Positions 1 through 33,647 of a stretch of DNA of 33,647 nt are shown piece after piece. Location: assembly GCA_002239025.1 (NCBI GenBank), contig MPNM01000028.1:1-33647 (forward strand). The letters run 5' to 3'. The position numbers and the translations under genes were made by a program. The DNA is from Chloroflexi bacterium bin125. GTDB lineage: Bacteria > Chloroflexota > Dehalococcoidia > Bin125. A model generated the notes under the pieces. It had not been told where the DNA came from. It did not search any database and saw only the letters and a list, made by a program, of their open reading frames with translations. How positions within the stretch are numbered: the first letter of the stretch is position 1; every line of letters starts with the position of its first letter.

Positions 1-77
1 ATCCATCACTCCGAGCATCCCTCTCTCCCGACCGGTGTCGGCGCCCGCCGATCACAGGTTCGGGCTTGGCCACCAAG

Positions 78-127
78 TGGTCTGGTTTTAGACCGATCAC
101 TGGCCGAGTTTTAGAGCGATCAATACA
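78..127. mobile_element. probable IS21-family element end (tandem terminal repeats)
   Basis: Two imperfect 22-nt direct repeats lie head to tail with a 23-nt period (78-99 and 101-122). Both have the form TGGYC..GTTTTAGAsCGATCA and match at about 18 of 22 positions. The stretch ends in ACA at 125-127. Tandem repeats of this look next to a terminal TGT/ACA are typical of IS21-family ends, where IstA binds. The transposase genes would lie left of the window, and I see no IstB coding in 1-77. The family assignment is an inference from the pattern. The junction with the coding remnant at 128 supports a real insertion boundary. Confidence 0.5.
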
Positions 128-316
128 GCGCCACGGGGCATGGACTTCCTGTACAGCTTGAACCGACTGAACGTCGCCACATCGCGGGCGCAAGCAATGT
201 GCGTCCTGGTGGGCTCGCCAGCATTGTTCTCTCCTGATTGCAGTACGGAACGGCAGATGCGCCTCGCGAACCCATTTTGTCGGTATCTGGAACTAGCGCT
301 GAGTTTCGAGTTGTGA
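128..316 (+). pseudogene. C-terminal remnant of RecB-like nuclease/superfamily 1 helicase
   Basis: An open frame of 62 codons runs from 128 to a TGA at 314-316 and has no start codon at its left edge. It reads APRGMDFLYSLNRLNVATSR and later RQMRLANPFCRYLELA. This matches my memory of the extreme C-terminus of large TM0106-type RecB-like nuclease/DNA2-like helicases, whose NRLNVATSRA stretch is the last helicase motif (motif VI) with its arginine. A full protein of that family is roughly a thousand residues, so almost everything is missing. The frame starts exactly where the IS21-like end stops, so the gene was probably truncated by the insertion. Whether the rest survives to the left of the window cannot be seen. 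Confidence 0.7.
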
Positions 317-544
317 GTAACCCACCAATCCCAATGTAGCTAAGAGCTTTCGAGTAAACAGTCTCAGTAGACCAGTGAGACACTGTTACATTTTCCGCAC
401 CCCAGTGCGGCGGTGTTCGGTTGATCACGGAGAGTTCCTGTTTCCTCCGTGGCGAGTCCGAGTCTGAGAGCTATCGAATCGGGGCAACGATGCTGATCCC
501 CGGACTCTCCGACAATCGTTGCCACATGGAACGTGGAGCCGAGT
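317..544. other. non-coding spacer with a 9-bp inverted repeat
   Basis: I find no convincing gene here. A 9-bp perfect inverted repeat (GGCAACGAT at 483-491, ATCGTTGCC at 515-523) lies just beyond the stop of the minus-strand JAB gene and could be its 3' hairpin. There is no T-run after it on the minus strand, so a classical intrinsic terminator is not supported. Confidence 0.4.
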
Positions 545-1060
545 TTAGGCTTTTGCCCCGTCTCTACGTCTGATCAGTTCGGCACATGGAGAACTCCCAG
601 GAAACACGAAGGCACCGAATGTCCACGATCCTGATGTGCCACCAATGACTAGCAGGACGGGCTCTGGACACGCGTACTGATCACATTGAGCAATCTCCTG
701 CATTTGTGCACAGTCGCGGGGACTAGACGTCGGCCTCCCACTCGGGTGAAAATGCCACTCTCCCAGGTAGTACAGTCGCTTCCGTTTCCAGTAGCGATTG
801 AGCAGCCGGTTCAGCCCCGCGACGCCCCGAAAGAACCAGATACGTCCCGCCTTGGAATCCGGTGTTGCTGGCAGCGCCTCAACGACCTCCGCGACCGTGT
901 GCCGACGCGTATAGCTCCCAACTAAAATACCCCCGGTCTCGCAGTTCTTAGCCTCTTGACACCATCCAGAGATCTGGACCAATACTTCAGCAGGGATTCG
1001 AATCCCAAATGTCCCGTCTTCGGTCTCACCGAAAAAGTCCGATGTGCCATCAGGCGGCAT
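545..1060 (-). CDS. JAB/JAMM-family isopeptidase, Cap3-like
   Basis: The product is a zinc-dependent JAB1/MPN protease of 171 residues when started at the ATG at 1060-1058. The longer frame would begin at a TTG at 1108, deep inside the upstream gene. The full JAMM motif is visible: Glu41 in CETGGILVG, His103-x-His105 in EWHFHPSG, then ten residues to Asp116 in SSPRD. In type II CBASS and related systems such enzymes (Cap3) cleave the conjugates made by the E2-E1 protein. It overlaps the end of the E2-E1 gene by 11 nt and is the last gene of the operon. It may remove the conjugated partner from targets or process its tail. The family is sure; the role rests on the neighbour. Confidence 0.9.
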   Translation of the reverse strand: MPPDGTSDFFGETEDGTFGIRIPAEVLVQISGWCQEAKNCETGGILVGSYTRRHTVAEVVEALPATPDSKAGRIWFFRGVAGLNRLLNRYWKRKRLYYLGEWHFHPSGRPTSSPRDCAQMQEIAQCDQYACPEPVLLVIGGTSGSWTFGAFVFPGSSPCAELIRRRDGAKA

Positions 1061-2867
1061 TGGTCGTACGCAGTCCAGTGAACTGGCCACATACGTAGAC
1101 CTGCTCAATCACAGAGAAATCACTCACTGTCGGTTTCCGGCTGATTGCGTTTTCAATCGCTTTGATCCCGGCTCCTGCCATCATCCATAGGTCGTCGACC
1201 CTAGCTGGAAAGAGGGGGTGCCAACAGCCAGTACCTTCCCAGGGCATATCGACTCCCCGATTCTCTTCGACTTCCTTGTGCAGCCATGGGCTGACGTCGT
1301 CCCAGTACTGCTCGAACGCAAACTTGGGACCCGTTGAAGCGAAGATGAACATCCTGCGAGCGAACATACCGAGAGACATGGAGACAACAACCGTGTTGTC
1401 AGTGAACTCCAACTCCGAGAGGCTGGCCAAGGCCTCGTCACTCCCAGTGCAGTCAATCACGAGGTCAATACCTGTGGCCCAACGCGCCGACTCCACTTCG
1501 TCAGCTCGTATGTGCTCTGGATATGCGGAGGCTCGGATATGGGGTGATGCGGAGTTGAGTCGCTTTGCTAACTCAACAGCTTTGTTCGCTCCCACAGAAT
1601 TGAGGGTCAAGCTGTGACGCACCATGTTGCCTGCGTTGAAGGTGTCCCCGTCGCAAACGACGATATCGGTTACACCCCCTCGAACGAGCAGTTCACCTAC
1701 TGCGCTTCCTAGCGCACCGGCACCAACCAATGCCACTCTGCAGCCTGCAAGAGTCTGAGCCAAGCGACCTCGCACAGCGAGTTCGTCGGTGCTCCAGTTC
1801 TCAGTGGGTAGCCAGGCGATTGGTCGAGAGTCTTCGAAAGCCTCCTTTCGATCCTGGTACCACAATCCTGTCTCGCTGTCGGGCCGAAATCCCTTCGGGC
1901 CTCGACGCGTCAATACTGGAAGCTCGGCCGCGAGCCAGTGCATCTGCATTGAGTCTCCACCAACCGTCGCCGGCATTGGGAATCCAATCAGGAGCACATG
2001 CTGCTGACTGTCGCGGATCCTTCGGACACCCTTGCGTAACAGCTCGTCGAGGACAATGTCCTGACTGGCAGTAGCGGCCCGCAGCTCTGACCAGGTCATT
2101 GGAGCCTGCCAGGGATCGAGTACGGGCACCGAAGAGACACGAATCCAGAGAGCTGGCGACGAGGTATCTGGACTGCTGCTGAGCAATGAACCCCATTGGA
2201 CATTCCGCAACGGCTTCCTCTTAAGTGTCCTAAACGCCCGAACGACCCTAGTACCGTTTCCAGTTGGAGCCGTTGCAAGGTCAGCTAGGCCTACGCGCTC
2301 TGTGATTCCGGCCCATGCGTCTAGGTCGTCACTCGACTCGCCAAAAGCGATCGGTCCATTTCTGACGGAGCGGAAGTCGGGCAACTCGAACGGTTCACCG
2401 GGCCTAGCGAGATCGTGGGCCGCCGCACGCCGCAGCCACTCGATCGCGCGTCGAACGTGCCACTCAAGTCGCTTATTGGGATCGAATGGTTCGCTGTCGT
2501 AGGCGATCTTCCCAAGTGCCCGCAGGCCAGTGTCTACGCATAAGCGGCCATTCCGCCAATCCGAGTCGCTAGGCTCATCGCCGTTGTAGTTCTGATGCCA
2601 GAATGTGTGTGCTATACCGCCGACTCTTGCGGGATAGAACGCTATCTCGCCCCACGGGTAGCGTGGGGAGGCCTTGACATACCAGTCGGTGATCTTAGGG
2701 ACGTATTCGTTCGGCTCGGTGTCGAGAGTGATCCGAGCATGCATCCACCAGTTCTGTGTGGTCTGCTCCCATTTCCAATCACCTCGGATCGCAAACCCAT
2801 CAACTCTGTCGAGCGCGTCACGACCGGCCCTAAGGGATTCCGAGGGTCCGTCATCATTCTTATGCAA
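1050..2867 (-). CDS. E2-E1 fusion ubiquitin-transfer-like protein, Cap2-like
   Basis: This protein joins an N-terminal E2-like domain (about 45-165) to a C-terminal ThiF/E1 adenylation domain (about 360-600). The likely E2 cysteine is Cys110 in GRLCVDTG. The E1 part shows the nucleotide-binding VALVGAGALGS at 378-388, CDGDTF plus NMVRH at 405-418 and IDCTGSD at 471-477. Its probable catalytic cysteine is Cys548 in GTGCWHP. Domain order, length and the two cysteine positions closely resemble Cap2 of type II CBASS as I remember it (C109 and C548), where it conjugates the CD-NTase C-terminus to target proteins. I chose the TTG at 2867-2865 (605 residues). GGAGGAGG lies five bases before it, and an ATG-less extension to 3011 would overlap the MBL gene by 152 nt. 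The chosen start overlaps the MBL stop by 8 nt, a sign of coupled translation. Confidence 0.9.
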   Translation of the reverse strand: MHKNDDGPSESLRAGRDALDRVDGFAIRGDWKWEQTTQNWWMHARITLDTEPNEYVPKITDWYVKASPRYPWGEIAFYPARVGGIAHTFWHQNYNGDEPSDSDWRNGRLCVDTGLRALGKIAYDSEPFDPNKRLEWHVRRAIEWLRRAAAHDLARPGEPFELPDFRSVRNGPIAFGESSDDLDAWAGITERVGLADLATAPTGNGTRVVRAFRTLKRKPLRNVQWGSLLSSSPDTSSPALWIRVSSVPVLDPWQAPMTWSELRAATASQDIVLDELLRKGVRRIRDSQQHVLLIGFPMPATVGGDSMQMHWLAAELPVLTRRGPKGFRPDSETGLWYQDRKEAFEDSRPIAWLPTENWSTDELAVRGRLAQTLAGCRVALVGAGALGSAVGELLVRGGVTDIVVCDGDTFNAGNMVRHSLTLNSVGANKAVELAKRLNSASPHIRASAYPEHIRADEVESARWATGIDLVIDCTGSDEALASLSELEFTDNTVVVSMSLGMFARRMFIFASTGPKFAFEQYWDDVSPWLHKEVEENRGVDMPWEGTGCWHPLFPARVDDLWMMAGAGIKAIENAISRKPTVSDFSVIEQVYVCGQFTGLRTTNAA

Positions 2868-4002
2868 ATCGGCCTCCTCCAATGCGCGATGGCCTGTTCC
2901 TCGGCGTGTAGCCCTGTGCGCCGCCGCCCGTTGCAGTTGAACCCTTCTCCACAGTGGTTCCGGAATCGTCGATCGTGACGATAAGTGGCACTGGAGACGA
3001 GGCAGATTCATGCTCCATCGTCACGTGGAGTTCGCCGCCATGAATCCGACAGACCCTCCGGTAGTAAGCGGCCGCCTGCCTGTGCGGTGGCTGGTCGGTG
3101 TCCTCGTCCGGAATCGGTTCGCTGGATGAGATCGCGATGCCTCCCGGCTGGCCTTGATCCTCGAGCAGCCAGGCAACGTCCTTCACAGGAGCCGTCTCCT
3201 CCTTGCCCTTCTCCGGCCCAAGAGAGAGGTAAGAGCAGTGGTGGGGTACCTTAAAGACGTCCCATTTCAATCTATCGTCATTCCCATGCGACCGAGTCAC
3301 CTGGACAATCTGCTCCAGAATCTCATGTGGAGCGTCGCTGTTGAATAGCACCTGGGTTTCACTGGCTCCGGCGTCGAAGGTAGCTTGGAGGACAATCGCC
3401 TTAGAGTTCCGGTCCACGACCTTTCCGTCTTCCTTGTCGGCAAAAGGCGAGTGAACGAAGAACTCGACGCCGTCTCGGTGTTTGTCGTAGCTCGGAACTA
3501 GCTCACCAGCGTCCGTGATTAGATGCCGCCGAGAATCGACTGTGAGATCGTGTTCCTCGAGCCAATCCTTTAGTGCTTCTGGACGGGAGAAGACCCGAAT
3601 CCCGGAGCCTTCCTTCAATCGATACCGCGCCTCTGCTTGGACGATACGACCCTCCTCGCTGAGACTATCCTTGCTCTCCGTAATCGCCGCCGCTGGAACC
3701 CAAAGGTCCTCGATTTTCACGCGTTCGCCACCTTGGTACTTGGTGGCGTGTTCGAGGTAGAAGAATTCCGCCGTACCCTGGATATGGTCTTGATCCAGGT
3801 GCGTGAGCGCCAACACGTCCACGCCTTCTCGATCGAGTTCATCCAGCCGTTCGCGAACCGCTTTGGACAAGTCGATCCTCTTATCATCGTCATCATCGGG
3901 GTTTCTTGTGTCAGCGAAGTCAATGAGCAAGAAAGACCTAGAATCCACCTCCATCTGACATGAATCGGCGTTGCCCAGCGGGTAAAACGTGAGCATGTGC
4001 AT
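2860..4002 (-). CDS. MBL-fold hydrolase, ComEC/Rec2-like, first gene of the E2-E1/JAB operon
   Basis: A 380-residue metallo-beta-lactamase-fold protein. The metal motif is HLDQDH in LALTHLDQDHIQG (near residue 67). LFNSDAP and VPHHCSYLS further on match the SDAP and PHHGS-type elements of the ComEC-like branch, many of which act on nucleic acids or nucleotides. There is no signal peptide or membrane segment, so it should be cytosolic. The start is firm: AGGAGG at 4007-4013 precedes the ATG. The last 30 residues are rich in Gly, Pro and Arg and end in IGGGRFA, so the tail is probably disordered. It occupies the place a CD-NTase holds in CBASS. It may be the effector nuclease, a nucleotide-processing enzyme, or the substrate that the E2-E1 protein attaches to targets. 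The substrate is unknown. Confidence 0.85.
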   Translation of the reverse strand: MHMLTFYPLGNADSCQMEVDSRSFLLIDFADTRNPDDDDDKRIDLSKAVRERLDELDREGVDVLALTHLDQDHIQGTAEFFYLEHATKYQGGERVKIEDLWVPAAAITESKDSLSEEGRIVQAEARYRLKEGSGIRVFSRPEALKDWLEEHDLTVDSRRHLITDAGELVPSYDKHRDGVEFFVHSPFADKEDGKVVDRNSKAIVLQATFDAGASETQVLFNSDAPHEILEQIVQVTRSHGNDDRLKWDVFKVPHHCSYLSLGPEKGKEETAPVKDVAWLLEDQGQPGGIAISSSEPIPDEDTDQPPHRQAAAYYRRVCRIHGGELHVTMEHESASSPVPLIVTIDDSGTTVEKGSTATGGGAQGYTPRNRPSRIGGGRFA

Positions 4003-4424
4003 CCGGTCCTCCTAGCTGCTTCGGCTACTGCCGCGTGAGCGGATACAGCAGCATCATGGCTGGACATAATGGTAGCAGCTTTCTTCAGGCTTAGAGTGCT
4101 GGCATTTGCCAGTCACAGCTTCAGCCTAAGAGTGAAGAAGAAGCAAGACAGGCCTTCAGGCGGACCTCTATCATCAGTACGAGCGCTCTCAAAGCGCCCC
4201 ACTGAGAGCGAGGACGTACTTTGATCGTCGACTCGCGAACTCCCACCGCGTGGCAGCCATTCGCCCCTTCGAGATTGTCCAAACCGGTCTCCCTTTCTCT
4301 GGCGCCCACTTTGCCTCATTCTTCACCCTGCGCCCAGCTTGAGGAGACCGGACGAATCGCGAATCTGAGTGACCGCGCTCTGCTGCTGGGCGAGGCCTCT
4401 TCGACACAGCGGAGTCGGTGAGGC
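4003..4424. promoter_or_regulatory. divergent control region between MBL operon and HTH-peptidase gene
   Basis: This 422-bp region must hold both promoters. Two imperfect direct repeats of 16 nt, CTTCAGGCTTAGAGTG at 4083-4098 and CTTCAGCCTAAGAGTG at 4119-4134, agree at 14 positions and are 36 bp apart. They are good candidates for binding sites of the HTH protein encoded at 4425. A perfect 8-bp inverted repeat (CGCTCTCA at 4184-4191, TGAGAGCG at 4203-4210) lies further right. I could not assign -35/-10 boxes with confidence and see no gene here. Confidence 0.45.
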
Positions 4425-5507
4425 ATGGCGAATCCACAAAAGCGTCCCTCAGTAGGGGAGACAATGGCGCCCGGCGCCCTGCTTCGCGCCGAGCTTAGTA
4501 AGCGCCATATGAGCCAATCCGAGTTGGCCCGGAGGATGGGCCGGCCGGCTCAGTCAATCAACGAAATCATCAATGACAAGAAGGCAATAACCGAGGAGAC
4601 TGCTTTGGAGTTGGAGCGGGTGTTGGGAACGCCTGCTTACGACTGGGTCGCACGGCAGGGGGCCTATCGGCTTGCGCTAGCTCGCCAAGTGGAACTTGAA
4701 GCTTTTGAAAGACAATCGGCCTGGCTCGAGCGTTTTCCTGTAAGAGAGATGGAGCGGCGGCAGTGGATTCCGCTCCAGCGTGAACCTTCTGATCAGGTAC
4801 GGTCGCTGCTGCAGTACTTCGGCCTCGCAACCTTCTCCGCTCTGGATGTCCACCAAGCTGCAGTCGGATTCCGCCTGAAGGGTAGCCATCGTCTGGACTA
4901 CGGCGCGCTCTTGGCCTGGATGAGGAAGGGCGAACTTGAAGGCGCGAAGTTGAAGACAGCTGACTTCAACAGAGGCCGATTCCAGCAGGCATTAGTCCTA
5001 GCACGAAACCTGACGAATCATCCTCCGCATCTTGCGTGGCCTGAGGTGCAACGAAGCTGCGCGCGCGCCGGCGTTGCCGCTGTCGTCGTCAAGGAGTTTG
5101 ACAGAATGGGCGCCAACGGAGTCGCACGATGGCTAACCCCACGGAAAGCGCTGATTCAGCTCAACCTGCGTTATCGATGGGCGGATGTTTTCTGGTTCAC
5201 GTTCTTCCACGAAGCGGCGCACATTCTGATGCATGAGTCTCGGCGAGTAATTGTCGAACTTGATGGCAACCCTCATCACGACGCACGCGAGGCAGAGGCC
5301 AATCACATGGCTGAGGAGCTATTGATTCCGGCAGACGACTGGGAACGATTCGTCCTGCATTCAGAGTTCGATCAGCAGTCAATCGTCGAATCCGCTATTG
5401 CTATTGGGGTCCACCCTGGAATCGTGGTCGGTCGACTTCAGCATCTGGGCCTAGTGCCTTGGCGTTCGAACCTCAACTCGCTTCGAGGTCGCTTGAGTTG
5501 GGTTTGA
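4425..5507 (+). CDS. XRE/HigA-like HTH fused to ImmA/IrrE metallopeptidase
   Basis: A 360-residue two-domain protein. Residues about 16-75 form a HigA-type helix-turn-helix (LLRAELSKRHMSQSELARRM, then PAQSINEIINDKK). The C-terminal half carries the zinc-protease motif HEAAH at 262-266 with a downstream glutamate in EAEANHMAEELLIP, as in ImmA/IrrE (DUF955) proteins. Known members cleave repressors after DNA damage or phage signals. In some CBASS loci the separate pair CapH (HTH) and CapP (metallopeptidase) controls the operon. It is transcribed away from the MBL/E2-E1/JAB operon across a 422-bp region with candidate operators, so it most likely regulates that operon. An alternative is a stand-alone HigA-like antitoxin relative, but no HigB toxin is adjacent. 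Start: ATG at 4425 with GTGAGG upstream; a later ATG at 4464 is possible. Confidence 0.88.
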   Translation: MANPQKRPSVGETMAPGALLRAELSKRHMSQSELARRMGRPAQSINEIINDKKAITEETALELERVLGTPAYDWVARQGAYRLALARQVELEAFERQSAWLERFPVREMERRQWIPLQREPSDQVRSLLQYFGLATFSALDVHQAAVGFRLKGSHRLDYGALLAWMRKGELEGAKLKTADFNRGRFQQALVLARNLTNHPPHLAWPEVQRSCARAGVAAVVVKEFDRMGANGVARWLTPRKALIQLNLRYRWADVFWFTFFHEAAHILMHESRRVIVELDGNPHHDAREAEANHMAEELLIPADDWERFVLHSEFDQQSIVESAIAIGVHPGIVVGRLQHLGLVPWRSNLNSLRGRLSWV

Positions 5508-5804
5508 TGGCAGCACTCAGGCAGCCTAGATCTCCATCGCGCCAATCCGTAGCCAGCGCACCTTGTGTCCCGGCTAGAAGACACCCATCGAATCGTCAAC
5601 TCCGACTGTTCCTCGTAGACACGGTGACCTGGCAAGGATGGCGGCCTTGCAACCAGTGATTTCGAGATCGAGTTGGAAGCGGAAACTGTCGGTGTTGCAC
5701 TTCCCGAGCTGCACGCGGACGATCCCGTGTACGCCGATTCGCCAACCGAGCGCCTAGACGAAGAGTGTGATGGCCGTTACGGAGGGAGTTGATGATGCTC
5801 GTTG
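5508..5804. other. intergenic spacer between convergent genes
   Basis: No gene is supported. A short open stretch (about 5640-5791, plus strand) would encode an acidic peptide ending at a TGA at 5789-5791, but it has no start codon in frame. It could be a leftover gene end. I see no clear terminator for either flanking gene. Confidence 0.3.
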
Positions 5805-7001
5805 CTAAAGAAAGGCCTCTTGATCGAAATGAAAATCAGGAAACGGCAAATCCGGCGGTTCGGTGGCGCCGTCTTCGTAGTATGACCTAATCGCCAAATC
5901 ACACTGCAAGTAACCCCAATTGATGAGCATGGCCTTTTCCTCGACGCTGAAAGGATTCAAACGTGTTCGTATCGCACCAATGCGGGAAATCCACCCTTCT
6001 CCGATCGTAAAGGGTGACTCCAGTGGATATCGCACCGGAGATGTGCGAATGGTCCACATCGCGCCTCGCTTATCGCCATTTTCCAATTGGCCGACTAGGT
6101 CTTGGCGGCGTAGAGCTCTGCTTTGTTCAACCGCAATGTCGATCGGCCGCTTCGTTCGCTGCAAGAGCCTGCCGATCAGGCCGACTTGTCGTTCGGCATC
6201 GAGCGGAGCGCTTGCATCTGACACGAAAAGCGTCCCAAAAGATCGAATAGCATGGGTACCGAGGTTGTCGTACAAACCACCATCGGCGAGCGAGATCGAC
6301 TTCTTGAGGTCGACTCGATCAAACAGGTCTGCGAATTGCGTGCGGCGAAAGTCGTTCGGATCCAGTGCAATCACGACAGGGGCGAAGAACAGTGGGAACG
6401 ATGACGAGGCAGCGATGACATCCGACATCCGAACTTCTGGGCGCTCTACGGAGCCGAGTCTGTAGGTCCTCATCCGGGACTTGGAGAAGGTCCAGTTGCG
6501 ACCAGTTTCCATGTGGGCCGCATTGAAGACGAACTCCGGCGAGTCTGGCAGGTCCTGCAAGGTCTGTCTTCCCACCAGTCCTCGCTCATACTGCAGGGAG
6601 AGCAAGTTTACGCGCGGCAGAAAATTGCTGACGGCAGCACAATAGTCGACATGCCGATTGCAGAACTTCCATATCGGCTCAACCACGACTTCGTGGAAGT
6701 TCGTTGCGACCTCTTCGTTGAACGATAGGCTCGACCAATGAACTGCCATCAGCCCCGACAGGATTGAGCCGCCGGAAACGGACGAGATTGTGTCCAATCG
6801 TGGAAGCAGTCCCAACTCGTTCAATCTCCAAGTGGCACCAAGGTGGAACAGGGTCGCACGGAAGCCCCCGCCTGAAAGAGCCAAGCCAATCCGGCCAGCA
6901 TCGTCAGCAATAGGTCGGTCAGCCGGGCGCAGATCGATCAAGTGCTTTCCCCAATTCCTCCACGCCCCATAGCTGCGCTTGAGCTTACCTTTGGCATGCA
7001 C
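5805..7001 (-). CDS. patatin-like phospholipase
   Basis: A 398-residue patatin-family lipid hydrolase. The oxyanion-hole motif GGGFR is at 44-48. The nucleophile Ser76 sits in ISSVSGGS, where the first Gly of GxSxG is Ser, as in many bacterial patatins. The catalytic aspartate is Asp240 in LADGGLYDN. No signal peptide is evident, so it acts inside the cell, presumably on membrane phospholipids. Patatins (CapV) are well-known membrane-degrading effectors of CBASS. This gene lies beside an E2-E1/JAB operon but is transcribed separately and is separated from it by the HTH-peptidase gene, so a link is only suggestive. The frame starts with GTG at 7001 and has a weak ribosome-binding site, so the start is uncertain. 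Confidence 0.9.
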   Translation of the reverse strand: MHAKGKLKRSYGAWRNWGKHLIDLRPADRPIADDAGRIGLALSGGGFRATLFHLGATWRLNELGLLPRLDTISSVSGGSILSGLMAVHWSSLSFNEEVATNFHEVVVEPIWKFCNRHVDYCAAVSNFLPRVNLLSLQYERGLVGRQTLQDLPDSPEFVFNAAHMETGRNWTFSKSRMRTYRLGSVERPEVRMSDVIAASSSFPLFFAPVVIALDPNDFRRTQFADLFDRVDLKKSISLADGGLYDNLGTHAIRSFGTLFVSDASAPLDAERQVGLIGRLLQRTKRPIDIAVEQSRALRRQDLVGQLENGDKRGAMWTIRTSPVRYPLESPFTIGEGWISRIGAIRTRLNPFSVEEKAMLINWGYLQCDLAIRSYYEDGATEPPDLPFPDFHFDQEAFL

Positions 7002-7627
7002 CAGCGCCTAATCATGCTGGCCAATAAGACTCCGTTTCTACGCTCGAGTGCTTTCCCCGATCGCACCGATCTAGCCCGATGTTGAACATGAGGCCTACGC
7101 GACCACATCGCTTCCCCTTTGCTGCCCCACTCGACCCATCCTTGACTCTGCCGAGAGAGACCCCCCGCCTGTCAGACCAGCTGCGCCTATATCGCCACCT
7201 CCCAAACGAAAGTTCGCAGTACAGTCCCTCTTGGCCTACCACTCTTATTTTTCTTATGTTGAGCAAATCTTTGTGTTCAGTTTGATGGAGTCGGTAGCGG
7301 GGCTGGTCTGGGTTTCCTGGCCTACTGTGTTTGACCGGGTTGTTGTTCGGATGACCACCTACTGAATCTGCTCGGGCACGTGTCTCGCTGCCAACTGATT
7401 TCGCGTGTCTTTGACACGATCGCAACGAAGCCAGGTCTTGGCGGCGATTGGCGGAGGTCACCTGGGAAGTCCTGAACTGAACGTCTCTGACTCCGGTCAG
7501 CTTGCGCTGGTTGAGCTCCAACGAGAAACGGGACCTAGTACCCGACCGAGCCGGTGGTCTACCGTCATGCGTGCGACCCCAGCACTCCACTGACCGCCGA
7601 GTCTCACACCCAGATTGCGCCAACCAG
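7002..7627. other. 626-bp spacer between divergent patatin and cbiB genes
   Basis: A long open frame on the minus strand (7012-7623) has an amino-acid make-up unlike a folded protein, rich in Arg, Ser and Gly with no recognisable motif, so I treat it as chance. The AT-rich stretch around 7245-7285 is the most promoter-like part. I looked for a B12 box ahead of cbiB and did not find one. No RNA gene or repeat stands out. Confidence 0.4.
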
Positions 7628-8596
7628 ATGATTCCGGCGATCTATTCCGAGTGGTGGGCCAATCTGGCGGTCGATGTTGGTGTGATTCTTCTGGCCGTCT
7701 TGCTGGATCGGTTCTTGCCCGAGCCTCCGGCGCGTTTTCACCCAGTGGTCTGGATGGGACGGATGATCAGCGCGCTCGAGCGATTCGCACCAGGGCGGCC
7801 GACCGGAGCTCTCATCTACGGCGCAGTAAGCGTCTTTGTAGTCATCGGAGCATGGGGAGCGCTGGCCTGGCTGGCCATGCTCGGTCTGTCTGAGCTGGGC
7901 CTCGTTGCATACCTGCTCGGCGGCGCGATCCTGCTGCGCACCAGCTTCACGGTCAGGGGACTCATCACCGCCGGCGAATCGACCCGCCAGGCACTCGAAC
8001 ATGAGGACCTGGAAGATGCTCGAGCCAAGCTGGTGAGCCTGGTCAGTCGCGACCGCGGCGAGCTCAACGCTCCGCTTGTCGCCGCGTCCGCGATTGAGTC
8101 GGTCGCGGAGAACACTACCGACAGCTACATCGCGCCATGGCTGGCATTCGCCGTGCTCGGCGTGCCGTTCGCGGTCGCCTACCGGGCGACCAATACGCTG
8201 GATAGCATGTGGGGCAAACGCGGCTGCTACGAGTACCTGGGCAAGTGCGCTGCTCGATTGGACGATTTGGTCAATCTCCTTCCTGCCAGGCTGAGTGCGC
8301 TCCTGATGCTGCTCAGTGGAACGCTGCTCGGACTGCCAGCTCATCAAGGCTGGCGAGTCATGCTGCGCGACCAACGGATTACCGAGAGCCCCAACGCGGG
8401 TTGGACGATGTCGGCGATGGCCGGCCTGCTCGGTCGGCGATTAGAGAAGAAGGACCATTACGACCTCGGCGCTGAGTTTCCCCGTCCTGAGGCTGCAGAC
8501 ATCGGTCGGTGCAATCAACTTGCCGCAGGAACCGCGCTGCTTGGCGTGATCGTGGCGCTCGGACTGCTCACCATTCGGCATTTGGTCACCGCATGA
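7628..8596 (+). CDS. cbiB: adenosylcobinamide-phosphate synthase CbiB
   Basis: CbiB (CobD in Pseudomonas naming) is an inner-membrane enzyme that joins aminopropanol phosphate to adenosylcobyric acid. The 322-residue product shows the family stretches LDRFLPEPPARFHPVVWMGR near the N-terminus, AASAIESVAENTTDSYIAPW and YRATNTLDSMWGKRG in the middle, and several hydrophobic spans. I use the ATG at 7628; a frame open to 7502 adds residues unlike the family. The stop overlaps the ATG of the next gene (ATGA), so cbiB-cobC-cobQ form one translationally coupled operon. Together with cobC and pduX it covers the aminopropanol side-chain branch of B12 assembly. Confidence 0.95.
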   Translation: MIPAIYSEWWANLAVDVGVILLAVLLDRFLPEPPARFHPVVWMGRMISALERFAPGRPTGALIYGAVSVFVVIGAWGALAWLAMLGLSELGLVAYLLGGAILLRTSFTVRGLITAGESTRQALEHEDLEDARAKLVSLVSRDRGELNAPLVAASAIESVAENTTDSYIAPWLAFAVLGVPFAVAYRATNTLDSMWGKRGCYEYLGKCAARLDDLVNLLPARLSALLMLLSGTLLGLPAHQGWRVMLRDQRITESPNAGWTMSAMAGLLGRRLEKKDHYDLGAEFPRPEAADIGRCNQLAAGTALLGVIVALGLLTIRHLVTA

Positions 8597-9660
8597 GCAC
8601 GGTTCACGGAGGTATCAGTACCACAGATCTCCGCATGGTCGGTCTCACCGCCGAAGAAGTGCTTGATTTCAGTTCGAACATCAATCCGCAGGGAACATCC
8701 GAGCGTGTGCGGCAAGCTGCAGTCGCGGCCGACCTGGCCGCCTACCCCGATCGCGACTCTCTCTTGCTGCGAGAAGCGCTCGCCGGGAGACTGCAGGTAG
8801 ATGTCGGACAACTGCTGATCGGCAATGGTTCGACCGAGCTGATTCATCTGTTGGCTCGAGCCAGACTGCGGCCCGGTGGTCGCTGTCTGATCTTTCTGCC
8901 AACCTTCGGCGAGTACGAAGCCGCTGCTGCGCTTGCTGGTGCACAGATCCATCGCTTGTATGCCGCCGAATCTCAGTCGTTCCGCTGGTCGATGGAATCA
9001 GCGCTGGACACCATCAAAGAAGTTCGGCCCGAGCTGGTATTCCTCTGCAATCCCAACAACCCGACAGGTGTCTACCTCAAGCATGAAGATGTGGCCCGGA
9101 TTCTCGACGCCATCGGGCAGGACGGTCTGTTGCTGCTGGACGAAGCGTATGCGTCGCTGGCGGACCGGCGATGCGATTCTGGCTCCCTGCCGCTCTCCAT
9201 GCTCCCGAGCGACAACCTGGCCATCCTGCGCTCAATGACCAAGGATCACGCAATTGCCGGCGTTCGGCTGGGCTACCTGCTGGCGACGCCTGGGCTGATC
9301 GACGCAGTGCGCAGCCTGCAGCATGCCTGGAGCGTCAACGCTGTCGCGCAGGCCGCCGGACTGGCGGCGCTGGATGACGAGGAACACATTGAGGAGGCCC
9401 GCGATGTGATCGCGGCGTCGAAGGAGTTCATCTACGAGCGACTCGGTTCAATGGGTATCGCGTTCACGCCTTCGTCGGCGAACTTCCTACTCGTCAACGT
9501 CGGTGACGCGGTCCAGGTGCGGACGGAGCTGCTCCGCCGAGGCATCGCCGTGCGTGACTGTACATCGTTCGGCTTGCCCCGGCACATCCGCATTGCGGTT
9601 CGCCAACGCGAGGAATGCGAGCACCTGCTTCGTGAGCTTCAGGAAGTAGTTGACCAATGA
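8593..9660 (+). CDS. cobC: L-threonine-O-3-phosphate decarboxylase (PLP enzyme)
   Basis: A class I/II aminotransferase-fold enzyme of 355 residues that decarboxylates L-threonine phosphate to (R)-1-aminopropan-2-ol phosphate, the substrate of CbiB. It is named CobC in Pseudomonas and CobD in Salmonella. Visible motifs: DFSSNINPQG at 25-34, the PLP-contacting CNPNNPTG at 152-159, LLDEAY with Asp183, the Schiff-base lysine Lys217 in SMTKDHAIAG, and the arginine of GVRLGY. Histidinol-phosphate aminotransferase is the main look-alike, but the position between cbiB and cobQ decides for B12. The start at 8593 is set by the ATGA overlap with cbiB; the end overlaps cobQ the same way. Confidence 0.93.
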   Translation: MSTVHGGISTTDLRMVGLTAEEVLDFSSNINPQGTSERVRQAAVAADLAAYPDRDSLLLREALAGRLQVDVGQLLIGNGSTELIHLLARARLRPGGRCLIFLPTFGEYEAAAALAGAQIHRLYAAESQSFRWSMESALDTIKEVRPELVFLCNPNNPTGVYLKHEDVARILDAIGQDGLLLLDEAYASLADRRCDSGSLPLSMLPSDNLAILRSMTKDHAIAGVRLGYLLATPGLIDAVRSLQHAWSVNAVAQAAGLAALDDEEHIEEARDVIAASKEFIYERLGSMGIAFTPSSANFLLVNVGDAVQVRTELLRRGIAVRDCTSFGLPRHIRIAVRQREECEHLLRELQEVVDQ

Positions 9661-11186
9661 GCGAGCTTGCCAAGGTTGTCATGGTCCAGGGGACATCGTC
9701 CCATGCCGGCAAGTCGATCCTGGCGACCGCGCTCTGCCGCATCTTTGCGCAGGAGGGCTACCAGGTCGCGCCGTTCAAGGCGCAGAACATGTCGCTCAAT
9801 TCGTACGTGACGCCCGACGGTGGCGAGATCGGCCGATCTCAGGCCGTGCAGGCCGCCGCGGCAATGGTCGAGCCCCGCGTCGAAATGAATCCGGTCCTGC
9901 TCAAGCCGGAAGCGGAGGCGCGCTCGCAGGTTGTCGTCATGGGCAGACCTCAGGCAAGGAAGTCGGCGCGCGAGTACTACCAACTGAAACAGCGGCTCTG
10001 GCCAACCATCACCTCCGCGCTGGACACGCTGCGCCGCGAGTTCGACGTAGTCGTGATCGAAGGGGCAGGCAGTCCGGCCGAGATCAACTTGAAGCAACAC
10101 GACATCGTCAACATGCGGGTCGCTCGCTACGCGAAGTCGCCGGTGCTCCTGGTCGGAGACATCGATCGCGGCGGCGTCTTCGCCCAGATCGTCGGCACGA
10201 TGATGCTGCTCGAACCGGAAGAGCGAGCCCTGGTCACGGGGCACGTAATCAACAAGTTCCGCGGCGACCCGTCACTGCTTACATCCGGGCTGCACTTGCT
10301 TGAAGATCACACGGGAACACCCGCGATTGGCGTGTTGCCCTACTTCTTCGACATACACGTCCCGGAAGAGGATTCGCTCGGCCTCCAGGACGTGTCGCCA
10401 GATGACATCCAGCAGCCGTTAGATGTCGCCGTGATGCGGCTGCCTCACATCGCCAACTTCGACGACTTTGATCCACTTCGGCACGAACGCGGCGTTCGCC
10501 TTCGATACGTCCGTAACGCGAGTGAGTTTGGCAAACCTGACCTCGTCTTGATCCCGGGCAGCAAGACGACCGTCGACGACCTCGAATGGCTTCGGACGCA
10601 GGGATTGGCTGACCTGATTGTTGGCGCCCGCGTTGCCGGAACTCCTGTGATTGGCATCTGCGCTGGATTCCAGATGTTGGGACGAGAGCTTCTGGATCCC
10701 GATGGTGTGGAGTCGAGCCAGCCGGTGACCTCCGGACTGTGCCTGCTGCCCACGTCGACCACGTTTCGGGGCGAGAAAGTGACGCATCAGGTCACAGCCC
10801 GCGTGGTATCGGGACGGGGATTGCTTGAGGGCGGTAGCGGCGCTGCGTTGACCGGCTACGAAATTCACATGGGAGTGCCGTCGACGAACGCAACGACCAA
10901 CCCATTTGTGATTGAATCGCGTTCCGGAGTGGCCGCCGGCTCATCCGACGGCGCACTCGATGACGAAGGACTCACCCTTGGTACTTACATGCACGGCCTG
11001 TTTCACAATCGCGCCATCCGGCGTTCGGTGCTCGAGTTTGCAGCACAGCGCAAGGGCGTGACACTGCCCCAGGTCAGGGACGAGATCGATCAGGACGCCG
11101 AATACGACAAGCTGGCCGCACTCGTCCGTGAGCACCTGGACATGGCGCACATTCGCCGAGCGATGGGGTTTACTCGGCCAGGCTGA
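9657..11186 (+). CDS. cobQ: cobyric acid synthase CobQ/CbiP
   Basis: This 509-residue cytosolic enzyme amidates four side chains of adenosylcobyrinic acid a,c-diamide with ATP and glutamine. The N-terminal ATP domain has QGTSSHAGKS at 11-20 followed by FKAQNMSLNS, a hallmark of CobQ. VVIEGAGSPAEINL and DIDRGGVFAQ follow. The C-terminal glutamine-amidotransferase domain carries Cys335 in VIGICAGFQMLG and His446 in YMHGLFH. It is the last gene of the cbiB-cobC-cobQ operon. Its 3' end overlaps the 3' end of the opposing btuF-like gene by 17 nt, so there is no room for a separate terminator between the two transcripts. Confidence 0.96.
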   Translation: MSELAKVVMVQGTSSHAGKSILATALCRIFAQEGYQVAPFKAQNMSLNSYVTPDGGEIGRSQAVQAAAAMVEPRVEMNPVLLKPEAEARSQVVVMGRPQARKSAREYYQLKQRLWPTITSALDTLRREFDVVVIEGAGSPAEINLKQHDIVNMRVARYAKSPVLLVGDIDRGGVFAQIVGTMMLLEPEERALVTGHVINKFRGDPSLLTSGLHLLEDHTGTPAIGVLPYFFDIHVPEEDSLGLQDVSPDDIQQPLDVAVMRLPHIANFDDFDPLRHERGVRLRYVRNASEFGKPDLVLIPGSKTTVDDLEWLRTQGLADLIVGARVAGTPVIGICAGFQMLGRELLDPDGVESSQPVTSGLCLLPTSTTFRGEKVTHQVTARVVSGRGLLEGGSGAALTGYEIHMGVPSTNATTNPFVIESRSGVAAGSSDGALDDEGLTLGTYMHGLFHNRAIRRSVLEFAAQRKGVTLPQVRDEIDQDAEYDKLAALVREHLDMAHIRRAMGFTRPG

Positions 11187-12459
11187 ACGTCTCAGCTGGC
11201 GGGGCGGAGAAGTCGTCGGGCCAGAGGATTCGAGCCAGGTCTTCCGCGCCGCGAATGTTCCAGTAGGAGAGTGTCGTGAAGTGCTTGCTCTCGACGATAT
11301 ACACGGCGCCGTTCTTGATCGCCGGTACTTCAGCCAGCGCTTCATTGGTTAACAGGCTCTGTTGGAACTCCTCGGCGCCAAACGCCAGCGGCTGAGCGAT
11401 GATGATGATCTCGGGCGCCATCGCTATCACACCTTCGAGGCTGGTCGTCTGGTTGCCCTGCACGCCGGAGACCTCCGCCGCGTTGATCCCCCCGGCGGCG
11501 ACGATGACTCCACCCTCGGTCGAATTCCCGCCGGCCACCCAGAGGGTGTCCGAGTATTGGGTCAGAGCCAACACGCTCGGCTGAGGTGACTTTGCGCCGG
11601 TGATCGCGATCAATGACTCGTAGCGGGCCTGGACTTCGTCGGCGAACTCGAAGGCGCGTTGCTCCTCGCCGAAGATGTAGCCCATCAGCAGAATGCTGTT
11701 GATCCGCTCCTCAGGTCCCTGGATCAGATCGGTCTGGATTACCGGAATGCCGGCCCGCTGTAGTGCGTCGATGGCCTCGACCGGGAAGAACGGACTGGTC
11801 ACGACGACATCAGGGGACTGGGCGATGATCACTTCTGGATCGCGCGAGATTTCAGCCTTGTCCTGAACCAGGTCGGCGACATTCGAGTAGGTGTGATTCT
11901 TTGTCGCCGATCCGACCGCAACCAGTCGGTCGTTCGGCACGAGGGCGAGTGTCATCTCATCGTGTCCGACCGAGGCGGTGATGATCCGCATCGGCTTGGC
12001 CGGAATCGAGACGATGCCGTTTAGACCCTCAACCTCGCGCGGCCAACCCGTATTGCTGGGGTCAACAATGCCACGCACACCTTCGAGCGTTCTCGTAGCC
12101 GCTTGCGATGGTTGCGACTGCTGCTCGGCACCCTCTTGCTCGGCCTGAGTCTCGGATTCAGTCTGTTGCTCCTGTTCGGCCCCAGACGTCTCCGCCTGAC
12201 TCTGCGGCTCATCGGCTTGCTGCACCTGAGCTACTGCGGCGTCTGTCTCCTGCTGTTGCTCAGCCTCGGCTTCAGGTTGCTCGGCGGTCACAAGCTCTTG
12301 CTGAGCCTGAGCTTGAGCCTGCTGCTCTTCAGTCTGGACGGCAGCGCTCTGTGCCTCCGGCTGCGCCTGAGGCGGCTCTTCCGATGAACAGGCGACCACG
12401 ACCAGTCCGACGACCAGTACCGCAAACCACCCGATCCAGCGCCAATTCGATCCCCACAT
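11170..12459 (-). CDS. btuF: cobalamin-regulated substrate-binding lipoprotein, BtuF-like
   Basis: A 429-residue lipoprotein. After a hydrophobic signal, the lipobox LVVVAC puts Cys24 at the mature N-terminus. Residues about 26-125 are an unusual Gln/Glu/Ala-rich linker without predicted structure. From about 130 on comes a periplasmic-binding fold of the FepB/BtuF class (MRIITASVGHDEMTLAL, SPDVVVTSPFF, MAPEIIIIAQP). The cobalamin riboswitch just upstream shows that B12 controls it, so cobalamin or another corrinoid is the likely ligand. No permease or ATPase genes (btuC, btuD) adjoin it, so the transporter must be elsewhere. I use the ATG at 12459 because it directly precedes the signal peptide. 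The frame runs open to 12531, but that part enters the riboswitch terminator region. Confidence 0.88.
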   Translation of the reverse strand: MWGSNWRWIGWFAVLVVGLVVVACSSEEPPQAQPEAQSAAVQTEEQQAQAQAQQELVTAEQPEAEAEQQQETDAAVAQVQQADEPQSQAETSGAEQEQQTESETQAEQEGAEQQSQPSQAATRTLEGVRGIVDPSNTGWPREVEGLNGIVSIPAKPMRIITASVGHDEMTLALVPNDRLVAVGSATKNHTYSNVADLVQDKAEISRDPEVIIAQSPDVVVTSPFFPVEAIDALQRAGIPVIQTDLIQGPEERINSILLMGYIFGEEQRAFEFADEVQARYESLIAITGAKSPQPSVLALTQYSDTLWVAGGNSTEGGVIVAAGGINAAEVSGVQGNQTTSLEGVIAMAPEIIIIAQPLAFGAEEFQQSLLTNEALAEVPAIKNGAVYIVESKHFTTLSYWNIRGAEDLARILWPDDFSAPPAETFSLAE

Positions 12460-12528
12460 GGCATCACCCTTCAATGGCCACGCCAACCTGATCCCAGGCG
12501 TGCATGGCAACCGTTGATCGCTGGCGGG

Positions 12529-12564
12529 CAAAGAAAAACCCTCCAGCGGCTCCGCTGGAGGGTT
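12529..12564 (-). terminator. intrinsic terminator, expression platform of the B12 riboswitch
   Basis: On the minus strand a 13-bp GC-rich stem (12564-12552 with 12549-12537, loop of two to four bases) is followed at once by TTTTTCTT. It lies between the riboswitch and the btuF-like start, exactly where a transcription-attenuation platform is expected. The stem is perfect. Confidence 0.9.
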
Positions 12565-12639
12565 GGTGATCGACCTGACCGGACGAACGAGCCCGGAGAT
12601 CGAGGGACCTCTCTGAAGCGGAGAGTTGTCACCTCTCGT

Positions 12640-12832
12640 CCAGGCAGGTCTCCTGGCTCGCGGGCGGATGTTACTGCTGGACCCTTCCCATCGACGTTTG
12701 GTTGGTCGACAGTGGGTGTCAGCTCTCCGTGTGGCTCACTCAATCGAGTGAGCCCCGCTTACAGTGGCGCTACCGCGTCGGATTCTCACCGACTTCCCTA
12801 TTCTCCCGGGATGGGCACCTGGACGAAGAACG
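12640..12832 (-). promoter_or_regulatory. cobalamin (B12) riboswitch
   Basis: Read on the minus strand, the region contains the classical pieces in order: GGGAAGTCGGTGAGAATCCG around 12800-12780, the B12 box GCGCCACTG at 12770-12762 followed by TAAGCGGGG, a variable arm with the hairpin CTCACTCGATTGAGTG, and the 3' element GAGCCAGGAGACC at 12660-12645. Cobalamin binding to such RNAs switches off the downstream gene. Here the intrinsic terminator at 12529-12564 should form when adenosylcobalamin or a related corrinoid is bound, stopping synthesis of the btuF-like lipoprotein. The riboswitch begins only a few bases after the pduX stop, so read-through from pduX would also pass through it. Confidence 0.97.
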
Positions 12833-12843
12833 CTCGCGCAAGC

Positions 12844-13755
12844 CTAGCACGCGTCTGTGGGTACCAGCTCGCCAACAAGCGTCGCCGCTCCCCCACCAAT
12901 CAGCCGCTGCCGATGGACAGCGACCAGATCTGGTAGCCGCCTCCGTGCATGAGATGAAACCGCATCGAGATGTTTCCCGTCCTGGGCGAACAGCAAACCG
13001 ATCACTGTCCCGCTGTGTGCAACATTCACTCCGACGGCTCCACAGGCCTCGGCGATCGAAAGAACCTCCGGCAGTTGAGGCTTGGGCAGCACGGCCTGAT
13101 AGGCCATCGCGCTCAGCGTCGCTCCGCGACCGACGAGTTCAGAATCGGCTGTTGCGATACCGGCTTCAATCAGGGCCAGTGCCCGACAGAATGACTCCCT
13201 GTGCGACCGCAACGTCGCGCGTCGGTCGGTTGCATTGAAAGCTTCTGTGTCGAGCGTTGGCTCGAACTCCAGGACCAGGACATTCAACGGAGGTGGTTGC
13301 CCAAGGCTCCGCCTGACGCTGCCGCCGAGATGATCGAATAGTGCGATCCCCGGAACCATGATTCCATCGCTCGGCTCGACAGCCAATGCAAGTTCCGCAA
13401 GAGTGTTCTCATCGATTGATCTTCCCAGCGCTGATGCGGTGGCGACCATCGATGCGACGATGTCGGCCGTGCTGCTGGCCATCCCTTTCTTGCGCGGGAT
13501 TGGACTGTCGATGGTCAGCGTGGCGTCAAGGTCGGCGCGATCCAGGTGCTCGAGCACGAGTGCGACTGCGTGGACCGCCTTTGAGCATTCTGTCGGGCCG
13601 TCAATCTGTCCCTGGCCGGCTCGCAGCGTCACCGATGCGGTGGAATAGAGGTCAATCGGACAGGTCACCATCACGAGCGAGTCCTCGAGCATGCCCTGGG
13701 CCAGTTCACCGCAGGTCCCGGGAGCCCGAGCGACACCTCGCATTGCCCTAGTCAC
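12844..13755 (-). CDS. pduX: L-threonine kinase PduX (GHMP kinase family)
   Basis: PduX phosphorylates L-threonine to L-threonine phosphate, the precursor of the B12 aminopropanol linker and the substrate of the decarboxylase encoded at 8593. The product has 303 residues. The N-terminal APGTCGELAQG (11-21) is the PduX-type signature, and PRKKGMASSTAD (87-98) is the GHMP ATP-binding motif. A final glycine-rich motif is seen in AHSGTVIGLLF. It is cytosolic. It lies on the other strand from cbiB-cobC-cobQ, directly upstream of the riboswitch and btuF-like gene. The frame starts at GTG 13755; an ATG at 13743 is the alternative, and neither has a strong ribosome-binding site. Confidence 0.92.
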   Translation of the reverse strand: MTRAMRGVARAPGTCGELAQGMLEDSLVMVTCPIDLYSTASVTLRAGQGQIDGPTECSKAVHAVALVLEHLDRADLDATLTIDSPIPRKKGMASSTADIVASMVATASALGRSIDENTLAELALAVEPSDGIMVPGIALFDHLGGSVRRSLGQPPPLNVLVLEFEPTLDTEAFNATDRRATLRSHRESFCRALALIEAGIATADSELVGRGATLSAMAYQAVLPKPQLPEVLSIAEACGAVGVNVAHSGTVIGLLFAQDGKHLDAVSSHARRRLPDLVAVHRQRLIGGGAATLVGELVPTDAC

Positions 13756-13853
13756 GAGAGCAGCCTAGCCGCCGCTCACCCATGCTCGGAGACTCAAACG
13801 CCGGAGAGCCAGCGAATGGCAGATCCTCGACCACCTATTGTTTCGCGGCTCTG

Positions 13854-14585
13854 CTAACTATCGATCCCGAGTGATTGCGCTAGTGAGGCAACGGGGGCAA
13901 CGGCCTGCTCCACCGCGTGCTCGATTGCCCGCTGCCAATACTGCGCAACGGGCGCCAACTCCTCTTCGTTGAAGCGACGCTCTCTCATGGTGAACGAGTT
14001 GGCCGGGTAGACCAATGCGTCCATCGGTGGACCGACATCAGCCGAACTCGCTTCCGTGGAGTTGAACGAGAGCATGCCTAGTCGCAACGCCCGTTCCAAC
14101 GAGGCCTCGTAACGCAGCGTGCGGTCGAGAACGGGTTTCCCGAACCGAGTGTCGCCGATGATCAGGTACGGCGTGCCCTGCGAGACCTCGACCCAGTTGC
14201 CCTGAGGATAAAGCAGGTAGAGGTGAGGTGAGTCATCCTCGGTCAACTGGCTGCCCACGATGCAATGCAGATCGAAGTGCAGTCCGGCCTTGATCAACCA
14301 CTCATTGTCCTCGTTGTAGACCCGCCGCATCTCCTCGGCCAGGGCGTTGACAGCCTCGTACGAGCGTAAGAGCTGGTCGCCGCTCTCTCGCAGCCGCTCC
14401 TCGAAGTAGGTGATGGCCTTGTCGCGCACCGAGCGCAGGCCGCTGGACATCACGAACATCGCCCGCCCTTCGCCCTCGTGCACGGCGATCTTCTTGGCCG
14501 TCGAGACCTCGGAGCCGCTGGTGATCCGCGTGTCGGCGATCGCGATGAGGCCATCCTGGCACTTGATACCCAGGCAGAACGTCAT
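13854..14585 (-). CDS. Anbu-type proteasome-like peptidase
   Basis: A 243-residue N-terminal-nucleophile hydrolase of the Anbu (bacterial proteasome homologue) family, distinct from HslV. After Met removal, Thr2 becomes the N-terminal nucleophile. Asp18 in AIADTRIT corresponds to Asp17 of proteasome beta subunits, and KK at 31-32 supplies the expected lysine. GSQLTEDDSPHLYLLYPQGN and LIIGDTRFGKP are stretches I associate with this family. Known Anbu proteins form open helical or ring assemblies in the cytosol; the natural substrate is not established. It is the last gene of an operon with an alpha-E protein and a permuted ATP-grasp protein, one nucleotide after the alpha-E stop (TGAAATG). Confidence 0.93.
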   Translation of the reverse strand: MTFCLGIKCQDGLIAIADTRITSGSEVSTAKKIAVHEGEGRAMFVMSSGLRSVRDKAITYFEERLRESGDQLLRSYEAVNALAEEMRRVYNEDNEWLIKAGLHFDLHCIVGSQLTEDDSPHLYLLYPQGNWVEVSQGTPYLIIGDTRFGKPVLDRTLRYEASLERALRLGMLSFNSTEASSADVGPPMDALVYPANSFTMRERRFNEEELAPVAQYWQRAIEHAVEQAVAPVASLAQSLGIDS

Positions 14586-14586
14586 T

Positions 14587-15564
14587 TCAACCCTGCTCGA
14601 TCGTTAGTTGGCGCTGGTGTTGGCTGGCTTCGGGCTCTGCGCCGAAGATATCGTCCGTGATGGCCCGATCGATGTCGATCAGCCGCTGCTGGAAGCCGTC
14701 GAGAAACTCGTGCAGGCCGTCGTCGATGAGTTGCTCCATCTCCATAGCGCCGACATCCAGATGCAGCAGGGCAATGCCTCGCTCTGCTGCGGCCCGACGT
14801 CGCTTCGGGGTTTGCGCCGTTGCCTGTTGGCAGTGACGTTGAAGCGCCTGCACGCAGAAAGCGAGACTGCGCGGAAACTCCTGTGAAAAAATCAGCAACT
14901 GCGCCACCTGGATTCCGTCGACTTCGTTGTTTCCCATCCGACGGTACGCCTCACGAGCCGAGGCCGAGCGCAGCACCGCCATCCAATGAAAGCGGTCGAA
15001 CGCTCCGCCCACAGCATCTCCGCGCGGAAGCAAGATGTGATACTTCGCGTCGATGATCCGGCTGGTCATGTCGGCCCGCTCGAGATACATCCCGCAGCGG
15101 AACCACTCTCGACCTTCATCCCTGAGCACGGTGTTGTCATAGAGGCCAAGGATCGTCTGCGTCCGCCGCTGAGTCTCACTACAGAACTCGTGAATGTCGT
15201 TGGAGATGAACTGCTTGCGCAGCGCGAGGGACAGATAGATCGCGTTGATCTCTTCCCAGACCTCGCGTGAAATGTGTTCTCGCAACCCGCGGGCCAGCTC
15301 CCGCGCCCGGACGAGGGTCGAACGCAGGGAGGCCGGGTTTTGCATCGAGTAAATCAGGAATTCCGAATGGGTGAGCTCGGGCGACTCAACCATCGTGTCC
15401 CAATAGAGCTGATTAGAAGCCGTCGTGCTGACCAGGCTGTGCCAGATCTCCTGACCGCTCTCCAGCAATACCTCGTGTTCCACCCGCGCCATGCGGGCGA
15501 TGTTCTCGGCGCGCTCCAGGTAACGCCCAAGCCAGTACAGGTTCTCGGCCACGCGGCTCAGCAT
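14587..15564 (-). CDS. alpha-E domain protein (DUF403)
   Basis: This 325-residue, mostly helical protein begins MLSRVAENLYWLGRYLERAE, the signature start of the alpha-E family, and later contains EEINAIYLSL and REAYRRMG. Its biochemical activity is unknown. In comparative genomics it nearly always travels with a circularly permuted ATP-grasp enzyme, often with a transglutaminase and Anbu, which suggests peptide synthesis or tagging linked to proteolysis. Here it sits between the ATP-grasp gene (stop and start share one base, TGATG) and the Anbu gene, so the three are made together. Confidence 0.92.
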   Translation of the reverse strand: MLSRVAENLYWLGRYLERAENIARMARVEHEVLLESGQEIWHSLVSTTASNQLYWDTMVESPELTHSEFLIYSMQNPASLRSTLVRARELARGLREHISREVWEEINAIYLSLALRKQFISNDIHEFCSETQRRTQTILGLYDNTVLRDEGREWFRCGMYLERADMTSRIIDAKYHILLPRGDAVGGAFDRFHWMAVLRSASAREAYRRMGNNEVDGIQVAQLLIFSQEFPRSLAFCVQALQRHCQQATAQTPKRRRAAAERGIALLHLDVGAMEMEQLIDDGLHEFLDGFQQRLIDIDRAITDDIFGAEPEASQHQRQLTIEQG

Positions 15565-17024
15565 CAGCCCGGCTCCTCATTCAATACCCAGGTGTCCTTA
15601 CTGCCGCCTCCCTGCGATGAGTTAACGACGTACGAACCCTCGCGCAACGCGACGCGTGTCAGACCTCCGGGAATCACCCAGGTCTCCTGGCCCGAGAGCA
15701 CAAACGGACGCAGATCGGCGCGGCGTGGCTTAAGCCGGTCGCCGTCGAACGTGGGAATCGTGCTGAAGTGGAGCAGCGGTTGAGCGATCCAGTTGCGCGG
15801 CTCCGCTTCGACCTGGGCCAGTGTCTCCTCGAGTTCAGCGCTCGATGCCTGCTCACCGATAAGCACCCCATATCCACCGGATGCGTTGGCCGGCTTGATC
15901 ACCAATTCACGCGCATGAGTGCGAATGTGGTCCAGCTCGTTGGGGACCAGTGGCGAGTAGGTCTCGACGTTCGGCAGAATCGGGTCCTCGTCCAGATAGA
16001 AGCGGATGATCTCTGGTACCCACCGATACACGACTTTGTCATCGGCGACGCCGGCGCCGGGTGCATTGACCAGGCTCACGTGCCCTCTGAAATAGGAGCG
16101 CATGAGTCCCGGCACGCCCAACATTGAGTCGGCCCGGTAGACCTCGGGGTCCAGGAAGTCATCGTCGATGCGTCGGTAGATGACGTCGATCCGCTCCAGT
16201 CCGGTGGTCGAGCGCAGGTAGACGAAATCGTCATCTCCAACCGTCAAGTCTGAACCCTCGACCAGCGGAATGCCCATCTGGTTGCTCAGAAATGAGTGCT
16301 CGAAGTAGGCCGAGTTGTAGATGCCTGGAGTGAGCAGCACTGCTCGGGGCTGATCGCCGCTGTCTGCCGGTCGCACGGAGAGCAACATGGCCATGAGTTG
16401 GTTGGGATAATCGGCGACGGCGCGCACGCCCCCGCGAGGAAACAGATCGGGCACGACCCGCAGCATCACGGTGCGGTTCTCAAGGACGTAGGACACGCCG
16501 GAAGGCGTCCTGAGATTGTCCTCCAGCACGACCATCCCTTGTTGCTGGTCACGCACCAGATCGCAACCGGCGATGTGCGCGTAGATATCCAGAGGAGGCC
16601 GAAACCCGGCCATCTCCGGCTGGAACCCCGGGGAACTGAGCACAATATCTTCCGGAATCACACGTTCCTTGAGTATCCGCTGCGACCCATAGATGTCCAG
16701 CAGAAACAGGTTGAGCGCCTGTAGTCGCTGTTTCAGCCCGGCTTCGACGTCCGACCATTCTTGCGCGCCGATGATCCGGGGAATCAAGGAGAACGGAAAG
16801 ATCCGCTCTGTGCCTTCTTCCTCCGAGTAGACGTTGAACGTGATGCCTGCGCTGAGCAACGTGAGGTCCGCGCGTTCCTCACGTAGGAGGTGGTCTTCCA
16901 GCGACCAGCCTTGCAAGATCGCGCCTAGATCGCGGTACTCATCGCGGAACGCCCCTGCGTCATCAAACATCTCGTCGTCCGACGAACCAACAGACTGATA
17001 GCCCTGAAAGAGATCCTTCGTCAT
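15564..17024 (-). CDS. circularly permuted ATP-grasp protein (DUF404/DUF407)
   Basis: A 486-residue member of the circularly permuted ATP-grasp family, expected to form amide bonds using ATP. Family landmarks are QGWSLEDHLLREERADLTLL near residues 38-57, FPFSLIPRII, LDIYGSQRIL, VVLEDNLRTPSGVSYVLENR, LLTPGIYNSAYFEH and the ATP-binding VIKPANASGGYGVLIG. It opens the alpha-E/Anbu operon. Family knowledge suggests it makes or attaches a short peptide that may mark substrates for Anbu, but no substrate has been shown. The usual partner transglutaminase is not in this operon. Confidence 0.92.
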   Translation of the reverse strand: MTKDLFQGYQSVGSSDDEMFDDAGAFRDEYRDLGAILQGWSLEDHLLREERADLTLLSAGITFNVYSEEEGTERIFPFSLIPRIIGAQEWSDVEAGLKQRLQALNLFLLDIYGSQRILKERVIPEDIVLSSPGFQPEMAGFRPPLDIYAHIAGCDLVRDQQQGMVVLEDNLRTPSGVSYVLENRTVMLRVVPDLFPRGGVRAVADYPNQLMAMLLSVRPADSGDQPRAVLLTPGIYNSAYFEHSFLSNQMGIPLVEGSDLTVGDDDFVYLRSTTGLERIDVIYRRIDDDFLDPEVYRADSMLGVPGLMRSYFRGHVSLVNAPGAGVADDKVVYRWVPEIIRFYLDEDPILPNVETYSPLVPNELDHIRTHARELVIKPANASGGYGVLIGEQASSAELEETLAQVEAEPRNWIAQPLLHFSTIPTFDGDRLKPRRADLRPFVLSGQETWVIPGGLTRVALREGSYVVNSSQGGGSKDTWVLNEEPG

Positions 17025-17181
17025 AGCTTGAGCCTATCGGTGACGGTGCTATGTGCAGCAGGCGTTTCCCAGCACGACGAACCGAGGTTGCGCAACGTTG
17101 TCAGCGCCCTTCACCAGCACACACCGGCGGCTGGTCGACGGACCGACAATCATGGCCGTCACGTGGAGTGCTTGGCTGCCG

Positions 17182-17580
17182 TTAGTGAGACGGCGACGCG
17201 AGGAAACTGGAGCGGAACTTGACACCCCAATGTCCGTCCTGGTTAGTGATGATCCAGAGCGTGTCGAACTTGTGATAGACCGTTCCGTCGGCGTGGGTAC
17301 GGTGATTCTGGAGTGCGCAGTGGGCCTTGTCGGACCCTTGCTGCACGACTTCCATGACGGCCGTGTCGGTGTGATGCCAACCTTCCGCCTCGAGTCGCGA
17401 CTGCCCTCGACGGCTGATTTCGGCGAACTCCTCGGGCGTATCAATCTGCGTGAAGACACCGTTCCAGAGGCGTACGTGTGGATAGTTGAGCGCTGACGCC
17501 AGCCGCTCATGATCCTGCGCGTTGAACGCATCCTGAAAAGCATCGACCGCTGCTCTCGCGTGCTGCGTGATGTCGGACAT
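17182..17580 (-). CDS. SnoaL/NTF2-like small protein
   Basis: A 132-residue protein with the cone-shaped NTF2-like pattern: AVDAFQDAFNAQDHERLASA at the N-terminus, then RLWNGVF and the C-terminal strand HWGVKFRSSF. Such proteins are small-molecule isomerases, hydrolases or simple binding proteins; the ligand cannot be read from sequence. I start at the ATG at 17580, preceded by GGGGAGGAAG, rather than at 17631. It is transcribed divergently from the esterase gene 91 bp away. Nothing downstream shows an operon. Confidence 0.75.
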   Translation of the reverse strand: MSDITQHARAAVDAFQDAFNAQDHERLASALNYPHVRLWNGVFTQIDTPEEFAEISRRGQSRLEAEGWHHTDTAVMEVVQQGSDKAHCALQNHRTHADGTVYHKFDTLWIITNQDGHWGVKFRSSFLASPSH

Positions 17581-17671
17581 TTCGGCTTCCTCCCCAACGT
17601 TCGAAGCGATCAGCCGCGGCTTTGTTACCATCGGCCAACCTGTGAAATGTAACCGGCCGGAGGCTGCTCAA

Positions 17672-18646
17672 ATGGCCATTCCCACGATCGACATCGAGGC
17701 ATACCTGGACGCCGACCACCTCGCGGCGATTCGGGCGTTGCCTGTGCGTGAAGATCCAGGCGATTTCGCGGCCCGGCGTGCATCAATCGCCGAGCTGCGC
17801 GCGGCAATGCCGGAAGTTCAGCTTCCTGAAAACGTTGTGCTCGAAGACCACATGGCGCCAGGCCCCGAAGGCGCGCCCGATGTCATGGTGCGCACGTACC
17901 GTCCCGCGTCGTTGCCAGCGACCGCTCCAGCGCTCTACTGGATCCATGGAGGCGGGATGGTCGTTGGCGACGTTCAGATGAACGATCCGTACTGTGCCGG
18001 CATCGCCTCGAAGCTGAACGTGCTCGTCGCCTCCGTCGAGTATCGCCTGGCGCCTGAGTATCCATTCCCGGCACCGATCGAGGACTGCTACGCGGGGCTG
18101 CGTTGGCTCGCGTCGTCGGCCGACGCATTGGGTATTGATCGCGCACGTGTGGCGATCGGTGGCGGCAGCGCCGGCGGTGGACTGGCGGCCGGATTGGCAC
18201 AGGTCGCTCGCGACCGCGGCGAGGTTGAAGTCTGCTTCCAACTGCTCGTCTATCCGATGCTCGATGATCGAAACAAGACCCGCAGCAGTAACGCGATCGT
18301 CGATTCCCGTGTCTGGAACCGCACCTCCAACCTCGCCGGATGGGACGCCTATCTCGCGGGCAATGCGGGAGGCAAGGACGTCTCTCCCTACGCGGCACCG
18401 GCTCGAGCCACGGATCTGGCGGGGTTGCCGCCTGCGTACATCAACGTCGGCACGATGGATCTGTTCATCGACGAAGACATCGCCTACGCCCAGGCGCTGC
18501 TGGACGCCAATGTGCCGACCGAGCTGCACGTCTACCCGGGAGCCTTCCACGGCTCAGCCAACATGGCGCCAAACGCCGAGATCTCAAAGCGCTGGCGCCG
18601 AGACGAACTCTCAGCCCTCGACCGCGCGCTCAATGGACCGCGATAG
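17672..18646 (+). CDS. alpha/beta hydrolase, hormone-sensitive-lipase (HSL) family
   Basis: A 324-residue carboxylesterase-like enzyme. The oxyanion motif HGGG is at 92-95, followed by VASVEYRLAPEYPFPAP, a hallmark of the HSL family. The nucleophile Ser166 lies in GGGSAGGG. The acid residue is probably in TMDLFIDED and the histidine in YPGAFHGS. It is likely cytosolic and acts on short acyl esters. The ATG at 17672 is chosen for its GGAGG upstream. The gene precedes the LLM monooxygenase by 49 bp on the same strand, so the two are probably co-transcribed and may act on related substrates. Confidence 0.93.
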   Translation: MAIPTIDIEAYLDADHLAAIRALPVREDPGDFAARRASIAELRAAMPEVQLPENVVLEDHMAPGPEGAPDVMVRTYRPASLPATAPALYWIHGGGMVVGDVQMNDPYCAGIASKLNVLVASVEYRLAPEYPFPAPIEDCYAGLRWLASSADALGIDRARVAIGGGSAGGGLAAGLAQVARDRGEVEVCFQLLVYPMLDDRNKTRSSNAIVDSRVWNRTSNLAGWDAYLAGNAGGKDVSPYAAPARATDLAGLPPAYINVGTMDLFIDEDIAYAQALLDANVPTELHVYPGAFHGSANMAPNAEISKRWRRDELSALDRALNGPR

Positions 18647-18695
18647 CCTGACTCAACCGAAGATTTCCCAACACACCAACACGGAAGCGGACCTT

Positions 18696-19733
18696 ATGGA
18701 TTGCGGAACTTTTCTGCTGCTGCAGTCGCCGGGCGGACAGGACCATACTGAGGTGTTCTCCCGAGCGACGGAGATGGCCCAGGCTGCGGACCGGCTGGGC
18801 TTCGACAGTATCTGGTGCGCCGAGCATCACTTCTCGACCTATGGCTACCTCTCTCGGCCCTTGATGTTCGCACAACACCTTGCGGCCCACACCGAGCGGA
18901 TCCGCGTCGGCTCGGCTGTCGTCGTGCTGCCACTGCATCATCCATTGGTCGTGGCCGAGGAGATCGCCACCGCCGATGTCCTCAGCGGTGGCCGCCTCGA
19001 TGTGGGTCTGGGCCGCGGCTACCAGCGCTATGAGTTCGACCGGCTCGGCCACACACTCGACGAGAGCCGGGAACGCTTCGATGAGTCCGTCGACATCCTG
19101 CTCAAGGCATTCGCCGGAGAGCCGTTCTCACACGAAGGCAAGTACTACTGCTTCGACGAGACCAGCATCTTTCCGATGCCGCTGCAGCAGCCGCACCCGC
19201 CAATCTGGGTGGTCGGCCAGAGTCACGAGTCAATCGCGGCAATCGGAGAACGTGGCTTCAACCTGGTCTCGGGCGGCTTCGGCATCCCGATCGAGCGGCT
19301 GGCGGACTTCCGCGAGACGTTTGACCGGGCGATCCCGGATCCAGCGAAACGGAAATCGGTTCGAGTCAGCACACAACGACCCGTGTACGTCACCCACGAC
19401 GAATCAGAGCTGCCGGAGATCGTCGAGCAGGCACGCTGGAACATGCGCGTGACCCTGAGTCTGCGGCAAGGTCTCGCGCGCGTCGAACACGGCCAGGCCG
19501 TCGCAATGCCCCTGGACTCGGAACCGACCGCCGAGGACCTGCTCGACCGCTACTTCGTGATGGGCACGCCTGATACGTGCATCGCCAAGATCAAGCAGCT
19601 ACGAGAGGTCATGGGGACCGACCACTTCAACGCCAACTTCTGGTTCGGCGACCTGTCACAAGAGCAGGTGCTGGGCTCCATGCAACTCTTCGCCGAAGAA
19701 GTCCTGCCGGTGATGAGGTCGGGCGAGATTTAA
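18696..19733 (+). CDS. LLM-class flavin-dependent oxidoreductase
   Basis: A 345-residue luciferase-like monooxygenase using reduced flavin (FMNH2 or F420) and usually oxygen. Family marks are LGFDSIWCAEHHF near residue 33, RIRVGSAVVVLPLHHPL, and EIATADVLSGGRLDVGLGRGY in the TIM-barrel half, then PPIWVVGQSHESI. The start at 18696 has GGAAG upstream; the open frame to 18135 is only a shadow inside the esterase gene. The substrate is unknown. The esterase just upstream suggests a small catabolic pair (ester cleavage plus oxidation). A repeat element begins about 20 bp after the stop. Confidence 0.93.
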   Translation: MDCGTFLLLQSPGGQDHTEVFSRATEMAQAADRLGFDSIWCAEHHFSTYGYLSRPLMFAQHLAAHTERIRVGSAVVVLPLHHPLVVAEEIATADVLSGGRLDVGLGRGYQRYEFDRLGHTLDESRERFDESVDILLKAFAGEPFSHEGKYYCFDETSIFPMPLQQPHPPIWVVGQSHESIAAIGERGFNLVSGGFGIPIERLADFRETFDRAIPDPAKRKSVRVSTQRPVYVTHDESELPEIVEQARWNMRVTLSLRQGLARVEHGQAVAMPLDSEPTAEDLLDRYFVMGTPDTCIAKIKQLREVMGTDHFNANFWFGDLSQEQVLGSMQLFAEEVLPVMRSGEI

Positions 19734-19752
19734 ACCTTCAACAGTGCACAAC

Positions 19753-19894
19753 TTCCCTTCTCCCCCCTTGCGAGGGAGATGCCGAAGGCAGAGGGGGGGC
19801 TGCCCGTTGGCCCTATCTGGTCATCGCCAGCCGACCCCCCTCTGTCACTCTGTGACATCTCCCCTCGCAAGGGGGGAGAGGGGAATCGGAGGAT
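19753..19894 (+). repeat. dispersed ~135-bp inverted-repeat element, copy 1
   Basis: Two arms of about 45 bp face each other around a short spacer containing CTATCTGGT. The left arm has the form CTTCTCCCCCCTTGCG..GAGATGCCGAAGGCAGAGGGGG. The right arm is its near mirror, with GTCACTCTGTGAC in place of the CCGAAGGC part. A tail with GGAATCGGAGGATATGCATC and a further G-rich block extends to about 19937. It fills the space between convergent genes (LLM monooxygenase and SDR). Confidence 0.9.
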
Positions 19895-20006
19895 ATGCAT
19901 CAGTCTCTTGCAGGGGGAGCTGCCGAAGGCTGAGGGGGTCCCACTCCCCATCGACAATGCCGTAAACCACCCATACGGTTGGTCGCTCCCCCATGTGAAC
20001 GAAAAC

Positions 20007-20792
20007 CTAGGCCCCGCCAGTCACATCAATCGTGACACCCGTGACGAAGTCGGCGTGTGATGACGCGAGGAAACAGACGACGTTGGCCTGGTCGACCGGT
20101 TCGGCGAGCCGGCCCAGGGGGGTTCCAGCGGCGGCACGTTCTTGCAGCTCCGCCGACCGGCCCTCCCAGTGCCGACGAATACGTTCGGTGAGCGTCGCTG
20201 AGGGTGCAATCGCATTGACATTGATCCCTGAGGGGCCAACCTCCAGCGCCAGCTTGGTCGTGAAGGCGATGATGCCGCCCTTGGCCGCCGCATAGGCTGA
20301 GGAGCTGCTGGCGCTCTTGCCTCGTCCGGCGATCGAGGCGAAGTTGACGATTTTGCCGCCGCCCTGCTTCGTCATCTGCGGAATCACCGCGTGACAGAAG
20401 AGGAAGGTGCCGCTGAGGTTGAAGTCGAGCACCTGCTGCCACTCCTCCATCGTCAGTTCATCGGCTCTCGCGGCCGAGTTGTCGATGATCGTCGATCCAC
20501 CGACGCCGTTGATCAGGATGTCAATCTTGCCGTAACGATCGATCACATCGGCGACGACGGCATCGACTTCGTCCTGCCTGAGCGCATTAGCGGGATAGGC
20601 ATGATGCGGCCCGCTGCCAGCCTCCGCGAACGCCTGCATCGCGTCGTCGAGTGTTTCGCGGTCGTAGTCAACGGCGGCGACTATGCCGCCTTCGGCCGCA
20701 ATGATCTCCGCGCTGACGCGGCAGATGCCGTTCGCGGCTCCACTGATCAGCGCGACCTTGTCTTCAAATCGGGCGAATGAGTTTTGAGCCAT
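20007..20792 (-). CDS. SDR-family NAD(P)-dependent oxidoreductase
   Basis: A 261-residue classical short-chain dehydrogenase. The cofactor motif reads SGAANGIC, with Cys where the third Gly of TGxxxGxG normally lies. INGVGG corresponds to the NNAG-like motif. The catalytic Ser is in the SASSSS stretch and the Tyr and Lys are in AYAAAKGG. The C-terminal VTGVTIDVTGG is usual for the family. I start at the ATG at 20792, since residues before it come from a repeat. It lies downstream of the enoyl-CoA hydratase on the same strand, separated by a GC-rich repeat. The substrate is probably a 3-hydroxyacyl or secondary alcohol, which is an inference. Confidence 0.92.
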   Translation of the reverse strand: MAQNSFARFEDKVALISGAANGICRVSAEIIAAEGGIVAAVDYDRETLDDAMQAFAEAGSGPHHAYPANALRQDEVDAVVADVIDRYGKIDILINGVGGSTIIDNSAARADELTMEEWQQVLDFNLSGTFLFCHAVIPQMTKQGGGKIVNFASIAGRGKSASSSSAYAAAKGGIIAFTTKLALEVGPSGINVNAIAPSATLTERIRRHWEGRSAELQERAAAGTPLGRLAEPVDQANVVCFLASSHADFVTGVTIDVTGGA

Positions 20793-20833
20793 ATCACCGT
20801 TCCTTGTCAACGCGTCGCGGACTTTGCCTTGTT

Positions 20834-20951
20834 TCCCTCTCCCTCTGGGAGAGGGCTGGGGTGAGGGTCCCTGCTTTGGCATTTTCGTGGCGTTCGGCTG
20901 TTGCCTGCGGCCCGGCCCTCACCCTAACCCTCTCCCTCGGGGAGAGGGGAT
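20834..20951. repeat. GC-rich inverted repeat of the CCCTCACCC/CCCTCTCCC type
   Basis: The left part CCCTCTCCCTCTGGGAGAGG with GGGTGAGGG and the right part CCCTCACCC plus CCCTCTCCC..GGGAGAGGGG are inverted against each other around about 50 bp. Each half also folds on itself. It lies between the enoyl-CoA hydratase stop and the SDR start. It is a different family from the five ~135-bp elements. I see only one copy here. Confidence 0.8.
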
Positions 20952-20987
20952 CAGAAGGCAACGTCGGCTGTTCGCACCCCCAGGCAC

Positions 20988-21845
20988 TTAGCGACCCTTA
21001 AATTCCGGCGCCCGACGCTCGCGGAGGGCTGCCCTGGCTTCGTCAGCATCTGCTGAAGTGGCGAGAATTGGTGAGGCGTTGGAAGTAAGCACTGCCGTCG
21101 TTTCAAGCGTGCTGTCCATAGCCGCCCGGATGACTCGCTTGTTAATCCAGCTCACCATTGGCGGATTACGCATGATCCGGTCGCACAAGGCCCGGACCTC
21201 TGCTTCCAGGTCATCCGAAGGGACGAGCCGGTTCAGTACTCCCCACTCCGCCGCGGTTGGGCCGTCGAGATGGCCGGTGAATGCGAACTCGAGCGCTCGC
21301 CCAAGGCCGGCCAGCCTGGTCAGGTAGTAGGCGCCGCCGTTCTCGATAATCTGACCGACCTGCTGGTAGGCGATGAATCGCGTCTTCTCGCTGCCGTAAC
21401 GGATATCGCACTGCAGCGCCATGTCCATGCCGAAGCCGGCGGCGACGCCATTGATCATCGCAATGGTTGGCTTGCGGATGTACGAAAGATCCTTCATCAA
21501 CTTCGTGATCCCGTAGTAGAAGCGCTGCCGCGTCGCGTCCAGACCACCGGCCTCGTACGGAGCGTTGCCGAGCGAGTTGTCGTCCGGTTCAAACTCGCCA
21601 AGGTCCGATCCACGCACATCCACACCGGCGCAGAAGCCGCGCCCGACACCGGTCAGCACAATCACCTTGACATCCGGATCGTCGTCCCCGGCTCTCATGT
21701 ATTCGCCGACCTTGGCCAACGTGCTGGTCCGTTCAGTACTGCCGACGGCGGCGTTGAGCTTCTCCGGTCGATTGAACTTGATCCACAGGATCCCGTTGTC
21801 TTCCTTCTCGTAGACCAGGTACGGGACAACCTCGAGTTCCTGCAT
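20988..21845 (-). CDS. enoyl-CoA hydratase/isomerase family protein
   Basis: A 285-residue crotonase-fold protein. LWIKFNRPEKLNAA is the N-terminal family motif. VIVLTGVGRGFCAGVDVRG contributes the first oxyanion-hole segment and MINGVAAGFGMDMALQCDIR the second. The Glu pair of true hydratases is not clear from sequence, so isomerase or another CoA-ester activity is possible. It is followed on the same strand by an SDR, a common pairing in beta-oxidation-like pathways. The gene is divergent to the selenoprotein gene with 155 bp between the starts. Confidence 0.92.
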   Translation of the reverse strand: MQELEVVPYLVYEKEDNGILWIKFNRPEKLNAAVGSTERTSTLAKVGEYMRAGDDDPDVKVIVLTGVGRGFCAGVDVRGSDLGEFEPDDNSLGNAPYEAGGLDATRQRFYYGITKLMKDLSYIRKPTIAMINGVAAGFGMDMALQCDIRYGSEKTRFIAYQQVGQIIENGGAYYLTRLAGLGRALEFAFTGHLDGPTAAEWGVLNRLVPSDDLEAEVRALCDRIMRNPPMVSWINKRVIRAAMDSTLETTAVLTSNASPILATSADADEARAALRERRAPEFKGR

Positions 21846-22000
21846 TTGACCCCCTCCAAACGGCTCGGCGGCTCAGATTGGAATCGAGCCTAACGCCTCA
21901 GGTACTCCAGGATGTCCTGCTGCTCACGGGATTTGGCGTGCTCACGTATGAAATCCTTAGACTGCCCAACTGAACCATGTGCCGAGTGAGGACAACTGCG

Positions 22001-23089
22001 ATGACTACAATCTCCGCTCCGTTCGCTTATGTGGACACGACCTGGCCGGTGCTTGAGCGCATGGCCGAGGCGCATCGCCGTAGCTGGGAGATGCTCGCCG
22101 CGCTAGGTGAGTGGTGGACGGGCGCTGAGCGCATTTCGATCGCCGCTGAGAGCCGGCGTGCGTCGGCATTGGTCGATGGCCTGCCCGATCCCGGTCCAGG
22201 CCCGGCGGAGCTGCCCGAGGCTGCCACCTTCGCAGTCCACAAGCTGATCGCCGATCTGCCCAACGTGACGAAGGACTGGTACGACGAAGTCACCACGGCC
22301 GACGGGATGACAGACGCTCACTACATTGAGCTCCTCGGCGTCGTCGTTAACGTCTGGTCGGTCGACGAGTTTCATCGAGCGCTTTCGCTGCCGCTGGAAC
22401 CGCTGCCGGACCCAATCGCTGGGACGCCTGGCGGGATCCGTCCGTCCGGGGCGAAACCGCATGGCAGTTGGCCGCCGACCGTCTGGCCTGATGATCTGGA
22501 CGAGCGTGACCTGGACATCTACGACGGAGAAGAGCGCGCCGCGAACGTGCGTGCCGCGATGAGCCTGCACCCTGACAGCGTCCGCTGGCTGGGCGATCTG
22601 TTCGACGCGCACTATCTCAGTTGGATCGAGATTGGTGGGGAACAGGAACCGTTCCGTGTGCTGACACGTCCCCAGCGCGAGCTAGTCGCGGCGAGAGTAT
22701 CCGCGCTGAACGAGTGCTTCTATTGAACGATTTCACACGTAATGCTGCTCGGTCGGAGCAGCGAAGGTGACGACTCGGTCAATCTCAACGGGACGGTGCG
22801 AAACGAAGTCGACAGCGGCGTCGAGCACGGCGAAGTCCTGCTGCGCTACTCGGACGCAGCCGTGGGACGCACCGCGAACCTCGCCGAGGCTCGTGAGGTA
22901 GTCAACACGGCCATGGGGCCAGACGCTGTCGTCGATTGCGCCGCAACCATCGCCAACTTCCAGCGCATGGTCAGAATCGCCGACGGTTGCGGCATTCCCC
23001 TCGATTCCATCTCACGTCGTGAGTCGGAAAAATGGCGAGAAGGTCTGCAGATCGACGGGTTCCGCAGTCGCCTGAATACGTTTGCCTGA
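22001..23089 (+). CDS. AhpD-like (carboxymuconolactone decarboxylase family) selenoprotein
   Basis: I annotate this as one 362-residue protein read through an in-frame TGA at 22724-22726, which encodes selenocysteine. Before the TGA the frame ends VSALNECFY; after it the same frame continues TISHVMLLG and runs 121 codons to 23089. The result is Cys239-x-x-Sec242-x-x-x-His246, the AhpD/CMD redox motif CxxC-x3-H with Sec for the second Cys. The C-terminal part (ATIANFQRMVRIADG) matches the family's final helices, so it is not chance sequence. A SECIS-like hairpin follows the TGA. AhpD proteins reduce peroxides or act as disulfide reductases. WWTGAERISIAAES is the N-terminal half of this doubled family. 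Start: ATG at 22001 after GAGGA. Alternative: a nonsense mutation, unlikely at exactly this codon. Confidence 0.9.
22724..22762 (+). promoter_or_regulatory. bacterial SECIS-like element with recoded UGA
   Basis: The UGA is at 22724-22726. A perfect 7-bp stem GCTGCTC (22744-22750) with GAGCAGC (22756-22762) closes the five-base loop GGTCG at 22751-22755. The loop starts with GG and lies 24 nt after the UGA, inside the known range for bacterial SECIS elements. SelB would bind here to insert selenocysteine. The selA, selB, selC and selD genes are not in the window. Confidence 0.88.
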
Positions 23090-23146
23090 GAACGGGTGAT
23101 GTAGCGACTTTCAATCTTCCCCTGGGAGGGTTGAGCCTTGACCCAA

Positions 23147-23281
23147 TCCCCTTCTCCCCCCTTGCGGGGGAGATGCCGAAGGCAGAGGGGGGTCTCTGTT
23201 GATCAGCCCTATCTGGTGATCACCGGCCGCCCCCCCTCTGTCACTCCGTGACATCTCCCCCCGCAAGGGGGGGAGAGGGGA
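23147..23281 (+). repeat. dispersed ~135-bp inverted-repeat element, copy 2
   Basis: This copy has the same plan as copy 1: a left arm with CCGAAGGCAGAGGGGG, a centre with CCCTATCTGGTGATCACC, and a right arm with GTCACTCCGTGACATCTCCC. It lies between the convergent selenoprotein and amidase genes, 57 bp after the former. Confidence 0.9.
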
Positions 23282-23342
23282 TAGCGCGGCTCGGGCGGTA
23301 ACAGTCATCTCTTGACATTCCCAGCCATCATTTCAACAAACT

Positions 23343-24755
23343 TCATTCAACAACGACAGCCGCGACCGCCTCCAATAGCCACCGAGCAATCGACGTCATC
23401 TCAGCATCCTGATTTGGCTGACCAAAGACCTGCACTCCCACAGGCATTCCCTCGACGCTCACCAGCGGCATCGTCACGGCCGGAGCGAAGAGCATCGAAC
23501 TGGGGAAGTTGAAGACTGGATCGCCGGTCGGTAGCGGGGCAAGCGGCTCGCCGGGCTGATCGCCTTGCCAAATGTGAGCGGGTCCGGGACACGACAGCGT
23601 GATGATCGCATCGGCCGATCCGGCCAGCGCTGCGTGCGCGGCCTGCGCAACTTCCCGCGACAGCATGGCCACGCGATAGTCGTCAACAGACATCGATTCG
23701 GCGTGCTCCAGCGCGGCCTTTGCTCGCTCACTGACGCCTTCCGGATGCTGTTTGACCAGATTGCGCGTGGCCCACTGATTCTCCCAGTTGGTGATCGAGT
23801 TGCAAACCGCGGCGGCATCGCTAATCGCGCACTCCAGCTCTTCAACCAGCCGATGATCACTTCGTCGCAGCAGTTGGATATCGAGGTCGGCCAGTTGATC
23901 CAGTACGGCAGCGAACCCCTGTTTGCTCGATGCATCAAGCCCGGCCCAGCCCTGCGTTTCCAGGACGATCAGCCGCTCCGGCTTGCGGGCTGCCGGCGTG
24001 GTCGAGGGGCCATTGAGTCCGGGCCAGCCGCGATCTCCGCCCGCTCTGCGGGCAATCTCGATAGCGACCTGCCACATATCCTCGATGCAGCCGGCGTGGA
24101 CGCCGTGGGTACTCATGCTGGTCGCTTGTCGCTCTCCTCGATTGATGCCTCCCTGGCTCGGCTTCAATGCGACATTGCCGCAATATCCGGCCGGTCTGAT
24201 GATCGATCCGCCGACCTGCGACCCGATTGCTGCGGGGATCATGCGCGCTGCGACCGCCGCCGCCGATCCCGACGATGAACCGCCGGGCGAGCGCTGAGAG
24301 TCGAACGGATTGGTCGTTGGACCGGGATGCGATCCGCCAAGCTCGGCCGTGACCGTCTTACCCAGGATCACTGCGCCGGCCTGGCGCAGCGCCCACACGG
24401 CCGCGTTGTCCCGCTGCGGGAAGTTGCCTCGGAACGCCTCGCAGCCGAACTCGGTCGGCATGTCCTTTGTCTCCAGCAAGTCCTTGATCCCGATCGGCAT
24501 GCCGTCAATCGGAGACAGAGGCTCACCAGCCGCCCAGCGCTGCGCGCTCGCCTCGGCCGAAGCGCGTGCCAGTTCAGGATTGAGATGGGCGAACGCCTGC
24601 ACCACCGGCTCTCGCTCCTCGATCGTGGCCAGGCAGCGCTCGAGGAAGTCCTGTGGACTGTCTTCGCCGGTCTTGAAGCGTTGCGCCGCGTCATGAAACG
24701 TCAGCGCTTCGTAGGTTGTTGGGTCGTATCTGGTTGAGGTGGACTTCGTCATCAT
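23343..24755 (-). CDS. amidase signature family hydrolase
   Basis: A 470-residue amidase (AS family) that hydrolyses amide bonds with a Ser-cisSer-Lys triad. Lys91 is in GIKDLLETKD, the cis-serine is in SPGGSSSGSAAAVAA (157-170), and the nucleophile Ser184 is in GSQVGGSIIRPAG. Most family members have T or S near the Val of SQVGG. The length is typical. The substrate cannot be told; GatA is unlikely because no gatB or gatC is adjacent. Start: ATG 24755 or 24752, both after GGAGG. It follows the polysaccharide deacetylase gene on the same strand after 87 bp and may be co-transcribed. Confidence 0.93.
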   Translation of the reverse strand: MMTKSTSTRYDPTTYEALTFHDAAQRFKTGEDSPQDFLERCLATIEEREPVVQAFAHLNPELARASAEASAQRWAAGEPLSPIDGMPIGIKDLLETKDMPTEFGCEAFRGNFPQRDNAAVWALRQAGAVILGKTVTAELGGSHPGPTTNPFDSQRSPGGSSSGSAAAVAARMIPAAIGSQVGGSIIRPAGYCGNVALKPSQGGINRGERQATSMSTHGVHAGCIEDMWQVAIEIARRAGGDRGWPGLNGPSTTPAARKPERLIVLETQGWAGLDASSKQGFAAVLDQLADLDIQLLRRSDHRLVEELECAISDAAAVCNSITNWENQWATRNLVKQHPEGVSERAKAALEHAESMSVDDYRVAMLSREVAQAAHAALAGSADAIITLSCPGPAHIWQGDQPGEPLAPLPTGDPVFNFPSSMLFAPAVTMPLVSVEGMPVGVQVFGQPNQDAEMTSIARWLLEAVAAVVVE

Positions 24756-24842
24756 CGAGCCTCCAGATCTTCACTGACAGCACGGTACAGACACGTCTGC
24801 TCATGCACTTCGATGCAGGTGAACATGGCAGCTGGCAGCCAC

Positions 24843-25688
24843 TCAAGCGGCAAGAGGCGTCTTCGAGCGGAACTCGGCGGCGACATCTTCCATCGTGCGG
24901 AAGCTCACGCCCTCATGGCTCATCATGTGCTCGATCAGCCGCTCCAGCATGAGCATCCGGCTGCCTTTGCCGATGCACTGCGGATGCATCGTCAGCACCA
25001 GCACTCCCGAACCGACCTTGCGGTAGAGATAGTCAAACTCGGCCGCCCAGATGTCGTAGACCTCGTCAGGCGAGCGCATCCCCTCGAGCCCGGTCCGCAG
25101 ATCATGAGTGAAGTAGGGCCAGTCGTCCAGATTCCAATCGAACGGCAACTGCACCAGATCGACCTCGCGACCAAACTCGTGCGGCGCATCTGTCCTGACA
25201 ACATCGCCAAGCCGGCAATACGTCGGCTGGTAGTCATTCGGCGCCATCGAGCTGTCGTACGAGAATCCATACTCCAGCAGCAGCTCGAGCCATCGTGTCC
25301 CGAGGTTGCCGCCGGGTAGTCGCTGGCCGACGGGTGGTCGACCAGAGATTCGCTCGATGCACTCAATCGAGCGCTCAAGAATGGCGCGTTCGTCCGCTTC
25401 GGCCCGTCCCGATGACGGCGCTTCGTGGCAATATCCGTGGTAACCGATCTCGTGGCCGGCCTCGGCGATGCGCTGGCAAATGCCGGGAAATGTGTCGATC
25501 GTGTGGCCCGGCATGAACCAGGTTGTCGGAATCTGCTGCTCGTCGAAGAGTTTGAGCAGGCGCTCCGCCCCAACTTCGCCAAACTCGCCACGGGCGATGA
25601 GGTTCGGCGACTTCGACTGTCGCGGACCAGTCCAGATAGAGATCGCGTCGAAGTCGAATGAGAGGCAGACGTTGACACCGTCAAGCAT
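24843..25688 (-). CDS. polysaccharide deacetylase family protein (NodB-like)
   Basis: A 281-residue NodB-homology protein. The metal and catalytic aspartates lie in SFDFDA (10-15). The zinc histidines are His84 and His88 in GYHGYCHE, and TMHPQ near the C-terminus supplies the last histidine. There is no signal peptide, so it may be cytosolic. Cytosolic members of this branch include allantoinase-like and formamide hydrolases rather than true polysaccharide deacetylases. The neighbouring amidase fits an amide- or allantoin-type substrate, but this is inference. Confidence 0.9.
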   Translation of the reverse strand: MLDGVNVCLSFDFDAISIWTGPRQSKSPNLIARGEFGEVGAERLLKLFDEQQIPTTWFMPGHTIDTFPGICQRIAEAGHEIGYHGYCHEAPSSGRAEADERAILERSIECIERISGRPPVGQRLPGGNLGTRWLELLLEYGFSYDSSMAPNDYQPTYCRLGDVVRTDAPHEFGREVDLVQLPFDWNLDDWPYFTHDLRTGLEGMRSPDEVYDIWAAEFDYLYRKVGSGVLVLTMHPQCIGKGSRMLMLERLIEHMMSHEGVSFRTMEDVAAEFRSKTPLAA

Positions 25689-25875
25689 GGGCGCAGTCTA
25701 CAAGCGCTCCCGGCGGTAGCTCGCTCCGATGCGATGTGCCCGTTCTCGCTGTGCTAGCTTGATTTTCCGCACCACCCGCTGAGGATTCTTCCATGATCCT
25801 CGAAGGCGCAGAGCGCAGGATTTCATCCTGCTGCAAGGCCCGTATCGACAGCACAGCAGGGCCAGGAGACGCACC

Positions 25876-26271
25876 ATGACTACAGACCAAGCGACAGTCG
25901 AAGCCGGATCAATTGCCTTCGCCATGCGCTACCGCGATGACATCGCTGGCGACGAAGGACTGTGCATCGAAGTCCGTGCCGATGTCGAGGGACATGACAC
26001 GGAGTTACTGCGCTTCGACTGCTTCCAGGTCGCGCCGCACTATCACTACGGTCCCGAAGCCGACGACGAACGCCTAATGCTCGACCTGACCGCCGCCGGC
26101 GATTCCCTCGACTGGACTCTGAGTTGCTTCGAGCGGGGGCGCCTGCGCTCAATGATCGAGCGTGCCGGATATCCGTCGGTGGCAAGCGGGCTGGATGAGG
26201 ATGTCGTCGCGGGCGCAATACCTAAGGTCGTCAGCAAGGCACACGAAATCGTGGATTCCCGGGCGAGCTAG
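25876..26271 (+). CDS. conserved-looking hypothetical protein
   Basis: A 131-residue acidic protein with a good ribosome-binding site (AGGAGA six bases before the ATG). I do not recognise the family. It shows alternating strands (IEVRADVEGHDTELLRF), the aromatic/His cluster FQVAPHYHYGP, and a helical C-terminal half. There is no signal peptide or membrane span. It is divergent to the deacetylase gene (187 bp between starts). Codon pattern and length look like a real gene. Function unknown. Confidence 0.75.
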   Translation: MTTDQATVEAGSIAFAMRYRDDIAGDEGLCIEVRADVEGHDTELLRFDCFQVAPHYHYGPEADDERLMLDLTAAGDSLDWTLSCFERGRLRSMIERAGYPSVASGLDEDVVAGAIPKVVSKAHEIVDSRAS

Positions 26272-26306
26272 GGTCGGTTTCCGTCGTAGAATTCATCACA
26301 AATGCT

Positions 26307-26458
26307 TCGTCATACCCGCGCTTGACGCGGGTATCTCGCAGTGGCCAGAACACTGACCGATCAATCGAGACTGCTTGCTACTAGATGCTGCCCTGAGGCC
26401 AATGCTATTGATGAGAAGTGCTCAGCGATATTCCCGCGTCAAGCGCGGGAATGACGAA
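26307..26458. repeat. inverted-repeat pair, CGTCATTCCCGCGCTTGACG type
   Basis: A left copy at 26307-26344 and an inverted copy at 26423-26458 share CCCGCGCTTGACGCGGG with matching flanks (CGTCAT outside, TATCTCGC or TATCGC inside). They frame about 80 bp, forming a MITE-like or bidirectional-hairpin unit between two convergent genes. Each arm also folds on itself (CCCGCG / CGCGGG). A half copy recurs at 29160-29197. Confidence 0.85.
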
Positions 26459-26508
26459 GAAGTTGTTGGCGGTTGTCGCCCAATTGAACAGGCCGAGGGT
26501 CATTGAAC

Positions 26509-27129
26509 TTACTCGTCCGGCTGCTCAGCCTGCAGCGCGTCCAGCACCACACGACCTCTCGGCGACAACTCGTATCCGACCTCAAGACTGATCGTCAGAC
26601 CAAGCGCCTTGAGCTTGCGTATGTCGGCCTTGAACTTCGCCGTCTCGCGACCTTGATCGGCCGCCAACTCAGCGGCCCGGCGACCCGGAGTTGACGCGAT
26701 CGCCTCTAGTGCTGCTTGCGTCCACGGTCCGTGTTGGGAGCGTGCGTCCATCTGTCCGAGGCGCTTCGTGACTGCGACCAGTTCTTCAGAATCGAGACCA
26801 GCCTCGGCCGCGAGAATCTTGCGCGGATCATCCTGCTCACCCAGGCAGTGGAATGCGACGCGATAGAGCGGTGCGCTTGCATCTCCTGACTTGCGCTGGT
26901 TGCGTTCAATCGCCATCAGCACAGCGTCAGCAGAGTCATGACCAGCCGCCCACGCGTCCTCCACCGAAATCTGCGACGGCTCGATCTGATCCACCGAGGT
27001 CACTTCGATCACATATTCGCCAACACGGTATCGGCCACCCGGCCGAGCCTGGGCTCGGCGCCAGTGGCGAAACGTCAGCGTCAACTCACCACGCGCAATG
27101 GCATCCTTATCGCCTTGTCGAAACTGCAT
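26509..27129 (-). CDS. ASCH-domain-like protein with C-terminal winged-helix-like part
   Basis: A 206-residue protein. The N-terminal ~75 residues (GELTLTFRHW, then GGRYRVGEYVIEVTSVDQI) resemble the ASCH fold, an RNA-binding beta-barrel related to PUA. The C-terminal half (TQAALEAIASTPGRRAAELA, KFKADIRKLKALGLT, YELSPRGRVVLDAL) looks like a winged helix that would bind DNA. The start at 27129 is chosen because upstream residues of the longer frame look random. It is divergent to the carboxylase gene with 148 bp between starts. It may be a regulator; the target is unknown. Confidence 0.75.
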   Translation of the reverse strand: MQFRQGDKDAIARGELTLTFRHWRRAQARPGGRYRVGEYVIEVTSVDQIEPSQISVEDAWAAGHDSADAVLMAIERNQRKSGDASAPLYRVAFHCLGEQDDPRKILAAEAGLDSEELVAVTKRLGQMDARSQHGPWTQAALEAIASTPGRRAAELAADQGRETAKFKADIRKLKALGLTISLEVGYELSPRGRVVLDALQAEQPDE

Positions 27130-27277
27130 CTGCGGACCACTTCTACTTTTGCCGAACCCCTTGATTCTCGCGGATCGGCACGGGATCGTCGTGTTCCCTC
27201 CCCAGCTAGCCTGACAGCAGTTTGCGCTCTGTCGCCATTGCGCATAGGTTCGCGTACGGGTTTCGAAGGAGTTAGCT

Positions 27278-28837
27278 ATGACTTGGCAGCAGGAGATTGA
27301 CGAACTGGCGCGACGACATGCGCTGAAGGAGGCCATGGGTGGTCCCGAGGGCATCGAACGCCAGCATCGACAGGGCAAACTGACTGTGCGTGAGCGGTTG
27401 GATTTGCTGGTCGATCCGGGCACGTTCGACGAGATGGGCAAGCTCCAGGGTCGCGCGAACTACGACGATCGCGGTGAAATGACCAACTTCACCCCGGTTA
27501 GCAGCGTGCGCGGTCTGGGCAAGGTCAACGGTCGGCGCGTCTATGTCCGTGGTCAGGACTTCACTGTTCGCGGCGGATCGGCGCGCACAGACGACGGCGG
27601 CGTCGATATTGGTCATGGCCACCCCGACCCGACCGAGTTGATGTTGCCCTCAGTCAACTTGATCGACGGCGCCGGCGGTAGCGTGACCGAGTTCTCCGAC
27701 CTGGGTCGCACATACATCCCCGATGGCGGACAGTTCGAGCGCTACTGCAAGGTGCTCAACATCGCGCCGGTCGCATCAGCCGTGCTCGGGCCGGCTGCTG
27801 GCGGACTCGCGCCCATACCGTGTCTCAGTCATTTCAGTGTGATCGCCAAAGGCACCGGTCAGGTCTTCCCCGGTGGACCGCCGGTCGTGAAAGCGGCGCT
27901 GGGACTCGACATCGACAAGGAAGAACTCGGTGGCCACAAGGTTCACACGAGGATCAGCGGCGTCGTCGACAACGTCGCCGAAGACGAGCCGGCAGCCATT
28001 GAGCAGGTCAAGCAGTTTCTCAGCTACTTACCCGACAACGTCTACGAGATGCCGCCGCGAGGCGACACCAGCGATGATCCCAATCGCCGCGACGAACGCC
28101 TACTCTCGCTGATCCCTCGAAACAAGCGACGACCCTACAACCCACGGGTGATCCTTGAGGGCGTGCTGGACGAGGGCTCGTTCTTCGAGATTGCGCCGGA
28201 TTACGGGTCTTCGCGGATCATCGGCCTGGCCCGCGCCCACGGCTATCCCGTGGGAGTGATGACCAACAACCCGAACCAGCGCGGCGGCTCGATGGATGTC
28301 GCCGCCGCCGAGAAGTCTTCGCGACTCGTGCAACTCTGCGACACCTTCCACATCCCCATGGTCGTGCTGATGGACGATCCCGGATTCCTGGTCGGACCAA
28401 TGTCGGAGGAGCAGGGCATCGAACGAGCAGGCTCACGGCTGGTCTACTCGATCGTCAACAGCAAGATGCCCTGGATTTCGTTCATCTGCCGACAGTCGTT
28501 TGGGCTGGCCGGGAGTCTCCAGTTTCGTCCCGGACCGCACCTGTTCCGCCGCTACGCCTGGGTCTCGGGACACTGGGGATCGATGCACATCGAGGGCGGT
28601 ACCAGCGCCGCGTTCCGCCGAGTGATTGAATCCGCGCCCGATCCGGAAGCGAAGCGGCTGGAGCTCGAAGAGACCTTCCAGCGAATCTCCTCGCCCTTCC
28701 GAACGGCGGAAGCGAGCGGTCTCGATCTGATCGACCCTCGAGACACACGTGCGCGCCTCTGCGACTTCGTCGAAATGGCGCAGGGAGTGATCAAGACCCA
28801 GCTCGGTCCCGGCTCCGGCCCAACCTTCCGTCCGTAG
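27278..28837 (+). CDS. acyl-CoA carboxylase carboxyltransferase (beta) subunit
   Basis: A 519-residue carboxyltransferase of the propionyl/methylcrotonyl-CoA carboxylase beta type. ERQHRQGKLTVRERLDLLVD and GTFDEMGKL form the usual N-terminus, GLGKVNGRRVYVRGQDFTVRGGS the first crotonase-like domain, and VILEGVLDEGSFFEIAPDYG plus MDDPGFLVGPMSEEQGIERA the second. It transfers CO2 from carboxybiotin to an acyl-CoA. No biotin carboxylase or biotin carrier gene adjoins, so its partners are elsewhere. The start has AAGGAG upstream. Which acyl-CoA it uses cannot be read from the sequence. Confidence 0.93.
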   Translation: MTWQQEIDELARRHALKEAMGGPEGIERQHRQGKLTVRERLDLLVDPGTFDEMGKLQGRANYDDRGEMTNFTPVSSVRGLGKVNGRRVYVRGQDFTVRGGSARTDDGGVDIGHGHPDPTELMLPSVNLIDGAGGSVTEFSDLGRTYIPDGGQFERYCKVLNIAPVASAVLGPAAGGLAPIPCLSHFSVIAKGTGQVFPGGPPVVKAALGLDIDKEELGGHKVHTRISGVVDNVAEDEPAAIEQVKQFLSYLPDNVYEMPPRGDTSDDPNRRDERLLSLIPRNKRRPYNPRVILEGVLDEGSFFEIAPDYGSSRIIGLARAHGYPVGVMTNNPNQRGGSMDVAAAEKSSRLVQLCDTFHIPMVVLMDDPGFLVGPMSEEQGIERAGSRLVYSIVNSKMPWISFICRQSFGLAGSLQFRPGPHLFRRYAWVSGHWGSMHIEGGTSAAFRRVIESAPDPEAKRLELEETFQRISSPFRTAEASGLDLIDPRDTRARLCDFVEMAQGVIKTQLGPGSGPTFRP

Positions 28838-28956
28838 ACGGGCTGTTGATGGTTGGTTTCGAACACATGAGGCGGTGCGTACAAATCACTACCTCGCCGA
28901 TACGGAGCGGGACCCCTCAGCCTTCGGCAGGCGGCAGGTCCCCCTGCGAGAGATTC

Positions 28957-29131
28957 TCCCCTTCTCCCCCCTTGCGGGGGAGATGCCGAAGGCAGAGGGG
29001 GGGTTCCCTGCCTGGTGGCCCTATCTGGTCGTCGCCAGCCAACCCCCCCTCTGTCACTCTGTGACATCTCCCCCCGCAAGGGGGGGAGAGGGGAATCGGA
29101 GGTTGTGCATCGGTCTCTGCAAGGGGGAGCG
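28957..29131 (+). repeat. dispersed ~135-bp inverted-repeat element, copy 3, with tails
   Basis: Core 28957-29096 with the same arms and CCCTATCTGGTCGTCGCC centre. The right tail (GGAATCGGAGGTTGTGCATC and a G-rich block) resembles that of copy 1. On the left, 28912-28953 looks like the reverse complement of the outer tail of copy 1 (CCTCAGCCTTCGGCAG), so the full unit may reach about 28912-29131. It lies between the convergent carboxylase and epimerase genes. Confidence 0.88.
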
Positions 29132-29159
29132 GAAAAGGCCGATCGGCTCACTCCCCTAT

Positions 29160-29197
29160 TCCGTCATTCCCGCGCTTGACGCGGGAATCTCGCTGAG
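29160..29197. repeat. half copy of the CCCGCGCTTGACGCGGG repeat
   Basis: CGTCATTCCCGCGCTTGACG followed by CGGGAATCTCGCTGAG matches the arms of the pair at 26307-26458. Here only one arm is present, directly right of repeat copy 3. It can form a short hairpin behind the epimerase stop at 29220 (minus strand). Confidence 0.85.
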
Positions 29198-29219
29198 TGG
29201 TGCTTAACCGTGGCGTGCC

Positions 29220-30158
29220 TCAGCCGACAATCGGCAAGCCCTCGTCGCGCCGGACTTCGTTGATCGTCTCCAGCACGCGCTGCTCGAAGGGGGCGTACTG
29301 GACTTCGAACTCCTCAACCAGCCGAGAGTTGTCCATCAGGTAGAGGCCCGAGGCGTCGTGCCCGCCCTCGTCCGCGCCGAACGTGATTTCTGCATTGGGC
29401 AGGTACTGCCTCACCGCGTCGGCAAGGTCGCCCATGCTCGTCGAGTGTCCGCCCGAGTTGTAGATGGCGTGAGCGGTCTCTTCTGCAAGCGTCACGCGCA
29501 CGAAGACCTCAGCAATGTCCTCGACGTGCAGCGGCAGCGTCATGGTGTCGCGATAGGGGAAGCTGACGGCCTCCTCTCGCGCAGGCAGCACCTGGCACTG
29601 GACGTGATTCATCGAGCCGCGCACCTTGTCGGGTCCGGTGATGTTGGCCGGCCTGATGCCCGTGATTGCCATGTCATAGGCGCGGTTGTACCAGTCAGCC
29701 TGGTGTTCGTTGAAGGTCTTTGAAACCGCGTAGATTCCGGTGCCGAGGCGAAGATCGTCCTCCGTCACCATACGCTCGCCGTGCAGGCGCTGAGGCCCGT
29801 AAACAGCGAGCGAGCTGGCGTAGATCACACGGCGAATGTCGAGAATCCGAGCCGCCTCGAAGCAGTTATCCATGCCCAGGATGTTGATTCGCACTTGCGG
29901 ATGCGGGTCGCGCTCGGATGCCCCGAGAACATAGGCGAGGTTAATCACTCGGTCCGGTTTCGCCGCGACCAGCGCCTCGACCACATCGTCCATCACCGTG
30001 ATATCGCCGTGCGTGATCTCGATCTTGTCTCGCAGAGGATCAAGGACCGGCGCGCCCGGATTGATGTCCATGCAGTGGACCTCATGTCCATGCTCGACCA
30101 GCCGTCGCATGACCCGTGGTCCGATGAATCCACTGCCGCCTAGCACTGCAATGCGCAT
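29220..30158 (-). CDS. NAD-dependent epimerase/dehydratase (extended SDR)
   Basis: A 312-residue extended SDR. GGSGFIG at 7-13 binds NAD. VINLAYVLGASE and IYASSLAVYG follow, the latter with the catalytic Ser, and Tyr/Lys are in GIYAVSKTFNEHQ. VEDIAEVFVRVTL is the usual C-terminal element. Typical substrates are nucleotide sugars, but many homologues act on other carbonyls, and the context (carboxylase, amidohydrolase) does not decide. The start at ATG 30158 lacks a strong ribosome-binding site. Confidence 0.92.
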   Translation of the reverse strand: MRIAVLGGSGFIGPRVMRRLVEHGHEVHCMDINPGAPVLDPLRDKIEITHGDITVMDDVVEALVAAKPDRVINLAYVLGASERDPHPQVRINILGMDNCFEAARILDIRRVIYASSLAVYGPQRLHGERMVTEDDLRLGTGIYAVSKTFNEHQADWYNRAYDMAITGIRPANITGPDKVRGSMNHVQCQVLPAREEAVSFPYRDTMTLPLHVEDIAEVFVRVTLAEETAHAIYNSGGHSTSMGDLADAVRQYLPNAEITFGADEGGHDASGLYLMDNSRLVEEFEVQYAPFEQRVLETINEVRRDEGLPIVG

Positions 30159-30316
30159 GTTGGGTTCACTTTCTACAGGAGATCAGTATCAGTTGGCGGC
30201 AATCTAGCACCGGCACAGTCCTCGAAGAGGGGACACATAGATCCTGCGCCAATTGCGTGAGGTAACGACCGAAACTAGCTCTCTCGTTGTACCCCCTTGT
30301 GAGACCGCCGCATGAG

Positions 30317-30520
30317 TCCCCTTCTCCCCCCGCAAGAGCCTGATGCATATCCTCCGATTCCCCTCTCCCCCCCTTGCGGGGGGAGATGTCACGGAGTGAC
30401 AGAGGGGGGTCGGTCGGTGAGTACCAGATAGAAGTTGCGGACAGCCCCCCTCTGCCTTCGGCATCTCCCCCGCAAGGGGGGAGAAGGGGAGTCATGCATC
30501 AATCTCCACAAGGGGCAGAG
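30317..30520 (-). repeat. dispersed ~135-bp inverted-repeat element, copy 4, with tails
   Basis: Core 30359-30491, in reverse orientation to copies 1-3. The GCCGAAGGC arm is on the right and the GTCACGGAGTGAC arm on the left, with CTATCTGGT in the centre when read on the minus strand. Tails with ATGCATATCCTCCGATTCCC (left) and a G-rich block (right) extend it to about 30317-30520. It lies behind the amidohydrolase stop and ahead of the epimerase start, both minus-strand genes. Confidence 0.88.
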
Positions 30521-30547
30521 GGGGAATCGGAATGTCGCTTCGCGCAC

Positions 30548-32005
30548 TCAGGTCCCGTTCGCCGACTCCTGCGCTATTGCCTCAGCGGCGGCGTCTTCGA
30601 CGATCGTTCCCTTGAAGAAGTCGTGGTTGTTGTGCGCATAGAGGCGGAGCTGATTGGTGAAGGCGAAGTCTCGGAAGTCCTCCGGGCTGATGACCCCGTT
30701 CTCGACCGGTTCGTAGGCTTCGGCGACCGCCGCCGACATGTCGGGCACGTCCCAGTGACCAAGGTCGGTGCTCATGAATGCGCGAATCTTGGCGCCGAAC
30801 GGGTTGACCTGATCATTGAAGGCCCAGGCCGTGATCGGGTCATCGGCCTCGCAGCCGAAGTAGAACGACGGGATGAAGCGGTCGTAGAAGTCTTCGGCAC
30901 GCTCGATGTTCATCGCGGCGAAGTTGTCCTTCAGCTCCGGTTCGACGTCGGGCGCGGTCATGCCCAGCGTCCGCGGCAGGTTGTCCAGCCTGCCCTCGGT
31001 CAGCTCGCCGCCGTAGCGACTGAATAGGTCTTGAGCCAACTCGACGTCGAGGTTGGCCGGGTCGAGGTTGTTCAGTTTGTCAATGCCGCGCTTCTCCCAG
31101 CGCGCGATGATGTCGGCATACACGCGAGCACCGTGCGCCACGCCGCCCTCGAGCAGCGCCACGCGCAGCTCGGGGAAACGGGTCGTCACGCCGCCCATCA
31201 GCATCGACTTGCAGAGCACCTCACCGGCCGCCGCGAAGTGACCGATGTGGTTGTACATGTAGTTCGTGATCGAGGAGCGGTCGGTGAAGCCCATCCCGCC
31301 CGAGTGCGAGGCGACCGCGAAGCCCAGGTCCAGGCAGCGCTGCCAGAACGGGTCGTAGTCGTAGTCGCTGTCGATCCCGAACGAGTCGATCCAAGTGACT
31401 CGATTGGCCAGCTCCGGATACTTCTCGGCCACGGCGGCGACGGGGCGCCTGACAAAGGCCGGCATCTGGGCCACTTTGAGACCCAGGGAGTGCGCGTGCT
31501 CGAGCTCGGCCAGTCCCTCTTCAGGGGTGTTCAGCGGGATCACGGCGGCCACGGTCATCCGATCGGAAAACTCGGTGTATTGATCCGCGGTGAACTCGTT
31601 GAAGGCGCGGCAGACGGCTTGACGTATCTCATCATCCTGCATGTGCGGAAAGCCGAGACCGATCGTTGGATAGAGCACCACGTAGTCCATGCCGACCTCA
31701 TCCATCCGCTCGTGCAGCAGACGTGGCATCATCGCCGTCGCGCGGTCCAACGTGTTCTCGGTCGGCAAGGCCCACCAGGGCGGGATCGTCACCCGCTCCG
31801 CGCGGCGCTCGTCCCAACTCATCGCCGCCCAGCGACGGCTGACGCTGGAGTCGCGATAGCGCTTGACGATGTCGGAGCCGCCAACGTCCTTGAGATAGTC
31901 AAAGAACGTCGGCATGAACTCGACGATGTGGGAGTCGCCATCAATGATCGGATGGTCGAGATGGGCACGGACGGCGGCAGAGGCTGATTCGGTGTTAGTG
32001 GTCAT
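30548..32005 (-). CDS. amidohydrolase family protein (amidohydrolase_2/ACMSD-like)
   Basis: A 485-residue metal-dependent TIM-barrel hydrolase or decarboxylase. IIDGDSHIVE at the N-terminus replaces the usual DxHxH, keeping Asp and His. VAAVIPLNTPEEGLAELEHA and VASHSGGMGF supply further metal-site residues, and FYFGCEADDPI and MSTDLGHWDVPD come near the C-terminus. Long members of this family act on aromatic carboxylates or cyclic compounds. The start has GGAGA upstream. The genes for the ERG4/ERG24-like protein, this enzyme and the epimerase run in the same direction with repeat elements between them. Confidence 0.9.
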   Translation of the reverse strand: MTTNTESASAAVRAHLDHPIIDGDSHIVEFMPTFFDYLKDVGGSDIVKRYRDSSVSRRWAAMSWDERRAERVTIPPWWALPTENTLDRATAMMPRLLHERMDEVGMDYVVLYPTIGLGFPHMQDDEIRQAVCRAFNEFTADQYTEFSDRMTVAAVIPLNTPEEGLAELEHAHSLGLKVAQMPAFVRRPVAAVAEKYPELANRVTWIDSFGIDSDYDYDPFWQRCLDLGFAVASHSGGMGFTDRSSITNYMYNHIGHFAAAGEVLCKSMLMGGVTTRFPELRVALLEGGVAHGARVYADIIARWEKRGIDKLNNLDPANLDVELAQDLFSRYGGELTEGRLDNLPRTLGMTAPDVEPELKDNFAAMNIERAEDFYDRFIPSFYFGCEADDPITAWAFNDQVNPFGAKIRAFMSTDLGHWDVPDMSAAVAEAYEPVENGVISPEDFRDFAFTNQLRLYAHNNHDFFKGTIVEDAAAEAIAQESANGT

Positions 32006-32082
32006 GGTGGGGTCTCCAACTCAGCTAGTGGTGTCGCTGAGGATAGTGAGTTGGCCAACCTGGCGTATCTGGGACGGGTCCA

Positions 32083-32286
32083 CTTCTCCCCCTTGCGGAG
32101 ACCTTCAAAAGCTCCCGAATCCCATCTCCCCCCTTGCGGGGGGAGATGGGATGGAGTGACAGAGGGGGGTCGGCTGACAATGACCAGATGAGGAATCCGA
32201 ACATCGGACCCCCCTCTGCCTTCGGCATCTCCCCCGCAAGGGGGGAGAAGGGGAGTTTTCAAGGGTCTCTTTGCGGGGGGAGAAGA
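32083..32286 (-). repeat. dispersed ~135-bp inverted-repeat element, copy 5, with tails
   Basis: Core 32122-32256, reverse orientation like copy 4. The left arm has diverged (GGGATGGAGTGACAG instead of GTCACGGAGTGACAG), while the right arm is intact. Outer G/C-rich blocks at 32083-32100 and 32262-32286 are inverted against each other. It lies 53 bp behind the stop of the ERG4/ERG24-like gene. Confidence 0.88.
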
Positions 32287-32308
32287 AAGCACGGCATCCT
32301 GCAATCAT

Positions 32309-33448
32309 CTAGTAGATCCCAGGCACGATTCGATAGGGGACGCGCTCCTGGTACTCGGCCCATTTCTCCGGACCGTACTTTTCCGCGCAGGCCCGATCGT
32401 CTTCGATCTGACGCCAGATGAACATCGCGAGAGCGAACGCCAGATAAGTCCAGGCCCAGGGATTGCCAAAGTGGCCGAAGGTCAGCGCGACGGCAAGGCC
32501 GAAGAAGATCTCGCCCATGTAGTTGAAGTGGCGAGCCTTGCCCCACAGTCCACTGCAGAGAATCTTGCGCTCGCCCGCTTCGATGTATTCCTGCTCGATG
32601 ATGCCCAGGAACTTGCGCTCGGGGAATCGCTTGAACATGTACTTCTGCAAGTTGGCGCCACGTGAAATGCCCCATCCGATCAGGAACAGCAGGGGAGCGC
32701 TGACCAGCCAGAAGTACGTCCAGGCGGTCGAGAACTCGGGAGCAGGGTGCGCCGCCATGCCCCATAGCGGCAGGATGAACAGCCAGCCGTAGACCACGAG
32801 TCCGCCCCAGAACAGCTTGAACCCCGTGTTCTCCTCGATCAGGTCGTAGGTGTAGAGCTGCACCCGCTCAAAGATGAAGTAATCGAACACGTAGAACGTG
32901 AAGATTGCTGCGTACATGTAGACGCCGAGATTGACCTGGCCGGTGAACTGATCGTGGTGCCACACCGCACCCGACAGGGAGTTGAGTGCCAGCATCGTCC
33001 CGCCGACGACGTAGAACCACATCTTCACATTGATACGTTCGCTGAACAGCGATACTTCCTTCACTCGGCCGAGATAGAAGGCGATAATAGGATTCTTGAC
33101 TTCACCCTGGGGCTGACTGAGGAACGCAATCAGCGAGAACACGGCGGCAAACGCCGTGCCGCCTGCCACCGACCAGATCGAAGCTCGATAGAACCAATCG
33201 CGCGGCATCCCGGTGACCTCTGTCGCCCAGACGATCACTGCGATCACAAAGACCAGCATCCCGTTGAGCTTGTAGTTGCGAGGCTGTCCGGTTTCAGGAT
33301 TTATGACGTAGCCCGGAACGCGACGGCCGGGCAGGATCAGTTGCACAACGAAGAACGCGGCAAAGATTACTAGCGGCGTGAAAAAGGCCAGGATTTTCTC
33401 AGTTGCAGTGAGATCGAACAGGTGCTCCAGACCAAGAGCGTCGATCAT
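32309..33448 (-). CDS. ERG4/ERG24-family sterol-reductase-like membrane protein
   Basis: A 379-residue integral membrane protein with about eight hydrophobic spans. The C-terminal third carries the sterol C14/C24-reductase-type signature: LCSGLWGKARHFNYMGEIFF, then a segment with DDRACAEKYGPEKWAEYQ and the final VPYRIVPGIY. Eukaryotic members use NADPH to reduce sterol double bonds. Bacterial homologues are uncommon and their substrates are mostly unknown; hopanoid-like, steroid or quinone side chains are possible. A relationship to ICMT-type methyltransferases (same superfamily fold) is the alternative. Start: ATG at 33448 with AAGGGG upstream. Confidence 0.85.
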   Translation of the reverse strand: MIDALGLEHLFDLTATEKILAFFTPLVIFAAFFVVQLILPGRRVPGYVINPETGQPRNYKLNGMLVFVIAVIVWATEVTGMPRDWFYRASIWSVAGGTAFAAVFSLIAFLSQPQGEVKNPIIAFYLGRVKEVSLFSERINVKMWFYVVGGTMLALNSLSGAVWHHDQFTGQVNLGVYMYAAIFTFYVFDYFIFERVQLYTYDLIEENTGFKLFWGGLVVYGWLFILPLWGMAAHPAPEFSTAWTYFWLVSAPLLFLIGWGISRGANLQKYMFKRFPERKFLGIIEQEYIEAGERKILCSGLWGKARHFNYMGEIFFGLAVALTFGHFGNPWAWTYLAFALAMFIWRQIEDDRACAEKYGPEKWAEYQERVPYRIVPGIY

Positions 33449-33524
33449 GGCTGAGTACCCCTTCTATCCGCCAGCAGGCGAGTCGAGTGCCGGTACTGCC
33501 GCTCAGGCTGTATTGCTAATCTAG

Positions 33525-33647
33525 GGCCTGTTCACATTGCTAGCAGCATGTCGTAGATGAGGACCAGGTGGACGGCGGCGAGGTAGATTTGGTCCAGTTT
33601 GTCGCTGCGGAAGGCAATGCGATGGAAGCGCTTGAGGCGGCAGAAGA
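33525..33647 (-). mobile_element. right end of an IS5-family insertion sequence
   Basis: The target-like CTAG at 33521-33524 is followed by GGCCTGTTCACA, matching my memory of terminal repeats of IS5-family (IS427-like) elements. The transposase reading frame ends 8 bp inside. The element continues past the window edge. Confidence 0.75.
33532..33647 (-). CDS. IS5-family transposase, C-terminal end (cut by window edge)
   Basis: Read on the minus strand, the last 37 codons give FCRLKRFHRIAFRSDKLDQ followed by IYLAAVHLVLIYDMLLAM and a TGA at 33532-33534. RLKRFxRIAxRxDKL..xFLAAVxL is the well-known C-terminus of IS5-type DDE transposases, with part of the Y-(2)-R-(3)-E-(6)-K region just upstream outside the window. 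Whether the gene is intact cannot be told. Confidence 0.85.
   Translation of the reverse strand, partial: FCRLKRFHRIAFRSDKLDQIYLAAVHLVLIYDMLLAM

Follow-up and report, generated by a model that had tools for sequence, protein, structure and literature searches.

Does the TGA codon at positions 22724-22726 end a gene, or is it read as an amino acid within one? The question arises in a 33,647-nt stretch of DNA from Chloroflexi bacterium bin125 (contig MPNM01000028.1, analysed whole and called the window here), where ordinary table 11 calling reports two open reading frames, 21977-22726 and 22742-23089, on either side of this codon. The source genome is a draft of 66 contigs, metagenome-assembled going by the records of its relatives. 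A preliminary description of the locus had proposed that automatic calling splits a single gene at the TGA, that the downstream frame is in phase and continues an AhpD fold, and that the TGA occupies the second Cys position of a CxxC motif with a His following. All three proposals are borne out by the present analysis. The frame 22001-23086 is open apart from this single TGA and, read with TGA as selenocysteine (Sec, residue 242), encodes one protein of 362 aa (Table 1). In the translation the codon stands in the context ...SALNECFYUTISHVM..., where, within ECFYUTISH, it takes the place of the second Cys in the AhpD motif CxxC-xxx-H (CFYU-TIS-H). The two called fragments are almost certainly one gene whose internal TGA is read as selenocysteine. 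From the reading frame, the selection acting on it, a downstream hairpin, the selenocysteine machinery and the conservation of the TGA, we assign 22001-23089 with high confidence to a selenoprotein of the NF041238 family, and we infer Sec insertion itself. The assignment rejoins a gene that automatic calling had divided, in a Dehalococcoidia lineage that is uncultured. The start at 22001 is better placed than that at 21977, since a GAGGA lies eight bases upstream of it and homologues begin there.

Table 1. Features of the selenoprotein gene and its product, in window coordinates.
Feature	Position	Strand	Evidence or remark
Complete gene, AhpD-related selenoprotein	22001..23089	+	362 aa; TGA 22724-22726 = Sec242; stop TGA 23087-23089
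Likely ribosome-binding site (GAGGA), 8 nt upstream of ATG 22001	21988..21992	+	sequence inspection
N-terminal AhpD/CMD-fold half, without cysteines (pseudo-domain; predicted)	22001..22450	+	fold comparison; weak sequence similarity to C half
C-terminal AhpD-core domain with Glu227, Cys239, Tyr241, Sec242, His246	22457..23047	+	
CFYUTISH redox motif (Cys239-Phe-Tyr-Sec242-Thr-Ile-Ser-His246)	22715..22738	+	
In-frame TGA, read as Sec	22724..22726	+	reading frame and homologue comparison
bSECIS hairpin, 7-bp stem GCUGCUC/GAGCAGC, loop GGUCG	22744..22762	+	folding, codon-level test, published rules

The in-frame TGA is a fixed property of this gene. Full-length homologues of the 362-aa protein turned up in 13 of the 15 genomes of the genus, the source genome included, and in one further genome from a different genus within this family (G017); every one of these genes contains exactly one in-frame TGA. 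With the NF041238 model, 294 genomes of the class gave 30 genes over the cut-off, spread over 16 genomes; all 30 have one in-frame TGA, which falls at the codon of residue 242 in every over-cut-off gene whose codons were read (several genomes occur in two record sets, under G handles and in genome_contigs, and locus counts are not additive). Pairwise comparison of the window gene with four relatives gave dN/dS values of 0.076-0.132 for the part before the TGA and 0.069-0.161 for the part after. Because these values are alike on both sides, the region 3' of the TGA is translated and subject to selection. The idea that the TGA is a nonsense mutation or miscall ahead of a decaying frame, to which the split gene call and the draft state of the genome might lend themselves, has a negligible probability and is already refuted by the same TGA in every over-cut-off homologue, including three copies in the source genome, and by the purifying selection, equal after the TGA and before it.

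The TGA could also be a true stop, with the N-terminal product and the 115-residue open reading frame at 22742 made as separate polypeptides. An ATG at 22742, shortly after the TGA, does open such a frame, but residues 243-247, which lie between the TGA and this ATG, are conserved, with Thr243 and His246 invariant, and in the predicted structure the split would cut the helix pair that bears the active site. Moreover, the preliminary description had called for a search among homologues for Cys at the TGA position, and such genes were found: the aligned codon in more distant relatives is either TGA or TGC, and those with Cys (TGC in L047 and L048) have a single frame. We therefore regard two separate polypeptides as highly improbable and continue with a single selenoprotein.

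Reading UGA as Sec in bacteria calls on a hairpin in the mRNA (bSECIS), for which published rules give a loop of 3-9 nt, a stem of 4-16 bp, a G in the first two loop positions, a distance from UGA to loop of 16-37 nt and an MFE of at most -7.5 (PMC13188914). The hairpin GCTGCTC-GGTCG-GAGCAGC falls within all of them: its loop is 5 nt, its perfect stem 7 bp, the distance 24 nt and the energy about -13 kcal/mol (-13.1), in agreement with the earlier claim that it fits bacterial SECIS requirements. The 7-bp stem and GGTCG loop had also been described correctly; the distance of 24 nt, given as that of the hairpin, is the distance to the loop, and the stem starts at 17 nt. The hairpin exceeds chance expectation. 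Of 5000 synonymous recodings that preserve the peptide, only 34 give a fold this stable, and among the 1099 TGAs of the window 61 are followed by a qualifying perfect-stem hairpin, 15 of which reach -11 kcal/mol or below. A looser rule that allows bulges is uninformative in DNA this rich in G+C; it is passed by 33 of 37 CFYU genes and also by 94 of 200 background TGAs, and for this reason it was dropped as evidence.

Covariation between the paired bases of the hairpin is weak, without excess over a shuffled control, because the codons of the arms hardly vary, and a third-base test was used in its place. Across 24 genes the commonest third base averages 63%, and the third base is invariant in only 4 of the 212 fourfold or sixfold codon columns. 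These four are the consecutive codons 249, 250, 251 and 252, which span the 5' arm and the loop of the hairpin, and the third base stays fixed through the amino acid changes at two of them (Gly/Arg at 251, Arg/Glu at 252). This third-base freeze is the strongest evidence that the hairpin is a bSECIS, and it adds clean evidence, at the nucleotide level, of selection on the bSECIS of the NF041238 family. A different hairpin, with a stem of 8-9 bp and a GGA, GGC or GTT triloop, is present in single-domain relatives (L044, L046, L095, L096, L098 and L103). The loop in these shorter AhpD relatives starts 17 nt after the TGA rather than 24 nt, which places the bSECIS of the two subfamilies 7 nt apart.

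A Sec codon presupposes a genome able to use it, and the preliminary description had proposed looking for selA, selB, selC and selD. All four are present. Neither of the two observations that it had named as refuting its proposal, a genome without Sec machinery or homologues with neither Cys nor Sec at the TGA position, was made. A family-by-family search of the source genome for Sec genes recovered selA (515.7 bits), selB (over the cut-off at 328 bits, in a 622-aa frame), selC (66.4 bits; called by ARAGORN as tRNA-SeC with anticodon tca, UCA) and selD (350.8 bits), the last with a Sec codon of its own in a CGGU site. Besides SelD, the Sec genes of this genome comprise the three NF041238 copies and a small AhpD. 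With the set complete and several Sec genes carried, the organism should make Sec, and its genome offers a reasonable setting for studying the role of selenium in AhpD-fold enzymes. The small AhpD is a second, single-domain AhpD selenoprotein gene (contig C30; L071:2788-3312) with a CSVU site whose TGA is immediately followed by a strong hairpin.

The remaining possibility for the codon is that UGA is read as another amino acid, as Trp or, by misreading, as Cys. Nothing beyond the open frame speaks for this, and against it stand the complete Sec system with its other Sec genes, the conserved bSECIS-type hairpin at the right distance, and the neighbouring genes, which, when called with table 11, align for the greater part with known families, so that TGA looks like a normal stop elsewhere. 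We consider this reading very unlikely. According to the selenocysteine reading that we prefer, SelB carrying Sec-tRNA(UCA) would bind the downstream hairpin and the UGA would be decoded as selenocysteine to give the 362-aa protein.

The protein belongs to a family that is already known. It matches the NCBIfam equivalog model NF041238.1 (AhpD_rel_CFYUT; curated name 'alkylhydroperoxidase-related (seleno)protein') at 328.4 bits against a cut-off of 175, over residues 19-356. The match is full-length, with the same CFYUT motif, Sec at the second position of CxxC, and the same length (profile 357); nothing essential sets the two apart, although the source genome has three copies, one lone and two in tandem. 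The family was first reported in 2005 from four sequences as hypothetical protein 1 of the Sargasso Sea (PMC1088965), and a 2026 review lists an 'AhpD-related protein (hypothetical protein 1, Sargasso Sea metagenome)' with CxxU (PMC13188914, Table 1) among the selenoproteins predicted with high confidence. The window gene adds one member. Thus the earlier statement that Sec-containing AhpD-like proteins are known from marine metagenomes (PMC1088965, PMC2398784) is correct, and the view that this architecture still awaits annotation is overtaken by the curated model and the review. Our literature searches found no biochemical characterisation of the NF041238 family, no occurrence of the string CFYUT, and no work linking selenoprotein, alkylhydroperoxidase and Chloroflexi together. 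The marine AhpD-like 1/2 and CMD selenoproteins (PMC1088965, PMC2398784) likewise have CxxU in an AhpD/CMD fold, but they are filed under COG2128, Pfam02627 or TIGR01926, whereas the window protein scores 31 bits with TIGR01926, under its cut-off of 81.8, and has a second AhpD-fold half in front.

Predicted structure accounts for both halves. The whole-protein model has a pLDDT of 85 and a pTM of 0.88. Sequence comparison matches the C half to AhpD-core structures (6k40, E 7.8e-13; 2prr, E 3.3e-10), as does comparison of its predicted structure (Z 12-13.5). By spacing, its Glu227, Cys239, Tyr241, Sec242 and His246 correspond to Glu74, Cys86, Tyr88, Cys89 and His93 of 2prr, which are named in PMC4674687; none of the five varies in the alignment. 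The C half thus combines a predicted AhpD-core fold with the Glu and CxYC(U)xxxH relay of the AhpD type. The N half contains zero cysteines, and a Pfam CMD search detected no domain in it. Aligned to the C half by hhalign, it gave P 0.004 and a probability of 9%, a sequence similarity that is only suggestive, and fold comparison was therefore used. Modelled alone (pLDDT 87.9), the N half had 16 top matches that were all AhpD/CMD or sestrin chains (Z 9.1-5.5), the next unrelated fold following at Z 3.8. An AhpD fold for the N half is supported by this model, in which the best Z lies where helical bundles can match by arrangement and the list is uniformly AhpD/CMD/sestrin; the N-terminal CMD half of the preliminary description would accordingly stand as a pseudo-domain devoid of Cys. 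Whereas the N half of the window protein has no CxxC, some relatives (L067-L069 and a copy in L088) keep one there, as DCGLC in L069 and DCPIC in L068.

Taken whole, the model looks like a fused AhpD dimer. Fused dimers with a Cys active site are known in the alkylhydroperoxidases of Corynebacterium and Comamonas and in YciW (PMC11429811). As in the window protein, the active-site pair of the Corynebacterium and Comamonas enzymes lies in the C half and the N half is devoid of Cys, but theirs is CxxC rather than CxxU; in YciW the cysteine spacing differs. The best match to the whole model is human Sestrin2 (5dj4/5t0n; Z 17.4, 246 residues, 3.4 Å), which shares the two-lobed, pseudo-symmetric overall fold at 10% identity, and we do not claim descent. 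Catalysis in Sestrin2 resides in the N half (Cys125), its C half being modified for GATOR2 (PMC4674687), whereas the active site of the window protein is in the C half. Sestrins are defined by a catalytic Cys in the N half and by replacement of the C-half helix-turn-helix with an electronegative hinge (PMC11429811, PMC4674687). Assignment to the sestrins was rejected, the N half having no Cys and the C-half helix-turn-helix being intact with CxxU.

These features suggest how the enzyme might work. Two AhpD-like halves would be joined in one chain, the N half, having lost its cysteines, serving a structural role, and the C half would provide the active-site residues Cys239-Phe-Tyr-Sec242-xxx-His246, Glu227 acting as the proton relay. 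From AhpD chemistry, we infer that the Sec242 selenolate, activated through the Glu227/Tyr241/His246 relay, would attack a hydroperoxide or disulfide, and that Cys239 would resolve the resulting selenenic acid to a selenenylsulfide, to be reduced by a presumed thiol partner. Most likely the enzyme would reduce alkyl hydroperoxides or act as a dithiol-type reductant in an AhpC/AhpD-like relay; by analogy, we lean towards peroxide reduction as the reaction. A selenoprotein with another job, such as a disulfide/thiol adaptor or, like the CMD-fold debrominase Bmp8, an enzyme for a special electrophile, is a less likely but serious alternative. The fold matches include Bmp8 (6ohi, Z 13), and the neighbouring window genes that were inspected contain no recognisable redox partner, AhpC-like or other. 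Against such a job, the Glu, Tyr and His of the AhpD-type peroxidase relay are all invariant, an arrangement with which other substrates are still compatible.

The two further NF041238 copies of the source genome, A and B, form a tandem on contig C51 (L070:7764-9922), both with Sec, adjoining the riboflavin synthesis genes ribD, ribE, ribBA and ribH. Comparison of shared gene clusters showed that A and B are kept beside the riboflavin genes in most relatives compared. The hairpin of the B paralogues has an apical stem of only 5 bp (-4.8 kcal/mol alone). The window copy is of the A type and lies in an unrelated neighbourhood of enoyl-CoA hydratase, SDR, amidase and LLM oxidoreductase genes. The tree joins it to L064_A (support 99/92), which is also located away from the riboflavin locus, and not to the tandem A of its own genome. 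It is conceivable, though unlikely, that the A and B Sec paralogues, which occur in tandem across the genus, pair as a four-lobed selenoenzyme with a divided job, from which the window copy, as a surplus A subunit, has moved away. In one species a short stretch beside a lone B copy (G005:C9:138195-138356) matches residues 266-322 and is perhaps the remnant of a lost A copy.

Just 3' of the window gene lies a palindromic dispersed repeat of about 137 bp (23146-23282). Further copies of this MITE/REP-like repeat occur in the window at 19755-19884, 28957-29094 and 30359-30490, and copies across the genome show 86-92% identity (40 of 201 candidates scored).
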